From NCBI RefSeq assembly GCF_000167355.1, contig NZ_AAEW02000006.1, forward strand, positions 1-64,000: a stretch of 64,000 nt of DNA, in the 5' to 3' direction. This DNA is from Desulfuromonas acetoxidans DSM 684 (GTDB lineage Bacteria; Desulfobacterota; Desulfuromonadia; Desulfuromonadales; Desulfuromonadaceae). Both the position numbers and the translations under genes were made by a program. The notes under the pieces are model-generated. The model was not told the DNA's origin, searched no databases, and saw only the letters and a list, made by a program, of their open reading frames with translations. Positions 1-64,000 of this stretch are shown here, one piece after another (the stretch's first letter is position 1; each line of letters starts with the position of its first letter).

Positions 1-300
1 AGGACGTTCCCATACGTCTCGCATCTGCACCGCCCTCACACCTTGATTCAGCTATCATACACATTGAAAAAAAAAGCGCAACACTTTTTAGTTTAAAATA
101 CTATCTAATAATAATTACTATTTCTGCAGAAAGAAAAGACGATCTTTCAATATGGCATCATCTAGTTCCATCAATATTATCGATAATTTACCTTAGAACC
201 GTCTCCCGTAGAAGATCCTCTTATACTGCTAACAATATTATTACAAGATCATAACAATCTTCAATTTACTCATAAGGACAGATCGTTTTTTTGAATTGGA
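1..300. other. Gene-free upstream region, left window edge
   Basis: I see no credible coding sequence here. The stretch is AT-rich with short A and T runs. It is probably the upstream region of the cytochrome operon that starts at 403, and possibly of a divergent gene beyond the left edge. No tRNA or clear terminator was recognised. Confidence 0.5.
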
Positions 301-368
301 CTTGGTCTGACCAAGGCGCTATCTTCCATCGTATTTCATTCTGCCTACTATAGATTTTCCCTATAGTA
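301..368 (+). promoter_or_regulatory. Two operator-like palindromes before the decaheme cytochrome operon
   Basis: A perfect inverted repeat CTTGGTC-T-GACCAAG lies at 301-315. A second one, TACTATAG-N7-CTATAGTA, lies at 346-368. The left arm of the second contains TACTAT, a usable -10 element, but only a poor -35 (TTCCAT, 324-329) precedes it at 16 bp. If transcription starts near 357, the first palindrome is centred about 50 bp upstream, where activators commonly bind. The repeats are seen directly; their role is inferred. Confidence 0.45.
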
Positions 369-402
369 GAAACGTACACAATCATGGAAGAAGGAGAGAA
401 AC

Positions 403-1467
403 ATGAAGAAACACCGTAACAACCGTGTTGTTGTCGGTGGGATCAGCGCACTGCTATTGGCAATGCTGTGCGCCTGTTCTCAACCGGGAACACAACTGGA
501 CGCGACGATCCCCCAGATCGCTGACGCCCAATCTGTTGGCTCAAGCGCTTGTCTCGACTGTCACGAGGAATTGGGACAGGCCTTTGAACACAACATCCAC
601 AATTTGTTGGCCGATTTTGAATATCTGGCCAACAGTATGGACAATCAGGGCTGCGAATCCTGCCACGGACCGGCCAGCCAGCACATTGACGAAGGGGATA
701 CGGAAAAAATCCTCAGCTTTGGCTCGCTCAATGCCGCCCAGGCATCAGCGATCTGCCAAAACTGTCATACCGAGGGTGAAACCATGGAGTGGAACCATTC
801 CACCCATGCCGCTTACGGCATCGGCTGTACAGACTGTCACACCGTCCATGACGATGGCGCCAACAAAGCCATGCTCAGTAAACCGGAAGACGAGCTGTGC
901 TACAGCTGCCATCAGGATGTGCGTGCAAAGATGCACATGCCCAATCATCACCCGGTAAAAGAAGGCAAAATGGGTTGCAGCGACTGTCACAACCCTCATG
1001 GTAGCCAAACCCGCCCCATGCTGCGTACTGACGAACGCAAAAACGAGCTGTGCCTGACCTGCCACATGGATCAGTCTGGGCCGTTTGCTTTCGAACATGC
1101 GCCGGTCATGGAAGACTGCACCATTTGTCACAACCCCCACGGCACTGTGGCTGACAATCTGATTAAACAGAGTGAGCCGTTCCTGTGCCTGCAATGTCAT
1201 GAGCTGCATTTCCATACCAATTTCCGTCCAAACACGGACGCATTGGCTGAATATGCGCAGTATGCTTCGGATTCGGATCCGGCAAAGGCTGCCATTGGCA
1301 ACAGTGCTCAGGCCATCCTGAACAAAATCACCGGTTCAGGCATCGATGACAAACATGCCATGCAAATGGCCATGATGACGCGTTGTAGTCAATGTCACCC
1401 AAGTGTCCACGGTTCCGATCTGCCCTCTCTCTACACCCCGGGCGGCGGTAGCCGTTTGACGCGATAG
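403..1467 (+). CDS. Decaheme c-type cytochrome lipoprotein, MtrA/DmsE family
   Basis: Predicted to carry electrons through the periplasm to, or into, an outer-membrane porin during extracellular electron transfer. The 354-aa product has exactly ten CXXCH haem-attachment motifs, with first cysteines at residues 50, 84, 118, 142, 166, 192, 217, 239, 262 and 328. This is the haem count and approximate size of MtrA/DmsE proteins. A lipobox (L22-C-A-C25) follows the hydrophobic signal segment, so the mature protein is probably lipid-anchored, unlike soluble Shewanella MtrA. The ATG at 403 has a good AAGGAG site 8 bp upstream. The MtrB-type porin gene starts 23 bp downstream, implying one operon. 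The family is clear; the exact electron donor and acceptor are not. No MtrC-type outer cytochrome is present downstream in the window. Confidence 0.9.
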   Translation: MKKHRNNRVVVGGISALLLAMLCACSQPGTQLDATIPQIADAQSVGSSACLDCHEELGQAFEHNIHNLLADFEYLANSMDNQGCESCHGPASQHIDEGDTEKILSFGSLNAAQASAICQNCHTEGETMEWNHSTHAAYGIGCTDCHTVHDDGANKAMLSKPEDELCYSCHQDVRAKMHMPNHHPVKEGKMGCSDCHNPHGSQTRPMLRTDERKNELCLTCHMDQSGPFAFEHAPVMEDCTICHNPHGTVADNLIKQSEPFLCLQCHELHFHTNFRPNTDALAEYAQYASDSDPAKAAIGNSAQAILNKITGSGIDDKHAMQMAMMTRCSQCHPSVHGSDLPSLYTPGGGSRLTR

Positions 1468-1490
1468 CCAACAAGGAGGCCTGTAATATT

Positions 1491-3908
1491 ATGAAACAGT
1501 TACGTACCTATGTTTTGTTGGCATCCATCGCGGTCCTGATGATGGCAACCAGCGGCTTTGCAGCCGACTGGTCAGAAGCATCCATCAATCTGGGCTACAC
1601 CGGAGTCAGCAGTGATGACAGTCTGAATAAAACCGCCGAATATGAATCTATGGATTCTTCCATCGGCGGCGGTCTTGAACTCGATGTCCGCCAAAACGGT
1701 GTCGGCATAGAACTCGAAGGTCAGTACACCGACGAAGAAGAGAGTGAAGGATCAGCCCGTTTCGATATCAAGCGAGTGCTGCGGGCAAAGTACAACTATC
1801 AAAAGTTCATTCATCGCTTACGCCATGACCTGCTGTTTGAGGACAAACCGCATCTGTCGGCAACGGCGGGTACTCCCGGTTACGGCAGCTTTGAACCGAG
1901 TATCAATGCCGGTGGCGAACACGATATTTACGATGGCATCATCGCAGCCAATGCGGTTCCTCTGCTGACCGAAGCAGGAACCGTCGGCCTCGAAGGTCTG
2001 CAAACTGCAACCTTTAACGATCTGGATCAGGGCCGCGACTACATGATTGAGCGTCGCAAGCATGAAGCCAGTGCCAAACTGCAACTGCCGGCATTTCCCT
2101 ACCTGGTTCCTGAAGTGAAATTCAGCCATGAGGAAAAACACGGCTGGCAGCAAACCACGCTGATGACGGGTCAATGCACACCGTGTCATACCGTTGCCGT
2201 TGGTCAGGAGATCGACCAGACCACGGAAGAAGTCAGCATCGGTGCCACCTTTAAAATGGCCGGGCTGACCGCCAGCTATTTCCACACCGAGCGCGAATTC
2301 GACAACCGAAGCGACGACTATGCGCACGAAGGTCGCGTCGACAATGACTATTACTACGACGATATCGCCAAACCCTATTATGACCGTTTGCTGTTCGAAA
2401 ACGAGTCCCAGGAAATCGGTATCACCGCAGACATTGAAAAGAAAATGGATACGGTGAAACTGCGCTACGATGCGGCCGGCGCAACCACACTGTACGGCAG
2501 CTATGTCAGCGCTGATACGAAAAACAATTACAACGATCTGGAATACGATTCCGACACCCTGTTTTTCAGTGCCAGCAATCGGAGCATTGCCGGGCTGCGT
2601 CTCAAAGCGTATGCCAAGCAGTATGAAATCGACAGCGATGATCTGTATGTGGATATGACGTCATACACGGCTGATACTGAGATCGTGTTTGGTGCCGACA
2701 CCATTCCGGTATCTGACTTCAACTACAACCGTCCTTCCAGCGCCAGCCGCGACGTCTTCGAAACAGGCCTGGATGCGTCTTACGTCCTCGGTGCCGGTAC
2801 TATGCTGACCGGAGCCTATACGTATAAAGTGGTCGATCGCGATAACGGCAACTACAAAGAGTATGACAGTAGCCTGCGCGATGAAGCTTACCTGGACGAC
2901 GAAGAAACAACCTATAATACCTTTGAGTTGGGCATCAGCTCACGCCCGATGTCTTCGGTCAATCTGCGTGCCAAATACACTTATGAACACGCGGACACTC
3001 CGTTCAGCTTCAGCAACGGTTTGGGCTACAACGATTTGAATCAATACGGTTGGACCCAACTGATGGACAGCGATCCCGATCCGCTGGACATGACCACCAA
3101 CTCACCGTTTTATGAAGTTCTGCGCAGCTGGAACCGCACGACCTCCGGCAGCAATGTCGCTGAAAACCATCATCAGTTCAAAGCCAGTGGCACCTGGACC
3201 CCCAACGACATTTTCTCGTTGAGCGTCAACGGCCAATACACCTTTGAAGAGAATGATGAAGCGTATAATGATTGGGAGAACAACAGTTGGAATGCCGGTG
3301 TCAGTATCTTCATGATGCCGACCGAGAAACTGACGTTCAGCGCTGGTTATGATTACCAATACGGTAAAACCACCAGCAAATATGCCACGGCACTTTATGT
3401 CGGTTGTTTCTCGGAAAGTATGGGCGAACAGATCGCTTCGGTTTATGACAATGTCGATTACGACACCACGGCTCAGGTGCTCTACCTGTCCACGACGTAT
3501 CAGGCTACGAACAAGCTGACTCTCAGTGGTGACCTGACCCTGACCAAAGCGGAAGCATCTGCCGACAACCCCAACTTTGGCGACAATATCTACTATGAAA
3601 ACTATGTGGATTACGTCTTGTCCGGCATGTCGGAAGAGGACTATCTGGCCTATCTCGACGCCAATGATCTCCCTTACACCCAGACCATCATGATGAGCTA
3701 CCTTGATTACAGCGGATCGGATGATTATTCCGATCTCGATTATGAGACTCTGGACCTGACCCTGGGAGCGGAATATCGCTTCAACTCGGCATTGACTCTT
3801 GCCGTCAGCGGTTTCTACCGCTGTGTTGAAGATGGTGAAGCCTACCTTGGTGATGACTATGATGGCGAACTTTACCTGGTGAACACTTCGGTAAGCTATC
3901 GGTTCTAG
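1491..3908 (+). CDS. MtrB/PioB-family outer-membrane porin
   Basis: Predicted beta-barrel that sheathes the decaheme cytochrome and lets electrons cross the outer membrane. The 805-aa product begins with a signal peptide ending at a SGFAA-type cleavage site near residue 25. It continues as alternating polar/aromatic strands rich in Asp, Tyr, Ser and Thr and ends in Y-R-F, as outer-membrane barrels do. Size and partner gene match the MtrB/PioB decaheme-associated family. One CXXCH motif (C229-T-P-C232-H233) is present, which is odd for a porin because it is a haem-attachment signature. The N-terminal CXXC pair known from Shewanella MtrB is absent. An AAGGAGG ribosome site precedes the ATG, and a strong terminator follows the gene. 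Confidence 0.88.
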   Translation: MKQLRTYVLLASIAVLMMATSGFAADWSEASINLGYTGVSSDDSLNKTAEYESMDSSIGGGLELDVRQNGVGIELEGQYTDEEESEGSARFDIKRVLRAKYNYQKFIHRLRHDLLFEDKPHLSATAGTPGYGSFEPSINAGGEHDIYDGIIAANAVPLLTEAGTVGLEGLQTATFNDLDQGRDYMIERRKHEASAKLQLPAFPYLVPEVKFSHEEKHGWQQTTLMTGQCTPCHTVAVGQEIDQTTEEVSIGATFKMAGLTASYFHTEREFDNRSDDYAHEGRVDNDYYYDDIAKPYYDRLLFENESQEIGITADIEKKMDTVKLRYDAAGATTLYGSYVSADTKNNYNDLEYDSDTLFFSASNRSIAGLRLKAYAKQYEIDSDDLYVDMTSYTADTEIVFGADTIPVSDFNYNRPSSASRDVFETGLDASYVLGAGTMLTGAYTYKVVDRDNGNYKEYDSSLRDEAYLDDEETTYNTFELGISSRPMSSVNLRAKYTYEHADTPFSFSNGLGYNDLNQYGWTQLMDSDPDPLDMTTNSPFYEVLRSWNRTTSGSNVAENHHQFKASGTWTPNDIFSLSVNGQYTFEENDEAYNDWENNSWNAGVSIFMMPTEKLTFSAGYDYQYGKTTSKYATALYVGCFSESMGEQIASVYDNVDYDTTAQVLYLSTTYQATNKLTLSGDLTLTKAEASADNPNFGDNIYYENYVDYVLSGMSEEDYLAYLDANDLPYTQTIMMSYLDYSGSDDYSDLDYETLDLTLGAEYRFNSALTLAVSGFYRCVEDGEAYLGDDYDGELYLVNTSVSYRF

Positions 3909-3929
3909 GCACGTTGCCTCGCCTGGAAC

Positions 3930-3967
3930 AAAAGCCCCCGTTATCTTTGGATGACGGGGGCTTTTTT
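3930..3967 (+). terminator. Rho-independent terminator of the cytochrome/porin operon
   Basis: Twelve-base arms AAAAGCCCCCGT (3930-3941) and ACGGGGGCTTTT (3954-3965) pair perfectly and are followed by further T residues. It lies about 20 bp after the porin stop codon. Confidence 0.92.
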
Positions 3968-4070
3968 ATGCACCAACGGTTCTCTCTCGCAGAAATTCAA
4001 GGTAGAATAAAGAATCGTCGTGTATTCAAGCCGACCTTCATCAACCCTGAGAACACTCAAGGAGCCCACG

Positions 4071-6671
4071 GTGCGCCCCCTTCTCTTTATTTTTTATTGT
4101 TTAATCTTCACTCTTGTCTGTTCCCCATGCTGGTCCGCTCAGGAGAACAACGGCACCGCTGCCGGAGCTGTTAGTGAACAAACATCCACACCCTCGAGCG
4201 AAGCAGCCGATGCCTCACCACAGGCGACGGTATTCCCCGGCGTCTCTGAGGTGGTTTCACGCCTGGCAACACTGAACAACAACACGGCGTCCACCTCAAC
4301 ACAACTGGATGAGATAACGGCGCTGGAACAAACAAAAGACAACCTTGACAAAGTGATGGAGCGTCAGAAAACCCTTGATCAACGGCTCAAGGAGTTGGGA
4401 GATCCGGAACAATGGAGTTTTGAGCGACTTCTGGAAACACGCAGTGTCCTCGTTGGTCAGCTCGGCAATCTCAAAGCGATCTTTGAAACACTTTCTACAA
4501 AATTAACCACCCTCGACAACCTGCGCAACCAATGGCAACAGCGCAAAATTTTTTGGGTGGAATGGAAAGCTTATCTGACAAAAGAAAACACCGAGTTTCC
4601 CGCAGCAGAATTCGACCGTGCTGACGAAAAAATCGCTGCACTGCTCAAACAAATTGCCGATGCCAGCGGCAAACTCATTGCCGTACAACAGCAGGTGGTT
4701 CTGATTCAGGACGGCAATGAAGCCACCGTGCGTCATATCGATACAGCATTAAAAAATCTGCGCTCACAGATTTTCAAGAAAACCGCCCGATCCTTTGCCA
4801 GCAGCACCTTTTATGCGCAGTTCAACACCGAACTCAATCAGCAGGTCAAAGACAATTTCAATCTGGTGCAGTGGTACCGCACAAGCTATCTGCATGACTA
4901 CTGGTGGGTCACGGTGATGCAGTTAATTCTGGCTCTGGTGCTGGCGGTCAACCTACGCAAGCATCGTAAAAAGGATGATGCATCCCAATGGAACATCCTG
5001 TTCCGTCATCCCTGGGCCGCCGGTTTATTTGTCGCCTTTGCCACCCTCAGTCCACTGTATAAGGCACCGCCCTTAGCATGGACTTTTTATCTGCTGGTGA
5101 TCAGCGTCATTGCCGCCAGCATCCTCGTGGCCGGGATTGTACCGGAACGTCGCCACGCCATGCTGGTCTGGCTATTGGCCTTCATCTATCTGATCTCCAT
5201 GTTTTTACAGGTGATTGGCCTGCCGTTACCGTTTTTACGTCTTTACCTGGTGGTCCTGTCCCTGATCGGCATTCCTCTGCTGGCCCGGATGTGCCTGCTG
5301 AGTCGCCGCAACAAAGACTCCTGGCAGCTGATCATCGGACAGCGCATCGGGATTATTGTGTTAACCATTTCCCTAATTGCTCAGCTCGGCGGTTACAGTA
5401 CCCTGTCCTTGCGTCTGGTCGACTCGGCCATCAAAACCGTCTTTGTGTTGCTGATGGTGTATATGGTCATGCGCCTCACTCAAGGCGGTATTGACTATCT
5501 CCTCGGTCACCCGTGGGTGCAAAGCTGGAAGTTTTTCAAGATTTTCGGCTCCCGCCTCGCCCGCCGCATCAATCATTTTATCGTCGGCGCACTGTTCATT
5601 TACGGCATGCTCTATACCGTACAGATCTGGGGCGGCAGTGACAGCGTAACCACCACCTGGTTGGCGGTCAAAGATTTTGGAGTCACCGTTGGCGAGGTTG
5701 AGCTGACACTGAGCACCGTGATCATGGTGGTGATGATCATGTACCTGGCGTTCAGTCTCTCCTGGTTCATGCGTTCGTTGTTTGATGTCGAAATTGTCGG
5801 ACCGCGCTATATGGATAGTGGCTTGCGCGATTCCCTGAAAACCCTGCTCCACTACATCATCATCTCCTGCGGCCTGTTACTGACGCTGGGATCCCTGGGC
5901 ATCGGCTTGCAAAGCTTTGCCGTCATTGCCGGTGCCCTCGGTATCGGGATCGGATTTGGTCTGCAGAATATCGTCAACAACTTTGTCAGTGGCCTGATCC
6001 TGCTGTTCGAACGCCCCATCAAACTCGGTGACCGGATCATTCTCGATGGGGAATGGGCGATTGTCCGCAAAATCGGTCTGCGTTCCACAGTGATTGAAAC
6101 CTACAACCAGGCGGAGATCATTGTCCCTAACAGTCAGCTGATTTCCGAAAAGGTCACCAACCTGACTCACAGCAATTCACGGGCACGGATCACGATCGAT
6201 GTCGGTGTTGCTTATGGGGAGGATATTGAACGGGTGCTAGCCATCCTCAAAGAGGAAGCCAAAAATAATCCAACCGTTCTCAAATACCCGGAGCCGTCGC
6301 CGTTGTTCGTTGCGTTCGGGGCCAGCTCTCTGGATTTTAAATTACGTATCTGGTTGGAAAATTTTGACCAGAGTCTTGATGTGAAAAGTGATCTGAGTGT
6401 TGCCATCTACAAACGGTTCGATCAGGAAGGGATCTCCATCCCCTTCCCGCAACGCGATCTGCATTTACGCTCCGTGTCGGACAACGTCTGGGAAAAATGG
6501 CGCGGTCCTAAAACACCGGTCAATTCAGAACCAGCGTTTCCAGTGGAAAACGACCATCAAGCCAACACCGATAACCAGCAGGCAGAAACAGAACAGCAGG
6601 AAGGCGACAGCGGAATGCGCCCCGGGGATACCACCGAGATTGACACCGAACAAACCGGTGAAAAAGGATAA
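4071..6671 (+). CDS. Large MscS-family mechanosensitive channel (MscK/MscM-like)
   Basis: Predicted inner-membrane channel that opens under membrane tension to release solutes after osmotic downshock. I chose the GTG at 4071 because AAGGAG sits 6 bp upstream and it gives a signal peptide ending CWSA; the frame is open upstream to another GTG at 4020. The 866-aa protein has an N-terminal periplasmic, helical/coiled region (about 30-270), roughly eleven membrane segments (about 275-650), then the MscS pore helix rich in Gly/Ala (ALGIGIGFGLQNIVNN, about 620-640) and the cytoplasmic beta domain. It is shorter than E. coli MscK/MscM (about 1100 aa), mainly in the periplasmic part. The last ~49 residues are a hydrophilic Gln/Glu/Thr-rich tail encoded antisense to the zntB-like gene, an unusual 147-bp convergent overlap. 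Confidence 0.88.
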   Translation: MRPLLFIFYCLIFTLVCSPCWSAQENNGTAAGAVSEQTSTPSSEAADASPQATVFPGVSEVVSRLATLNNNTASTSTQLDEITALEQTKDNLDKVMERQKTLDQRLKELGDPEQWSFERLLETRSVLVGQLGNLKAIFETLSTKLTTLDNLRNQWQQRKIFWVEWKAYLTKENTEFPAAEFDRADEKIAALLKQIADASGKLIAVQQQVVLIQDGNEATVRHIDTALKNLRSQIFKKTARSFASSTFYAQFNTELNQQVKDNFNLVQWYRTSYLHDYWWVTVMQLILALVLAVNLRKHRKKDDASQWNILFRHPWAAGLFVAFATLSPLYKAPPLAWTFYLLVISVIAASILVAGIVPERRHAMLVWLLAFIYLISMFLQVIGLPLPFLRLYLVVLSLIGIPLLARMCLLSRRNKDSWQLIIGQRIGIIVLTISLIAQLGGYSTLSLRLVDSAIKTVFVLLMVYMVMRLTQGGIDYLLGHPWVQSWKFFKIFGSRLARRINHFIVGALFIYGMLYTVQIWGGSDSVTTTWLAVKDFGVTVGEVELTLSTVIMVVMIMYLAFSLSWFMRSLFDVEIVGPRYMDSGLRDSLKTLLHYIIISCGLLLTLGSLGIGLQSFAVIAGALGIGIGFGLQNIVNNFVSGLILLFERPIKLGDRIILDGEWAIVRKIGLRSTVIETYNQAEIIVPNSQLISEKVTNLTHSNSRARITIDVGVAYGEDIERVLAILKEEAKNNPTVLKYPEPSPLFVAFGASSLDFKLRIWLENFDQSLDVKSDLSVAIYKRFDQEGISIPFPQRDLHLRSVSDNVWEKWRGPKTPVNSEPAFPVENDHQANTDNQQAETEQQEGDSGMRPGDTTEIDTEQTGEKG

Positions 6672-7502
6672 CGGCAGAAAAATCGCGGCAAAGATATTGA
6701 TAATATACATTCGAGCGTTGAGCTGGTCGGAAACTTGCGCCTGCAATTCCTCCTGAACGATGACAGTCCGATCGCGCACTGCATCCAGATCCTCCATGTG
6801 GCGTTGCAACCGGTTGCGGATCTCTTTGAGATGCATCAGGGTCCGCTCGTTAAACCAGCTGGGAGGCTCAACAGATAAGTGCGATAAGGCATCGCGTTGC
6901 GGAGCCAGATAGCGGCGTGGCGTGACCACACGCCGCCGTAAATTGGAGATGGCCTCACGCCGGCGCAAATGATCTTCAGCAAGGTCGCTTTGTTCGATCA
7001 ACTCCACCTCATCTTCATAATCATCAATCATCTGACTGACATACCATTCCAAACGATCACACAGTTCTGAAAACAGTCCTTGGGTGGTTTTAGGACCACG
7101 CCCCTGGACAAACTGTTGCTGAATGTCCCGGATGGACGCCATAGGCTTATTACTCAAGGTGATGATCCGGTCAGGGTCCAGCCACACCCGTAGCGAGACC
7201 ATATCCTCCATCGCTTCGTCAGGATTTTTATTAACCCCACGCAAACCAACGAGAGCCCCCTGATCAAAAAGAGCGACTCGCGGACGGCTGTCCTCAGCGG
7301 TCATCGCTTCAACCACAAGGGGATCAAGACTCTGGCGTGTCAACCACTGCTGAATCTGTGCATCTTCATAATCACAATGCACCCAGACTTGATCGTGGCT
7401 GCGTCCGTTCTGCAACAGAGCCCACTCAAGAACTTCAGCCCCGCCATTGCCATCGAGATGTCTGGCAAAATGGAATCCTTGCGGTTTCTCGTTGATAGAC
7501 AT
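6525..7502 (-). CDS. zntB: CorA-superfamily transporter, ZntB-like
   Basis: Predicted zinc (divalent cation) transporter of the inner membrane. The 325-aa length matches E. coli ZntB (327 aa). The N-terminal two thirds is a soluble, charged funnel domain with a long helix. Two C-terminal membrane segments follow, separated by the signature G-V-N (286-288) then LGGIPG, typical of ZntB rather than the GMN of CorA magnesium channels. The start at 7502 has GGAG 5 bp upstream and fits the family length; the frame stays open to 7622. The final 147 bp, carrying the GVN loop and the last membrane helix, lie opposite the 3' end of the mechanosensitive channel gene. Both reading frames look genuine at their ends, although the channel tail could be dispensable. 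Confidence 0.87.
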   Translation of the reverse strand: MSINEKPQGFHFARHLDGNGGAEVLEWALLQNGRSHDQVWVHCDYEDAQIQQWLTRQSLDPLVVEAMTAEDSRPRVALFDQGALVGLRGVNKNPDEAMEDMVSLRVWLDPDRIITLSNKPMASIRDIQQQFVQGRGPKTTQGLFSELCDRLEWYVSQMIDDYEDEVELIEQSDLAEDHLRRREAISNLRRRVVTPRRYLAPQRDALSHLSVEPPSWFNERTLMHLKEIRNRLQRHMEDLDAVRDRTVIVQEELQAQVSDQLNARMYIINIFAAIFLPLSFFTGLFGVNLGGIPGAHSAVAFLLFCFCLLVIGVGLMVVFHWKRWF

Positions 7503-7715
7503 ACGTTCTCCAGATAGAGGGAAATATCTATTCAAATTACCCTGTCGTCTGAAAAAGGGCAACTGCCTCACGCCTTTTCCCGCCCATCCAACAAAGCCCA
7601 TGACAAACAGATGATATACCAAAACGTGTAGTAAATATGCTAATATACGCCGAAACGGACATTCATTTTAGCCTGCTGTCAAACCACGCAGATAAAAATC
7701 GGCTCCTAGACACAA

Positions 7716-7736
7716 TCTCAAGCATCATTCTTGAGA
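7716..7736 (+). promoter_or_regulatory. Hairpin upstream of the autotransporter gene
   Basis: A perfect 7-bp inverted repeat TCTCAAG-N7-CTTGAGA lies 44 bp before the ATG at 7780. It may be an operator or a leader stem. No clear -10/-35 pair was identified nearby. Confidence 0.35.
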
Positions 7737-7779
7737 CATTACAGTCCTCAAGACGGTTACCCATCCCGAAAGAGCGCCA

Positions 7780-10770
7780 ATGAAAAAGCTTTATATAATT
7801 ATCCCATTTTTGATGATGGGGCTTTTCCCTCCAGCACCATGCCATGCAAATGAGATACTTGAAATCGGTCTGTTTCAGGTAGAATTGCTTGCCCCTGGAG
7901 AATCAGCATCAACAGCTAACGGCATGTCTATTACTGGAACCACCGTCTGGACTGAAGAGCAAAAAACAGCCTTAATCTCCTCTCTGGACATCCTGAACCT
8001 GTCATTGGCTAATTCTGCAGCTCGTCCAGTTCGCATCGCCATGGCCTGGAGTGACAACCTCCCTCAACAAATCCTCGGCAACTCCGGAAGTTCACATTTT
8101 CTGTATCCCACAAGCGGAGAGTTGAAAACAACGGCTGAAGCTGCATGGCGCGATGGTGATCCAACCGATTATGCTCCCGGTACTGCTGATATCGCTATCA
8201 ACTACAACAGTGCGTTCGATTTTCATTATGGTAAAGGACTGCCGGGGTATTTTGTTGATTTCCGATCGGCCGTCACCCATGAAATTATTCATGGATTGGG
8301 AATCACCTCAGGTTATTCCCAAAGCAGTGGATTCTATGGGGTCACTCGCTGGAGCAGCTTGATAGAAGATAGTGATGGCAACCGGGCAGAATACAGAACA
8401 TTAGGGACCCCAAATCCTCTGACTGTTCTCGGCCCACAAGGAACGTTATTGTGGCTGGGAGACTATGCCAATGCAACCCACGGCGGACCGGTGCCGATCC
8501 AAACGTTTGTGGATGAGTTCCTTCCAGGCTCCAGTATGGTCCACCCCGCGCCCATGGGGGAATTAATGAGCTGGACAGGAAATTTTGGAGAAAAATCCCG
8601 CGCGCCCAACAAGTTACTTTTGGACATGTTCCGTGACTTGGGTTGGGAGATCAATATGGACTTCTACAATTCCTTTGGTCCGACCTCCTATCTTAATAAT
8701 ACGACCCTTGAAAGTGCAGAAGTCTTTCTGTCTGACTATGATTACAGCTATGCCTTCTACGTTAACGGTGACAACAACGAGATTGTGCAAAGTGGCGTGT
8801 TGGAATCGCGCGGCGACTTTTCAGATACACTTCGCCTGGCCGGCAGGAACAATACTCTAGAGGTTATAGGTAGCCTCACCGCCAAGGGTGATTATTCTAC
8901 CGCACTTTATGCGGTGGGTGAGCAAAACCACATTCAAGTCTCCGGTAACATAACAGCACAAGGAGAGGACTCGGTCGGAATCTACCTCCCTCAATGGTAC
9001 TACTCATACAATACCCTTATCTTATCTGGAGCTACCATACAAGCAGAGACCGCCGTGTACTCCCCTTATGCAAATCCACTCTTCATCCTCAATGATTGCC
9101 GGATTAACGGAGACATCATCACCGATACTTTTTCCGGGGTGGCATTTGGCGGCATATGGGATTTTAATACAGACGAGGTTATCTCTTTAGTCCCTGATTT
9201 CAGCTTCCGCTTTGATGATGACATCATCGGCAATTGGATCGGTCATCTTGGCACCGGAGAACTCAGCCTGAATGGCAATGCTGAATTTTCGTCACTGACC
9301 ATTCATGAACCGGCGACCCTTAAAGGCACCGGCACCATTTATGGCCCTGTCATCAATTACGGGACTATCGCCCCAGGTAATTCAATTGGCACCCTGTCGA
9401 TTGACGGTAACTACACGCAGCTGGCAGGTTCTGTGCTGGAAATTGAAGCCGGAGGGGGTACAGCGGACCTGCTCCAGGTTTCCGGCACGGCCATTATCCA
9501 AGGTGGCAACTTAATGGTGATCCCTGAGGGGTATCTGACCAGCGGCAACTACACCATCCTTGAGGCCAATGCGCTACAGGGGACATTCGATGACCTCTTA
9601 AGTCCGGCCGTGTTCTCTGTCGCTTTCGACGACACGGCGATCAACAGCCTCACACTGGATATTGCCAGAAACAGCTATGCCTCTCTGGCGGCAACAGCTG
9701 ATCAGATCAGTCTTAGCCAGACTCTGGATGCCATCCGTCCAAATGCTAGTGGTGATACGGCAGAGATCCTTAACACCATAGATGGCTTAACGCTACCGGC
9801 CTTACATGGAGCACTGGATGACCTGCTGCCGCGTTTCCATAATTCAGTGACCGGCGCGTCTCTGGACGCAATTCATCAACACAGCGCTCTTCTTGCTCAA
9901 CAAATCGATTCAGAGCTGAGCCCGCAACTGCAGCGCCATGTCTGGCTGCGCCTTGTTGCCGATAACGCCCGCTACGAAGAGACCGCGCACAGCCCGGCGT
10001 TTCGCGCCAAAACCAACGGTCTGATGATGGGGATCGAGCAGCAGATCGCCTCTGGGTTGCGGATCGGCATGGCCGGAGCCTACAGCAACGCGGACCTGCA
10101 TGAACTCGATTTCGCCTCCACAGCAGACCACCTGTCATGGGACGGCTATCTGTATGCCCGTTGGGATGACGAAGTAAAAAACGGGGGCTGGTTTGCCCAA
10201 ACCATCCTCAACTCCGGAACAGACAGCTACGACACCAAACGCACCATTGCCTTTCTTGGCCGTCAGGCGAAAAGCGAGCATGATGCTGGCCATGGTTCAC
10301 TCTCCGGCCATGGGGGCTACCGCTTTACTGTGGATTCATGGAGTATTATTCCATCGTTCGGTTTGGAGTATCTGTGGTTGCAGGAAAACGCCTTTAGCGA
10401 ACATGAGGCGGAAGGAGCATCCCTTCACGTCAGCAGCAAAGATTCACAACGCTTTTGCAGTCAGACAGGATTAAAGATCGAGCACTCTTCTACCTTCGAA
10501 GAGATAAGGCTGGTCAGTCAATTGGCTGCGCTGTGGAATCATGCCTTTGATGATGAAACTGAGCACACCCAAGCCCAGTTGATTGACAGTGAAGAGCATT
10601 TCTCTATTCAGGGGCGTGATAGCGCACAAGACAGCGTTGAATTGATCCTGGCGCTGCATGCCATTTTCGTGAACGGCATCACGACCCGACTGGGTTATCA
10701 ACGCACGCTTCAGAAGCATGGCGGCTACCGCTCCAGCCAAGTGAATTTTGGTCTTGAGTGGGCATTATAG
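7780..10770 (+). CDS. Autotransporter with HEXXH metalloprotease-like passenger
   Basis: Predicted type V secreted surface protein of 996 aa. A signal peptide (about 1-23) is followed by a passenger whose first part contains H167-E-I-I-H171-G-L-G, a zinc-metalloprotease signature; the HGLG continuation resembles metzincin-like secreted peptidases. Residues about 330-610 are repetitive, Gly/Asn/Thr-rich and beta-rich, as in passenger beta-helix stalks. Residues about 700-996 read as the C-terminal autotransporter barrel. The passenger could be a surface-attached or released protease, but activity is inferred from the motif only. The ribosome site is weak (AAAGAG). A hairpin lies in the leader and another between this gene and the convergent 10865 gene. 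Confidence 0.8.
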   Translation: MKKLYIIIPFLMMGLFPPAPCHANEILEIGLFQVELLAPGESASTANGMSITGTTVWTEEQKTALISSLDILNLSLANSAARPVRIAMAWSDNLPQQILGNSGSSHFLYPTSGELKTTAEAAWRDGDPTDYAPGTADIAINYNSAFDFHYGKGLPGYFVDFRSAVTHEIIHGLGITSGYSQSSGFYGVTRWSSLIEDSDGNRAEYRTLGTPNPLTVLGPQGTLLWLGDYANATHGGPVPIQTFVDEFLPGSSMVHPAPMGELMSWTGNFGEKSRAPNKLLLDMFRDLGWEINMDFYNSFGPTSYLNNTTLESAEVFLSDYDYSYAFYVNGDNNEIVQSGVLESRGDFSDTLRLAGRNNTLEVIGSLTAKGDYSTALYAVGEQNHIQVSGNITAQGEDSVGIYLPQWYYSYNTLILSGATIQAETAVYSPYANPLFILNDCRINGDIITDTFSGVAFGGIWDFNTDEVISLVPDFSFRFDDDIIGNWIGHLGTGELSLNGNAEFSSLTIHEPATLKGTGTIYGPVINYGTIAPGNSIGTLSIDGNYTQLAGSVLEIEAGGGTADLLQVSGTAIIQGGNLMVIPEGYLTSGNYTILEANALQGTFDDLLSPAVFSVAFDDTAINSLTLDIARNSYASLAATADQISLSQTLDAIRPNASGDTAEILNTIDGLTLPALHGALDDLLPRFHNSVTGASLDAIHQHSALLAQQIDSELSPQLQRHVWLRLVADNARYEETAHSPAFRAKTNGLMMGIEQQIASGLRIGMAGAYSNADLHELDFASTADHLSWDGYLYARWDDEVKNGGWFAQTILNSGTDSYDTKRTIAFLGRQAKSEHDAGHGSLSGHGGYRFTVDSWSIIPSFGLEYLWLQENAFSEHEAEGASLHVSSKDSQRFCSQTGLKIEHSSTFEEIRLVSQLAALWNHAFDDETEHTQAQLIDSEEHFSIQGRDSAQDSVELILALHAIFVNGITTRLGYQRTLQKHGGYRSSQVNFGLEWAL

Positions 10771-10827
10771 ATATTCAACAAATTATCGGTTTGAGTAACG
10801 ACGTAACAGATGATGCCGAACAGATTA

Positions 10828-10857
10828 TTGAAAAAGTCCCATCCTGGGCCTTTTCAA
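10828..10857. terminator. Shared terminator-like hairpin between convergent genes
   Basis: TTGAAAAAGTCCC and GGGCCTTTTCAA form an imperfect stem with loop ATCCT, flanked by A and T runs. It sits between the autotransporter gene and the convergent outer-membrane protein gene, so it could end transcription from either side. Confidence 0.6.
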
Positions 10858-10864
10858 CAGCCTA

Positions 10865-11629
10865 TTAAAAGTGGATCATAATCCCGGCATAGGGTCCGGA
10901 AAATTCCAGATTCACATCCACATCCGACTCATCCACGACCAGATCAAAATAGCGGTACCCGGCAAACAGGCCGCCATGCTTCAGGGGCAGATATTCCAAT
11001 TGGACATTGGCGTCAAACAGGTGGTTTTCGTCATATTCAATATAGCCAGCACGTCCAGTCAAAGCGATATGTTCTGTCAAAGCGATGCAGGTGCGAATCC
11101 CTAAGGTGGGCAACGGAGCGATCACGGAATCGTTTTCATGGATACCGGCAGCCTCGTCACTGAACTCAATTTCGATATCCGCCAGTTTGATGGCAAATTC
11201 AACACCAAGACGAAACGGCGTCGGCACTTCTTTCATATTAATCAGGTAAAAAGTGTATCCGACATCGTACAGGTCGAATTTGACATCACTGGAGACATGA
11301 TCACCAATACTAAACGCCTGACCATTATAATACCCGTCAATAGTCAACAGACTGTCACCTGAAAACTCAATCGGCAGATAGGAAAAACTCAACTGGGAGC
11401 GTTCCCAATTCAGCGACAGTTCACCGAGCATGTCACGGCTTTCATCCCAATCCAGATCATCATCGATATCCAGAGATGTATCGAAAGTGGAGCTGCTTCC
11501 GGCAATATCACCACTCGGTTTGAGCATCTGGTAGCCAGCACGTAGCGAAACCGATGTTTCAGCCCACACTGAACCGGTGAAAAGCACGCTTGCAAAAAGG
11601 ATAAAAGTGATCCGTGTTAACAGGGCCAT
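10865..11629 (-). CDS. Small outer-membrane beta-barrel protein, unknown role
   Basis: The 254-aa product starts with a signal peptide (MALLTRIT... ending SVWA, about residue 24). Its mature part is rich in amphipathic strands and acidic residues and ends P-Y-A-G-I-M-I-H-F, an outer-membrane barrel C-terminus. I place the start at 11629 because GGAGG stands 5 bp upstream of that ATG; an earlier in-frame start at 11641 lacks a ribosome site. I cannot assign a substrate or family beyond an OmpW-sized porin-like barrel. A long inverted repeat (11680-11712) about 50 bp upstream suggests regulated expression. Confidence 0.75.
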   Translation of the reverse strand: MALLTRITFILFASVLFTGSVWAETSVSLRAGYQMLKPSGDIAGSSSTFDTSLDIDDDLDWDESRDMLGELSLNWERSQLSFSYLPIEFSGDSLLTIDGYYNGQAFSIGDHVSSDVKFDLYDVGYTFYLINMKEVPTPFRLGVEFAIKLADIEIEFSDEAAGIHENDSVIAPLPTLGIRTCIALTEHIALTGRAGYIEYDENHLFDANVQLEYLPLKHGGLFAGYRYFDLVVDESDVDVNLEFSGPYAGIMIHF

Positions 11630-11679
11630 CAATGCCTCCAACTGTTTTCCGCCAGTAATAAGACGGGATTTATCTCCAG

Positions 11680-11712
11680 ACGTAATTATAACTCATGTAG
11701 TTGTAATTACGT
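11680..11712 (-). promoter_or_regulatory. 33-bp imperfect palindrome before the outer-membrane protein gene
   Basis: ACGTAATTATAACT (11680-11693) and AGTTGTAATTACGT (11699-11712) are complementary over 14 bp, with a single T-G position, around the loop CATGT. It is centred about 67 bp upstream of the start at 11629. It looks like a dimeric repressor or activator site; the protein that binds is unknown. Confidence 0.55.
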
Positions 11713-11954
11713 TCTAGTTTCAACCACTTACACTGCAATCGGTATACCATTATCGAATGATGATTCATATTAGTATAGGCTTACGCGTAGCTAACATTAG
11801 AGGGAAACTAGAAAAATGACCGAGTTTTTCTCATGAATCGAATAGGTGTTACTTAGAATGGCATAAAACCGAGGCTTAAAAGAGATTTGACAAAAAAAGA
11901 AAAACTCAATGAAGGAGCATGATTAACGATAGGAAGTAATAAAATTAAACACCT
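11713..11954. other. Gene-free stretch
   Basis: AT-rich, non-coding between the outer-membrane protein promoter and the end of the two-component operon. The only long open frame here (minus strand, about 81 codons) has no ribosome site or recognisable features and is judged spurious. Confidence 0.5.
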
Positions 11955-11976
11955 CCGGCAAAAATATTTTTGCCGG
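11955..11976 (-). terminator. Perfect 22-bp palindrome after the response-regulator gene
   Basis: CCGGCAAAAAT and its exact complement abut with no spacer. Read on the minus strand it lies about 95 bp beyond the response-regulator stop and is followed by a moderately T-rich tract, so a terminator is the simplest reading. A loop-less 11+11 palindrome could equally be a protein-binding site. Confidence 0.45.
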
Positions 11977-12069
11977 GGAATGAACAGCATTGGGCAGGAA
12001 AGAAAATTATGTCGACAAAAGAGGCGGTTACACCACACATAGTGTCGAAATAACCACGTTACGGCCAAA

Positions 12070-13419
12070 TCACCACTGGGTAATGGCGTACTTTTCAAGA
12101 CGGTAAAGTAGCGTATGTCGCGGAATACGCAAAAAGGCTGCAGCCTGGCTTTTATTTCCCCGACAGTAACGCATGGCCTGGATCACCGCCTGACGCTCAA
12201 GCTCTTCGAGGGAGTAGCCTTCCGGCGGTAATTGAAGCACGGATGAAGATTCTGACGAACGACTTTTAATATGGGGAGGCAGGTCATTCAGGTCAAGCTG
12301 ATCGTTGTGACGTAAAATAAGCATTTGCTCGACAACATTATAGAGCTCGCGAACGTTCCCCGGCCACGCATATTCGGCAAGGCCCTCATATAACGTTTGT
12401 GCGATCTGTACACCGCGCCCCTGGGGGTGGTGGGTAACAAAATGATCGACAAGCAAGGCAATATCATCACGGCGCTCACGTAACGGAGGCAGCGTCAACG
12501 GCACAACGGCCAACCGATAATAAAGATCCTGTCGAAAACGCTGTTGGCTGATCTCCTCATGCAAGTCGCGATTGGTGGCCGCAACCAATCGCACATCAAT
12601 GCGGCGACTCTGTCCCCCCAGCGGTTCGATCTCTTTTTCCTGCAACGCACGCAGCAACTTAGGCTGCAAAGCCAGCGGCAATTCGGCGATCTCATCGAGA
12701 AACAACGTCCCACCATGGGCCAACTCAAAACGTCCCTTCTGATCTTTAATTGCACCGGAAAATGCTCCTTTGACATGACCGAACAACTCACTTTCCAGTA
12801 AATTTTCAGGAATTGCTGCACAATTTATGGCGACAAACGGTGCCATGCGCCGCGATGACACCTGATGAATTTGACGCGCCACAAGTTCTTTACCGGTACC
12901 GCTCTCACCAGTAATCAGCACCGGAGCCTGGCTCAACGCCACCTTATCCACCTGATCCAGCACCTGACGCAAGACCTCAGACTGGCCAATGATCGGATGT
13001 GTCGACTCCTGACGTTGCAACACTTCATGCAGTTGGGTGTTTTCGCGCCGCAACGCCCGATATTCAAAGGCACGCGCGACAGCCAGACGCAACTGTTCAC
13101 CGCTGAAGGGTTTGGTCAAATAATCATAGGCGCCACTTTTCATGGCACCGACAGCCTGTTCCACCGTGCTGTAAGCGGTAATAATGATCACCAGGGTTGC
13201 AGGAGACTCCGCCAGCACTTTCTCAAGCACCTGATAGCCACTCATCCCCTCCATCCGCACATCCGTAACCACCAAGGCCGGTTGATGATGGCGAAACAGC
13301 GGCAGCGCTTCCTCACCACTGGCAGCGGTCAAGACCTGATAGCCCGCCTCCTGCAGGGTGAATTCAATGACCCGGCGCATTGAAGCATCATCGTCAACCA
13401 ATAAAACGGATTCAGACAT
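12070..13419 (-). CDS. Sigma-54-dependent response regulator (NtrC/ZraR type)
   Basis: Activator of sigma-54 promoters driven by phosphorylation. The 449-aa protein has a receiver domain (about 1-120; acidic pocket D9-D11 and phospho-acceptor D53), an AAA+ ATPase (Walker A GESGTGKE near 170, Walker B FLDEI) and a C-terminal Fis-type helix-turn-helix (about 410-449). The sigma-54 contact loop reads GAFSGA instead of the usual GAFTGA, a conservative change. AGGAG lies 7 bp before the ATG at 13419; the ATG 6 bp earlier is too close to that site. The gene overlaps the kinase gene by 8 bp, so translation is probably coupled. The shared palindrome before the kinase and before cusC makes copper/silver efflux a candidate target. 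Confidence 0.92.
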
Positions 13420-14536
13420 GGTCATTCTCCTGTGTCGGGGTCAGATCAGCCAGGGGTAAGCGTAATTCAAAACAACAGCCCTGTTTCGGCAGACTTTCTA
13501 CCATAATGGAGCCCCCATGATTGTGTACTATCCGCTCGGTAATCGCCAAACCAAGCCCAGTTCCTTTGGATCGGGTGGTATAAAACGGCTTAAAGATTTT
13601 TTGCCGTTGCTCCTCAGTCAACCCCGGACCGGTATCACAAAAACGCACCACCGCCCTATTCTCATCCGTTGTCGCCAGAATGGAAAGACAACCGCCTTCA
13701 CCCATGGCTTGCAAGGCATTAAGAATCAGATTAAGAAATGCCTGTTTGTACTGGCTGGCATCACCGGCAACGGAATTGGCCACGTCAACGTCAACATCAA
13801 CAGCCACCCGGTTTTTACGGGCTTTGACAGCCGTCAACTGAACGACGTCATCGAGGATCGGGGCCAGAGAAAATTGCTGTTTCTCCATTGAGTCCGGACG
13901 GGCATAGCGCAGATAATTTTCCAGAACCTGATTGAGACGATCCACCTCATTGATCAGAATCGTAGTAAATTCGTGATAGCGATCTTCCGTACTGAAAGCT
14001 CCCTGAAGGATTTCCGCCGTGCCACGAATCGAGCCGAGCGGATTGCGAATCTCATGGGCCAGCCCGGCGGAGAGTTCACCGAGGGTGGTCAGACGGTCAG
14101 CCTGGCGCAACTGTTCTTCTATCTCGAGAATCAGGTCCGCCTGCTGACGCAACTGATCGTAGCTCTCCTGCAACTGTACGGCGGTTTCTTCAGCCCGCAA
14201 ACGCTGGGCATGTTCCTTGGCCATCAAGGTTCCGGTGAGAGCGCCGATGACGTTATACATCATGATCTCCAGATAGCGCTCAGGAGCCGTCCATGGCAGA
14301 TGGCCCCACTGCATCAGCACATGGGGCAGATAAGCAATGGAAATAAACACCGATGTGCCCAATCCGCCACGCACACCAAACCAGACACCACCGAGAACAA
14401 TGGGGATATAATAAAGGCGCCGATAGACATCATGGAGGTGGGAATGGTGGGTCATTGTTGTGTAATGCAACGATGAAATGCCCACCACCAGGATCAGCAG
14501 TAAGATCACGCGAAAAGATGTTTTTTTCCACACCAT
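13412..14536 (-). CDS. Membrane sensor histidine kinase
   Basis: Partner of the sigma-54 regulator immediately downstream. The 374-aa protein has three to four N-terminal membrane segments (about 8-22, 42-60, 62-78, 92-106) with little periplasmic sequence, a coiled linker (about 107-145), the H-box AHEIRNPLGS with phospho-acceptor H161, and an HATPase domain with N, G1 (DTGPGL) and G2 (GTGLGLAI) boxes. The short loop between segments 1 and 2 carries several histidines (THHSHLH, 29-35), compatible with metal sensing, but this is inference. AGGA lies 7 bp before the ATG. A 16-bp palindrome sits 20 bp upstream of the start. Confidence 0.9.
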   Translation of the reverse strand: MVWKKTSFRVILLLILVVGISSLHYTTMTHHSHLHDVYRRLYYIPIVLGGVWFGVRGGLGTSVFISIAYLPHVLMQWGHLPWTAPERYLEIMMYNVIGALTGTLMAKEHAQRLRAEETAVQLQESYDQLRQQADLILEIEEQLRQADRLTTLGELSAGLAHEIRNPLGSIRGTAEILQGAFSTEDRYHEFTTILINEVDRLNQVLENYLRYARPDSMEKQQFSLAPILDDVVQLTAVKARKNRVAVDVDVDVANSVAGDASQYKQAFLNLILNALQAMGEGGCLSILATTDENRAVVRFCDTGPGLTEEQRQKIFKPFYTTRSKGTGLGLAITERIVHNHGGSIMVESLPKQGCCFELRLPLADLTPTQENDHV

Positions 14537-14555
14537 AAGATTATCCTGAAGTCTT

Positions 14556-14571
14556 TGTAGAATATTCTACA
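14556..14571 (-). promoter_or_regulatory. 16-bp palindromic operator before the histidine kinase gene
   Basis: TGTAGAATATTCTACA is a perfect palindrome ending 19 bp upstream of the kinase ATG. A copy differing at one base stands upstream of cusC (22474-22489). The position so near the start suggests autoregulation or repression. The palindrome itself contains TAGAAT, which could be a -10 element. Confidence 0.65.
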
Positions 14572-14679
14572 GTTTAACGCAGCATCACCACTTGTCCATT
14601 TGTGGCGATGGAGTAGTGGTTCGCAACACGCAACTCATCGCACAGGCCAACTGCACCCTCACTCATTTTTGGTGCGCAC

Positions 14680-15225
14680 ATGACGTGGGCTGGGCTGCTA
14701 AATAACCCGCAGCCGCAGGGTGGGCACCGGCCACCCGTTAGATCGGTGCCACGGGAAAAATAGAGCGAGCCGCAGGCCTATTATCAACGTTTTACGCCAA
14801 AGCTGATGACGCGCTCGATTCGCCGACCTTGCAGACGGTTGTAAACCGTCTGTGGAGCCCATGGACGGGCGACCACCATCAATAGATGGTATAAGCAAGA
14901 CGGAAATCGCATTTTCGGCTTGCGTTATTGGCAAACACAGGAGGTGTTTGTCCAATATTCTTATTGTTGCGGCGAGCCGAATCTGTGAAGCATCACAGAA
15001 ACCGACCCAGTGTCGGTTGAGCTAGGTTCAGGAGAAGTTCAGCCGGCTTTTGCATCCTTTTGGGCGGCTTGCCAAAAGGATGTCGCCTGCCGGGGCGAAT
15101 CCCGGCGACCTTGACTTTGATCTTCAGTGGTTCATCAAGTTGAGCCAACTTCTCCAGCGAACCTCATCCGTTCGCGTTGTTAGTCCCCACGTGACGTGGG
15201 CTTCCGCGCCCACACGTCGGGTCCC
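14680..15225. repeat. Hairpin-array repeat, copy A (with ~134-bp extra segment)
   Basis: Non-coding repeat matching 15416-15816. Conserved blocks lie at 14715-14834 and 14969-15124, plus a tail at 15184-15221. Short perfect stems include 14832-14852 (CAGACGGTT/AACCGTCTG), 14875-14890, 15000-15018 (AACCGAC/GTCGGTT), 15053-15082 (11 bp, CATCCTTTTGG), 15089-15106 (GCCGGG/CCCGGC), 15157-15175 (GCGAAC/GTTCGC) and 15186-15200 (CCCAC/GTGGG). The segment 14835-14968 is absent from copy B and carries its own hairpins. Small open frames here, such as one at 14698-14955, have no start signals and look spurious. Confidence 0.8.
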
Positions 15226-15415
15226 TTTTGCGTCGTCAAAAGGAACCGAAAAACGACTCCCGACCATTGCGCCCTAACGGGTTCCCTCACTCCACTCGCT
15301 TACACCGTGATGTCGGCAAGAACTCGGTCTGTGTCCCACAGCCCTCAAACATTTGCCGACGACCATCACAGCGACGCTCCTTGCGTTCGGCGCTACTGAA
15401 CGGGAGGGCTGGGCG
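15226..15415. other. Spacer between the two repeat copies, also hairpin-rich
   Basis: No credible gene. Stems continue here: CCTTTTG/CAAAAGG (15224-15243), and a nested pair with outer arms GTCGGCAA (15312-15319) and TTGCCGAC (15353-15360) enclosing CTGTG-TCC-CACAG (15329-15341). The spacer therefore has the same architecture as the repeat copies. Confidence 0.6.
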
Positions 15416-15816
15416 GCGAAATAACACGCTACCGCAGGGTGGGCACCGCCCCACCCGTTTAACCGGTGCCACGAAAAAGATGGAGCCAACCGGCTGATTG
15501 TTATCAACGTTTTACGCCAAAGCTGATGAGGCGCACGATTCGCCGACCTAAAGGGCGGCGAGCCGAATCTGTGAAGCATCACGAAAACCGACTCATTGTC
15601 GGTTGATCTAGGTTCAGGAGAAGTTCAGCCGGCTTTTGCATCCTTTTGAGCGGCAAGTCAAAAGGATGTCGCCTGCCGGGGCGAGTCCCGGCGACCTTGA
15701 CTTTGATCTTGGTTTTTCTGTGGTCCGCATCATGGAACCAATTGCTCCGGCGAACCTCATTCGTTCGCGGTGATGGTGCCCACGTGACGTGGGCTTCCGC
15801 GCCCGCACGTCGGGTG
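15416..15816. repeat. Hairpin-array repeat, copy B
   Basis: Second copy of the repeat at 14680-15225, displaced by 719 bp in the first block and 586 bp in the second; the difference equals the extra segment of copy A. Two tracts of roughly 28 and 40 bp are identical between copies. The same stems recur at 15586-15604, 15639-15668 (10 bp), 15675-15692, 15750-15768 and 15779-15793. Base changes mostly fall in loops, as in CATCCTTTTG, where the loop differs but the arms do not. It ends about 20 bp from the stop codon of the last cus-operon gene, so its first hairpin may act as that operon's transcription end. Confidence 0.8.
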
Positions 15817-15835
15817 GTGTGCAAGCTACATAATT

Positions 15836-16333
15836 TTATTCGGGTAACACCGTCTTAAAAGTAAATACCCGCTTCTGGCCATCAACCAGCATACTGCCGA
15901 CGGTAAAGGTGTACTCACCCGGAGTCGCCAGGGTCACATCAGCACCAAAATGCCCCTGCATTCCCATCAGTTTGATTGCCGGAAGCTGTTGCCCGGTCGG
16001 GAGAGTCACTTTCACCGCGACGGAGCCCTGGTCGAGATTCGCGTCCGTGGCCTGATCATGCAGCATCACCATAAAGTGATGGGTGGTGGTCATGCCCGCT
16101 TCAGACATGGCTTGGCGGACATCCTTGAGGTGCGCCATGGCGGTCACGCCGTGGATCTCCTGTTGGCCGAGCATCACTTCATTACCGGCCATCTGCATAC
16201 TGTCCATTTTCATACCGACATGCTGTTCCATGCTGTCCACTTTCGTGGTATTGCCTGCGCAGCAATCGCTGGCAAACGCAACCATGGGCAATGCGAGAAA
16301 AACTAACAGCATCAACGTCATTTTTTTCATCAT
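15836..16333 (-). CDS. Met/His-rich periplasmic protein of the copper operon
   Basis: The 165-aa product has a signal peptide ending VAFA-S (about residue 22). The region behind it has two adjacent cysteines (DCC) and many Met and His residues (about 35-90: MEQHVGMKMDSMQMAG, THHFMVML), typical ligands for Cu(I)/Ag(I). The C-terminal half (about 95-165) reads as a small beta-sandwich. It is the last gene of the cusCBA operon, 12 bp after cusA, with GGAG 5 bp before its ATG. A metal chaperone or sponge handing copper to CusB is inferred from composition and position; I do not recognise the exact family. Confidence 0.75.
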   Translation of the reverse strand: MMKKMTLMLLVFLALPMVAFASDCCAGNTTKVDSMEQHVGMKMDSMQMAGNEVMLGQQEIHGVTAMAHLKDVRQAMSEAGMTTTHHFMVMLHDQATDANLDQGSVAVKVTLPTGQQLPAIKLMGMQGHFGADVTLATPGEYTFTVGSMLVDGQKRVFTFKTVLPE

Positions 16334-16345
16334 TTAATCTCCTTG

Positions 16346-19300
16346 TTATTTACTGGGTTGGTGAGAAACTTCATTGTGGTGTTCGGTGGATTCCGCAAGA
16401 TTTCTGGATTTCCACACGTACCAGATCACGGGGTAAACAAGCAGTTCCATGATTGCCGAGGTCGTCACTCCGGCGACCATGGGCGCGGCAATCCGTTTCA
16501 TAATTTCCGAACCGGTGCCGTGGCTCCACATGATCGGTGCCAGCCCGAGAATGACGGTGCCGACCGTCATGACTTTGGGGCGAATGCGCTTCACGGCCCC
16601 ATCGAAAATCGCCAATTTCAGATCATGACGGTTCACCAGCCGTCCTTCGTTCCGCCACTGATCTTCCGCCATCGACAAATAGAGCATCATGATGACACCG
16701 GTTTCAGCATCGAGACCTGCCAGGGCGATGAGTCCGACCCACACAGCGACCGACAGGTTGTAATCGAGCGCATAGAGGCACCAGAACGCGCCGACCAGTG
16801 AAAACGGCATGGCCAGAAAAACAATGGCGGTCTTCATCGGGCAGCGGGTGCTGGCATAAATGAGAATAAAGATCACCACCAGAGTCAGCGGCACGATCAT
16901 CAGCAACCGTGACCGGGTCTGCTGCATATATTCAAACTGCCCGCTCCACACCAGACTGACACCTGCCGGTAACGGGACCTGCGCAGCCACCGCCTGATGG
17001 GCACGCTGCACATAGCCACCGACATCATCGGTGTTGAGATCCACATAGACCCACAGGGTTTTGCGGGCATTTTCACTCTTGATGGCTGCCGGGCCCGATT
17101 TCACCGACACCTGGGCCACCTCTTTGAGCGGCACCGAGCGCCCGGATGGCGCGGCAAGGCGCACCTGATCCAACGCGTCAAGATCACTACGGTAATCACG
17201 GGCATAGCGCACATTCACCGGATAACGCTCGGCCCCTTCAACCGTGTGGGTCACGGTCATGCCACCAATGGCGGTTTGGATCACATCCTGAACCGCCCCG
17301 ACGGTCAGGCCATGGCGAGCGGCAGCAAGCCGATCAATGTCAATATCCACATAGCGTCCGCCCATCACCCGTTCAGCATAAACACTCAGCGTATTAGGGA
17401 GTTGACCGACGACGGCTTCAAGCTGTTGTCCCACCTGATTGAGGGTTTCCAGATCAGTGCCCTGAACCTTGATCCCCACCGGGGTTTTGATGCCGGTGGA
17501 CAGCATATCGATGCGGGTCCGGATCGGCATGGTCCAGGCATTGGTCAAACCGGGGAACTGGATGGCCTGATTCAACAAAGTGACCAGTTCCTTACGGGTA
17601 ATGGGACGCTGATCCGGCCACAGGGTGCGTAAGGGGTGTTGCAGGGCTTGCGGCCAATCGCTGTAAAAACGCTCGACAGTAATCCGTCGCCAATAGCGCT
17701 GGTCTTTCAATTGAATGGTTGTCTCCAGCATGGATAACGGGGCCGGATCGGTGGCGGTTTCCGCCCGACCGGCCTTGCCGAACACATTGGCCACTTCTGG
17801 AAATGAGGCGATGATTTTGTCGGTCTGCTGTAACAGCTCTCGCGCTTTGTTCGTGGAAATGCCCGGCAGAGTGGTCGGCATATAGAGCAGATCACCCTCA
17901 TCGAGCGGCGGCATAAACTCCGACCCCAGATGAGACAATGGATAGAGCGACGACAACACCAGCACCAGTGTGACCAGCAACGTGGTTTTGCGCCAGCGCA
18001 GCACCAGAGCCACCAAAGGATGGTAGAGACGCATCAACAGCCGATTGATGGGATTGGCCTGCTCCGGGCGGATGCGTCCGCGGACAAACCACACCATCAA
18101 CGCCGGCACCAGGGTCACGGCCAGCACCGCGGCAGCGGCCATGGCATAGGTCTTGGTATAGGCCAGCGGTTTGAACAGGCGTCCAGCCTGATCGGTCAGA
18201 GTAAAAATCGGCAGGAACGACAGGGTGATCACCGCCAGGGAGAAAAACAGGGTCGGTCCCACCTCCTGGGCGGCACGCAAAATCACCTGCTGGTGGGGTT
18301 CGTCACCACTGGGATGCTCCAAGTGTTTATGGGCATTTTCGATCATGATGATCGACGCATCGACCATGGCGCCGATGGCAATGGCTATGCCGCCCAGACT
18401 CATGATATTGGCGTTAATCCCCTGCCCGTTCATGATCAAGAACGCCATGAGAATCGCCACCGGCAGTGTCAGCACCACCACACCGGCACTGGGCAGGTGA
18501 AACAAAAACAGGACGATCACTAATGCCACCACCACGCACTCTTCAATCAGTTTGGTGCTGAGGTGATCAATGGCCCGCTCAATCAGAGCGGAGCGGTCAT
18601 AAACCGGGTGAATGGTTACCCCCTCGGGCAAACCGGCCTGTAATTCTGTGAGGCGCTGTTTGACGCGCTCAATAGTCGCCAGGGCATTCTCACCGGAACG
18701 CATGACAATGATGCCGCCGACGGTTTCCCCATCACCATTGGATTCGGCCACGCCACGGCGCAACTCCGGTCCGATCTGAATCCGCGCCACATCGCCAAGC
18801 AGGACGTAGCGACCACCCACTTCACGCAGTGGAATCGCTTCGAGATCAGCCACGGAGCGGATATAGCCGAGACCGCGCACCATGAACTCAGTTTCGCCCA
18901 TCTCAAGCAGGCGGGCACCGACATCCTCATTGCTCGCGGCAATGGCTCGGCGCACCTCAGCCAGAGTCAGGCCGTAGCCACGCAGCCGGTTGGGATCGAT
19001 CCGTACCTGATATTGTTTGACATAGCCTCCGATGCTCGCCACCTCGGAAACCCCTTCGACGGCAGTCAGCTCATAGCGCAGAAACCAATCCTGAATGGAG
19101 CGCAATTGCTGCAAGTCATGCTGATCACTGGTCACTTCATACTGGTAGACCCAGCCGACACCGCTGGCATCCGGCCCCAGACTGGGAACCACGCCGTCCG
19201 GCAGTTGACCGGCAGCGGTGTTAAGGGATTCGAGCACGCGCGCCCTGGCCCAGTAAAGGTCGGTGCCGTCCTCAAAAATCACGTAGACAAACGAACTGCC

Positions 19301-19564
19301 GAAAAACGAATAGCCACGCACCGTCTTGGCCTGGGGAACAGACAGTAGACGCGTGGTCAACGGATAGGTCACCTGATCTTCCACCACTTGGGGGGCTTGC
19401 CCGGCGTAATCGCTATAGACAATCACCTGCACGTCGGACAAGTCGGGAATGGCGTCCACCGGCGTTGCGCGCAACACGTAAACACCGGCCATCACCAGCA
19501 CCAGAGTGATCAGCACCACGAGGAAACGATGACGCACGGAGGCAGCAATCAGTGCTTTGAGCAT
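16346..19564 (-). CDS. cusA: Copper/silver RND efflux pump, inner-membrane subunit
   Basis: Proton-driven pump of the tripartite CusCBA complex that exports Cu(I)/Ag(I) from the periplasm. The 1072-aa length is usual for heavy-metal RND proteins. It has one N-terminal membrane helix, two large periplasmic loops and a membrane helix carrying IGAMVDASIIMIENAHK, the pattern of monovalent-metal (CusA) pumps rather than the DFG-type motif of CzcA. The C-terminal half repeats the layout (GLIALAGLDAETGVIMMLYL). The upstream gene is cusB, ending 43 bp before this start; the Met/His-rich gene follows at 12 bp. Substrate choice is inferred from the motif and neighbours. Confidence 0.93.
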   Translation of the reverse strand: MLKALIAASVRHRFLVVLITLVLVMAGVYVLRATPVDAIPDLSDVQVIVYSDYAGQAPQVVEDQVTYPLTTRLLSVPQAKTVRGYSFFGSSFVYVIFEDGTDLYWARARVLESLNTAAGQLPDGVVPSLGPDASGVGWVYQYEVTSDQHDLQQLRSIQDWFLRYELTAVEGVSEVASIGGYVKQYQVRIDPNRLRGYGLTLAEVRRAIAASNEDVGARLLEMGETEFMVRGLGYIRSVADLEAIPLREVGGRYVLLGDVARIQIGPELRRGVAESNGDGETVGGIIVMRSGENALATIERVKQRLTELQAGLPEGVTIHPVYDRSALIERAIDHLSTKLIEECVVVALVIVLFLFHLPSAGVVVLTLPVAILMAFLIMNGQGINANIMSLGGIAIAIGAMVDASIIMIENAHKHLEHPSGDEPHQQVILRAAQEVGPTLFFSLAVITLSFLPIFTLTDQAGRLFKPLAYTKTYAMAAAAVLAVTLVPALMVWFVRGRIRPEQANPINRLLMRLYHPLVALVLRWRKTTLLVTLVLVLSSLYPLSHLGSEFMPPLDEGDLLYMPTTLPGISTNKARELLQQTDKIIASFPEVANVFGKAGRAETATDPAPLSMLETTIQLKDQRYWRRITVERFYSDWPQALQHPLRTLWPDQRPITRKELVTLLNQAIQFPGLTNAWTMPIRTRIDMLSTGIKTPVGIKVQGTDLETLNQVGQQLEAVVGQLPNTLSVYAERVMGGRYVDIDIDRLAAARHGLTVGAVQDVIQTAIGGMTVTHTVEGAERYPVNVRYARDYRSDLDALDQVRLAAPSGRSVPLKEVAQVSVKSGPAAIKSENARKTLWVYVDLNTDDVGGYVQRAHQAVAAQVPLPAGVSLVWSGQFEYMQQTRSRLLMIVPLTLVVIFILIYASTRCPMKTAIVFLAMPFSLVGAFWCLYALDYNLSVAVWVGLIALAGLDAETGVIMMLYLSMAEDQWRNEGRLVNRHDLKLAIFDGAVKRIRPKVMTVGTVILGLAPIMWSHGTGSEIMKRIAAPMVAGVTTSAIMELLVYPVIWYVWKSRNLAESTEHHNEVSHQPSK

Positions 19565-19607
19565 GACTCTCTCCTTTCATCAAAGTGGTGTACGACGCTC
19601 ACTCGCA

Positions 19608-21053
19608 TCAAAACAACGCCTCCAGATCAGCGGATGGTTCAGGCGCTGTTTCTTCAGCGTTATCCATGGTCATTTTGCGCAAAGCCTCACGCAGTTGCGT
19701 CTCGGAATCAAGCAGGAACTGGGCGGAGACAACAACCTTTTCCCCATCAAATAAACCCTGCTGAACGGCGACGCGGCCCTGATCATCACGCGGACCCAAT
19801 CGAACCGGACGCGGTTCAAACGTGCCGCCCGGACGGGCGATAAACACCAGCTGCCGCTCGCCACTGTCCACCACGGCATCGGCAGGAATCAGCAGGGCAT
19901 CGTTTTGCGGCGGCAAGGTGATCACCACATCGACAAAGCGTTGCGGCTCCAAAGAGCCATCGGCATTATTCAGCACAATCCGCGCCTGCACGGTCTGGGT
20001 CAGCGTATCAACATACGGATACAGATAATCGATTCGGCCACTGTAGCCCCGTGTGGGGCGGCTATCGCCCGGGATGGCAACCGTCACCGGCAAGCCTTCA
20101 CTGACGCGCGCGCGATCCTGTTCATAAATCTCCGCCTGCACCCACACCTGGCTGAAATCGCTGAGTTCAAGCAGCGTCTGCCCGGCCTTGACGGCTTCTC
20201 CTTCGCGAACATTCTTCATCGTCACCACACCGTTGTGCGGCGCATACAGGGTCATGGTTTTACGCACCTCATCGCGTTTTAACAGCGCATCAATCTGCGC
20301 CGTGGTGATGTCCCAACGCTGCAGGCGAATACGCGCTGACTCAAACAGGCGATCTGCCGACTCACGTAATGCGCTGTCGGCTTTGGGGTCCAGGTTGTGA
20401 CGATAACGGGCAGCGAGAAGCAATTCCTGCTGGGCAGACACCAGTTGCGGACTATACAGCTCCAGCAACGGTTGACCGGCTTTGACCTGCTGGCCGGTGA
20501 CATTGACAAACAGCCGTTCCACCCACCCGGCAATTTTGCTGTTAATGTTGTATTGGCCTTGCTCATCAATATGCACCCGGCCGATGGTACGCAAGGTGGC
20601 ACTCAACGTGCCACGCTCCACCGTGGCCGTGCGGATGCCCATATTTTGAACCATCACCGGATCAATATGGATCACCGAACCATAGGTGGCATGGCCTTCA
20701 TAAACCGGCACCAGCGGCACACCGGCTGGCGAAAGCCCCTCATCGTGACGAACAAAGGTCGGATCCTCGGGATCAACCCAGTATTTGATGGTGGCCGCTG
20801 GCGTTTCAGCGGTTTGCCCTTGCGAAGACTGAATCAAAGGAGTCAACTCCATCGCGCAAATGGGGCACAGTCCCGGTTCATCACGGATCACCTGCGGATG
20901 CATACCGCAGGTCCACTGCTGGTGCTGTTCCGTTTCATCGTGCTGATGGACGGCCTGTTTTCCAGAGGAATGTCGCGTCTCGGTCAAAACAAAAACAGCA
21001 GCAAAGGCGGCAATCATGGCCACACCGATAAACCAGACAGTTCGCTTCATCAC
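19608..21053 (-). CDS. cusB: Copper/silver RND efflux adaptor (periplasmic membrane-fusion protein)
   Basis: Bridges CusA and CusC and binds metal. The 481-aa protein has an N-terminal membrane anchor (about 5-23), then a His-rich stretch and a heavy-metal-binding domain (about 47-75) of the form W-T-C-G-M-H-P ... C-P-I-C-A-M-E-L. Most relatives have CPICGM; here the Gly is Ala. The lipoyl, alpha-hairpin and beta-barrel domains of an RND adaptor follow (about 120-420). The stop of cusC overlaps the start of this gene by 4 bp (ATGA), so the two are translationally coupled. Confidence 0.93.
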   Translation of the reverse strand: MMKRTVWFIGVAMIAAFAAVFVLTETRHSSGKQAVHQHDETEQHQQWTCGMHPQVIRDEPGLCPICAMELTPLIQSSQGQTAETPAATIKYWVDPEDPTFVRHDEGLSPAGVPLVPVYEGHATYGSVIHIDPVMVQNMGIRTATVERGTLSATLRTIGRVHIDEQGQYNINSKIAGWVERLFVNVTGQQVKAGQPLLELYSPQLVSAQQELLLAARYRHNLDPKADSALRESADRLFESARIRLQRWDITTAQIDALLKRDEVRKTMTLYAPHNGVVTMKNVREGEAVKAGQTLLELSDFSQVWVQAEIYEQDRARVSEGLPVTVAIPGDSRPTRGYSGRIDYLYPYVDTLTQTVQARIVLNNADGSLEPQRFVDVVITLPPQNDALLIPADAVVDSGERQLVFIARPGGTFEPRPVRLGPRDDQGRVAVQQGLFDGEKVVVSAQFLLDSETQLREALRKMTMDNAEETAPEPSADLEALF

Positions 21054-22381
21054 ATCTCCTTTTTGGTTAACGGTAATGAGGACACCATGTCATCACCCGC
21101 CAGCTCTACCAGGGTTGCCAAGGCCACTTGATGATCACGCCGTACAGCATCGTAGTCCTGTAAGCGTTTGCGCCAGGATTCGAGACTTTTCAAGACATCG
21201 GTGAAACTTTCCAGATCGTTTTCATAGGCGCTAAGACGGGAACGATAATGCAACTGCGCCTGGGCCAGAATGCCCGCCCGGTACAGTGACTCGCGTTGTT
21301 GTGTGCTACGTAATTGCGTGCGTAACGCGAAGACCTCCTGATCCATCTGCTCCTGATATTCCTGCCAACGGTTAACGGCACCACGCTGTTGCGACTGGGC
21401 CGCAGCAATCTGTTCTCGTTGCTTATCCTGAAAAACCGGCAAATTTAAACGCAGCTCCGCGCCGATAAAGTCAGTGCCGTCATCCATGGCCGTAGCCTGA
21501 CGCTGACGATAACTGAGGCCAACGGTAAAATCAGGGTAGCGGTCTAATTCAGCAAGAGTGTGTTGGTGTTCGGCACGACGAATCTCTGCCTGATATTGGC
21601 GAGCACGCGGACTGGTGACACGCGCTTGGCGACCAACCTGTTGCCACCAGTCGTTGTTGTTTTCCAGAGCGGTCAAAGGAAGTGTTTCCGGCAGCATCAC
21701 ACTATATTCTGCGGGACGGCTACGTAGTCGATTTAGCAAGGCGAGTTGTTCACGTTGCTGTTGTTGGAGCAGAATCAGCTGTTCACGCAGACGAGAAGCG
21801 GTCAGTTGTGCTTCGACGACTCCGGCCTGAGATTCAAGACCGGAACGGTAGCGGCTTTCACCCAACGCAATCAGGTAATCCAGTTCAACTAATTCGTCTT
21901 CAATCCGCTGCCGGGAACGATCGACATACCACAACGCATAATAGATCTTACGTCCTTGAGCTACGCTTCGTGTAATCAGGTCCTGATAACGGGCCTTGGC
22001 TGAATTGGCCTGTGCCTGAGCAGCCAGGCCACGCTGTTCACGCTTTCCCGGAAAGGGAATCGGCTGAAACAACCGAATCTCATTGCCGGTCATGGCACTT
22101 TCATCGCTACGCAAACTGTCAACGGGATAGTTGCTCAGGGCAATAGACAGTTGCGGATCGTCGAGTGAACGCGCAGGAACCACCTGGTGCTGCAGAGATT
22201 GCCAATCGTCGAACACACTACGAACGGATGGATTGCGCTGGCGGATATCCTGGCTGATGATCTGCGGAACGCCTAGAGCATCAAGCGCGCCAGCCCAGCA
22301 GTTGCTGCCCAAGACATAAAAACCCAGCAAAACAACAACACATGACACGATCCGATTTTTTGGCAACGCTAGTTTCTTCAT
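21050..22381 (-). CDS. cusC: Outer-membrane efflux protein, TolC/CusC family
   Basis: Outer-membrane channel of the efflux complex, first gene of the operon. The 443-aa product has a signal peptide (about 1-30, ending CWA) and two repeats of long amphipathic helices rich in Gln, Arg and Leu, as in OEP-family proteins. No lipobox is visible, whereas E. coli CusC is a lipoprotein. The ATG at 22381 has no obvious ribosome site, so the start is uncertain. A 16-bp palindrome shared with the histidine kinase gene lies 93 bp upstream. A partial sigma-54 match (TGGCATG-N4-CTGTA, minus strand, about 22410-22395) is present but places the transcript start almost on the ATG. Confidence 0.88.
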   Translation of the reverse strand: MKKLALPKNRIVSCVVVLLGFYVLGSNCWAGALDALGVPQIISQDIRQRNPSVRSVFDDWQSLQHQVVPARSLDDPQLSIALSNYPVDSLRSDESAMTGNEIRLFQPIPFPGKREQRGLAAQAQANSAKARYQDLITRSVAQGRKIYYALWYVDRSRQRIEDELVELDYLIALGESRYRSGLESQAGVVEAQLTASRLREQLILLQQQQREQLALLNRLRSRPAEYSVMLPETLPLTALENNNDWWQQVGRQARVTSPRARQYQAEIRRAEHQHTLAELDRYPDFTVGLSYRQRQATAMDDGTDFIGAELRLNLPVFQDKQREQIAAAQSQQRGAVNRWQEYQEQMDQEVFALRTQLRSTQQRESLYRAGILAQAQLHYRSRLSAYENDLESFTDVLKSLESWRKRLQDYDAVRRDHQVALATLVELAGDDMVSSLPLTKKEM

Positions 22382-22473
22382 GCCAAAAACAAACTACAGA
22401 AAGCATGCCATACTATTTTTATCAATAATTTTAGCTGGTTGGAGAAAAATAAAAGGTGGACGTAGAGATGAAG

Positions 22474-22489
22474 TGTAGATTATTCTACA
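22474..22489 (-). promoter_or_regulatory. 16-bp palindromic operator upstream of cusC
   Basis: TGTAGATTATTCTACA, extended by one pair to 18 bp (22473-22490), differs at one position from the palindrome before the kinase gene at 14556-14571. It lies 93 bp upstream of cusC, a normal distance for an enhancer site of a sigma-54 activator. It could also act on the divergent gene at 22681. Confidence 0.65.
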
Positions 22490-22680
22490 CCCAAGTAAAC
22501 AATAGTCCACACTTCGCAGTGGGGGGATATAACAAACGAAGCCTGTTCTCATTTCTGAATGTCGAGGCAAAACTCCAAAAGCGTATAACTCACCATTTAA
22601 CAACTCTTCTCGACACAATTTACCTGTTTCAAACATTTACTCAGTTGACAGCCACTCGTTGTTCATGTTCTTTATGAGCT

Positions 22681-23178
22681 ATGAAAAGACTCATAATACT
22701 TCTTATGGCTATAGCCTTTTGTTCCGTTACCACACTCCCCACTCAGCTTGCAGCACAAACAGATGCCAGCCTGGGAGATGCGGATGAGCAAAACCCGGAA
22801 TCATTTGAAAAAAAAGAGGATCAGCCTGAGCGCGAAAAAAAAGGCAACATCCTCAATATTATCCTCGACAAAACACCTGCAATGTCGACAGAACGCGGCA
22901 CTCTGGTCATTGACGCTTACATTGACAGCAACAGCAACAGCTTGTGGGATGCGGAAGAACCCGACCTCAAAGGGGAAATTGTCTGCACCATTGATGACCT
23001 CGACTATCCAGTTCCGGCGTTTATCCCCGGCCTCGACTACAATGCCCGCTACAAAATCAGCTGTCAGGGTGCAGGGCATTACCAACCAACCGCCTCACAA
23101 AAAAATGTGCTGATCGCCCGGCGTGGCCAAATCATCAAAATGACCATCCCCTGCCGTAAAACATCCTCGGCGGAATAA
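22681..23178 (+). CDS. Secreted protein with a calcium-loop-like motif, unknown function
   Basis: The 165-aa product has a signal peptide (about 1-25, ending QLAAQ), a charged Glu/Lys linker (about 30-55) and a compact domain with D-S-N-S-N-S-L-W-D-A-E-E (about 83-94), which resembles Asp/Asn-rich Ca2+-binding loops. Two cysteines flank the later part. No ribosome site is obvious before the ATG. I do not recognise the family. It is divergent from the cus operon and ends about 18 bp before the rpoH promoter region, so it may be transcribed separately from both. Confidence 0.55.
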   Translation: MKRLIILLMAIAFCSVTTLPTQLAAQTDASLGDADEQNPESFEKKEDQPEREKKGNILNIILDKTPAMSTERGTLVIDAYIDSNSNSLWDAEEPDLKGEIVCTIDDLDYPVPAFIPGLDYNARYKISCQGAGHYQPTASQKNVLIARRGQIIKMTIPCRKTSSAE

Positions 23179-23201
23179 CACACTCAGACTCCCTATTGAC
23201 A

Positions 23202-23231
23202 AATTTCGCACCGTTTTGGTGGTGCTAAATT
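23202..23231 (+). promoter_or_regulatory. Second, imperfect inverted repeat before rpoH
   Basis: AATTTCGCACC (23202-23212) and GGTGCTAAATT (23221-23231) are complementary except for one position, with an 8-bp spacer. The GCAC/GTGC cores resemble a shortened CIRCE site and directly follow a TTGACA (23196-23201). It may be a degenerate or auxiliary HrcA site. Confidence 0.4.
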
Positions 23232-23236
23232 TTTTA

Positions 23237-23265
23237 TTGCGTAAAATCAGCACCATGACTACAAT
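23237..23265 (+). promoter_or_regulatory. Sigma-70 promoter of rpoH
   Basis: TTGCGT (23237-23242), a 17-bp spacer, then TACAAT (23260-23265). The predicted transcript start, about 23272, falls inside the CIRCE operator that begins 3 bp after the -10 element. Confidence 0.75.
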
Positions 23266-23267
23266 TG

Positions 23268-23294
23268 TTAGCACTCAAGGCAAGAGAGTGCTAA
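23268..23294 (+). promoter_or_regulatory. Perfect CIRCE operator (HrcA site)
   Basis: TTAGCACTC-N9-GAGTGCTAA, matching the CIRCE consensus at every position. It overlaps the predicted transcript start and lies 37 bp upstream of the rpoH ATG. CIRCE is the known binding site of the heat-shock repressor HrcA. Confidence 0.95.
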
Positions 23295-23330
23295 CAGAAT
23301 TAACACCAATCAAAGAGAGGATTGAAGAGC

Positions 23331-24179
23331 ATGTCAAATCTCCCCTTGGTTATTGACGGTTTTGATCATTATATGGCTCAGATCAGCCAGTTTGAACCTC
23401 TGGACCGTGAGACCGAGTATGAGCTGGCTAATCGCTACCGCAAAAACAACGATCTCGATGCTGCCCACAAACTGGTGTGTGCCAACCTGCGTTTTGTTGT
23501 CAAAATCGCTTATGAATACCAGGCCTACGGCCTGAAAATGATCGACCTGGTTCAGGAAGGCAATATCGGTCTGATGAAGGCCATTAAAAAATTTGACCCG
23601 GATCGCAATATCCGCCTGATCAGCTATGCCGTGTGGTGGATACGCGCCTATATTCACAACTACATCATCAACGCTTGGTCCCTGGTCAAAATCGGCACAA
23701 CTCAGGCCCGAAAAAAGCTATTTTTCAAGCTCAAACAAACGCGCGATGCCCTGCAAAAAATGGGAAATGATGCGGACCATGCCGAGATCGCTCGACAACT
23801 CAATGTGTCCACGGATGAAGTGGCCGAGATGAGTGTCCGGCTGGGGGGCCGGGACAGTTCACTCGATGGTCAACTCACGCCGGACAGCACGACCAGCCAT
23901 CTTGACACTCTGGTTGACCACGACAAAGACCAGGAACAACGGCTCATTGAGCTCGAGCACGAAAGTCTGACCACTCATCGAGTCCAGCAGGCTCTTTCAC
24001 ATCTGAACGAGAGGGAACAGCACATCGTACACAGTCGCATCCTGCAGGACGATAAAGCCACGTTACAAGACCTTGCCGACCAGTACGGGATCAGTAAGGA
24101 AAGGGTTCGCCAACTGGAAAAGCGCGCTCTTGAAAAGCTCAAAAACCTGCTGATTGAACAAGGAGTCGACGCGGCATAA
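23331..24179 (+). CDS. rpoH: Heat-shock sigma factor RpoH (sigma-32)
   Basis: Directs RNA polymerase to heat-shock promoters. The 282-aa protein carries region 2 (FVVKIAYEYQAYGLKMIDLVQEGNIGLM, quoted in part, about 50-80; WWIRAYIHNYI near 105), the RpoH-specific box close to Q-A-R-K-K-L-F-F-K-L-K (about 125-137), and region 4 with a C-terminal helix-turn-helix (YGISKERVRQLEKRA). I chose the ATG at 23331 because AGAGAGG is 10 bp upstream; the in-frame TTG at 23322 abuts that site. A CIRCE operator and promoter precede it, so HrcA repression should control the amount of sigma factor, linking the two heat-shock systems. Confidence 0.93.
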   Translation: MSNLPLVIDGFDHYMAQISQFEPLDRETEYELANRYRKNNDLDAAHKLVCANLRFVVKIAYEYQAYGLKMIDLVQEGNIGLMKAIKKFDPDRNIRLISYAVWWIRAYIHNYIINAWSLVKIGTTQARKKLFFKLKQTRDALQKMGNDADHAEIARQLNVSTDEVAEMSVRLGGRDSSLDGQLTPDSTTSHLDTLVDHDKDQEQRLIELEHESLTTHRVQQALSHLNEREQHIVHSRILQDDKATLQDLADQYGISKERVRQLEKRALEKLKNLLIEQGVDAA

Positions 24180-24284
24180 TTTAAGCTGATGTGAAGATTA
24201 ATGCTTGAGTCGTCGCTGGGGTTGATTTACTATTTACTACTTACCTATTCATGCGCTTTATCAAACGTTTAAAAGGACATCTTC

Positions 24285-25043
24285 ATGCAACGTACTCTTA
24301 TTCTTCTTCTGACCCTTCTGGCCCTGGCGGCCTGTTCATCCAATAAATCTGCAACTCAGACGGCTTCACCTGCGACCAGTGAAGCTATGCGTGAGCTGCA
24401 AAAGGGTGAAATTGCCATGGAGAAAGAGCATTACCTTGCAGCCATTGAACACTGGCAAAAAGTTCGCGACAGCTTCACCTCACCCGAGTTGACAGCCCTT
24501 GCAGAACTGAAGATTGGCGATGCCTATTACGCTCAAGAAGACTATATCTCTGCCGTTGCTTCGTACGAAGACTTTCTCAAGAAGCATCCAGGGCACACAC
24601 AGACAGCATCGGTGATGTATCGTTTAGGCAAATCACACTTTGCCCAACTCCTCAGCGCTGACCGCGACCAGACCGCAACACGAAACGCGTTGGCAACATT
24701 TGAACAACTGCTGAAAAACTATCCGGACAGCATCGATCCCCAGGAGCTGAACAGCTACATTGAGCAGTGCCATAACCGCTTGGCAGCCAATGAAGCTTAT
24801 ATCGGTCGTTTCTACTTGAAAACAAAGCGCTACACGGCTGCAATCAGCCGCCTGGAAAATATCACCAACACCTACCCGAACTATCCCAACCTGACTGGTG
24901 TCCTCTTTGACCTGGCTCGTGCCCAGAAATTCGACGGCAAATCGGATCAGGCATTAGCAACCTTAAGCCTTCTTCAACAGCGCCCTGTTGATGAAGACCT
25001 GCAAGAAGAGATCAACGAGTTTCGCGAAGATCACAATATCTAA
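24285..25043 (+). CDS. bamD: Outer-membrane assembly lipoprotein BamD
   Basis: Essential lipoprotein of the BAM complex that inserts beta-barrel proteins. The 252-aa length fits E. coli BamD (245 aa). A lipobox L-A-A-C17 follows the signal segment. Five TPR-like helical pairs follow, with family hallmarks such as SADRDQTATRNAL (about 125-137) and the N-x-L-A-x-N-E-x-Y-I-G-R-F-Y-L-K stretch (about 165-182). The ribosome site AAAAGGA stands 6 bp before the ATG. It lies 105 bp after rpoH and could be co-transcribed; a strong terminator ends the unit. Confidence 0.88.
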   Translation: MQRTLILLLTLLALAACSSNKSATQTASPATSEAMRELQKGEIAMEKEHYLAAIEHWQKVRDSFTSPELTALAELKIGDAYYAQEDYISAVASYEDFLKKHPGHTQTASVMYRLGKSHFAQLLSADRDQTATRNALATFEQLLKNYPDSIDPQELNSYIEQCHNRLAANEAYIGRFYLKTKRYTAAISRLENITNTYPNYPNLTGVLFDLARAQKFDGKSDQALATLSLLQQRPVDEDLQEEINEFREDHNI

Positions 25044-25072
25044 AGCACCTGACAACCGGTAACAATACGATC

Positions 25073-25101
25073 AAAAAGCCTTCTTTGTTGAAGGCTTTTT
25101 T
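25073..25101 (+). terminator. Rho-independent terminator after bamD
   Basis: AAAAAGCCTTC (25073-25083) and GAAGGCTTTTT (25090-25100) form a perfect 11-bp stem around a 6-base loop, with a T run. Confidence 0.93.
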
Positions 25102-25538
25102 GCTTTCATAACCTCCTTGCCAGCGACCTCCTTATTAAAGAGGGCCTCTCTCCTTAAGATTTTCACCCTGCAAAAACTCTTTCCAGAACTGACTACACAA
25201 TCCACCAAAAAACCAGCTCTAAGACTAGAAATAACACAGCGTTATCCAACAGTTACACAGCACCCGTATACACATAAACTACCAATATGTATACAGTTTT
25301 GCGTTGAACGGGATTATAGGCGCAACAAACAGAGTATTAGAAAGCCAACGTCTACAGAACTCTATAAAACAGATTATTTTTACTATTAATAAAAAAATAT
25401 AAAAATATCCAAACAGAGACTTTTTTTGTTTATTCTCAAATAGTTAGACCAACAAAAACCCCTGGCAGGCCATCAATAAATATTTATTTTAGGTAAATAT
25501 TCGGAAAACCGCAAATCTCAATTTATGCTACATTTCGT
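25102..25538. other. Gene-free AT-rich stretch
   Basis: About 440 bp between the bamD terminator and the CoA-transferase promoter. It becomes strongly AT-rich after 25370. A 90-codon open frame at 25117-25389 has no ribosome site or recognisable sequence and is considered spurious. Nothing else was identified. Confidence 0.5.
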
Positions 25539-25567
25539 TTGACTTAATTATTCACATATATTATACA
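25539..25567 (+). promoter_or_regulatory. Promoter of the first CoA-transferase gene
   Basis: TTGACT (25539-25544), exactly 17 bp, TATACA (25562-25567). Both hexamers and the spacing are identical in the promoter of the second CoA-transferase copy at 29445-29473, although the surrounding sequence differs. Confidence 0.8.
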
Positions 25568-25580
25568 TTCCGATCATAAC

Positions 25581-25659
25581 ATGGTTTTAGCATCGCATTT
25601 TCTACCCTATTTGGTCCCCCTCGGGAACCCGCCCAAAAAATGCGACCCGCCAAAACCAT
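25581..25659 (+). promoter_or_regulatory. Structured 5' leader of the first CoA-transferase gene
   Basis: The predicted transcript starts near 25574. Outer arms ATGGTTTT (25581-25588) and AAAACCAT (25652-25659) and inner arms TCGCATTTT (25593-25601) and AAAATGCGA (25637-25645) pair perfectly, closed by a small GGT/ACC-based apical stem near 25613-25629. A T-rich tract follows. The structure lies 60 bp before the ATG; a regulatory or stabilising RNA role is inferred. Confidence 0.6.
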
Positions 25660-25717
25660 CTTCAATTCTTATTTTATTTGGGACGATTTACTTCACACAC
25701 GTTAAGGAGGAAGCACC

Positions 25718-27298
25718 ATGTCTGAATTCGGAACGCTCGACAGTCGCGTACACCGTAAGGCGCTGCTCGACAAAGTAGTTTCTGCAGAAGAATGCATCCA
25801 GTTCTTCAAAAGCGGTATGGATCTTGGTTGGTCTGGTTTTACCCCGGCTGGTTACCCCAAAGCGGTACCCATCGCCCTGGCCGATCACGTTGAGAAGAAC
25901 AACCTGCAAGGTCAATTGAAGTTCAACCTGTTCATCGGTGCCTCTGTTGGTGCTGAAACTGAGGATCGTTGGGCATCACTGGACATGATTGATCGCCGCT
26001 GGCCCTACCAGACCGGCAAAAATATTGCTAAAGGGATCAACGAAGGTCGCATCCGTATGGGTGACAAGCACCTTTCGCTGTTTGCCCAAGATCTGGGTTA
26101 CGGCTTCTACACTCCAAAGATCGACATTGCCATCATTGAAGTTTCCGAAATCCTTGCTGATGGCTCTCTTGTTCCGACATCTTCCTGTGGTGTTATCGGT
26201 GAGATTCTGATGATTGCTGACAAGATCATCGTTGAGGTCAACACGGGACAACCCTCTTTCCGCGGCATGCACGACTGCATCATCCCCCAAACTCCACCGA
26301 ATCGCCAGCCGTTCCTGATCACTAAAGCCAGTGATCGTATCGGCACCGAATCATTCCCTTGCGATCCGGACAAGATCATCGCCGTTGTTGAGTCCAAAAA
26401 TCGCGACAAAGGTCGTGCTTTTGCCGATGCTGACGAGACATCTGAAGCGATTGCCGGTCACATCATGCAATTCTTTGCAGACGAAGTGAAAGCTGGGCGT
26501 CTGCCTGAAAACCTGCTGCCCCTACAATCCGGTGTTGGTTCCATTGCTAACGCGGTTGTCGGCGGCCTAGCTAAAGGTCCTTTCAAGAATTTGACTGTAT
26601 ATACCGAGGTACTTCAGGATACTATGCTCGACCTGTTCGACTCCGGTAAGCTGGATGCAGCATCCTCCTGCTCCCTGTCTCTGTCCGAAACGCCGGGCTT
26701 TCCCCGCTTCTTCGACAACTGGGACAAGTATGCGGACAAAATCACTCTGCGTCCCCTGTCAATCGCCAATGCCCCTGAGCCGATCCGTCGTCTCGGTTGT
26801 ATCGCCATGAACACACCTGTCGAGTTTGATATGTACGCCCACGCTAACTCCACTCTGGTTGGCGGCACCCGCATGATCAATGGTCTCGGCGGCTCCGGTG
26901 ACTTCCTGCGCAACGGCTACCTGAAGATCATGCACTCCCCTTCAGTGCGCCCGAGCAAAACGGATCCGACCGGCATCACTTGCGTGGTTCCCAAGGCACC
27001 TCACATTGACCACACCGAGCACGACCTCGATGTACTGGTTACCGAGCAAGGCCTGGCTGACCTGCGTGGCCTGGCACCGAAAGATCGTGCCCAAACCATC
27101 ATCGACAAGTGTGTACATCCGGAGTACAAGCCAATTATTCAAGAATACTTCGACATGGCCAAGAAAGAGTGCTTGGGCAAAAGCGTTGGACACGAGCCAC
27201 AACTGTTCGACCGCTGCTTCAAAATGCAACAGAACCTTGCTCAAAACGGCACGATGAAAATCAAGAACTGGGATATCAAAGTCGACCTGTGCGAATAG
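25718..27298 (+). CDS. Acetyl-CoA hydrolase/succinyl-CoA:acetate CoA-transferase, copy 1
   Basis: Likely transfers CoA from succinyl-CoA to acetate, joining acetate activation to the TCA cycle, as the Ato enzymes do in Geobacter. The 526-aa protein has the two CoA-transferase lobes; the probable catalytic Glu lies in Y-T-E-V-L-Q-D (about residue 295) after a GVGSIANAVVGGLAKG glycine loop, and a GLGGSGDF loop binds CoA (about 390). Start ATG follows AAGGAGGAAGCACC. A nearly identical paralogue follows at 29668 (roughly nine of ten residues identical by eye, same length). Own promoter, structured leader and terminator. Simple hydrolase activity cannot be excluded from sequence alone. Confidence 0.88.
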   Translation: MSEFGTLDSRVHRKALLDKVVSAEECIQFFKSGMDLGWSGFTPAGYPKAVPIALADHVEKNNLQGQLKFNLFIGASVGAETEDRWASLDMIDRRWPYQTGKNIAKGINEGRIRMGDKHLSLFAQDLGYGFYTPKIDIAIIEVSEILADGSLVPTSSCGVIGEILMIADKIIVEVNTGQPSFRGMHDCIIPQTPPNRQPFLITKASDRIGTESFPCDPDKIIAVVESKNRDKGRAFADADETSEAIAGHIMQFFADEVKAGRLPENLLPLQSGVGSIANAVVGGLAKGPFKNLTVYTEVLQDTMLDLFDSGKLDAASSCSLSLSETPGFPRFFDNWDKYADKITLRPLSIANAPEPIRRLGCIAMNTPVEFDMYAHANSTLVGGTRMINGLGGSGDFLRNGYLKIMHSPSVRPSKTDPTGITCVVPKAPHIDHTEHDLDVLVTEQGLADLRGLAPKDRAQTIIDKCVHPEYKPIIQEYFDMAKKECLGKSVGHEPQLFDRCFKMQQNLAQNGTMKIKNWDIKVDLCE

Positions 27299-27320
27299 CA
27301 CTCCCGGTTTGAGCCAACTC

Positions 27321-27353
27321 AAAAGCCCCACCGATATCCGGTGGGGCTTTTTT
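27321..27353 (+). terminator. Rho-independent terminator of CoA-transferase copy 1
   Basis: AAAAGCCCCACCG (27321-27333) pairs with CGGTGGGGCTTTT (27339-27351), followed by more T residues. Confidence 0.93.
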
Positions 27354-27608
27354 ACTTCTGCTTGAAGCTATATTCCAACCAGCAACCAGTAACGCTCCCC
27401 TCCTAACACTGGCTGCCATTTTCTGAGCACAAGAAAACAACTCCAGCCCTTCACATATCGCCATTGCACACGACAAAGAACGGGTCTCAAACCTCACATA
27501 GAACGACACTACGACTCTTGACGGTTTTACCGGCAATACCAGTCCGGCAATACCACAAGTCCATTTTAGGCCTATTCATTCCATAAAGAATGTAGAAAGA
27601 ATCCATCT
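27354..27608. other. Gene-free stretch before the poly-G repeat
   Basis: No gene recognised. Contains a short direct duplication, CCGGCAATACCA at 27530-27541 and again at 27544-27555. Confidence 0.45.
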
Positions 27609-27821
27609 ATAGGGGGGGGGCATTTCAACGAAACAAGCCAAAAACACGACCTACGTCGTGCTCACAAAATTAAGGACTTGAAAACCTGTCTTTGATTTTT
27701 TTGTCCATCCACGAACTCCGCAGATTGCTTTTCAACAATCTGATAAACGAACCTCTCAGAAATCCAGCGACACGCACCATCCACCTTTGATCAGAAGTCA
27801 ACATGGGGTTATACCCCGTTT

Positions 27822-28634
27822 CTACGGACGGTTTGAAAACAACTGAAACTCCATATCACGTCTAGCAATCCTTTTCCTCATTCGTGGATTATGGAAGCGT
27901 TCAATATAGTTGAATAGATCCGCTTTGGCGGCATCCATTGTCGGATATCTCATCCGATTTGTGCGTTCTCGCTTGAGAACACCAAAGAATCCCTCGCAGG
28001 CTGCGTTATCTCCACAATGACCAACAGCACTCATGGAGCAAACCAGGGCGTTCTCCTTCAAGAATCTTTGGTAGTCCGTGCTGCGAAATTGACTGCCGCG
28101 ATCCGAATGCAAAATCACATGGTTACTTTCTTGACGTTGCCACACGGCCATTTCAACGGCACGGATCACCATCTGCCGGTCTTGGCGATGGTGCATTGAC
28201 CAGCCAACGACCAACTTGCTGAACAGATCGATGACAACACACAGATAAAGTTTTCCTTCGCCGGTCTTGAGTTCTGTGATGTCTGTGACCCATTTTTGTT
28301 CTGGTTCCAATGCCTTAAAATCACGCTGCAACTGATTCTGAACATCGGCAGGGACTACAACTGGTGTGTGATATCGACCTCGTTTTTTCTTTCGCGGCCA
28401 GCCTTGAAGTCCGGCTGAAGCCATTAAACGAGCAATGCGATTTTTACTTGCAGTCTCTCCGGTTTCCCGAAGGTCTTCATGCATACGCGGAACACCAATG
28501 GCACCGTTGCTGTCTTCATGGATTTCACGAATGCGCTTCAGTAGACGCTCGTTGTCAATCTGTCGTGTGCTGGGGGATCTTTTCTCCCAGTCATAATAAC
28601 CACTGTGAGAAACTTTGAGGCAACGACACATCAA
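27822..28634 (-). CDS. IS3-family transposase OrfB (DDE integrase domain)
   Basis: Catalytic part of the transposase. The 270-aa product has an N-terminal helix-turn-helix-like region, then an rve integrase core with the DDE residues in W-V-T-D-I-T (about 115), H-S-D-R-G-S-Q-F (about 177) and A-C-E-G-F-F (about 213), and the C-terminal FNxxRxH-like stretch ([14 protein letters not shown]). The core is intact. The frame stays open upstream into the end of orfA, one base behind it, so the product is probably made as an OrfAB fusion by -1 frameshifting. The listed start (TTG/ATG) is just the longest internal choice. Confidence 0.9.
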
Positions 28635-28678
28635 GCGAATAGGAAATTCATTGCGACAACGTTGAACCGCCTGATACT

Positions 28679-28966
28679 TCAGGACGACTCCCTGGCAAAG
28701 AACGTTGCCGCTTCGCGTAAAAAATCCCGTTCCTTTTTTACCCGGGCTAATTCACGTTTAAGAGCTGCAACCTCATCATCTCTGGGATTTCCAGTCCCGC
28801 CAAAGGCATGGCGGCCCTCTGCCTCAGCCTCTCGCTTCCACCGTGAAAGCAGGTTGGCATTGATACCGAGTTCTCTTGCAACCTGAGCGCAACTGACATT
28901 AGGCTGGCAAGCCTGTTCTACTGCCCCACGTTTAAATTCCTGACTGAATTTTCTTCTCTTAGACAT
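28679..28966 (-). CDS. IS3-family transposase OrfA (helix-turn-helix)
   Basis: DNA-binding part of the transposase, 95 aa. An HTH_Tnp_1 domain ([14 protein letters not shown]..., helix-turn-helix about 22-45) is followed by a leucine-zipper-like coiled coil (about 60-85). AGGAG stands 5 bp before the ATG at 28966. A slippery heptamer T-TTT-TTA lies in frame near its end (minus strand, 28724-28718) and would allow -1 shifting into orfB. Confidence 0.9.
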
Positions 28967-29067
28967 AAACACTCCTTTAGCCCACTATAGGCTTTTTTGA
29001 AGTGTCCGTAAATTCGGGGTAGAACCCATGCTGAACCAACCACGAATCATCATTTGCCCCCCCCCTA

Positions 29068-29444
29068 TCAAGCCACCCAATATCGCCCTTACTATTTCAA
29101 CAACCAGCCCGTGAACAAAACTGCCTTTTTTAATATTACTAAAAAAGCGCAGATTATTTTCACTGCCATTTATCTGCCCAATAACGTTAATTTAAAACAA
29201 ACACCCTTTAGAACAGGCCAATCATCAAAACCAAGGAAAGAATAAAACACCATATCTGTTAGCATCACACATTAAAGCAGTGCCTACAACCATCAGCGCA
29301 AAAAGGCTGTTAAAATATGAGAGATAGTTTAAGCTCGTAAAAGCATTTAAATACAGCTATTTACACAGCTTAAAAACGCACTCCCAAGCCAATTATTCAC
29401 ATCTGCGCCCTTTTTTTACTAAAACATATTGTATACTTTTTCCC
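29068..29444. other. Gene-free AT-rich stretch after the IS
   Basis: No credible gene, tRNA or terminator seen. A 63-codon open frame at 29054-29245 lacks start signals. The region leads into the promoter of CoA-transferase copy 2. Confidence 0.5.
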
Positions 29445-29473
29445 TTGACTAAAAAAACACCTCATACTATACA
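29445..29473 (+). promoter_or_regulatory. Promoter of the second CoA-transferase gene
   Basis: TTGACT (29445-29450), 17-bp spacer, TATACA (29468-29473), the same hexamers and spacing as copy 1 at 25539-25567. Confidence 0.8.
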
Positions 29474-29493
29474 TGGATGAGTATAACGCTATT

Positions 29494-29528
29494 CTAAAAC
29501 GGAAAAACGTTTTTGGTGCTTGTTTTAG
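29494..29528 (+). promoter_or_regulatory. Leader hairpin of the second CoA-transferase gene
   Basis: CTAAAAC (29494-29500) and GTTTTAG (29522-29528) enclose the self-complementary AAAAACGTTTTT (29503-29514). It begins about 14 bp after the predicted transcript start. Its sequence is unlike the leader of copy 1, so the two genes may be regulated differently after initiation. Confidence 0.45.
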
Positions 29529-29667
29529 TTTTAAAGAGCCTTTGTCATTGCGATGGCAAAACAATTTCTTCATTCAGAGTTTATCCCGCTTCTGGTCCGT
29601 ATGGGGCCTGGGAATTGGTTGTTTAAACCTTATATGAATGCAAAAGGACAACAAGGAGGAAAGTTTA

Positions 29668-31248
29668 ATGTCTGAATTCGGAAGCCTCGAAAGTCGTGTA
29701 CGTCGCAAAGCTCTTCTCGACAAAGTAAAATCTCCCGAGGAGTGCGTAGAGTTCTTCAAGGACGGTATGGATCTGGGCTGGTCTGGTTTTACTCCGGCCG
29801 GTTACCCTAAAGCGGTACCCATTGCCCTGGCTGACCATGTAGAAAAAAACAACCTGCAAGGCAAAATGAAGTTCAACCTGTTCATCGGTGCCTCTGTTGG
29901 CGCTGAAACAGAGGACCGCTGGGCAACACTGGACATGATCGATCGCCGCTGGCCTTACCAGACCGGTAAGAACATTGCCAAAGGGATCAACGAAGGTCGT
30001 ATCCGTATGGGTGACAAGCACCTTTCCCTGTTCGCTCAGGACCTTGGTTACGGTTTTTACACCCCGAAAATTGACATTGCCATTATTGAAGTTTCGGCAA
30101 TCACTGAAGACTGCGGTCTGGTTCCGACCTCTTCCTGCGGTGTTATCGGCGAAATCCTGATGATTGCAGATAAAGTTATCATCGAGGTCAACACGGGACA
30201 GCCTTCTTTCGAAGGAATGCACGACTGCCTGATTCCGCAAACTCCGCCGAATCGCCAGCCGTTCCTGATCAGCAGCTCCAATGACCGCATCGGCACCTCG
30301 GCGTTCCCATGCGATCCGGACAAGATCATCGCTGTAGTTGAATCCAAGCATCGTGACAAAGGTCGCGCATTTGCTGATATGGACGCAACTTCCGAGGCCA
30401 TTGCCGGCCACATTATGCAATTCTTCGGTGACGAAGTGAAGGCGGGTCGCCTGCCTGAGAACCTGCTGCCGTTGCAATCCGGCGTTGGCTCCATTGCGAA
30501 TGCCGTCGTCGGCGGCCTGGCACAAGGTCCTTTCAAGAACCTGACTGTTTTCACTGAGGTTCTTCAGGACACCATGCTTGACCTGTTCGATTCCGGCAAG
30601 CTGGATGCAGCATCCGCATGTTCCCTCTCTCTGTCTGAAGAGCCGGGCTTCCCTCGCTTCTTCGAGAATTGGGACAAGTATGCGGACAAAATCGTTCTGC
30701 GCCCGCTGTCCATCTCCAACGCGCCTGAGCCGATCCGTCGTCTCGGTTGTATCGCCATGAACACTCCGGTCGAATTTGACATGTATGCACACGCTAACTC
30801 TACTCTGGTTGGTGGTACTCGCATGATCAATGGTCTCGGTGGTTCCGGTGACTTCCTGCGTAACGGCTACCTGAAGATCATGCATTCCCCTTCAGTGCGC
30901 CCGACCAAAACAGACCCGTACGGCATCACTTGCGTTGTTCCCAAGGCACCGCACATCGACCATACCGAGCACGACCTCGACGTTGTTGTTACCGAGCAGG
31001 GTCTCGCCGACCTGCGCGGCCTGGCACCGAAAGATCGTGCCCAGACCATCATCGACAAGTGTGTGCATCCGGAGTACAAGCCGATTATTCAGGAATACTT
31101 CGATATGGCTAAGAAAGAGACCTTGGCCAAGGGTATCGGTCACGAGCCTCAACTGTTTGACCGTTGCTTCAAGATGCAGCAAAACCTCGCCCAGAATGGC
31201 ACCATGCGTATCAAGAACTGGGACATAAATATCGATCTGTGTGAATAA
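29668..31248 (+). CDS. Acetyl-CoA hydrolase/succinyl-CoA:acetate CoA-transferase, copy 2
   Basis: Paralogue of the 25718 gene with the same 526-aa length when started at 29668, where AAGGAGG lies 8 bp upstream; a longer frame from 29638 has no ribosome site. Glycine loop, probable catalytic Glu in F-T-E-V-L-Q-D and the GLGGSGDF loop are all kept. Most differences are conservative (for example K/Q, S/A, D/E), so both copies should be active. The tandem arrangement suggests duplication of a single gene, later separated by the IS. Dual CoA-transferases are known in acetate-oxidising Geobacter; why this organism keeps two is not evident from sequence. Confidence 0.88.
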   Translation: MSEFGSLESRVRRKALLDKVKSPEECVEFFKDGMDLGWSGFTPAGYPKAVPIALADHVEKNNLQGKMKFNLFIGASVGAETEDRWATLDMIDRRWPYQTGKNIAKGINEGRIRMGDKHLSLFAQDLGYGFYTPKIDIAIIEVSAITEDCGLVPTSSCGVIGEILMIADKVIIEVNTGQPSFEGMHDCLIPQTPPNRQPFLISSSNDRIGTSAFPCDPDKIIAVVESKHRDKGRAFADMDATSEAIAGHIMQFFGDEVKAGRLPENLLPLQSGVGSIANAVVGGLAQGPFKNLTVFTEVLQDTMLDLFDSGKLDAASACSLSLSEEPGFPRFFENWDKYADKIVLRPLSISNAPEPIRRLGCIAMNTPVEFDMYAHANSTLVGGTRMINGLGGSGDFLRNGYLKIMHSPSVRPTKTDPYGITCVVPKAPHIDHTEHDLDVVVTEQGLADLRGLAPKDRAQTIIDKCVHPEYKPIIQEYFDMAKKETLAKGIGHEPQLFDRCFKMQQNLAQNGTMRIKNWDINIDLCE

Positions 31249-31278
31249 GATCGTTACTCATCGGTACAGCAAAACAAC

Positions 31279-31313
31279 AAAAAGCCCCGTCGGTTTAACC
31301 GACGGGGCTTTTT
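31279..31313 (+). terminator. Rho-independent terminator of CoA-transferase copy 2
   Basis: AAAAAGCCCCGTCGGTT (31279-31295) with its complement through 31313, a long perfect stem ending in a T run. A-runs on the other side would let it also serve the convergent xerC gene. Confidence 0.93.
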
Positions 31314-31388
31314 GTTGTAAGTGAAACCCTGCCCGTGTAAGCGGTTGCAGGCATCAACGCCCAGCACGACCACTTACAACATCCAAAG

Positions 31389-32282
31389 CTATTTCTTGCG
31401 ACTTCGCGGATGGGCCCGGTCATATTCTTTCATCATTCGATCGGTACTGACCTGGGTGTATTTTTGCGTTGTCGACAATGATTGGTGACCGAGCATCTCT
31501 TGGATTGCTCTGAGATCCGCGCCTTCATCAAGCAGATGGGTAGCAAAACTGTGACGCAAAGAGTGTGGTGTTGCCGTTGTCGGCAACCCGAGTTGAAGCA
31601 GCTTCTTTTTTAAATTTCGCTGGACTGTTCTGGCCGACAAGCGTGTCCCCTGTCGATTAACCAGCAGAGGCTCATCACGCTCTGTCACCCCACGCCGCTC
31701 CAGATAAGCCATCAACGCCTGCAATGCTTTTGAACCAACGGGAACAATCCGTTGCTTTCCCCCTTTACCCAACACCCGCACCAACGCCTGATCAAAATCA
31801 AGGTCGGCCACGTTTAAGGCCACAAGTTCACCAACCCGCAGACCACTGGAATAGAGCAGTTCAAAAGCAGCACGATCACGCAATGACTGCAAGGTGCTGT
31901 CCCCGGGAGCATCAAGAAGGTGGTACATGTAATCCACGTCCAATGTTGTCGGCAGATAACGTTCCACCCGTGGCAGGCGTACCTGTAATGCGGGGTTGTG
32001 CTCAACATGTCCCTGGCGCTGGAGAAAGCTGTAAAAAGATCGTATTGATGCCACCTTACGGGCTACAGTGACCTTTTTATTGTTCTTGAGCAACTGTGCC
32101 ATCCATCGACGCAGTGTATGTTTTTCGACTGCAGGCAGCAGGGTTTTAAGCTGTTCCCTATGCTCACCACAGATGAAATCGCAAAAAGCCTGTACATCAC
32201 GTAGGTAAGCGGTCTGGGTATGTGATGCCAGATTGCGTTCAACGCTAAGATAGCGTGAAAATTCATCAAGCCAAGTTGTCAT
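31389..32282 (-). CDS. xerC: Tyrosine recombinase XerC
   Basis: Resolves chromosome dimers at dif together with XerD. The 297-aa protein from the ATG at 32282 matches XerC length; the frame extends upstream to 32321 without a better ribosome site. The SAM-like N-terminal domain (about 1-90) is followed by the catalytic domain with Arg in S-S-G-L-R-V-G-E-L, Lys in G-K-G-G-K-Q-R, H-S-L-R-H in the second box, G-H-Q in the third, and the nucleophile Tyr in Q-K-Y-T-Q. All catalytic residues are present. It is probably the chromosomal Xer protein rather than a mobile-element integrase, as no attachment site or phage genes are nearby. Confidence 0.88.
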   Translation of the reverse strand: MTTWLDEFSRYLSVERNLASHTQTAYLRDVQAFCDFICGEHREQLKTLLPAVEKHTLRRWMAQLLKNNKKVTVARKVASIRSFYSFLQRQGHVEHNPALQVRLPRVERYLPTTLDVDYMYHLLDAPGDSTLQSLRDRAAFELLYSSGLRVGELVALNVADLDFDQALVRVLGKGGKQRIVPVGSKALQALMAYLERRGVTERDEPLLVNRQGTRLSARTVQRNLKKKLLQLGLPTTATPHSLRHSFATHLLDEGADLRAIQEMLGHQSLSTTQKYTQVSTDRMMKEYDRAHPRSRKK

Positions 32283-32424
32283 AACCCCGCGCTCCCGATT
32301 CATGCTTTGCCACGCTTGCAACCTTGATCTGTTCGGCCTTGTTCCATGTTATGATCAAGAAAAAATTCATCCTATTACACCACGAAAATTTGACGCCTAT
32401 TAATGATTACGCTACCATTTTGCT

Positions 32425-33282
32425 ATGGACAATGCCAGCCTGCTGTTGACAAGTACAGTTCTCGTTTTCCTGATTGCGCCAGCTATTTTTATTGGTGTTT
32501 GCGTCCTGTTCAGTGGCGTGCTTTTCTGGTACGAACGGGCGAATCAGAAACCGGAACTGATCGCACAGCGTTTCCGACTTTCTCACTGGTATCGGATTTT
32601 AAAAATTTATGCTCTCGAATATTTTGCCACTTTGGCCTCTCTGCTCATCTATCCTCTGGGATTGCACAGCTCCAAACATCCTCAAAGCAACAAAGAACAC
32701 CCGATTGTCCTGTTAATTCACGGATTATATCTTAACCGAGCCAGCAGCTTTTACCTCAAAAAGCACCTTGAACAACGCGACTACCATGTCATTACTCTGA
32801 ATCTGCCACCGTGGAAAGAAGTGGAAACCTTAACGGAATGCATTGACCAGGCCGTCAGCGCATTGCGCCAAGAGGGATTTACCGGACCGATTGATCTTGT
32901 GGGCCACTCTTTAGGTGGGCTGATCGCCCGAAACTATGTGCAGCGCCGCGGTGGCGACAAATATATTCGCCAGTGTATCACGGTTGGAGCACCCCATTTC
33001 GGCTCAAAAATTGTCCCTTTTTCCATTTCAAAACTGGCGCGCCAGTTAGCGCCGGGCAGCCCTTTCATTGAACAACTCAACCAAGCAAAATGGCCTGAAT
33101 CGGTGGGCTTTTATTCCATTTTCACCCCACTGGACAACATCGTATTGCCTCCAGGCAGAAGTAAACACCCAGCAGCACGTAACATTGAGATTGCCAACAG
33201 TGGCCACATGACACTATGGTACCATCCCCATACGATTCGCCACCTTCGCCAGATTCTAACCAACGGAAAGACGCATGATTGA
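32425..33282 (+). CDS. Membrane-anchored alpha/beta hydrolase (lipase/esterase-like)
   Basis: The 285-aa product starts with a hydrophobic segment (about 5-35) that likely anchors it in the membrane, then an alpha/beta-hydrolase fold. The nucleophile elbow G-H-S-L-G-G (about 161-166) resembles triacylglycerol lipases. The probable acid is the Asp in T-P-L-D-N (about 235) and the His in S-G-H-M-T (about 263). An oxyanion-type H-G-L-Y follows the first strand (VLLIHGLY, about 95-102). No ribosome site is evident before the ATG. The next gene overlaps it by 8 bp. The substrate is unknown. Confidence 0.75.
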   Translation: MDNASLLLTSTVLVFLIAPAIFIGVCVLFSGVLFWYERANQKPELIAQRFRLSHWYRILKIYALEYFATLASLLIYPLGLHSSKHPQSNKEHPIVLLIHGLYLNRASSFYLKKHLEQRDYHVITLNLPPWKEVETLTECIDQAVSALRQEGFTGPIDLVGHSLGGLIARNYVQRRGGDKYIRQCITVGAPHFGSKIVPFSISKLARQLAPGSPFIEQLNQAKWPESVGFYSIFTPLDNIVLPPGRSKHPAARNIEIANSGHMTLWYHPHTIRHLRQILTNGKTHD

Positions 33283-33670
33283 AATCACCAGCCAACACCG
33301 CGACCAGATGATTAACATCACCAGCCTGATTGCCAAACATATTCGCGAACAGGGTTACATCGATGGCGTTATCGTTTTGTTTGTACGCCACACCACAGCG
33401 GCACTGACGATCAATGAAAATGCGGACCCGGATGTAGTAACGGACTTACTTGTTACGTTGGATAAAAAAATCCCCTGGAGTGACAACTACCATCACGCCG
33501 AAGGAAACAGTGCAGCACATTTAAAAACCAGCCTGATGGGATCCAGCGAAACCGTTATCGTCCGCAATGGCGTGTTGCAATTGGGCACCTGGCAGGGGAT
33601 CTATTTTTGTGAATTTGATGGCCCGCGCCGACGTCAGGTTGATCTGCAATGGCTTGCCGCAGCCGTATAA
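33275..33670 (+). CDS. yjbQ: YjbQ/UPF0047 family protein
   Basis: The 131-aa product matches the UPF0047 family in length and in both hallmark segments: H-T-T-A-A-L-T-I-N-E-N-A-D-P-D-V (about 39-54) and H-A-E-G-N-S-A-A-H-L-K (about 74-84), with a G-T-W-Q-G-I-Y stretch near the end. Members from some species show weak thiamine-phosphate synthase activity, but the physiological role is unsettled. It overlaps the end of the hydrolase gene by 8 bp, so the two are probably co-translated. Confidence 0.88.
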   Translation: MIEITSQHRDQMINITSLIAKHIREQGYIDGVIVLFVRHTTAALTINENADPDVVTDLLVTLDKKIPWSDNYHHAEGNSAAHLKTSLMGSSETVIVRNGVLQLGTWQGIYFCEFDGPRRRQVDLQWLAAAV

Positions 33671-33729
33671 ATTCCGACAATTATCTGTTTCACAAAAGGC
33701 AATAACAACACAATTTCATCGTCAGCCCC

Positions 33730-33767
33730 AAAAAACGAGGGGCCCCATCAACAGATGAGGCCCCTCG
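33730..33767 (-). terminator. Terminator of the NifU-like gene (minus strand)
   Basis: CGAGGGGCCCCAT (33736-33748) and ATGAGGCCCCTCG (33755-33767) pair with one mismatch. The A run at 33730-33735 becomes a U run in the minus-strand transcript. Confidence 0.85.
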
Positions 33768-33795
33768 CACAAAAGAATTAAACAGAGAACTGAGA

Positions 33796-34020
33796 TTACG
33801 GCACTTGAACAACTTCTTTGACACCGGGAACCTTTTCCAGCAAGATCCGCTCAATGCCCATCTTTAAGGTGACTGTCGACATGGGACAGGAACCACAAGC
33901 GCCAACCAGTTTCACACTGACAACACCATCATCACTGACATCAACGAGTTCAACATTACCACCATCAGCCAGCAAGGTCGGGCGGACTTCATCCAATGCT
34001 GCTTCAATTTGCTCTTTCAT
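33796..34020 (-). CDS. NifU C-terminal-domain protein (Fe-S scaffold/carrier)
   Basis: The 74-aa product consists only of the NifU C-terminal domain, with the cluster-binding motif G-A-C-G-S-C-P (C-x2-C, about 41-47) and the D-G-G-N start (about 19-22). Such free-standing domains deliver Fe-S clusters. GGGAG stands 6 bp before the ATG. It follows the methyltransferase gene by 33 bp on the same strand and ends at a strong terminator, so the two probably form one operon. Confidence 0.9.
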
Positions 34021-34053
34021 TGTCTTCTCCCTTAAAAGTTATCTATCCAGATA

Positions 34054-35220
34054 TTAAGTAAAAGCGGCCGAAATATCACTAATTTTTCGTTGGCAGAGCA
34101 ATTCGGGCTGACCGACACCCTTGCCCTGAATCAAAACTTTAAACGTCTCCCCCATGCCCCCATCAGGTAAAATCAAATTCTTCAAGGTCATGCGCAAGGC
34201 CATGGCTTTCTGCGGATCAGTCTCCTCAGCTTGCAGGCGAACCAATTCTTCGACAAATCCCAGACCGATCAGGAAGCGGTATTGCTCCGTAAAGTGCAAA
34301 GTTTCCAGACCGACATGTTCACCACATCTCTGCAGCAAGGTAAAATCAACGTGGCTGGTGATATCCTGACAGCCGATATTCTGATAGGGATTGTCGTTGG
34401 CTGTATGTTGATAATAGCACAGCAAAGTGCCCTGTCGACGAAACGGCGCATAGAGTTCCTGGGCCGGATAGCCGTAATCAATGGTCAGAACAAACCCTTG
34501 TTCAAGTTTTTCTGCAACCGACTCAACCCAGGGTTGAACCGCCAGACACACCTCACCACGACATCCTTCCATCACACCTGCGCCCACTCGTTCAAAATGA
34601 TGCGCAAATTGCGGGCCATCCACCGTGCGCAGCTCCTCTTCCAGCCCCTGCCCCCCCTGAACAACATAAACTTCCTGCAGTTGGCCATCATGTTTTTCAA
34701 CCACATGAACCGCAAAGGCATCGAGAAGTTCGTTACTCAGAAAACACCCGGTAAAGGACCCCAATTCATCAAAATTCTGCCACGTAATCTGCTCAGCATG
34801 GCGATGCAGATGTTCCTGTTGTCGTCGGCGATTATCGGCACTGACATCAATAAGAACATAACGGATGACAGCGTACATCTGTGGATAGTCAGCTTGGAGA
34901 GTTTCAAGGATATCAAGGGCAAGAAACCCGTCACCGGCACCTTGTTCAACAACGGTAAAGGAACCACTTCCCAGCAGCTGCCACATCTGATGCAACTGCC
35001 GCGCGATAAGAGCACCGAACAGGCTGTGAACGGACGATGACGTAAAAAAGTCGCCTTTTGCGCCAACACGTTGACGAGCCGCCATGTAATATCCATGCTG
35101 CGGATGGTAGAGACAGTGCTGCATATAATCACAGAAGGAAAGACCACCGCGTTGCGAAATATCATCAGCGATAATTTGTTCCAACAAGGCATTCGATGTG
35201 TTGTGTGGCTGTTCTGTCAT
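34054..35220 (-). CDS. MidA/NDUFAF7-family SAM-dependent methyltransferase
   Basis: The 388-aa product has the family's N-terminal signature (ISFCDYM-like GLSFCDYMQHCLYHPQHGYY, quoted in part; G-A-K-G-D-F-F-T-S-S about 52-61) and the SAM-binding motif V-V-E-Q-G-A-G-D-G-F-L (about 90-100). NDUFAF7, the mitochondrial relative, methylates an arginine of a complex I subunit; the bacterial substrate is unknown. No strong ribosome site is visible. It lies directly upstream of the NifU-like gene on the same strand. Confidence 0.82.
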   Translation of the reverse strand: MTEQPHNTSNALLEQIIADDISQRGGLSFCDYMQHCLYHPQHGYYMAARQRVGAKGDFFTSSSVHSLFGALIARQLHQMWQLLGSGSFTVVEQGAGDGFLALDILETLQADYPQMYAVIRYVLIDVSADNRRRQQEHLHRHAEQITWQNFDELGSFTGCFLSNELLDAFAVHVVEKHDGQLQEVYVVQGGQGLEEELRTVDGPQFAHHFERVGAGVMEGCRGEVCLAVQPWVESVAEKLEQGFVLTIDYGYPAQELYAPFRRQGTLLCYYQHTANDNPYQNIGCQDITSHVDFTLLQRCGEHVGLETLHFTEQYRFLIGLGFVEELVRLQAEETDPQKAMALRMTLKNLILPDGGMGETFKVLIQGKGVGQPELLCQRKISDISAAFT

Positions 35221-35492
35221 GGTATCTGTGCTTTAAAGATGAGAGGAGTGTTCTAAAAAATCGAACACAATTAGCAATTGTCTCAAACGCTCAACCATGG
35301 CATCATAACACCCCTTGAAAGATCAATTCCAGCAGGATATGACCATTTTGCTATTCTTTTAGAACCGAAACTCAGCCAGATGAGCGTTTTATCGCTACCA
35401 GTCTGGGATTTCAAGCGGAATAATTATCTTGCGACAACCTTTGATATTTTTCTTTAAACCATATCCCCCTCAAACATTCAGGAGTAATAAAA

Positions 35493-36452
35493 ATGGATAG
35501 AAGTCTGGCTCTGGAACTTGCCCGTGTCACTGAAGCTGCTGCCGTCGCCTGTGGCCGTTGGGTTGGACGCGGCGATAAGATTTCTGCAGATGATGCGGCA
35601 ACCACAGCCATGCGTCAAACGTTGGGAATGATGGACATTGACGGCACTGTCGTCATTGGCGAAGGGGAGATGGACGAGGCACCGATGCTGTACATTGGTG
35701 AAAAAGTCGGCAATGACAGCGGTCCCAAAGTTGATATCGCAGTTGACCCTCTTGAGGGAACCATCCTGTGTTCCAAGGGGGGTCCGGGTGCCATTGCCAC
35801 GATTGCCCTCGCTCCTGCCGGCGGCTTTCTTCACGCACCGGATATGTACATGGAAAAAATCATTGTCGGCCCTGAGGCGAAAGGCTGCATTGACATCAAC
35901 GACCTTCCTTCCAACAATCTTAAGCGGATGGCTGAAGCAAAGCGTTGCAACATTGAAGACCTCACCGTGGTCCTGCTCGACCGCCCCCGTCACGATGAAG
36001 CGGTCGCGGACATTCGCAAAGTGGGTGCCCGGATCAAGCTGATTAGTGATGGCGATGTTGCCCCTGCTGTAGCTACAGGGATTCCGGACAGCGGGATTGA
36101 CATGGTCCTGGGTATTGGTGGCGCCCCTGAGGGGGTTTTAGCTGCTGCTGCAGTCAAATGTTTTGGTGGCGATATGCAGGCCCGACTGATTTTCACGACA
36201 GATGAAGAACGCGAACGCGCCCCCAAAATGGGTATCACCGATTTCGACAAAGTTTATACAGCAGAAGAACTCGCCAGCGGTGATGTCTTTTTTGCCGCCA
36301 GCGGAGTCACCGGCGGCGATCTGCTCAAAGGCGTTCGATATTTCTCTGGCGGCGCCCAGACTCAGACCATTGTCATGCGTTCTAAAAGCCGCACAATACG
36401 CTTCATTGACTCTTACCACTATCTGGAACACAAGCCGGGATTTGAAAGCTAA
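35493..36452 (+). CDS. glpX: Class II fructose-1,6-bisphosphatase
   Basis: Hydrolyses fructose 1,6-bisphosphate in gluconeogenesis, which an acetate-oxidising cell needs to make sugars. The 319-aa length is near that of E. coli GlpX (336). Metal/phosphate motifs include G-E-G-E-M-D-E-A-P (about 55-63), V-D-P-L-E-G-T (about 85-91) and G-G-A-P-E-G-V (about 210-216). AGGAG lies 9 bp before the ATG. Monocistronic: about 270 bp upstream and 387 bp downstream carry no gene. Confidence 0.92.
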   Translation: MDRSLALELARVTEAAAVACGRWVGRGDKISADDAATTAMRQTLGMMDIDGTVVIGEGEMDEAPMLYIGEKVGNDSGPKVDIAVDPLEGTILCSKGGPGAIATIALAPAGGFLHAPDMYMEKIIVGPEAKGCIDINDLPSNNLKRMAEAKRCNIEDLTVVLLDRPRHDEAVADIRKVGARIKLISDGDVAPAVATGIPDSGIDMVLGIGGAPEGVLAAAAVKCFGGDMQARLIFTTDEERERAPKMGITDFDKVYTAEELASGDVFFAASGVTGGDLLKGVRYFSGGAQTQTIVMRSKSRTIRFIDSYHYLEHKPGFES

Positions 36453-36839
36453 ACCATCACGCTGTTATGGCTTTGAATGCTCTAAGTAACGAAAGTCATA
36501 CAACACCAAGAGGCCTGAGTGCCGCTTAAACAGCGCTGTCAACGGACATGAAAGAGTAAGTCACTAATAACTTGTCAATATCATGTGCAATTGTTAGTAT
36601 TTTCCTGTTTTGTTTACACTAAAATGGCGATGCGATATCTGCTGGAAAAACACACGCGCCGCGTGGGAATGTTCTGACGGAACATTCTGAATTCCAATAG
36701 GTTTTCAGAGAAAACAAGTTCATCGGATCACCATCTTAGTCTGTATTGTCTCAAGCTCAGTTCTGATTCCGTCATGGTAATGCACCAATGACTGGAGCAC
36801 TCTTATCAGGACTGTGTTTTATGAACTCAGGGGAGAATC
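36453..36839. other. Gene-free stretch with a promoter and a palindrome
   Basis: A good promoter, TTGTCA-N17-TAGTAT, lies at 36572-36600, and an 8-bp inverted repeat GAATGTTC-N5-GAACATTC at 36667-36687. Both precede the gene at 36840, giving it a leader of about 230 nt with the palindrome about 80 bp after the predicted start. Nothing else was seen. Confidence 0.5.
36572..36600 (+). promoter_or_regulatory. Candidate sigma-70 promoter for the kinase-like/ptsP pair
   Basis: TTGTCA (36572-36577), 17-bp spacer, TAGTAT (36595-36600). The best match in the 387-bp gap before the 36840 gene. Confidence 0.55.
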
Positions 36840-37667
36840 ATGGCAATCATTACTATCTCGCGTGAAATGGGCAGTGGTGGCTCTATTATTGCGCGCAATC
36901 TGGCCGACAAATTGGGCTACGATCTCATTGATGGCGAAGCAATTCTCAAAGTCGCCGCCTCTTACGGTCTAACTGCTGACAATGTCGAAATGGCGGATGA
37001 AAAGCCACCGGCATTTGTCGAAAGCCTTGACGAAAGTCTTGAGATTGATATGCATCGTATTGAGCAGATCATTCTCGAGTATGCTCTCAAGGGCAATGCC
37101 ATTATCTATGGACGCGGTGGACAGGATCTTCTTGCCGGAATCAACACGGTTTTCCGGACCCGCATCATTGCTCCATTCGACATCCGTGTGGAGCGTTGGG
37201 CTGAGCGAGAATGGCTCGATCCTGATCTGTCGCGCATTCTGGTACGTAAAAGCGATCAGCAACGCGCCGGGTTCATCAAGTATTATTTCGACCGCGATTG
37301 GAATGACCCCTACGATTATGACCTGGTCATCAACACCACCAAGATCTCCGAAGAGATGGCTGTTGACCTGATCTGCAAAGGGATCGAAGAGAAAAATCTT
37401 CAGGAAAACAATGAGCGCTGTCGACAAAAACTGATCGACCTGATTCAGTGCAAAAAAACCGAGATCGCTATTCTGCAATCAGATCAGGTTGATGGTTACC
37501 ATCTGCAAGTCCATGTCGATGGGGGAGTAACTGTTCTTGACGGCCATGTTCACAGCGAAGACGAGCGGCGGGCCATTCATGCCATTGTCAAGGACCTGGC
37601 TCCAAAACAGGAACTGAAAGACCAGCTCAAAGTGTTCGCCTACCATATCAACCCCAAGGAGGGCTAG
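36840..37667 (+). CDS. Cytidylate-kinase-like protein with C-terminal BON-like domain
   Basis: The 275-aa product opens with I-T-I-S-R-E-M-G-S-G-G-S (4-15), the P-loop form of the cytidylate-kinase-like family found in many deltaproteobacteria. A nucleotide-kinase fold runs to about residue 205 (GRGGQDLL near 92, R-x-E-R-W-A-E-R-E). The remainder (about 210-275: L-Q-V-H-V-D-G-G-V-T-V-L-D-G-H-V-H-S) reads as a BON domain, normally a lipid- or ligand-binding module in the envelope. No signal peptide is present, so it should be cytoplasmic. GGGGAG lies 5 bp before the ATG. ptsP follows 37 bp later, so the protein may work with the nitrogen-PTS. Substrate unknown. Confidence 0.75.
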   Translation: MAIITISREMGSGGSIIARNLADKLGYDLIDGEAILKVAASYGLTADNVEMADEKPPAFVESLDESLEIDMHRIEQIILEYALKGNAIIYGRGGQDLLAGINTVFRTRIIAPFDIRVERWAEREWLDPDLSRILVRKSDQQRAGFIKYYFDRDWNDPYDYDLVINTTKISEEMAVDLICKGIEEKNLQENNERCRQKLIDLIQCKKTEIAILQSDQVDGYHLQVHVDGGVTVLDGHVHSEDERRAIHAIVKDLAPKQELKDQLKVFAYHINPKEG

Positions 37668-37704
37668 ATGTCTCTTTGAGACGGACAAGGCTGACGCAAT
37701 CCTT

Positions 37705-40017
37705 ATGACTGCCATGAACAACCCATCCACAGAATCGCTGGGTATCAGCACCCTTGAGGATATCAGTGCGCTGATTCTGCAGTCCCACGACCTCAACGAG
37801 ACATTGAACAATATTGTCAGCCTCGTTGCGCGGCGCATGCACTCCGAGGTGTGCTCAATCTATCTTCTTGATGAAGACGGAGAGACCTTGTGGTTACGGG
37901 CAACTCAAGGGCTCACCCAGGAAGCGATTGGCAAAGTCAGCATGAAGTTGGGAGAAGGGCTGGCTAGTATGGCCATCGAACAAGGCCACCCCATCTCCAT
38001 TCTCGAACCCGAGGAACACCCCCGCTACCTGTACTTTCAGGAAACCGGTGAGGAACAGTTTCACTGCTTTCTCGCTGTTCCTTTGATGGATCGACGCAAT
38101 CCAATAGGCGTCATCACTCTGCAAAGCACCGAAAAACGCGCGTTCAGCCCGACCGAGATCAGCACCATGACCACCATCGCCTTCCAGGTGTCGACGGTGG
38201 TCACCAATGCCCAATTGCTTAATTCCATCCAGCAAAACAAATTGCAGCCCGCGCCTACGGCACTGGAAACAGACGACAATCATCAACAACAAAGTGCCAT
38301 TAGAGGCACGGTGGCTTATCCCGGTGTTATCTCTGGACCGGTCTACGTTCTGGACGAGCAAAGCGGTTTTGCCGACATTCTTGATGAAGATAATATCAAT
38401 ATCAGTGAAGAGATCGACCGCCTTAACAACGCGCTTGAAGAAACACGTATTCAGACCCTGTTTCTTGAAAAACGCGTTGCAAAACGGCTATCTGAACAGG
38501 ATGCGGCAATTTTCCACACTCATCTGATGATCCTCGAAGATCGAGGATTCATCGATCAGATGACCAATGAAATCCGCAGTGGCCATAACGCACCTTATGC
38601 GCTGAAAAAGGTCATTGGCGAATACACCGAAGCTTTTTCACGCATGGAGGATCCGTATCTGCGTGAACGGGCCAGTGATACTGTTGACATTGGTCGCAGG
38701 CTGTTAGCCAACCTGACCGGACAGCAGGAAAAAACCCTACAATTCAAGCGCCCCGGCATTCTCTTTGCCAAAGAGATTATGCCCTCTGACATGGCGATTC
38801 TCGACCACGAGAAACTATTAGGTATTGTCACAGAAGCTGGTGAACAGAACTCTCACGCTGTTATCATGGCAAAAGCGTTGGGCATCCCTGCCTTGGTCGG
38901 AGTCAAAGGCGTTACAAAAAAAGTGTCATCGGGGTCCAATGTTATCCTTGATGGCAACTCAGGCTGTCTGTTTATCGATCCAGTAGAAGGAATTATCGAG
39001 GAATACCAGCGCCTTGAACAGGACAGCAGTAAGGAACTGCATCGGCTTAGCGAATTTCGTGACCGGCCGGCCCTGTCCAAAGACGGCGTCAATGTGACGT
39101 TGCGCGCCAACATTGGATTAATCAGCGATGTTGCGGTGGCCCAACGTAACGGCGCCGATGGTGTCGGCCTGTATCGTACCGAATTCCCCTATATGACGCG
39201 CAGCAACTTCCCTGATCGTAATGATCAATATCAATTGTGCAAAAAAATCGTCGAAAGCTTTGAAGGACCCGTAACGATTCGTACGCTTGATATCGGTGGC
39301 GACAAAGGGTTGCCCTACTTCAGTCCCCCGGCTGAAGATAATCCGTTCATGGGCTGGCGTTCAGTTCGTGTCTCTTTGGACAATCGCGACATCTTCCGCA
39401 CCCAGATTGAAGCAATTCTCATGGCAGGGTGCCATGGCAAAGTCAAACTTCTCTTTCCCATGATCTCCGGCGTAGAAGAAGTGCGGGCCTGCAAAGAGGT
39501 CATTGAAGAGGCGAAAAACAATCTGCGTCAGGAAAACATCCCTTTCGCTGAAGACATTCCCATCGGAGTCATGATCGAGGTTCCAGCAGCCGTTCAAATG
39601 TGCAAATTTCTCGCCACTGAGGTCGATTTCTTTGCGTTAGGCACCAACGACCTGGTTCAATACATGTTGGCGGCTGACCGCAATAACCCTCTGGTTAACA
39701 AATATTACAACCCTCTTCATCCAGCGATTCTTCAAGCCATCAAATATGTCAGTGACACGGCCAACCGGCTGGGAAAAGGGGTTTGTTTATGTGGCGAGAT
39801 GGCCTCCGATCCGCTGAGTTTTCTGGTTTTGCTCGGTATCGGCATTCGCGAATTTTCCATGGTTTCTCCGTTCATTCCCAGAACCAAGGCATTTCTATCC
39901 GACCTCAATTGTTCTGATGCAACCTATATTGCTGAAGAAGTCCTGCAAATGGGTGGCAGCGAACAAATTCACGATTTTCTCGTTGCAGCGGTTAACGACC
40001 TGCACAGTGTGACATAG
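37705..40017 (+). CDS. ptsP: Phosphoenolpyruvate-protein phosphotransferase PtsP (EI-Ntr)
   Basis: First enzyme of the nitrogen-related PTS: takes phosphate from PEP and passes it to an HPr/NPr protein. The 770-aa protein has an N-terminal GAF domain (about 15-170), an HPr-binding helical domain (about 205-330), the phospho-His swivel domain (E-A-G-E-Q-N-S-H384-A-V-I; most relatives have GGxTSH) and the PEP-binding TIM barrel (about 450-740; G-L-Y-R-T-E-F, C-G-E-M-A-S-D). The start is uncertain: ATGs at 37705 and 37714 have no clear ribosome site. No HPr or EIIA gene is in the window. Confidence 0.9.
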   Translation: MTAMNNPSTESLGISTLEDISALILQSHDLNETLNNIVSLVARRMHSEVCSIYLLDEDGETLWLRATQGLTQEAIGKVSMKLGEGLASMAIEQGHPISILEPEEHPRYLYFQETGEEQFHCFLAVPLMDRRNPIGVITLQSTEKRAFSPTEISTMTTIAFQVSTVVTNAQLLNSIQQNKLQPAPTALETDDNHQQQSAIRGTVAYPGVISGPVYVLDEQSGFADILDEDNINISEEIDRLNNALEETRIQTLFLEKRVAKRLSEQDAAIFHTHLMILEDRGFIDQMTNEIRSGHNAPYALKKVIGEYTEAFSRMEDPYLRERASDTVDIGRRLLANLTGQQEKTLQFKRPGILFAKEIMPSDMAILDHEKLLGIVTEAGEQNSHAVIMAKALGIPALVGVKGVTKKVSSGSNVILDGNSGCLFIDPVEGIIEEYQRLEQDSSKELHRLSEFRDRPALSKDGVNVTLRANIGLISDVAVAQRNGADGVGLYRTEFPYMTRSNFPDRNDQYQLCKKIVESFEGPVTIRTLDIGGDKGLPYFSPPAEDNPFMGWRSVRVSLDNRDIFRTQIEAILMAGCHGKVKLLFPMISGVEEVRACKEVIEEAKNNLRQENIPFAEDIPIGVMIEVPAAVQMCKFLATEVDFFALGTNDLVQYMLAADRNNPLVNKYYNPLHPAILQAIKYVSDTANRLGKGVCLCGEMASDPLSFLVLLGIGIREFSMVSPFIPRTKAFLSDLNCSDATYIAEEVLQMGGSEQIHDFLVAAVNDLHSVT

Positions 40018-40118
40018 CTTTAGCCCAGCCTCTCTCGAACCTGTTTCAAACAATTCACTAGAAACCATTTGTAAAAATATGTTATGAATTCCCAGCTCGT
40101 TTATGAGAGGGGATATCT

Positions 40119-40874
40119 TTGTTTAATAAAGCTCGCAACAACTGGGTCTTTCTCGGTAAGGATGAGGAACAAGAAGCTTTCTCAACACTTCAAGCCGCCC
40201 TGAATCAGAAAGGGACCTGCCTTTCCAAAGATCCGATCAGTTCGGTTCAAAGAATCACCCATCAGGATGCGACCTACTATGTGAAGGTCTATACCCGTAA
40301 CGGCAAAGGGTTGCGTCACTATCTGGGGCGCGGAAGACTTCAGGGGGAATGGGAAAATCTGCTGTATTTCAGCCAGCTGGGCATTCCCACGCCGCGTATT
40401 GTTGCCTACGGCCAACACAAACGTCACGGCATGTTTAAAGTTGGGGCGTTAATTACTGAAGAGGTTCCCCAGTCTGACGATCTCCTCACGCTGACTAAAA
40501 AAGATCCACAAAGATTTCAGGACCGCTCATGGGTCAAAACCATTCTTCGTCAGACAGCCGATTACACCTCGCGCCTGCATCAGCATGGTTTTATTCACTG
40601 GGACCTCAAATGGCGCAACATCCTCGTTTCAACTGAAGAGGAAGCCCACCCCAAGATCTTCTTTTTTGATTGTCCTCTCGGAAAAACACGCTGGGGCTGG
40701 CTGCGTCGCCGGGGCACAATTAAAGACCTGGCCTGCCTGGACAAAGTCGGCAAAAAAGCACTGCATCGGACGCAACGACTGAGATTCTTTAAATACTACG
40801 AAAAAATCGATCGGCTCACACCGGCCCACAAGCGTAAAATTCTGCAGATACTCAACTTCTTCTCCGATGAATAA
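40119..40874 (+). CDS. LPS-kinase-like protein (Kdo/WaaP-type)
   Basis: The 251-aa product is a small kinase-fold protein with H-W-D-L-K-W-R-N-I-L (about 160-169), the HxDLxxxN catalytic loop, and F-F-D-C-P, standing for the metal-binding D-x-D/DFG position. A Lys in Y-Y-V-K-V-Y (about 53-58) fits the ATP-binding lysine. WaaP/InaA-type enzymes phosphorylate heptose or Kdo of the LPS core. The start is a TTG with a strong GAGAGGGG site 7 bp upstream. It lies just before the glycan locus but on the opposite strand, fitting an LPS-core role. The sugar acceptor is not predictable. Confidence 0.8.
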   Translation: MFNKARNNWVFLGKDEEQEAFSTLQAALNQKGTCLSKDPISSVQRITHQDATYYVKVYTRNGKGLRHYLGRGRLQGEWENLLYFSQLGIPTPRIVAYGQHKRHGMFKVGALITEEVPQSDDLLTLTKKDPQRFQDRSWVKTILRQTADYTSRLHQHGFIHWDLKWRNILVSTEEEAHPKIFFFDCPLGKTRWGWLRRRGTIKDLACLDKVGKKALHRTQRLRFFKYYEKIDRLTPAHKRKILQILNFFSDE

Positions 40875-40910
40875 AAGGCTTTGGGCACGTTTCAAGCTGC
40901 AGACAGCTGA

Positions 40911-42089
40911 TTAAGAATCCCCGCCAAAGAGATCCCGTGTGTAAACCTTATCAATAACATCCGTCAGATCGTCGGACATCCGATTGGCAATAATCACATC
41001 ACTATCGTGTTTAAACGCAGCTAAATCCGTTACAACCGGTGAATGAAAAAACTCGTCACCGTCAAAAACCGGCTCATAGACGATCACCTTGATCCCCTTG
41101 GCCTTGATACGCTTCATCACTCCTTGAATCGACGATGCTCTGAAATTGTCGGAATCCGCTTTCATCAACAAACGATATACACCAACAGTCTGAGGATTCC
41201 GTTTAATAATTGAATCGGCTATAAAATCCTTACGGGTGGTATTGGCGTCGACAATGGCACGAATCAAGTTATTGGGCACTTGGTCATAGTTTGCCAGGAG
41301 TTGTTTAGAATCTTTTGGCAGACAATAGCCTCCATAACCAAAGGAGGGGTTATTGTAGTGTGAGCCAATCCGTGAGTCCAAACCAACCCCTTCAATAATG
41401 TCGCGGGGACTCAACCTGTGAATCTCGGCATAGCTATCCAACTCGTTGAAAAATGCCACACGCATCGCCAAAAACGTATTAGCAAACAACTTTACGGCTT
41501 CCGCTTCAGATGAACCGGTTAATAAAACCGGCACATCGTCTTTGACGGCCGCCTGCCTGAGGAGATCGGCGACGGCTTGCCCTCGCTCACTGCGTTCTCC
41601 AACAATTATCCGCGAGGGGTGCAGATTGTCATGCAGGGCTTTGCCCTCACGGAGAAACTCAGGAGAGAAGACGATATTGTCACAGCCCAATTGAGCCCGC
41701 AATTGCCGGGTAAAGCCGACCGGGATAGTCGATTTAATAACAATTAAAGCTCGAGGATAAACAGAAGTAACATGGCGAGCAACCTGTTCAACACTTTTGG
41801 TATCAAAACGGTTTGTTTCAGGATCATAATCGGTTGGTGTTGCCACGATCACCAAATCGCAGTCCTGATAAGCCTCAACAGGATCGACTGTTGCAGATAA
41901 TGAGAGCGCTTTGCTCTGCAGAAAAGATTCAACACCGGCATCAGAAATCGGGCTTTTCCCGCTGTTGATCAGTTCAATTTTGTGTTCATCAATATCGAGT
42001 AAACAAACTTTATTGTTTTGGGCAAGTAGAAGCGCATTTGACAACCCCACATAACCCGCCCCGACAACGGTTATTTTTTTAAATTCCAT
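40911..42089 (-). CDS. ugd: UDP-glucose 6-dehydrogenase
   Basis: Oxidises UDP-glucose to UDP-glucuronate with NAD+. The 392-aa length matches short Ugd enzymes (E. coli 388). Rossmann motif V-G-A-G-Y-V-G-L (9-16), T-P-T-D loop (about 88-91), S-T-I-P-V-G-F-T (about 123-130), E-F-L-R-E-G (about 148-153) and the catalytic Cys in [11 protein letters not shown] (about 255-265) are all present. UDP-N-acetyl-sugar dehydrogenases are relatives, but the motif set and length favour Ugd. It is the last gene of the minus-strand glycan locus, 129 bp after the PglF-like gene. Confidence 0.9.
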
Positions 42090-42218
42090 TCGTTCCCATC
42101 AATCCTTTTCGAGTTAGAGTCAAATGAAACTAAAATCGACTCACTAGAAAAGAATTAAGGACGTTATAGCATCTGGTTAGCAACCAACATCTCCTGAACG
42201 CGTAAAATCCTTTTAAGA

Positions 42219-44090
42219 TTATGAGTTCAACTTGCGAACCGACGCATGTTCAGCGGGCTGGTATTCTGGAACAATTTTCTGCAGCAAATCCACAGTCAGC
42301 TTTAGGTTGAGTTGCCGTGCGGCATCAAACAACTGCTCTAATTGCACTTTGAGAATCGTCTCGTCTTCGAAAACGGAGCGGGCGACACAGATCTTTTCGT
42401 GGGTCGTTGGCTTGATCCCCTCTCCATCAAGAAGCAGTTCTTCATAGAGTTTCTCCCCAGGGCGCAAACCGGTAAACTCAATGTCGATATCTTCATAAGG
42501 GGTTTTACCGGACAAACGGATCAATTCTTCGGCAAGGTGAACAATCTTAACAGGCTCTCCCATATCCAGCAGGTAGATTTCGCCGCCCTCCCCCATACTG
42601 CCAGCCTGCAACACCAACTGTGAAGCTTCTGGAATCGTCATGAAAAACCGGGTGATATCCTTGTGCGTGACGGTCACCGGACCGCCATGACGGATCTGCT
42701 CCTTAAAGGTGGGAATCACACTGCCATTGCTTCCCAAAACATTACCAAAGCGCACAGTCACAAAGCGGGTTTTGCTGCGTCGCGACAGCGCTTGAACAAT
42801 TTTTTCCGCAACACGCTTTGTCGTGCCCATCACGTTGGTCGGATTGACCGCCTTGTCCGTGGAAACCATGACAAAACGCTCAACCCGAAACATATGGGCC
42901 GTTTCGGCAACCACCTGGCTGCCACGCACATTGTTATTCACCGCTTCGGCAGGATTAACCTCCATCATCGGCACATGTTTATAAGCGGCCGCATGAAACA
43001 CCACTTCCGGCATGAACTCATCAAAAATCGCCTCAACACGGGCACGGTAGCGGATATCACCGATAATCGGATAAATCAGCAGTTTGGGATGGCTTTTTTT
43101 CAACTCCTGCTCAATGGTGAACAGAGGCGTTTCACCATTTTCAAACAGGATCAATTTGCTGGGATTGAAACGGGCAACCTGGCGGCACAACTCACTACCG
43201 ATACTCCCTCCGGCCCCAGTGACCAGAACCCTTTTACCGCACAGATAATTGGATATTTGCTGCGAATCGAGACGCACCGGATCACGACCAAGAAGATCTT
43301 CCAAAGACACGTCTTTAATCTGTTCTACAGATACTGAGCCATCGAGCAAACCGCCAACCCCCGGCAAAGTTTTGAAAGTCACCTCCGCCTGTTGACACTT
43401 TTCCACGATATCTCGAATCTGTTTACCTGTTGCTGAAGGTATGGCGATAACGACTTCATCGATTCTTTTTCTGCGACACACACTCGGGATATCTTCACAG
43501 CAGCCCAAAACAGGCAATCCAAGAAAATGTTCCTTCAGCTTGCGCCGGTCATCATCGATAAAACCAATGGCATCGTATTGAAGCTTACGGTTCAAGCGCA
43601 ACTCCCTGGCAATCATTTGCCCGGCATCACCCGCGCCAACAATCAACAGTCGCGCTTTGCCCGCCTTACTAATAGGCATGGGGTAAAAATTTTCTCTCAA
43701 AGCGCGAATAATGAATCGGATTCCGGCAACCAGTAAAAAACAAAACAAGCCATCAAGGAACAGGATCGTGCGGGGAATCATTTCCAGGCGATAGACAAAT
43801 ACGGCGTAGGCGACCACACCCGCAGAGGCAAAAATATTTGCTTTGCAGATAGTCACAAGATCCGCCATAGAGACGTAACGCCACCAACCGCTAAACAACC
43901 CATAGCGCCAGAACACGATCAGCTTGATGATCACAACCGCCGGCAGCAATCGCCAGAACACCTGATATACGGTAGCAGTCAAATGAAAATCAAAGCGAGC
44001 CAAACAAGCCATCATCAAACCACAGATAATGGCAAGACAATTGATCGCAATGGTCAAGGGAAGGCGTTTTTCAAAAAAGATCTTAATCAT
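42219..44090 (-). CDS. Membrane-bound nucleotide-sugar 4,6-dehydratase (PglF/WbpM/CapD family)
   Basis: Probable UDP-GlcNAc 4,6-dehydratase, the first step to bacillosamine-type sugars. The 623-aa protein has four N-terminal membrane helices (about 12-110), a first Rossmann-like region (about 148-250), and the SDR catalytic domain (T-G-A-G-G-S-I-G-S about 292-300). As in PglF/WbpM, the usual Tyr of the YxxxK motif is replaced (N-V-M-G-T-T-K-R), with S-T-D-K-A-V-N-P before it. Context with aminotransferase, acetyltransferase and phosphoglycosyltransferase genes (45.6-48.0 kb) supports a PglF role. Interrupted from them by a metallo-beta-lactamase-fold gene. Confidence 0.9.
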   Translation of the reverse strand: MIKIFFEKRLPLTIAINCLAIICGLMMACLARFDFHLTATVYQVFWRLLPAVVIIKLIVFWRYGLFSGWWRYVSMADLVTICKANIFASAGVVAYAVFVYRLEMIPRTILFLDGLFCFLLVAGIRFIIRALRENFYPMPISKAGKARLLIVGAGDAGQMIARELRLNRKLQYDAIGFIDDDRRKLKEHFLGLPVLGCCEDIPSVCRRKRIDEVVIAIPSATGKQIRDIVEKCQQAEVTFKTLPGVGGLLDGSVSVEQIKDVSLEDLLGRDPVRLDSQQISNYLCGKRVLVTGAGGSIGSELCRQVARFNPSKLILFENGETPLFTIEQELKKSHPKLLIYPIIGDIRYRARVEAIFDEFMPEVVFHAAAYKHVPMMEVNPAEAVNNNVRGSQVVAETAHMFRVERFVMVSTDKAVNPTNVMGTTKRVAEKIVQALSRRSKTRFVTVRFGNVLGSNGSVIPTFKEQIRHGGPVTVTHKDITRFFMTIPEASQLVLQAGSMGEGGEIYLLDMGEPVKIVHLAEELIRLSGKTPYEDIDIEFTGLRPGEKLYEELLLDGEGIKPTTHEKICVARSVFEDETILKVQLEQLFDAARQLNLKLTVDLLQKIVPEYQPAEHASVRKLNS

Positions 44091-44142
44091 TTGTTTACTT
44101 TATCACACACCGAAGAAAAGACATTCCAGCGAAAAGGAAAAA

Positions 44143-45570
44143 TTAAGCGTTATCAAGAAATGTTGTTTGAGCATCTGGCAACTGAACAACAGAATCAGGG
44201 CAGGCGTTTCTAAGCTTAGCCTGCAATGATTCTCTTGCTAGAGATTCTCCATGGACTAAAATAATATGAGCTGGATGATGACGCATACGCTTGACGAATC
44301 GCACCAAATCATCCTGGCCAGCATGAGCAGAGTAACCAGACAACGTATGCACCGAGGCTTTGATCGAATATTTTTTCCCATCCAGCCGGACATAACCTCC
44401 ACGCGGACCGTACGTCTGGATCTCCTGCCCCGGCGTCCCATCGGCCTGATAGCCGACAAAAACAACATCCGTCCGCTCATCGCCAAGCAATGCTTTGAGA
44501 TAATTGACAATTCTTCCACCACTGCACATACCACTTGCGGCAATAACGATGCAGGGCCGTGCTTTCTTTTTAAGATAATGCACTGTTTGCAGGTGGTCAT
44601 CATGGCTGTTAATCGTTGTCAGTTGCGCAAAGCTTAAGGGATGCCGCCCTTGCCGAAGCCGGGCATGCCCTTCTTTATCCCAGCAATCCGCCAACTGTCG
44701 ATACAATTCAGTAAAACGGCTGGCCAGTGGAGAGTCAACAACCACTTCCAAGTCGTCCCAGCATAGATCTGAAGTCACAGGAGCATCTTTATAGTGATGA
44801 ATCAGTCCTTCAAGTTCATAAAGAAGTTCCTGCGTCCGACCAATGCTGAATGCCGGTATCAGAATCACGCCTCGATTGAGTAAAGCTCGTTCAATAATTG
44901 CTTTTAAACGCTGGCGACGTAAGCGGCGTTGCTCATGACAACGATCGCCATAGGTACTTTCGAGAATCAGTGTATCCGCCCGATAGAGAGGCTTAGGGGC
45001 CGACAGCAGCGGAGCATAAGGCGCTCCAAGGTCACCGGAAAACACCACATCACAATAATCGCGACGTTCCCCTAGACGAATTTGAACAGACACCGAACCA
45101 AGGATATGCCCTGCTGGCTGTAAACGAATTGCTACCGCAGACGAAAACAAGGGAGTCAAAGAAAGCCATGTTCCCAATTCAACACGAACGATCTGCTTCT
45201 TCACACGCTCCAGAGCTTTGGCAATCAAATACTCATTATGCGTCACACCAACCTTGAGAGCATCTTCTAAAACCAGAGGAAGCAAAACAGCCGAAGCCGG
45301 AGAACAATAAATCGGCCCGGAAAACCCGGCAGCGAGCAAATAAGGAATACGCCCGACATGATCAAGATGGACATGGGTCACGATCAACGCACGAATAGCT
45401 TCTATGCCAAAATCGATCTCTGGATTCCGTTGATCCGCCCCTTGGAACAGCCCACAATCAATCAGCAAACTTTCATCCGCGCCACACAACAATTCATGGC
45501 AGGAACCGGTTACCTGACTGGCTCCACCATGATGAAGAATGTACGGGTTAAAAGAGGATATTTTATTCAA
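44143..45570 (-). CDS. Metallo-beta-lactamase/beta-CASP fold protein (RNase J/CPSF-like)
   Basis: The 475-aa product has the zinc-binding H-V-H-L-D-H (about 66-71), the D-C-G-L-F-Q-G strand (about 38-44), S-G-D-L-G (about 180), the beta-CASP insertion, and C-terminal motifs L-E-S-T-Y-G-D-R, A-S-G-M-C-S-G-G-R and H-T-L-S-G-Y-S-A-H-A. This is the bacterial family related to eukaryotic CPSF73, thought to process RNA. The start appears to be a TTG. Its place within a glycan locus, between the dehydratase and aminotransferase genes, is odd and suggests co-transcription without a shared pathway. Confidence 0.87.
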   Translation of the reverse strand: MNKISSFNPYILHHGGASQVTGSCHELLCGADESLLIDCGLFQGADQRNPEIDFGIEAIRALIVTHVHLDHVGRIPYLLAAGFSGPIYCSPASAVLLPLVLEDALKVGVTHNEYLIAKALERVKKQIVRVELGTWLSLTPLFSSAVAIRLQPAGHILGSVSVQIRLGERRDYCDVVFSGDLGAPYAPLLSAPKPLYRADTLILESTYGDRCHEQRRLRRQRLKAIIERALLNRGVILIPAFSIGRTQELLYELEGLIHHYKDAPVTSDLCWDDLEVVVDSPLASRFTELYRQLADCWDKEGHARLRQGRHPLSFAQLTTINSHDDHLQTVHYLKKKARPCIVIAASGMCSGGRIVNYLKALLGDERTDVVFVGYQADGTPGQEIQTYGPRGGYVRLDGKKYSIKASVHTLSGYSAHAGQDDLVRFVKRMRHHPAHIILVHGESLARESLQAKLRNACPDSVVQLPDAQTTFLDNA

Positions 45571-45605
45571 AATGGTCCAGAGATAAAAGCTTTACAAAAC
45601 CACAA

Positions 45606-46781
45606 CTACTGTGCCGCTTGCTTCATTACAGCTCTCAAAACATCACACGTCAGTTGAATTTCATCTTCAGAAAGCGTCGGATGCACTAAAAACATCAAAC
45701 TCGTCTCGCCAAGCTCTTTCGCTACGGGAAGTCTTTTCTCGGGTCTGAACTCTGTTCCTTCAAAGGCCTTTTCCAAGTAAACCTCTGAACATGATCCGGA
45801 GAAACAGGGCACACATTCAGAAACAATCGCATTCATGATCCGATCACGGTTCCATTCCGTCTTTAACTTTGTAGGATCGACAAACACATAATACTTGTAC
45901 CAGGCATGTTCAATATCAGCAGGAAGAACCGGCACACGAAGTCCAGGTAGAGAACCTGCTGTTAACTGAATTTTTTGAGCATTGCGCGTCCGCGCAAGGT
46001 GCCACTCAGGCATACGATCCAATTGAATCCGTCCAATTGCCGCCTGCATTTCTGTCATGCGAAAATTCGTTCCAAACGATTCATGCAGCCAGCGGAATCC
46101 TGGAGGATGTTCGTTCTCATAGACAGCACCCCATGATTTTCCATGGTCTTTGTAGGACCACATCTTGGCCCAGAGTTCATGATCATTGGTGGTTACCATC
46201 CCCCCCTCGCCACCAGTGGTCATAATCTTATCCTGGCAGAAAGACCACGCCCCAACATGACCTATCGACCCAACACTTCGTCCCTGATACTTGGCACCAT
46301 GGGCCTGAGCACAGTCTTCAACAACATAGAGGTCGTTTTCCTTTGCCAATGCCATGATTGCATCCATCTCACATGGCCAGCCCGCCAAATGAACACAAAC
46401 AATGGCTTTGGTTCGAGATGTCATCACTCTCATAACTGATTCTGCGGTAATATTTTGGCTATCAGGATCGACATCGGCAAAAACAGGAATGCCGCCCACT
46501 GAAACAATTGACGAAACAGAAGCAAGAAATGTGCGGCTGGTCACAACAACTTCATCACCGGAACCAATGCCCAAAGCCTTCAATGCCAAATCGAGAGCAA
46601 GAGTACCATTCGCAACAGCTACAGCGTATTTTGTTCCGGTATAAGCAGCGAATTCTTTTTCGAAAAGCCGCCCTTCCTGGCCGGTCCAGTAATTGACGTT
46701 ATTGGAGAGAAGAACATCCCGGACAGTATCAGCTTCTTCAGCAGTGAAGCACGGCCAAGGTGAAAAAGGTCCATTCAACAC
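45606..46781 (-). CDS. DegT/DnrJ/EryC1-family sugar aminotransferase (PglE-like by context)
   Basis: PLP-dependent enzyme adding an amino group to a 4-keto sugar nucleotide. The 391-aa length is typical. The PLP Lys is in S-F-C-Q-D-K-I-M-T-T-G-G-E-G-G (about 190), with E-D-C-A-Q-A-H-G-A (about 158-166) and the substrate loop G-T-N-F-R-M-T-E-M-Q-A-A-I-G (about 236-249). Gene order aminotransferase, NeuD/PglD-type acetyltransferase, PglC-type transferase matches bacillosamine clusters. The start is a GTG at 46781 with only a weak ribosome site. Other 4-amino-sugar products are possible. Confidence 0.85.
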   Translation of the reverse strand: MLNGPFSPWPCFTAEEADTVRDVLLSNNVNYWTGQEGRLFEKEFAAYTGTKYAVAVANGTLALDLALKALGIGSGDEVVVTSRTFLASVSSIVSVGGIPVFADVDPDSQNITAESVMRVMTSRTKAIVCVHLAGWPCEMDAIMALAKENDLYVVEDCAQAHGAKYQGRSVGSIGHVGAWSFCQDKIMTTGGEGGMVTTNDHELWAKMWSYKDHGKSWGAVYENEHPPGFRWLHESFGTNFRMTEMQAAIGRIQLDRMPEWHLARTRNAQKIQLTAGSLPGLRVPVLPADIEHAWYKYYVFVDPTKLKTEWNRDRIMNAIVSECVPCFSGSCSEVYLEKAFEGTEFRPEKRLPVAKELGETSLMFLVHPTLSEDEIQLTCDVLRAVMKQAAQ

Positions 46782-46801
46782 GATATATATCCATTCATCT
46801 A

Positions 46802-47422
46802 TTAAGATTTAATCCGAGCAGGGACTCCAGTAACAATGACATCATCAGGAAAATCACTGACAACTGTCGCACCTGCACCAACTGTGACGTTAGCCCCGAG
46901 GGTGATCCCCTGTCGTACGCTAGCTCCGATACCAACCCAACTGGCATCGCCAAGACAAACATTACCTGCAAGATGGGCTCCCGGACTCACGTGAACGCCA
47001 TCACCCAAGATACAATCATGGTCAACACTGCAACAGGTATTCAGTATTGCCCCATCTCCTATTGTAGTTCCAGCATTTACCACCACTCCTGCCATCAGCA
47101 CAGAGCCAGAACCAATGACTGTATAGCGACTTACCGTTGCTGAAGGGTGCACCAAAGACACCAAAGGCGCCTTCAACTCCTTAAGCTGAAACATTTTTCG
47201 GTTGCGTATTTTGTTATTCCCGATCGCGACAACAACCCCAGTGTACTCATGAAGTTTTGAAATTAAGGTGTTGGTAACACCGACAACATTCCAACTCCCA
47301 ATACACGCTACATCTGGCCAAGCATCATCAAAGAAGTCTATCACTTGCCACCCACAACACTCAGCTATATCGGCAATCACTTTACCATGGCCACTAGCTC
47401 CCAAAATTGCTAATCGATTCAT
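46802..47422 (-). CDS. NeuD/PglD-family sugar O/N-acyltransferase
   Basis: Probable acetyl-CoA-dependent N-acetylation of a 4-amino sugar nucleotide (PglD role). The 206-aa product has a short Rossmann-like N-terminus (L-G-A-S-G-H-G-K-V, 8-16) and a left-handed beta-helix of hexapeptide repeats (about 95-205). The catalytic His is likely in C-S-V-D-H-D-C (about 133-139). It overlaps the upstream transferase gene by 4 bp (ATGA). GAGGGG lies 8 bp before the ATG. NeuD proteins of the same family O-acetylate sialic acid, which is the main alternative since neuABC genes are in the same locus. Confidence 0.85.
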   Translation of the reverse strand: MNRLAILGASGHGKVIADIAECCGWQVIDFFDDAWPDVACIGSWNVVGVTNTLISKLHEYTGVVVAIGNNKIRNRKMFQLKELKAPLVSLVHPSATVSRYTVIGSGSVLMAGVVVNAGTTIGDGAILNTCCSVDHDCILGDGVHVSPGAHLAGNVCLGDASWVGIGASVRQGITLGANVTVGAGATVVSDFPDDVIVTGVPARIKS

Positions 47423-48012
47423 AGATTATTCCCCTCAAATTTTTCGGATGTAACATGTTCTGAAGAAGAAACTCCATCACGAAGCAACACCTTGGCAACA
47501 GTTTTAAAAAGAATTCGCATATCAAGCCAAAAGGACTGGTTTTGAACATACCAAAGATCAAGCTCAAACTTATCCTGCCAACTCAAACGATTTCGTCCAT
47601 TTACTTGTGCCCAACCTGTAATTCCCGGAATCACGTCATGCCTACGCATCTGACGGTCACTGTACAAAGGTAGATACTCCATTAGAAGCGGTCTTGGCCC
47701 AACAAGACTCATATCTCCCTTAAGTACATTCCAAAGTTGAGGGATTTCATCCAAGCTTGTTTTTCGAAGAAAACGTCCAATTTTTGTCAAACGGTCAGCG
47801 TCTCCTTCACCAAGTAAACCATCTTCAGACGGCTCTTTCATTGTACGAAATTTATAGACAGAAAATGGTTTTCCTTTGTAGCCGGGACGCAGTTGTATGA
47901 AGAATATTGGACAACCAAGATCAAAATAAACAACAGCAGCAACAACGAACCCAATCGGCAATATTATAGTCAAGACACAAACGGAAAGAACTATATCAAA
48001 GAATCTTTTCAT
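47419..48012 (-). CDS. Initiating phosphoglycosyltransferase (PglC type)
   Basis: Transfers a sugar phosphate from a UDP-sugar to undecaprenyl phosphate, starting glycan assembly at the inner membrane. The 197-aa monotopic protein has a single re-entrant N-terminal hydrophobic segment (about 5-30), then the catalytic signature Y-K-F-R-T-M (about 52-57), D-E-I-P-Q-L-W-N-V-L-K-G-D-M-S-L-V-G-P-R-P (about 86-106, in part) and W-A-Q-V-N-G-R-N (about 136-143). The Asp-Glu pair is intact. The short form without extra membrane helices matches PglC rather than WbaP. Confidence 0.92.
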   Translation of the reverse strand: MKRFFDIVLSVCVLTIILPIGFVVAAVVYFDLGCPIFFIQLRPGYKGKPFSVYKFRTMKEPSEDGLLGEGDADRLTKIGRFLRKTSLDEIPQLWNVLKGDMSLVGPRPLLMEYLPLYSDRQMRRHDVIPGITGWAQVNGRNRLSWQDKFELDLWYVQNQSFWLDMRILFKTVAKVLLRDGVSSSEHVTSEKFEGNNL

Positions 48013-48029
48013 TGTTAATACACAACATC

Positions 48030-49199
48030 TTATATTGGTAGACCATCTATTAATGAAGAATATAGCTTGTTATACTCATTAGAGATGGGCCCCCAATCAA
48101 ATAAAGAAGATTTTTCGGTTGCATTTCGCGATAAAGTTCCATAGAGAGATAGTATCTTGACAATTGCGACCTTAATGCTTTCTATTGAGTAAGGATCAAC
48201 AGCATAACCTACTTCACCAGAGTTAAACCAACCATCAAACCCCTCCCCCGCACTAAAAATAATTGGTAGTCCTTGAGACAAAGCTTCAGGATATACCAAG
48301 CCAAAGGTCTCTTTAAATGATGGAACGACAAGGACATGCGCAGCTCGGTACGCATCCATAAGAGCTTCATTTGAATAAAGAGGTCCTGCATATTTAATAA
48401 AATCAACTGTTGAAATTTTATCCATCAGCCAACGTTTAAGCGGCCCATCACCTACAATATGTAGTTCTACCCCAACTCCCTCCTGATAGAGTTGATCGCA
48501 GGCAGCAACAACTGACTTAATGTTTTTGTTGCGATCCAAACGGCCTACAAACAGTATCTGCACCACATCAGAAGCAACTAACCCCTCCCTAAAAAAAAGA
48601 TTATTGTGCCAGAAGGCGCTAATGCCACTAGGCAAAGTAACTACTTTTTTGAGCAACTCATCATGGGTGGACAATCCTAACAGATCAAACAATTTCGTTT
48701 CATAGGCTGGGGATAAAAAGATAATTTTACCAGCCCCAAGAACAATATTACGGAACAATGGTCTTAGGTGGACAAAGTATTTACAAAAAAAATTAATATC
48801 TGTATTTCTTACTGTAACAACGTACGGAATAGCTCTACGCCTGAAAACTTCTAGAGCTACACTGCCATCGCTGCAAAGCGAATGAGCATGCAGCAAATCG
48901 GCATCAAGGGCAGTACTACGTCTCTCTAGATCATCATATACAGCCTTATACTTAGTTCTGAATAAAATTCGATGGTACTTTTTAAGAAGGTAAGCATACT
49001 GAATACCTATATCACTAACTAAATTTTCTGCATTTACCCCTTTTTGACAACCATAACGAATAGGGACATAAACATCTTGGACATAGCCTTGGTTATGTAA
49101 AGCATTAAATAAACCACAGTATACCTTTGATCCAATGAAATAACTACACAGATGCAATAGCCGAACTTTTTTACATTCACCCCGTTCAGTACTTGTCAC
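48030..49199 (-). CDS. Glycosyltransferase family 4
   Basis: GT-B fold sugar transferase, 389 aa. The C-terminal half carries the nucleotide-sugar site: I-L-F-V-G-R-L-D-R-N-K-N (about 225-236), H-I-V-G-D-G-P-L (about 256-263) and P-S-F-K-E-T-F-G-L-V-Y-P-E-A (about 301-314) with the E-x7-E pair. Its start overlaps the upstream glycosyltransferase stop by 4 bp. Donor and acceptor are unknown; it likely extends the lipid-linked oligosaccharide begun by the PglC-like enzyme next to it. Confidence 0.87.
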   Translation of the reverse strand: MTSTERGECKKVRLLHLCSYFIGSKVYCGLFNALHNQGYVQDVYVPIRYGCQKGVNAENLVSDIGIQYAYLLKKYHRILFRTKYKAVYDDLERRSTALDADLLHAHSLCSDGSVALEVFRRRAIPYVVTVRNTDINFFCKYFVHLRPLFRNIVLGAGKIIFLSPAYETKLFDLLGLSTHDELLKKVVTLPSGISAFWHNNLFFREGLVASDVVQILFVGRLDRNKNIKSVVAACDQLYQEGVGVELHIVGDGPLKRWLMDKISTVDFIKYAGPLYSNEALMDAYRAAHVLVVPSFKETFGLVYPEALSQGLPIIFSAGEGFDGWFNSGEVGYAVDPYSIESIKVAIVKILSLYGTLSRNATEKSSLFDWGPISNEYNKLYSSLIDGLPI

Positions 49200-50440
49200 G
49201 TCAAATGCTCCGAGGAATAGTCACTCAAAACACGACCCAAAGTTCTCTCAAGTTTTCGATAAAGAGTTTCTCGATCAAAGGACTTTTCAGCAAGCAAGCG
49301 AGCGTTTACTCGGGCGTTAGCACACCATGCTAAATTTTCAATTTTTTCAACAAGCGTTTGGGCAGCAACCTGTACGTTGTCATGCTCCAATACCACCCCA
49401 CAACCTTCTTCATCAATTAGCTCAGCTTGCCAACCGCGATAATTAATAGCAATAGGCCTACCAGCAGCAAGCGCATCAAAAAATTTATTGGCAGAATTAC
49501 GCCATAAAACAGGATTCGGCAAAACTGTCGAAATACAAAAGTCAGCAGCTGACAAAACTGAAGGGATCTCTTGCTTAGGAATAGATGGCAAGATAAATAT
49601 GTTACGATTCAACACACCTAAGCGACGTGCATAGTCTTGTAAAAAAACTTTTTCATCTCCATCACCGATAAGAACAAAACATATTTTCTCATTTAACCGA
49701 AGGCAAACTGAAGCAACTTCAATCAAATAGGAAAGATTATTTACATATCCAAACGTACCGACATAGACCACCAATGGTCTATCAGCTAACCAGGAATATT
49801 TTGCCTTAAATTGTTGCCCCGCCTCTCTTCCGACTGAGAACCGATCTACATCTGCAGCATTAGGAATAAGAGAAATCTTCTGCGGTGCCTCACCTACAGC
49901 TATTACACCTTCTGAAATCCCCGGGGAAAGAGAAACAATGTGCGCAGCATTACGATATGCCCATTTTTCTAATCGTTGCGCGACCCATTTAGTTACAGGA
50001 TGATTCAAAATCCCCAATGATATTGGTATTTCAGGCCAAAGATCTCGAACCTCAAAAACAAAAGGTATTCGGCGAAATTTTGAAATCATAACACCAGGAA
50101 CAGCAACGGTCAGGGGTGTACTGCTACCAAAAACAATATCACAAGATTGTCTCGCCCCTTTAAATGTTGCAACAATCATGAATTTCAGGAAAATAAGTAC
50201 TCTTTTATAAAACGGGGTCAAATTAGAGTATGGCAGATGGTAAATGAGCAATTTTATCCCATCAAACTCTTTCGTAGTCCAGCCACGCGGCGATTTCCAA
50301 TGAGGTGGTAAAAAGGCTGAACTTGTCAACATCACAACTTCGTGACCATCACGCACTAAACGTCTTGCCATTTCGTAGGAACGTGTTCCACCAACGGATT
50401 CAGGTGTAGCAAAGTACTGATGTATATAAAGAACCTTCAC
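49196..50440 (-). CDS. Glycosyltransferase family 4 (WbuB-like)
   Basis: The 414-aa product has an N-terminal H-Q-Y-F-A-T-P-E-S-V-G-G-T-R-S-Y-E (about 7-23), typical of the WbuB/FucNAc-type transferases, and a C-terminal donor site (V-Y-V-G-T-F-G-Y, about 235; L-I-G-D-G-D-E-K, about 270). The start is a GTG whose ribosome site is a run of seven G (plus-strand 50443-50449) only two bases upstream. A homopolymer there could change spacing by slippage. It ends in a 4-bp overlap with the next gene. Confidence 0.86.
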   Translation of the reverse strand: MKVLYIHQYFATPESVGGTRSYEMARRLVRDGHEVVMLTSSAFLPPHWKSPRGWTTKEFDGIKLLIYHLPYSNLTPFYKRVLIFLKFMIVATFKGARQSCDIVFGSSTPLTVAVPGVMISKFRRIPFVFEVRDLWPEIPISLGILNHPVTKWVAQRLEKWAYRNAAHIVSLSPGISEGVIAVGEAPQKISLIPNAADVDRFSVGREAGQQFKAKYSWLADRPLVVYVGTFGYVNNLSYLIEVASVCLRLNEKICFVLIGDGDEKVFLQDYARRLGVLNRNIFILPSIPKQEIPSVLSAADFCISTVLPNPVLWRNSANKFFDALAAGRPIAINYRGWQAELIDEEGCGVVLEHDNVQVAAQTLVEKIENLAWCANARVNARLLAEKSFDRETLYRKLERTLGRVLSDYSSEHLT

Positions 50441-50551
50441 TGCCCCCCCAGAATTTCAATAACAACCAAACCGACATCACATAAAAACCAGTATGATTTT
50501 TAGCAATGCAATCTTTCCGTCCAGAAAAACTAATCTAAAATGAATATTGAA

Positions 50552-52633
50552 TTAAGCCTGCGATTCAATTCTGTTTATAATATACTCAACAATTCTTTCA
50601 GCAGAACGCCCATCTCTTAAGCGTTTTAAACCTTCAGTAAGGCAAACACCGCCATCACCTGAAACTATAAGGCTTTCCAAATCCCTGTAAGTAGTAAATG
50701 ATCTTGCAACGCCAAGTGAACACAAATCAAAAGGAACTGCAGCTTTAGATGATGAACGGTAAGTCAAAACTTGCTTTCCCAGACAAAAAGCTTCTAACCC
50801 AGCAGTGCTAAAATAAGTTATAACGAAATCGGCAGCATTAAGATTATGATAAATATTACCATGTGAAACAATAGCTCGATTACGTAAGTCAAACTTTTTA
50901 ATGCTTTGTCGATATGAATATTCATACTCTGTCTTTTCGCTCGGATGCATACTTATAATCAAACGGTAATTACAGTTAGTTGACAAAAACCTTAAACACG
51001 CGTCAACCATTGATTGCATCACATCAACGCCATATGGCTGGGTTGCAACACAAATTATTTTATCTCTTAACTTCTTTCCGTATATCCGCCTTCTACTTTG
51101 ATACTTAGTGAACCGTTTTATATCTGACAACCTAGTATCTATCCTTGGAGACCCAACAACTTCGACCAAGTCCGCGTCAGTTCTAAAATATTCTACATAA
51201 ACACTTTTAGAAAAGTCTTCTATGGCTAATACATATTTAGAATTAGGCCTTTTGAACCGTCTAGAACGAGACAAAGTACCACTTTGAATTTCGAATGAAG
51301 GAACCTCTTTAAGATATTTCACAAGAAACTGAGACGTCCAAATCCTCCCAGGGCTCGAGACAAGGGCAGACACCTTAGAATTATCGTGAAATAAATCAAC
51401 ATCACCAATAAGAGCAAAACAATCTCTTAAAACTCGAAAAAGTGTACCCTTGGCATTTATAGCAATATAAAGCCGGAAAAGAGCTTCTTTGGTACTCAAC
51501 TTAAAACCATCAAGCACATATCCATCAAGAGCACCATCAAATGCATAAAAGAACTCACTAAGCCCAGGAAGATCATCCTTACAAACCAAAGGTTGAAGCA
51601 CTTCATACTCATCTGAGATATAACGATCTAGAGGCCTATTGGGAAAAACAACAATTCCACACTTTAATTTCTTAGACATCTCGGTCAAAACAGGCACGAT
51701 GGTTTCGTAATACATCACGTCCGACAAATTACAAAAAAACAGAAGATACCTTCCAAAACTACTACGAATAGAAGACATATTATACCGCGAGACAAAACAT
51801 CTGGATAAAGGTTGCCACTTCCTATAAACACACTCTCTAATATCCCTTATTGAATTTTCTTCACAGTCAGAGACTAAACATACTCTAGCCTTGCTTGAAC
51901 TAGACAGATAAAAAGCCAGAAGTTTCGTATTAATAACTCTACTAGGCAGGACATAAATCGTCTTTATCTTATTCCTAGAAACATATTTTTCAATATATAA
52001 TACATTACGCACCCAAGGAACCAATCGATCTGAAAGTGCTATATCAATCCCACTCACACCACGAGAGAATTTTCGAAACATGCTGATATTTCCAAAACAA
52101 CATCTTATATATTTTGAAAACATAATAGCATTTCTACGAGAATCACCATAAACGGCCTCATCTAGGCCTGAATCGATTGTTGGTATATATGTGATATCGT
52201 GACACTTAACAGAATCTTCCAGGTTATTAATTTTTAAATAATCTACATATTCCAAATAGTCCTTTTTAGTTCTAAACACTACACATACTCTAGCATCAAC
52301 CAATAAGTCATCTAGTGATTTATAGTTTTTTAAAAGAGCGTTATTTTCGACGAACACTAAAGACCGTCTTTTTACAACATGGTGAAGCTTGGCAAAATCA
52401 ACAACAGACAACTTAAATTTAAGTCGTCCAAGAACATCATTCAAGTCACCTTGAAAGCTCTCACCATCAACACGGCCCCACAATGTGAATCTTTTCACCT
52501 GAATATAAAATTTAGCTATAGGAAGTAATATAACGTTAAACAGTCCGGATAAGTATTTGCAAAAAAACCTAGCTGCCAAAACTGCTGGCCGTTTTATTTG
52601 AACCGGAACAAATGAAGTTATTTTTTTATACAT
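50552..52633 (-). CDS. Large GT-B-like glycan protein, function unknown
   Basis: The 693-aa product begins with a basic hydrophobic stretch. The C-terminal third has the features of a GT-B nucleotide-sugar site seen in capsule polymerising enzymes: C-V-A-T-Q-P-Y-G, I-S-M-H-P-S-E (HP motif), and A-D-F-V-I-T-Y-F-S-T-A-G-L-E-A, a pattern like UDP-GlcNAc epimerases and polysialyltransferase-like proteins. The N-terminal 350 residues are unrecognised and may be a second GT-like domain. Codon use is strongly AT-biased compared with flanking housekeeping genes. It lies 3 bp after the 52637 gene. Confidence 0.6.
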   Translation of the reverse strand: MYKKITSFVPVQIKRPAVLAARFFCKYLSGLFNVILLPIAKFYIQVKRFTLWGRVDGESFQGDLNDVLGRLKFKLSVVDFAKLHHVVKRRSLVFVENNALLKNYKSLDDLLVDARVCVVFRTKKDYLEYVDYLKINNLEDSVKCHDITYIPTIDSGLDEAVYGDSRRNAIMFSKYIRCCFGNISMFRKFSRGVSGIDIALSDRLVPWVRNVLYIEKYVSRNKIKTIYVLPSRVINTKLLAFYLSSSSKARVCLVSDCEENSIRDIRECVYRKWQPLSRCFVSRYNMSSIRSSFGRYLLFFCNLSDVMYYETIVPVLTEMSKKLKCGIVVFPNRPLDRYISDEYEVLQPLVCKDDLPGLSEFFYAFDGALDGYVLDGFKLSTKEALFRLYIAINAKGTLFRVLRDCFALIGDVDLFHDNSKVSALVSSPGRIWTSQFLVKYLKEVPSFEIQSGTLSRSRRFKRPNSKYVLAIEDFSKSVYVEYFRTDADLVEVVGSPRIDTRLSDIKRFTKYQSRRRIYGKKLRDKIICVATQPYGVDVMQSMVDACLRFLSTNCNYRLIISMHPSEKTEYEYSYRQSIKKFDLRNRAIVSHGNIYHNLNAADFVITYFSTAGLEAFCLGKQVLTYRSSSKAAVPFDLCSLGVARSFTTYRDLESLIVSGDGGVCLTEGLKRLRDGRSAERIVEYIINRIESQA

Positions 52634-52636
52634 AGC

Positions 52637-54106
52637 TCAAATTTCGCTTAAGTTTGTTAATATTTTCTTTTGAGAGGCCCTAGATACATTATCTTCATTG
52701 ATACAATCTTGAATGCCAATATCAGTAGAAATATTTTTATAGACAACATCTAAAAGAACTTCTTCATCCATCAAAGGAATAGCAACATTTTTATCAATTA
52801 ATTCTTCGAAATACTCTTTGCCACACCTGGATATAATCACCGAGCGAACAGACTCAAAATAAGCATCATATACAGATGCTGACCAACCTGTAATATGCAA
52901 ATCCATATGTTTCATCAATATTGAAACGGGAACCATTGATGCACTGATAAAGATAACGTTATCCATAGTCAAAACATCACTATAGTCAGCTATTACTTTA
53001 TTAAAATCACTATCTGGATGCGTCCTAATAATAATACAATACCGATCACTGATATTACGAGCAAGTTCAACAATATTGCTATCAATAAAGCCACTCTGAA
53101 GCGTTACAACAATTTTTAAATCATATATCGATATTCTATCAAAGAAGCTACTCCACTCATTCTTAACACTATCAACTGGCCATCGATCGGCCAAATAATC
53201 TCTCCAAAGATTTCCAACCAGATAGGCACGATGACACCCTCCAGACAAATTTGACCAACTCTCAATAGCATTCTGATCAAACGATGTCCACGTCAAGAAA
53301 ACCCTTGGAAGAGTATTATAACCGTCATATGGGCAAGATTTCCAATTTGCATAGGCTCGCATATTCATACCGGATATGCCATGCTGGACATCAGCAACAA
53401 TTATGCCTAGATCATTACAAGCCGCACAAAAAGCCATCCCAAAAACTGAGTAGTAACAATGCAAATACGCGACAGAAGGTCTGACCTTCTTAAGAAGTTT
53501 CTTCAATAAAAAAAGCGCGGAGAAACACATGAGAACATTTTTCACTAACTGCTTTCGATAGTCAGATTCTTCAAATTTCAATTTATACTTATGCCTAACC
53601 TGATCAACACAAGAAAAGAAATCGTCGATACATTTTTCAATCTCTGGAAAAAATTTGGTTAGATAAGGTATTCTTGAAACAAAAGAAGAGATGTAAACAA
53701 TGGAACTCAACAAATAACATCGATCTTTGTCCACCAACATATCTTCTAATCTACACCCCGTCAAACCGATAGCGACTCGCTTGCCCTCCTCTCGAGAAAT
53801 TTCTGCCAATACATGCGCATCCTTAAGATAAACGCTTCCTGAAATTTTCTCTGAATATTTAACATCAGTAAGAAAGAAAATATCAGTACGGCGTATAGAT
53901 GCTAATGATTTCAAAGACCTGAAGAAGCACGCCAAGCTAAACATACGCGGTTTTGATGATGCGCATCGATGCTTTCCTTGATCAATAATCAAAGAGAGGA
54001 AAGTATTTCGAATCACCGGCCAAAGGTCTAGCCCATAGATTCGATACTTGTCGCCAATTAAATTTTCGACTTCATTAATAAAGCGTAGCGCATCCTTAGG
54101 CCCCAT
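52637..54106 (-). CDS. Putative GT-B glycan transferase, function unknown
   Basis: The 489-aa product shows A-D-V-Q-H-G-I-S-G (about 235), R-T-H-P-D-S-D (about 355) and a final T-G-W-S-A-S-V-Y-D-A-Y (about 410). The QHG, HP and S-x-x-x-D/E-A order is that of the capsule biosynthesis/GT-B superfamily shared with the neighbouring proteins at 50552 and 54096. No close family was recognised. AT-rich. It overlaps the 54096 gene by 11 bp. Confidence 0.6.
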   Translation of the reverse strand: MGPKDALRFINEVENLIGDKYRIYGLDLWPVIRNTFLSLIIDQGKHRCASSKPRMFSLACFFRSLKSLASIRRTDIFFLTDVKYSEKISGSVYLKDAHVLAEISREEGKRVAIGLTGCRLEDMLVDKDRCYLLSSIVYISSFVSRIPYLTKFFPEIEKCIDDFFSCVDQVRHKYKLKFEESDYRKQLVKNVLMCFSALFLLKKLLKKVRPSVAYLHCYYSVFGMAFCAACNDLGIIVADVQHGISGMNMRAYANWKSCPYDGYNTLPRVFLTWTSFDQNAIESWSNLSGGCHRAYLVGNLWRDYLADRWPVDSVKNEWSSFFDRISIYDLKIVVTLQSGFIDSNIVELARNISDRYCIIIRTHPDSDFNKVIADYSDVLTMDNVIFISASMVPVSILMKHMDLHITGWSASVYDAYFESVRSVIISRCGKEYFEELIDKNVAIPLMDEEVLLDVVYKNISTDIGIQDCINEDNVSRASQKKILTNLSEI

Positions 54107-55337
54107 ATGAATTCACCAATTTAGAATATATAACATTCGAAGAAGTCTCTAGATGATTTTCTACACAACTAGCTACTGAAGAAGAACAAATATTATCAAT
54201 ACTAACCGTGTCAATTATTTCTTCAACTTCAGCTACGGTATCAACTATTATCCCGCCATGAGAAACAATCCAATCCAATTTTCCCGGCGGCAAGACAGAT
54301 TCTGCTCCCAGAAAAATGACCATCCTATTTTTCAACAAACCCAAATCGCATAAATTTGAATAGAAACCAATTACAATATGCGATATTGACATTAATTCAA
54401 TTATATCATCTGTTTTATTATTAAAAACCAAAGGAGCCCCACGAAATGCAGAACCTCTCGGGTGCTTCTTTACCAAGATATTGAGCTGAGTGTTATTTAA
54501 CAATCTAAAAAGGACACCATGCACTTCTTCGAGATATGAACTAGAATATTCAGACCTCTGAAATACTGGCTGATCGATAAATAAAACATTTATTCTATTT
54601 TGCTGCTGCAACTGATTATCATCAATAGCATTTAAATAAAATTCAAATTCCGGAGATCCACAAACTACAACAGAAGAAACATCAACACCTAATTTATTAT
54701 AAACTCCTGCCGACACTTCGTCATATACAAATAACGTATCAACATGATAGTCCTCAAAATGAAATTGATCCATTGATGCTTGACCAAACTGAACTGCTGA
54801 AATCCGCGTTTTTTTACCTACAATTTCATTTCGCAACTTAAATGCAAGCAACTCAGCATTTCCAGTTAATCCAAGCCAATTATCACATGGCAGCAAATCA
54901 AAAATTGCATAAAAGTTTAAAACTTTGAAAAAATTAAGAGCAGACAAACATGCGAGGTTAACCCGAGTAAGAAAGGTCCCTTGAGAAAAAATAAAAAACC
55001 AACAGATAAATAATAAAGAATATAATTTTGCCAAACGCAATGACTGCTTTTCAACAAAAACCACATTAAACAGATCACTTGATAGATATTTATCAAAACT
55101 AGCCAAATAAAAATCATTCACATCACTATGATTATTTGGTACTAGTGGAACTATAATATTTACAAGCTTTTCTTCCTTGATACATTTTTCAACAATCGTA
55201 TAAAAACTTTTTGATTTTTGTAATACCCCTTCCTCTCGCAAATCGGTAATTACAATATTTAAAAAATTCCCGGTTGATAACGGCCTAAAAGAATGAACAT
55301 TGAACTTAAGCATTTTTACAAGAAAGTTTATAAACAT
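54096..55337 (-). CDS. Putative GT-B glycan protein, sialyltransferase-like layout
   Basis: The 413-aa product (ATG at 55337, AAAGG 10 bp upstream) has a hydrophobic patch (about 105-130). Later it has L-V-K-K-H-P-R-G-S (about 290) and S-H-I-V-I-G-F-Y-S-N-L (about 330), resembling the HP and S-containing motifs of bacterial sialyl- and polysialyltransferases. That would fit CMP-sugar made by the neuABC genes. The match is by motif order only; confidence in function is low. Confidence 0.55.
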   Translation of the reverse strand: MFINFLVKMLKFNVHSFRPLSTGNFLNIVITDLREEGVLQKSKSFYTIVEKCIKEEKLVNIIVPLVPNNHSDVNDFYLASFDKYLSSDLFNVVFVEKQSLRLAKLYSLLFICWFFIFSQGTFLTRVNLACLSALNFFKVLNFYAIFDLLPCDNWLGLTGNAELLAFKLRNEIVGKKTRISAVQFGQASMDQFHFEDYHVDTLFVYDEVSAGVYNKLGVDVSSVVVCGSPEFEFYLNAIDDNQLQQQNRINVLFIDQPVFQRSEYSSSYLEEVHGVLFRLLNNTQLNILVKKHPRGSAFRGAPLVFNNKTDDIIELMSISHIVIGFYSNLCDLGLLKNRMVIFLGAESVLPPGKLDWIVSHGGIIVDTVAEVEEIIDTVSIDNICSSSVASCVENHLETSSNVIYSKLVNSYGA

Positions 55338-55356
55338 ACACAAAAAGCCTTTATTA

Positions 55357-55875
55357 TTATCTAAAGTTTACCATCCCGGAAACCTTAGATAAAAAACGCC
55401 TCAAAAATTTTCTTTTGCGAGAAAATGGAAAAATAACCTTGAATCGACCATTGAAAGTATGGATACAGATGATTTTACGAGAATGAACATTTGAAAGATC
55501 AGACTCAACAAGATAATTTGTATAAACAATTACCTCCCCCCCATCAACTCCGGTTTCCCGTTCAACTTCCTTCAATGACTCTAAACAATTCAAATAAGTT
55601 CGAACCTCCGCTTTAACCTCGGACAAAACAAGCGATCGGCTTAATATATTCCAAACCCCTCCACCTTTAGAGCGCTTCTTTCCATACATACGAGAAACAA
55701 CTCTCTTTAAAGTTTCATGCTCATTACGATAATCAACTGACACATTGTCTACAACTTTGGCCCGCTTCCACATATAAACGCTAGAATGTCGAGTAAACAC
55801 AAGCTGACAATCGAGTTGACGTATACGGTTTATGATTTCTGAGTTTAAGGGGCACAAAACAAAGACGGCACTCAT
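55357..55875 (-). CDS. Unrecognised small protein of the glycan block
   Basis: The 172-aa basic product (many Arg/Lys, C-terminal RKRKFLRRFLSK) has no membrane segment or motif I recognise. Its start overlaps the preceding gene's stop by 4 bp (ATGA), so expression as part of the operon is likely. It might be the N-terminal half of a GT-B transferase without its donor domain. AT-rich like its neighbours. Confidence 0.5.
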   Translation of the reverse strand: MSAVFVLCPLNSEIINRIRQLDCQLVFTRHSSVYMWKRAKVVDNVSVDYRNEHETLKRVVSRMYGKKRSKGGGVWNILSRSLVLSEVKAEVRTYLNCLESLKEVERETGVDGGEVIVYTNYLVESDLSNVHSRKIICIHTFNGRFKVIFPFSRKRKFLRRFLSKVSGMVNFR

Positions 55876-56798
55876 CCTGACATTTCCCGATCTACATCCT
55901 CAAACAAAACTGAAGTAACAGCAACAAGGCTTTTATTGTAAGCTCCTGCCCTCAAAACAATACCAACAAAAGATCGTGACTGAAGAAATGCAACACCTGT
56001 TACCAACATTAATTTTGCGGGCAATGAACTATGATTCTCCAAATATATTTTTGCAGAGATAATGCTAAAAACAAGAGCTAAAGACACAACTGTCGTAGAT
56101 GCAATCGATATATATTGAGGAAGAATAAGGATTTTATAAAATCTAACATGCCTTTCACTGCCATAGTAAGATTCTATACCAGAACTAGATTTTACTTCTC
56201 GGTATCTACCCGCTGAAAAGGAAACCCCTTTTCTCATCAACCAGATAAAAAATACTACAATTAATAAAACAATAACAACAGTAAAAGGTTCAATATACCC
56301 CCATGCTACAGATACGCAAAAAATAAGAGCAATTGGAACAATACTATCAAGCAATGACAGCATTAGCTTTACAATATTATTTAGATCTCCTGGAGTTAGG
56401 CATGTTTTTTTACCTGGTATATAATGACTTAAAATCAATTTTTCCAAAGACATAGTTGCACTCAATGCAACTTTTTTAGAAATAAGCAAGAATATAGAGG
56501 AAGCCACAAAACAACATGCAGCAAGACAAGGATAAATAACTGAGTCTGGAGGATAACCAGTTAAGCCAACTAGAGCAGGTCTAACATGCCCCATAGACCA
56601 TGAAAAAATAGTAGTAATTGATAAAATCTGTGCAAGCAGAAACAATCCTTTAAAAAACAAACTAGCTGCAACAGAAATAGGAGAAATTTTCATCAAAAGG
56701 AAAAAAAGCCTAACAAGTCTCCCTTTGAATAACTTAATCACTATCTTAATACCCAGCGATATTACAAAAAAACGCGAAATCATCACGTAATTGTGCAA
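55872..56798 (-). CDS. Polytopic membrane protein resembling a lone ABC-exporter membrane domain
   Basis: The 308-aa product has about six hydrophobic segments (about 35-65, 88-110, 145-190 as two, 225-250, 258-285) with conserved-looking coupling-type loops (K-V-A-L-S-A-T-M-S-L-E-K-L-I). The order resembles the type 1 ABC-exporter membrane domain, yet no Walker A/B ATPase domain is encoded here or next to it. The start is uncertain: the listed one overlaps the preceding gene by 53 bp, and a GTG at 56741 would begin just after that gene's stop. A glycan export role is a guess from position. Confidence 0.5.
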   Translation of the reverse strand: MHNYVMISRFFVISLGIKIVIKLFKGRLVRLFFLLMKISPISVAASLFFKGLFLLAQILSITTIFSWSMGHVRPALVGLTGYPPDSVIYPCLAACCFVASSIFLLISKKVALSATMSLEKLILSHYIPGKKTCLTPGDLNNIVKLMLSLLDSIVPIALIFCVSVAWGYIEPFTVVIVLLIVVFFIWLMRKGVSFSAGRYREVKSSSGIESYYGSERHVRFYKILILPQYISIASTTVVSLALVFSIISAKIYLENHSSLPAKLMLVTGVAFLQSRSFVGIVLRAGAYNKSLVAVTSVLFEDVDREMSG

Positions 56799-57693
56799 TA
56801 TTTTTTAAATCTGAATCGCCAGCCTTCAAAAACGCTTGCAACTGAAGGTATAAACCGGGCTTAAACTCTCGGTCTAAATCATCTTCAATAGACACTTCTG
56901 ATTCGACAACTGTTCCCTTGCGGGTTTCTAAAAGCTTTTCCATAGGGCACAATCGGAGCTTTCTTTTAGCCGTAAACAACTCAAGCCACCAGCGTCCCGC
57001 CGACCCCCAATCCGAACCATAGGAGAACAAGACTCCATTCTCGCTCTTACCTGCACCAGTAAAAACCTTACCTGCTGGATGCCAGTCCAAACTACCTGCC
57101 ACATAAGCTGACAGTTCTTCTGGCTTGCCTGCAAAATATAGTGCTAAATCTATTACATGTGTTGAATTCGATAACAGCCATCGCTCTTTTTCTAAAGGGT
57201 CTTTTTCTAACCCCTCAATGACATGCGCCCACTCAGTAAAATCGAATTTCACCATCTCCAAGCCACCATCCTCTTCAACAATCTCTTTAGCTTTCAATAC
57301 TGAAGAGAAGAACCTTCTGTTATACGCTATATATACGTTGGCTTTTCGCTCCGATGTGAGTTGAAACAAAGTATCCAACTGCCCCTCATTCAACACACAA
57401 GGTTTTTCAACTAGGATTTTTTCAGCTCCACATTTCAATAAATTAGAAACATTGTGATACAAGCTGACAACATTCGTAGCAACAACAAAATGAGTATATT
57501 CCTTTATGGTCTTCTTCTGTATAAAGGATTCAAGCCCCCCAGAAAAAGCTGTATATCCAGTGGTGTCAACAAAAGACTTTACCCCCATTTCACTGCGTCC
57601 AACGACATCAAATTCTACATTCAACGCCTCTAAGATCTTGGCATATTCTTTGGCCATTGAACCAGCACCAACTAACAGAACTTTTTCCATCAT
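56746..57693 (-). CDS. Gfo/Idh/MocA-family oxidoreductase 2
   Basis: NAD(P)-dependent sugar oxidoreductase family, 315 aa. Rossmann motif V-G-A-G-S-M-A-K-E (8-16), V-E-K-P (about 98-101) and the typical H-V-I-D-L-A (about 176-181) are present. It overlaps the preceding Gfo/Idh gene by 4 bp. The pair next to CMP-sugar genes suggests modification of a nonulosonic acid or another sugar nucleotide; the substrate cannot be read from sequence. Confidence 0.75.
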   Translation of the reverse strand: MMEKVLLVGAGSMAKEYAKILEALNVEFDVVGRSEMGVKSFVDTTGYTAFSGGLESFIQKKTIKEYTHFVVATNVVSLYHNVSNLLKCGAEKILVEKPCVLNEGQLDTLFQLTSERKANVYIAYNRRFFSSVLKAKEIVEEDGGLEMVKFDFTEWAHVIEGLEKDPLEKERWLLSNSTHVIDLALYFAGKPEELSAYVAGSLDWHPAGKVFTGAGKSENGVLFSYGSDWGSAGRWWLELFTAKRKLRLCPMEKLLETRKGTVVESEVSIEDDLDREFKPGLYLQLQAFLKAGDSDLKNIAQLRDDFAFFCNIAGY

Positions 57694-58679
57694 GTGATTG
57701 GGATCCTTTTTTCTTTGTTTTCACCAAAATTGGCTACATACAGTTGATAAGAAGCTTCGATAAATGGCCGATGAAGGGCCATAGATTCTTCTAAAGGCGT
57801 TAATTTACATTCTCCTTGATCAACAATCGCATCAACAAGCGGACCGGTAAGTTCACTCTGAAAAGGTTGTCTGAAGCGGAGTTTCTCAATTTCACCATTT
57901 TTCAGACTAGTAATTTCGACCTCTCCGTTGACTTCATCTACCTTATACGAATAATTATCCGATTCTATTTGCACCCGGAATTCAACCGCAGCTTCAGGCT
58001 GATGGCAAGACAGTCTGAATTGGGCACCTCCGGCAAACTGGCCAATAATCTCACCAAAGAACTCGACATACCCGGGTCGCTTACTTTGTAAGACATCTTC
58101 CACTCCTTCAACAGATAGCTTGTAATCAGTTTTCCCCTCTAAGAAGGAAAATAGATCAATAAAATGAATCGAGTTACAGGCCATTCCAAAATTTTTACCA
58201 ACAACCTCAAACTTATGTATTTTTTCTTTCAAAAGGCACTGTTTAAGATCTTGGTAAAAAGAATTAAGCCTTCTTGGACAATTTACCCAAGCGCCTCTAA
58301 TCCGACCTCTCAGCAAATCAATTACAGCATCAATATCTCCTACTGAGTTAAATGCAATCTTTTCAAGAATGAAATAATCAACGTCTAAATCCAATAAAGA
58401 TTTTATGAGTTGAAATCGACCCGTTGCTGGCGTTGCGAGAATCGCCACATTGATCTTTTTTTCTACTTTGTCCAAGGATTCAAAATAGGCAATTTTCTTA
58501 AGCCCTCCAACTTCCTCTACCTCAGCGTAAGCTACCCGAGCCGCTTCCAGAGATGAAAGACAAGAATCAACAACATATATATTCAAGTTGTTTCTGCACG
58601 CCTTCAAGCTTTGCAAGTGCCTTCGGCCAAGATTTCCAGAACCAACAAGCAAAACATTAATGCGACTATCTAATTCCAT
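57690..58679 (-). CDS. Gfo/Idh/MocA-family oxidoreductase 1
   Basis: The 329-aa product (ATG at 58679 with GAGG 9 bp upstream) has the dinucleotide site V-G-S-G-N-L-G-R-R-H (about 12-21) and L-E-K-I in place of the usual E-K-P, so the catalytic lysine motif is partly altered. N-S-I-H-F-I-D-L-F (about 172-180) matches the family's substrate-side helix. It overlaps neuA by 14 bp and the next oxidoreductase gene by 4 bp. Role inferred as sugar modification in the nonulosonic-acid part of the operon. Confidence 0.7.
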   Translation of the reverse strand: MELDSRINVLLVGSGNLGRRHLQSLKACRNNLNIYVVDSCLSSLEAARVAYAEVEEVGGLKKIAYFESLDKVEKKINVAILATPATGRFQLIKSLLDLDVDYFILEKIAFNSVGDIDAVIDLLRGRIRGAWVNCPRRLNSFYQDLKQCLLKEKIHKFEVVGKNFGMACNSIHFIDLFSFLEGKTDYKLSVEGVEDVLQSKRPGYVEFFGEIIGQFAGGAQFRLSCHQPEAAVEFRVQIESDNYSYKVDEVNGEVEITSLKNGEIEKLRFRQPFQSELTGPLVDAIVDQGECKLTPLEESMALHRPFIEASYQLYVANFGENKEKRIPIT

Positions 58680-59376
58680 TTTCAATTACCTCATCCCAAA
58701 ATCTAGCCAACAAGAAATCTTCGTACGTATCTATATCGATAGATTCTTTAGCATTCATCTCGTAAGCGAAAGTCTTCTTATTGTAAAAAAAGCCACCGAC
58801 CTCAATCAATTTTGACAGATCATAAATATAGATAGCTCCATTCAGCCTGTATGTAACTGCTGTATCTTGTGATCGGTTCAAGGCACCACACGTCTTGCCA
58901 AACTCCTCCATGTTCCCGTCAATGCCAAGCTCCGCACACCACTCCATCGGGTGTTCAAGACGACAGACAGACACAACAGCTTGCGCGTCCTTTTGTTCAA
59001 ACAGTTGAATCGCTTTAAGGATATTCTCTTGAGAACGTAATGGTGATGTCGGCTGTAGAACAACAACTGCATCAAAATCTTTACCTTGGTTACTAAACCA
59101 CTGAACAGCATGTAGGACAACATCGATGGTTCTCGCTTCGTCAGAAGCAAGAAAATCCGGACGCATAAAATGAACATAGGGCCCATATTTTAGAGCCTCA
59201 TTCGCTATATCCTGGTCATCTGTCGTGACACATATTTCTGTAATATGTTCAGCTGATTTAGCGCATTCTATGGCACAACCTATCAACGAATGTCCGCCGA
59301 TACTCATCAGGTTTTTACCAGGTAAACGTTTACTCCCCCCTCTAGCAGGTATTACTGCTAAATATTTCTTAACCAT
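58666..59376 (-). CDS. neuA: CMP-nonulosonate (sialic/legionaminic acid) cytidylyltransferase
   Basis: Activates a nine-carbon keto-sugar acid with CTP. The 236-aa product has the N-terminal signature A-V-I-P-A-R-G-G-S-K-R-L-P-G-K-N (about 7-22) and P-T-S-P-L-R (about 95-100), as in NeuA/LegF/PseF enzymes. The ATG at 59376 has GAGG 8 bp upstream and lies just inside the end of neuB (16-bp offset). Length without an extra esterase domain is like LegF and short NeuA. Which acid it uses cannot be told from sequence. Confidence 0.88.
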   Translation of the reverse strand: MVKKYLAVIPARGGSKRLPGKNLMSIGGHSLIGCAIECAKSAEHITEICVTTDDQDIANEALKYGPYVHFMRPDFLASDEARTIDVVLHAVQWFSNQGKDFDAVVVLQPTSPLRSQENILKAIQLFEQKDAQAVVSVCRLEHPMEWCAELGIDGNMEEFGKTCGALNRSQDTAVTYRLNGAIYIYDLSKLIEVGGFFYNKKTFAYEMNAKESIDIDTYEDFLLARFWDEVIENGIR

Positions 59377-59387
59377 TTCACGCTTCC

Positions 59388-60461
59388 TCAAAGACTATCA
59401 CCCGCTGAATAACTCTTAATTGCTTTATGCCCCAACACATTCCAATACTGAGACGGAGACATACCGAAGGCAGAGCGTTTAATTTCAACGTTCTCAACAC
59501 TGAATACTTCACCTTGTTCAATGTCTTGTTTCGCCACCAAATATTTTCGTGCAACTTCAAGATTAGCTAACTCTCTTTTTGTTGGTGATTTTATACGTGG
59601 CTGTAATGCTAACTCTAAATTTCGTATTGCGTTGACTAACAGCCTGAACTCCTCAGGAGAAGCAGAGGCGGCATGATCTGGGCCAGATAAGCCTTTATCA
59701 AGCGTCAGATGTTTTTCTATACAAACAGCCCCCAATGCAACCGCCGCACAGCACGCTTCAATACCGAGAGAATGATCAGAATAACCAACATTCAACTTGT
59801 AAGCTTGTCTAAGTTGTCCGATTGCATCTAAATTCAAATCTCGATATTGTGCCGGATAATCAGTCACACAATGGAGCAACGTAACTCTATCAGATAACTG
59901 TTCTATTTTTTCTGAAGAAAAATAGTGACGTTTAAGCCATTGATAACTTTCGGGCATTTCTTTTTCTTCCTCAAGGTAGCCAAACGCCAATGCTGCCATT
60001 GCGTCCTCAACTTCCGACAGCGTTGCCATCCCTGTCGACACAACTAACTTTGCCCCTGTTTTTGCATGCTCAATCAAAAACGGCAGATTTGTAAGATCAC
60101 CTGAACCAATTTTCAAAACAGACAAGTGTAACTCATCCATGATCGTCAAAAGCGATTCAGAGTCAAAACATGTAGTCAAGAAATCAACCCCAGCAGCACG
60201 GCACTCTCGATCGAGTTCAACAAAGTCATCAATCGTCAACTCCAACCGACCTAGCATTTCAGCCTGTGTTGTAGTCGAATTGTCATTTTCGTCCTGATAA
60301 ACAGCTTTCTTTGCCGATGACGTCACAAGCCTTTCAGTTTTAAACGTCTGGAACTTTACAGCATCAGCGCCACAGTCTTTAGCGACGTGGATTAATTTTT
60401 TAGCCAATTCCACCGAACCGTTATGATTCACTCCTACTTCTGCAATAATATATGTGTGCAT
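59388..60461 (-). CDS. neuB: Nonulosonic acid synthase (NeuB/LegI)
   Basis: Condenses PEP with a ManNAc-type sugar to form sialic or legionaminic acid. The 357-aa protein has the NeuB TIM-barrel domain (A-E-V-G-V-N-H-N-G, 7-15; K-F-Q-T-F-K, 36-41; G-Y-S-D-H-S-L-G about 235-242; E-K-H-L-T-L-D about 260-266) and a C-terminal SAF antifreeze-like domain (about 290-357). Length and both domains match. It starts 2 bp after neuC ends. PseI is excluded as less likely because a NeuC-type 2-epimerase is next door. Confidence 0.92.
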   Translation of the reverse strand: MHTYIIAEVGVNHNGSVELAKKLIHVAKDCGADAVKFQTFKTERLVTSSAKKAVYQDENDNSTTTQAEMLGRLELTIDDFVELDRECRAAGVDFLTTCFDSESLLTIMDELHLSVLKIGSGDLTNLPFLIEHAKTGAKLVVSTGMATLSEVEDAMAALAFGYLEEEKEMPESYQWLKRHYFSSEKIEQLSDRVTLLHCVTDYPAQYRDLNLDAIGQLRQAYKLNVGYSDHSLGIEACCAAVALGAVCIEKHLTLDKGLSGPDHAASASPEEFRLLVNAIRNLELALQPRIKSPTKRELANLEVARKYLVAKQDIEQGEVFSVENVEIKRSAFGMSPSQYWNVLGHKAIKSYSAGDSL

Positions 60462-60463
60462 CT

Positions 60464-61615
60464 TTAAATATCCAAATCGTGAAATTTTTTTTGCGACAAC
60501 AGATTTCCATCTAAGCTTGAGAGAGAGTCAATAATAATCTGTGATGAAAAACCACCGCCGTAAGGATTTTCAACCTCATCTAATCTTGACAAGTAATCCT
60601 GAGACAGAGCTGTTTCTAGGGCTGACAATAACTGGACACAGTCCATTTCAACGTCCAGCGTAGCTTCCGAACGAATGCGCCCATACTGCCTTTTCCCAAC
60701 ATTAATTATAGGCCTTCTAAATGTCGGAGCTTCAATAATACCAGAAGAGGAGTTTCCTATATACAAACAACAATGCTTAAGCAAAGATAGGTAACCTTCG
60801 CGCTTAAGAGATTTCACCAATGTAACTTGCCTAGGATACTCACTCTTAAAGGCTTGAATAGCATCAATAACAGTGCGGCTCATACTATCCGAATTGGGAT
60901 AGATGATTATTTTTTGATATTGGTCACAGCTAGAAAGCGCCTCAAATAAGGGTGCGACATCTTCAGTTTTTTTACAGGTCTCCGGATGATAAACCACAAG
61001 AATATAGTCCTTACCCAAGTCAACGCCAAGCACCTCTGAAGTCTCCTCCAACGACCAGATAGCCCCTCTTCTTATTGACTCCAACCCTAATGCACCACTC
61101 TTTATTACCTTGGCCGGGTCTTCACCCATCTGGATAATCCGTTGGCAATATTCCTCAGTAGAAGCAAAATGTATATCGGCGAGCTTTGTTACAGCATGGC
61201 GAACCCTTTCATCTACCGCGCCTTCTGTAATTTCCCCACCATGAATATGGACAATCGGCACTTGACAGATCAATGCAGCTTCACAAGCGGCTAAAAGTTC
61301 GAACCTGTCACCTAAGACCACAAAGAAGTCTGGTTTTTCACGATAAAAATAATCCGTCAAGGCCATCGCCAGCAGGGCAGACGAACGAGCTAGTGAGGGT
61401 GGGGAGTCATCCGATATTAACGTGGGTATCCTAATTGAAGGAATAAACCCATCACTTTCAATATCAGATACTGTGTAACCAAACTCATGCGAGAGATGAG
61501 TGCCAGAAACAATCAGTTGCATATCAAAGAAAGGGTGTTTATCCAATTCTTTGATCAGCCAATACAGCAAACCATATTCGGCACGCGTACTTGTAAATAC
61601 TGCAATCTTTGTCAT
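60464..61615 (-). CDS. neuC: UDP-sugar 2-epimerase, hydrolysing (NeuC/LegG)
   Basis: Converts a UDP-GlcNAc-type sugar to a free manno-sugar plus UDP. The 383-aa product has T-S-T-R-A-E-Y-G-L-L (8-17), V-L-G-D-R-F-E (about 98-104) and H-I-H-G-G-E-I-T-E-G-A-V-D-E (about 121-134), the NeuC/LegG signature with catalytic Asp/Glu, and S-G-I-I-E-A (about 284-289). Substrate could be UDP-GlcNAc (sialic acid route) or UDP-diacetylbacillosamine (legionaminic route); the PglF/E/D-like genes in the locus favour the latter. The gene follows hldE by 51 bp. Confidence 0.9.
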   Translation of the reverse strand: MTKIAVFTSTRAEYGLLYWLIKELDKHPFFDMQLIVSGTHLSHEFGYTVSDIESDGFIPSIRIPTLISDDSPPSLARSSALLAMALTDYFYREKPDFFVVLGDRFELLAACEAALICQVPIVHIHGGEITEGAVDERVRHAVTKLADIHFASTEEYCQRIIQMGEDPAKVIKSGALGLESIRRGAIWSLEETSEVLGVDLGKDYILVVYHPETCKKTEDVAPLFEALSSCDQYQKIIIYPNSDSMSRTVIDAIQAFKSEYPRQVTLVKSLKREGYLSLLKHCCLYIGNSSSGIIEAPTFRRPIINVGKRQYGRIRSEATLDVEMDCVQLLSALETALSQDYLSRLDEVENPYGGGFSSQIIIDSLSSLDGNLLSQKKFHDLDI

Positions 61616-61666
61616 TTTGGGAGTTACCGTCAGTTTAAAAACTAATTTCTAAGAGATTCAAACACT

Positions 61667-63133
61667 TTAGGATTTAGACAATATTCTTTCGACAATTTTC
61701 GTTGTTGAGCGGCCTTGAATGAATTCAATCAGCTCAACACTCCCCCCCCAACTTTCCACTTCAACCCGGCCGACAACTGTCTCCGGAGTATAATCCGCCC
61801 CTTTGACCAAAACGTCAGGGCGTAGCAATTTAATCAATTCTAAAGGTGTATCTTCTTCAAACAAAACGACATAACTGACACAAGCCAGTGCCGCCATCAC
61901 AAAAGCGCGATCTTCTTCATGAACCAGAGGCCGAGACGGTCCCTTGAGTCGTTGAACAGACTGATCCGTGTTCAACCCGACGACCAACACGTCACCCAGG
62001 TCGCGGGCTCGCTGCAGATAACTGACGTGCCCGGCATGAAGCAGGTCAAAACAACCATTGGTAAAAACGACTTTTTTGCCGTGATTTCGTGCGTGATTGA
62101 GGATATCAGAGAGATCTTGTGCCGCTTGAATCTTGTTTTCTTCAGGAAGACCATTTTGAGAAACTGCCTGCATAATCTCCCGACAGCTGACCGTTGATGT
62201 CCCAACTTTGCCAACAACAATCCCTGCAGCGATATTGGCGATGGTTGCGGCCTGTTTCAATGAGAGTTTGGCGGCAAGTCCAATCCCGACTAGGGCCAGA
62301 ACCGTGTCGCCGGCACCGGACACATCAAACACTTCCTGGGCACGGGTCGGCAGGTCGATTTGATCTCCCTGGCGCAGGAACAACGACATCCCCTCTTCAC
62401 TCCGTGTCAAAACAAGGGCATCGAGGTCTGCCAGTTCAAGAAGCGTCTTCCCTGCAGCGGCAAGGCTGGCAGAATCCTCAATTTTAACCCCGGAAGCTTC
62501 GGAAGCTTCCGAGCGATTTGGCGTTAAGAGGGTGGCGCCCCGATAGCGACGATAATCGACCCCTTTCGGATCGACAACGACGGGAACACCGCGTTTTCTC
62601 CCCGCCTGGAGAACACAACTCAAAACATGATCGGTAAGAACACCTTTGCCGTAATCGGATAGAAAGACAACATCGGCAGAGTCCAACCGTGCAACAATTT
62701 CTGCAACAAGCTGCTTTTCCATCTCTTGACCAAGTGGCTGGCGACTCTCCCGGTCAATACGCAGCATCTGTTGATTACTGGCGAGAATACGTGTTTTGCG
62801 ACTGGTCTTGCGGTCAACATCAAACAATGCGCCGTCAACATTAACACCGGCCTGTTCCAATTGTTGCAACAGATGACGCCCGTCCGCATCATCACCCAGA
62901 ACCGAACAAACCTGCACCTGACAGCCCAAAGCACGCAGATTATTCACCACATTACCAGCACCACCCAGGCGCAGGTCATCCTGAGAAATATCAACGACCG
63001 GCACCGGAGCTTCTGGAGAAATTCGTCCAGTCTTCCCCCATAAGTATTCATCTAGCATCAAGTCGCCAACCACCAAGGTTCGCAATTGAGGCAACATTTC
63101 CATAAAATCCTGAATCTGATCTTCAGTCATCAC
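61667..63133 (-). CDS. hldE: Bifunctional heptose kinase/adenylyltransferase HldE
   Basis: Makes ADP-heptose precursor for the LPS inner core. The 488-aa protein has a PfkB/ribokinase domain (about 1-320; L-R-L-G-G-A-G-N-V-V-N-N about 54-65, D-V-S-G-A-G-D-T-V about 268-276 with the catalytic Asp) fused to a cytidylyltransferase-like domain (about 345-488; F-T-N-G-C-F-D-L-L-H-A-G-H, about 351-363). Length matches E. coli HldE (477). It is the first gene of the long minus-strand glycan run, so its promoter should lie in the gap 63134-63456. Confidence 0.94.
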   Translation of the reverse strand: MMTEDQIQDFMEMLPQLRTLVVGDLMLDEYLWGKTGRISPEAPVPVVDISQDDLRLGGAGNVVNNLRALGCQVQVCSVLGDDADGRHLLQQLEQAGVNVDGALFDVDRKTSRKTRILASNQQMLRIDRESRQPLGQEMEKQLVAEIVARLDSADVVFLSDYGKGVLTDHVLSCVLQAGRKRGVPVVVDPKGVDYRRYRGATLLTPNRSEASEASGVKIEDSASLAAAGKTLLELADLDALVLTRSEEGMSLFLRQGDQIDLPTRAQEVFDVSGAGDTVLALVGIGLAAKLSLKQAATIANIAAGIVVGKVGTSTVSCREIMQAVSQNGLPEENKIQAAQDLSDILNHARNHGKKVVFTNGCFDLLHAGHVSYLQRARDLGDVLVVGLNTDQSVQRLKGPSRPLVHEEDRAFVMAALACVSYVVLFEEDTPLELIKLLRPDVLVKGADYTPETVVGRVEVESWGGSVELIEFIQGRSTTKIVERILSKS

Positions 63134-63456
63134 AATCCTGTTTCATACCTTTAACTTAAAATATTTCAACAAAGGTCACAAAATATAACCCGTTTCCTAC
63201 ACCAACATCAAGCGGGAAAACGATCTTTCCCAATAATCGGTCAACAAAATTTACACACTAAAAAAACTTATCTAATCAACTAGATAGACATCCATAAGAA
63301 GACAATCAGACCGACAAAGTTTATTAAAGAACGTCATGCCACATTCATTCAAAACAACTAAGAGAGCGATATGATTTAAAATTTCAAATACAGCTCAATT
63401 CGTGTATCCTTTGTTACTCTTTCCCCACTATGTAATACCAACGGAGGACACATCGT
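63134..63456. other. Divergent promoter region between hldE and the epimerase gene
   Basis: AT-rich and without a gene. A modest plus-strand promoter, TTTCAA-N17-TATCCT, lies at 63382-63410, upstream of the epimerase ribosome site. No convincing minus-strand promoter for hldE was picked out. Confidence 0.45.
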
Positions 63457-64000
63457 ATGCACATTATCATTACCGGAGGTGCAGGCTTTATCGGGTCACA
63501 TCTGACTGAAATGCTTCTTGATCAGGGGCACAGTGTTACCGTCATTGATAATTTCTCCACAGGAAAACGATCCAACCTCCCGGGAAGCTCGAACCATTTA
63601 ACAGTACACGAGTTGGATATTTGCAATTTTGAGGGCGTTCTGAACCACACGAAAGGTGCAGATGCCATCGTCCACCTTGCCGCCATTGCTTCAGTTCAAG
63701 CCTCGGTTGAAGCGCCACGCGAAACACACGCCATCAACCTGGATGGAACAATCAATATGCTCGAAGTCGCAAGGATACACGACATTTCGACATTTGTCTT
63801 TGCCTCTTCCGCCGCTATTTACGGCAACAACCAACAGCTCCCCCTCAAAGAAGACACACCGCCGGCACCATTAACGCCTTACGCCGTCGACAAACTTGGT
63901 TCGGAATATTACATTGATTTTTACTGTCGCCAATTCAAACTGAAAACAACCACCTTCCGTTTTTTCAATGTGTACGGCCCCCGTCAGGACCCCAGCTCAC
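63457..64000 (+). CDS. NAD-dependent sugar-nucleotide epimerase (partial, runs off the edge)
   Basis: Extended SDR protein, probably a UDP-glucose/UDP-GlcNAc 4-epimerase; 181 codons are visible and open. The dinucleotide motif G-G-A-G-F-I-G-S-H (7-15), D-N-F-S-T-G (about 31-36), the serine patch S-S-A-A-I-Y-G (about 118-124) and Y-A-V-D-K (about 142-146), the catalytic YxxxK, are present, then F-R-F-F-N-V-Y-G-P-R-Q. CGGAGG lies 10 bp before the ATG. Likely part of the same surface-glycan locus, on the opposite strand. Confidence 0.88.
   Translation, partial: MHIIITGGAGFIGSHLTEMLLDQGHSVTVIDNFSTGKRSNLPGSSNHLTVHELDICNFEGVLNHTKGADAIVHLAAIASVQASVEAPRETHAINLDGTINMLEVARIHDISTFVFASSAAIYGNNQQLPLKEDTPPAPLTPYAVDKLGSEYYIDFYCRQFKLKTTTFRFFNVYGPRQDPSS

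Follow-up and report, generated by a model that had tools for sequence, protein, structure and literature searches.

What kind of element fills the gene-free stretch of about 1.1 kb between a sensor histidine kinase gene and the genes of an efflux pump in Desulfuromonas acetoxidans DSM 684? The window analyzed here, meaning the whole stretch of 64,000 nucleotides at the start of contig NZ_AAEW02000006.1, contains it at positions 14680 to 15816, where an earlier note made from the sequence alone had described short hairpins in two diverged repeat copies.

Hairpin array in the window

The two copies were confirmed by direct repeats of 80 to 94% identity, namely 14969-15124 versus 15555-15710 (94%), 15115-15222 versus 15708-15815 (80%), 14731-14829 versus 15451-15549 (83%) and 14687-14732 versus 15406-15451 (87%), and the example stems of the earlier note recur in the same order in both. 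Its description of a region built almost entirely of perfect stems went too far: 12 perfect stems with arms of at least 7 and loops of 3 to 20 were present, compared to 1.3 ± 1.1 in 200 dinucleotide shuffles (maximum 4), but their arms cover 186 of the 1137 bp. Compared to its shuffles, the full-length unit B folded better, with z -4.2 as DNA and z -3.4 and -2.9 as RNA of the two strands. Rfam at gathering threshold gave no family in the window, as the earlier note had supposed, and a search of two further loci, L058 and L067, that admitted E up to 1 gave none either. The array region had no match in plasmid records.

The array is truncated at both ends (Table 1), and the RND pump genes beyond it carry ACR_tran and HlyD_D23 domains (Pfam). 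The two-copy view captured real copies, but copy A is interrupted by a 139-bp insert and the window array is one member of a large family.

Table 1. Features of the array and its neighbors in the window (R1, covariance model of the two-hairpin module)
Feature	Position	Strand	Details and basis
Whole array	14687-15815	+	Partial unit, one full unit, start of third; nhmmer with the 48-full-unit profile, direct repeats
Unit A, right part only (profile 234-539)	14687-15124	+	Split by 139-bp insert; profile match
139-bp hairpin-rich insert within unit A	14830-14968	+	Relatives ~91% identical elsewhere
Two-hairpin module, unit A right end	15048-15108	+	R1 77.6 bits, E 1.2e-23
Short spacer S1	15109-15194	.	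Contains 35-bp linker 15125-15159; R1 and linker positions
Unit B, full length (profile 1-540)	15160-15711	+	Profile match
Two-hairpin module, unit B left end, inverted	15195-15251	-	R1 37 bits, E 3.5e-10
Long spacer S2 (interior, genus-dependent)	15252-15633	.	Profile and R1 matches
Fit to IHF consensus, TATCAACGTTTTA, in unit B	15502-15514	+	Same in unit A at 14782-14794
Two-hairpin module, unit B right end	15634-15694	+	R1 79.4 bits, E 3e-24
41-bp linker toward next unit	15712-15752	.	
Third unit, first 62 positions, broken inside left module	15753-15814	+	Profile match; R1 E 2.3 only
Neighbor: sensor histidine kinase, HisKA and HATPase_c	13412-14536	-	Start codon 150 bp from array
Neighbor: 165-aa protein, no Pfam match, adjoins RND pump genes	15836-16333	-	Stop codon ~20 bp from array

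Unit family in the window genome

In the window genome (G000; 3.82 Mb, 51 contigs), a blastn search with the array region gave at least 85 pieces, the best 40 of 163 first candidates being scored. The window, 36 regions around blastn pieces and 12 regions around insert copies were read. The unit profile has 540 positions and was made from 48 full copies with a median pairwise identity of 84%. Tandem units are mostly joined via linkers of 34 to 47 bp, which gives a period of about 580 bp, and Tandem Repeats Finder, whose longest period is 500, was for that reason blind to the unit and returned no row for the window. At least 67 arrays or fragments, counting one lone hairpin and counting arrays split by an insertion sequence (IS) twice, span 54.3 kb of the regions read, corresponding to 1.4% of the genome, and with the best 40 first candidates scored, further copies are likely.

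The array ends fall at many different unit positions, a pattern more in keeping with deletion or recombination than with clean insertion. Locus L171 has elements (831-1312 and 6260-6786) that consist of two inverted left halves, so half-units stand alone. On the 3' side of L045 (GGTCCT/GGTTTT) and of L064 (GACCTT), the arrays give way to six-base microsatellites.

By naive ORF calls, 20 of 47 arrays lie between convergent, 24 between codirectional and 3 between divergent genes (convergent versus divergent, P = 0.0005). Divergent promoter regions are avoided, as expected of tolerated or 3'-side elements. The gene families recurring most beside arrays are the IS, found at three arrays, GGDEF-type proteins, found at five, and ATP-binding transport proteins; the latter two are read as ordinary paralogues.

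Two-hairpin module across the order

Loci of other genera matched the unit profile mainly at positions 455-540, and in two of the four such loci tested these matches repeat every 500 to 620 bp. The matching part is a module of 61 positions with two palindromes, the A/T-rich one with TTTTGC and then arms such as CATCCTTTT/AAAAGGATG, and the G/C-rich one with arms GCCGGG/CCCGGC. The covariance model R1 (61 positions, 15 pairs) was built from 24 motif-cut aligned examples. It matched both ends of the window unit in inverted orientation; the unit thus consists of two inverted copies of one module around an interior, and this interior differs between genera.

The earlier note had proposed a covariance model search among relatives. 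With R1 at a threshold of E 1e-5, the E-values being rough and the best 40 or fewer candidates being scored per genome, at least 122 of 134 genomes and 47 of 53 genera of the order had the module, and 12 genomes had none. The order is presumably that of the metal- and sulfur-respiring Desulfuromonas and Geobacter. Eleven matched genomes had supplied training sequences; outside training, at least 111 of 123 matched. In the phylum sample, where the best 18 or fewer candidates per genome were scored, R1 matched at least 15 of 297 genomes, including 5 order members, and thus at least 10 of 292 outside the order, the best with E 4e-15 (G397). A unit-derived pattern run over named genomes gave 16 stretches, 12 in the metagenome-assembled genome (MAG) Desulfuromonas sp. 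BM513, 2 in a Desulfuromonadaceae MAG and 2 in betaproteobacterial MAGs. The betaproteobacterial matches (L091 and L097) cover little of the unit profile and are read as chance. The only match of the module in plasmid records was a weak one in Variovorax (E 0.01).

The modules alternate. Among neighbors less than 700 bp apart in the loci read, 230 of 239 obey the rule that a minus module is followed after 250 to 700 bp by a plus module, or a plus module after less than 250 bp by a minus module; because these loci were selected by matches and are in many cases orthologous, the count is evidence of the rule and not of its whole-genome frequency. Inverted module pairs were seen in seven families (f1, f3, f5, f6, f8, f14, and f19), and a short spacer, of 45 to 179 bp, only in f1, f5, f8, and f14. 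Outside the genus Desulfuromonas the long spacers measure 323 to 534 bp except for one in G038, which has 217 bp. In another family, L215 of genome G107 holds a long array (6209-9267) with five consecutive inverted module pairs.

Covariation of the palindrome arms

Compensatory changes, which the earlier note had suggested looking for, were abundant. In 71 distinct matches, aligned to R1 and hence fitted to the model itself, 99.0% of 1056 cells were paired, with 198 double changes, 5 one-sided changes and 11 unpaired cells. The 198 double-change cells compare to 58.8 in shuffled alignments, and the covariation score was 0.489, whereas shuffles gave 0.119 and slid partners no more than 0.086. 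The separate 24-sequence alignment agrees (34 double changes, 0 one-sided, 98.1% paired).

RNA helices usually pass through G-U. Here, U-G pairs occupied 6 of 1056 cells in the 71-match alignment, and double changes with hardly any G-U point therefore to DNA palindromes rather than RNA. Across nine hairpins of 87 full units, 89 G-T and 82 A-C cells, which are not independent of each other, favored neither strand. Selection on the palindromes, or their mechanical upkeep, is supported. Template switching can perfect palindromes, and the double changes can come from it or from selection for a DNA hairpin, the data fitting both. The earlier note took arms kept while loops tend to vary as a hint of selection on structure; the arms covary over 87 units and in other genera, with mechanical upkeep as the other possible cause.

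Sequence constraint and unit numbers in related species

At the window site, the related genomes G008, G007, and G002 also hold an array, with different unit numbers. Orthologous sites were compared in 38 comparisons involving 29 arrays with both flanks matched; ten rows of L178 (lone hairpin, flanks matching a repeat, negative spans) were excluded. Arrays occupied 36 of the 38. The other two (L059:8186 versus L110; L171:831 versus L121) have long unaligned flanks and were not counted as empty. No clean empty site with a target duplication was present among the 38, and as the loci were picked for having matches, the rate of absence is not estimable from them. Several sites keep the same outer edges despite different unit numbers, such as L169 of the window genome and L129 of G008, which share ends at profile positions 214 and 193-247 while G008 has three units more.

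Unit identity, measured over the best stretch in a comparison to the entire other locus, which favors the units, was compared to identity at fourfold-degenerate sites of the flanking genes. It was 84.1% versus 68.0% for G002 (11 pairs), 83.4% versus 65.3% for G007 (11 pairs) and 86.1% versus 80.6% for G008 (10 pairs). With four pairs added and the two rows with unaligned flanks left out, units exceeded fourfold sites in 35 of 36 comparisons, the sole exception being the window site versus G008 (78.9% versus 85.8%). Median identities over all pairs of full units were 81.5% between the window genome and G007 and 81.8% within G007, and 82.6% between the window genome and G002 and 84.0% within the window genome; G008 showed some species clustering (88.7% within versus 85.4% to the window genome). 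With so little clustering, homogenization within species alone fails to explain the likeness between species, whereas constraint would explain it.

Inserts and an IS element within arrays

Relatives of the 139-bp insert of the window array, about 91% identical, were found at L063 and L059 of the same genome and at L108 of G007. A piece of about 30 bp of this insert (AAGACGGAAATCGCATTTTCGGCTTGCG) also occurs outside unit matches at L054 (1475-1445), L116 (1252-1281), and L135 (1343-1308).

Another, optional insert of 161 bp has a fixed position within the unit (profile 102/104) in 39 of 40 matches, some of which represent one place read twice. Among 136 order genomes, 5 had the insert, all of the Desulfuromonas-type genus of the window; it is absent from the window array and most units and had no match in plasmid records. 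Most copies in G000 and G008 are 96 to 100% alike, above the unit identity. At L058 (5212-5372) and in 33 other rows of the first alignment, the insert is very well conserved and carries a reverse-strand ORF with mostly synonymous changes in 13 codons. The insert core is also a free-standing hairpin, judged by sequences mostly in G002. This hairpin, GTCAGCAAGGCAC...CTATGGC...TAACG, is related to the insert core and is a separate dispersed repeat (G002; L178 4039-4118).

Three arrays, L048 (2787-3905), L056, and L172, have an IS element at an identical position within the A/T palindrome, with an apparent 3-bp duplication in L048 and L056. Its protein of 372 aa has rve and HTH_21 domains, so the element is probably IS3-like. 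IS1397 and ISKpn1 of the IS3 family are described as inserting into REPs (PMC1525189).

IHF consensus in the long spacer

The long-spacer sequence TATCAACGTTTTA agrees with the IHF consensus, WATCAANNNNTTR, and a fit at this aligned place occurs in 66 of 87 units, versus 0.042 fits per 540 bp outside the arrays and 0.010 in mononucleotide-shuffled units. Of 23 long spacers from seven other genomes, 2 contain the exact consensus, both being copies of a single G026 repeat, and one short spacer of G009 also fits it. IHF as a general feature of the element was rejected on the 2 of 23; the consensus may matter in Desulfuromonas but does not define the element.

Alternative explanations of the arrays

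Transcription of the units into a structured noncoding RNA, one of the readings offered in the earlier note, agrees with the covarying arms and with the better-than-shuffled folding of the window unit on both strands. It is nevertheless very unlikely in view of the 5 one-sided against 198 double changes and the 6 U-G cells, the balance of G-T and A-C, the negative Rfam searches of the window, L058 and L067, and an interior that is not conserved between genera; it was rejected on the wobble counts. Even less credit, close to none, is given to the idea that the array serves a small peptide gene, the reverse-strand ORF MATTDNAADVKKIRNNSVKAD of the 161-bp insert at profile position 102. Its ATG and TGA are present in all 34 rows of the first alignment, and over 13 codons the synonymous share was 0.60 versus 0.24 shuffled (1 of 200 shuffles). 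However, the frame on the opposite strand gives the same signal (0.61), the full ORF performs weakly (11 of 200 shuffles), later copies lack the start (L179) or the stop (L168), most units and the window array are without the insert, and no relative was found in Pfam, NCBIfam, PDB, phages, or plasmids. With this unconvincing coding test, the putative gene is unproven.

If the arrays derived from an ordinary transposon of the DDE or Y1 type, as its remnants or as MITEs, this would explain why the inverted end modules and changing interior resemble transposon ends, R1 being inverted at both unit ends like the terminal inverted repeats of a MITE; Y1_Tnp is also common, with matches in 115 of 134 order genomes. 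Such an origin is distinctly unlikely all the same. At the four Y1_Tnp loci of the window genome, with about 1.5 kb on each side, neither a unit match nor a module-flanked RAYT gene was present; R1 reached E 0.11 at best, which is not significant, and the insert profile gave one weak match (L192, E 0.0065). Modules were present in 16 of 19 order genomes without a Y1_Tnp match, and Y1_Tnp in 9 of 12 module-free genomes, several of them incomplete, so a Y1 or RAYT mobilizer found no support in these loci or in order-wide co-occurrence. Two neighboring RAYT-like genes (L193 and L194) are flanked by short tandem CCTCGTTTCC and GGGTAAACTA repeats. No autonomous relative was found in the loci read, where two inverted pairs 0.7 to 2.6 kb apart enclose what we take to be a gene pair of toxin-antitoxin type (L232) and a host dehydrogenase-like gene (L110), neither pair being transposon-like. 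A degenerate protein-coding mobile element, the explanation that the earlier note had set against its own, likewise did not appear in these loci or beside the arrays. Closer to plausible, yet still unlikely, is that the units are chromosome-organizing sites kept by selection for IHF, HU, gyrase, or another protein and not mainly a mobile repeat. The frequent IHF consensus in Desulfuromonas units over a low background, the conservation of units above fourfold sites of flanking genes and the module in at least 122 of 134 order genomes argue for it, and PMC2817692 reports an interaction of IHF with the inter-REP sequence of BIME-1 and binding of gyrase by BIME-2. The consensus in just 2 of 23 long spacers elsewhere argues against it, as do the 12 of 134 order genomes without the module among the best 40 or fewer candidates per genome.

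Relation to known palindromic repeats

The closest likeness is to the BIMEs and REPs of enterobacteria and relatives, which (PMC2817692, PMC1525189) consist of palindromic units that alternate in orientation, have two intervening segments and are joined head to tail; they are extragenic and numerous, with compensated arm changes, and a target of IS3-family elements. The arrays show the same alternation with two spacers (230 of 239 close neighbors, the short spacer in f1, f5, f8, and f14) and are extragenic with many copies (at least 67 arrays or fragments in the regions read, placed by naive ORF calls). In contrast to BIMEs, the unit here is a two-palindrome module of 61 positions, the long spacer mostly measures about 320 to 530 bp, no RAYT gene flanked by the module occurs in the window genome, and the module is common to an order while the interior changes. 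A GTAG-type start is missing, too: of 373 distinct modules, 2 carry GTAG and 21 carry either GTAG or GTGG in the 26 nt on the 5' side of the A/T palindrome, with about 16% expected by chance, which is no sign of a GTAG/GTGG-type REP start at this palindrome. In REPINs, palindromic units are paired in inverted orientation as a miniature unit; the inverted pairing is alike, and the window unit is much longer.

Geobacter and Pelobacter belong, as we assume, to the same order as the window organism. In the parts available of their genome papers, multicopy intergenic sequences are reported, some of them palindromic, with some families paired on opposite strands and IS elements at a fixed distance (PMC2700814, PMC2996986, PMC3543383). 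The motifs in the available legends (GTTGCTYN, CCYTC repeats) are unlike the module by eye, and earlier sightings of the module there are possible. The main text of PMC2267715 is without the words Geobacter and Deltaproteobacteria. No named family or partner matching the element was found in the open-access sources searched.

Possible origin and role of the arrays

Taken as a whole, the arrays are probably a BIME-like extragenic palindromic mosaic with a bipartite palindrome of its own and no detected RAYT partner. A nonautonomous element or a protein-binding site was the better half of what the earlier note had guessed; we infer mobility, a binding partner and a function of the arrays along the following lines. 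The module would form a hairpin or cruciform in DNA that is recognized by a protein, and this recognition would once have spread the element to many sites in trans, as nonautonomous mobility. Since then, recombination between direct units would have lengthened and shortened the arrays. Modules may be kept because a host protein of nucleoid, topology, or repair function uses them, or because template switching perfects the palindromes. Wide presence together with constraint makes a function plausible.

A more specific proposal is possible, although it falls short of being probable: the order would have its own class of bipartite DNA palindromes, a candidate protein would bind them and need both hairpins in inverted pairs, and a REP-like system evolved apart from RAYTs would exist in most genomes of the order, as a site of chromosome structure or as the end of a trans-mobilized hairpin element.

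The element is present in at least 122 of 134 sampled genomes of the order and makes up at least 1.4% of the window genome. If a host protein uses the module, it would offer a new handle on chromosome organization in the order; if the element is selfish, it would represent a system of palindromic repeats without a tie to RAYTs. Both ideas can be tested with the module model, the alternation rule and the arrays whose unit numbers differ.
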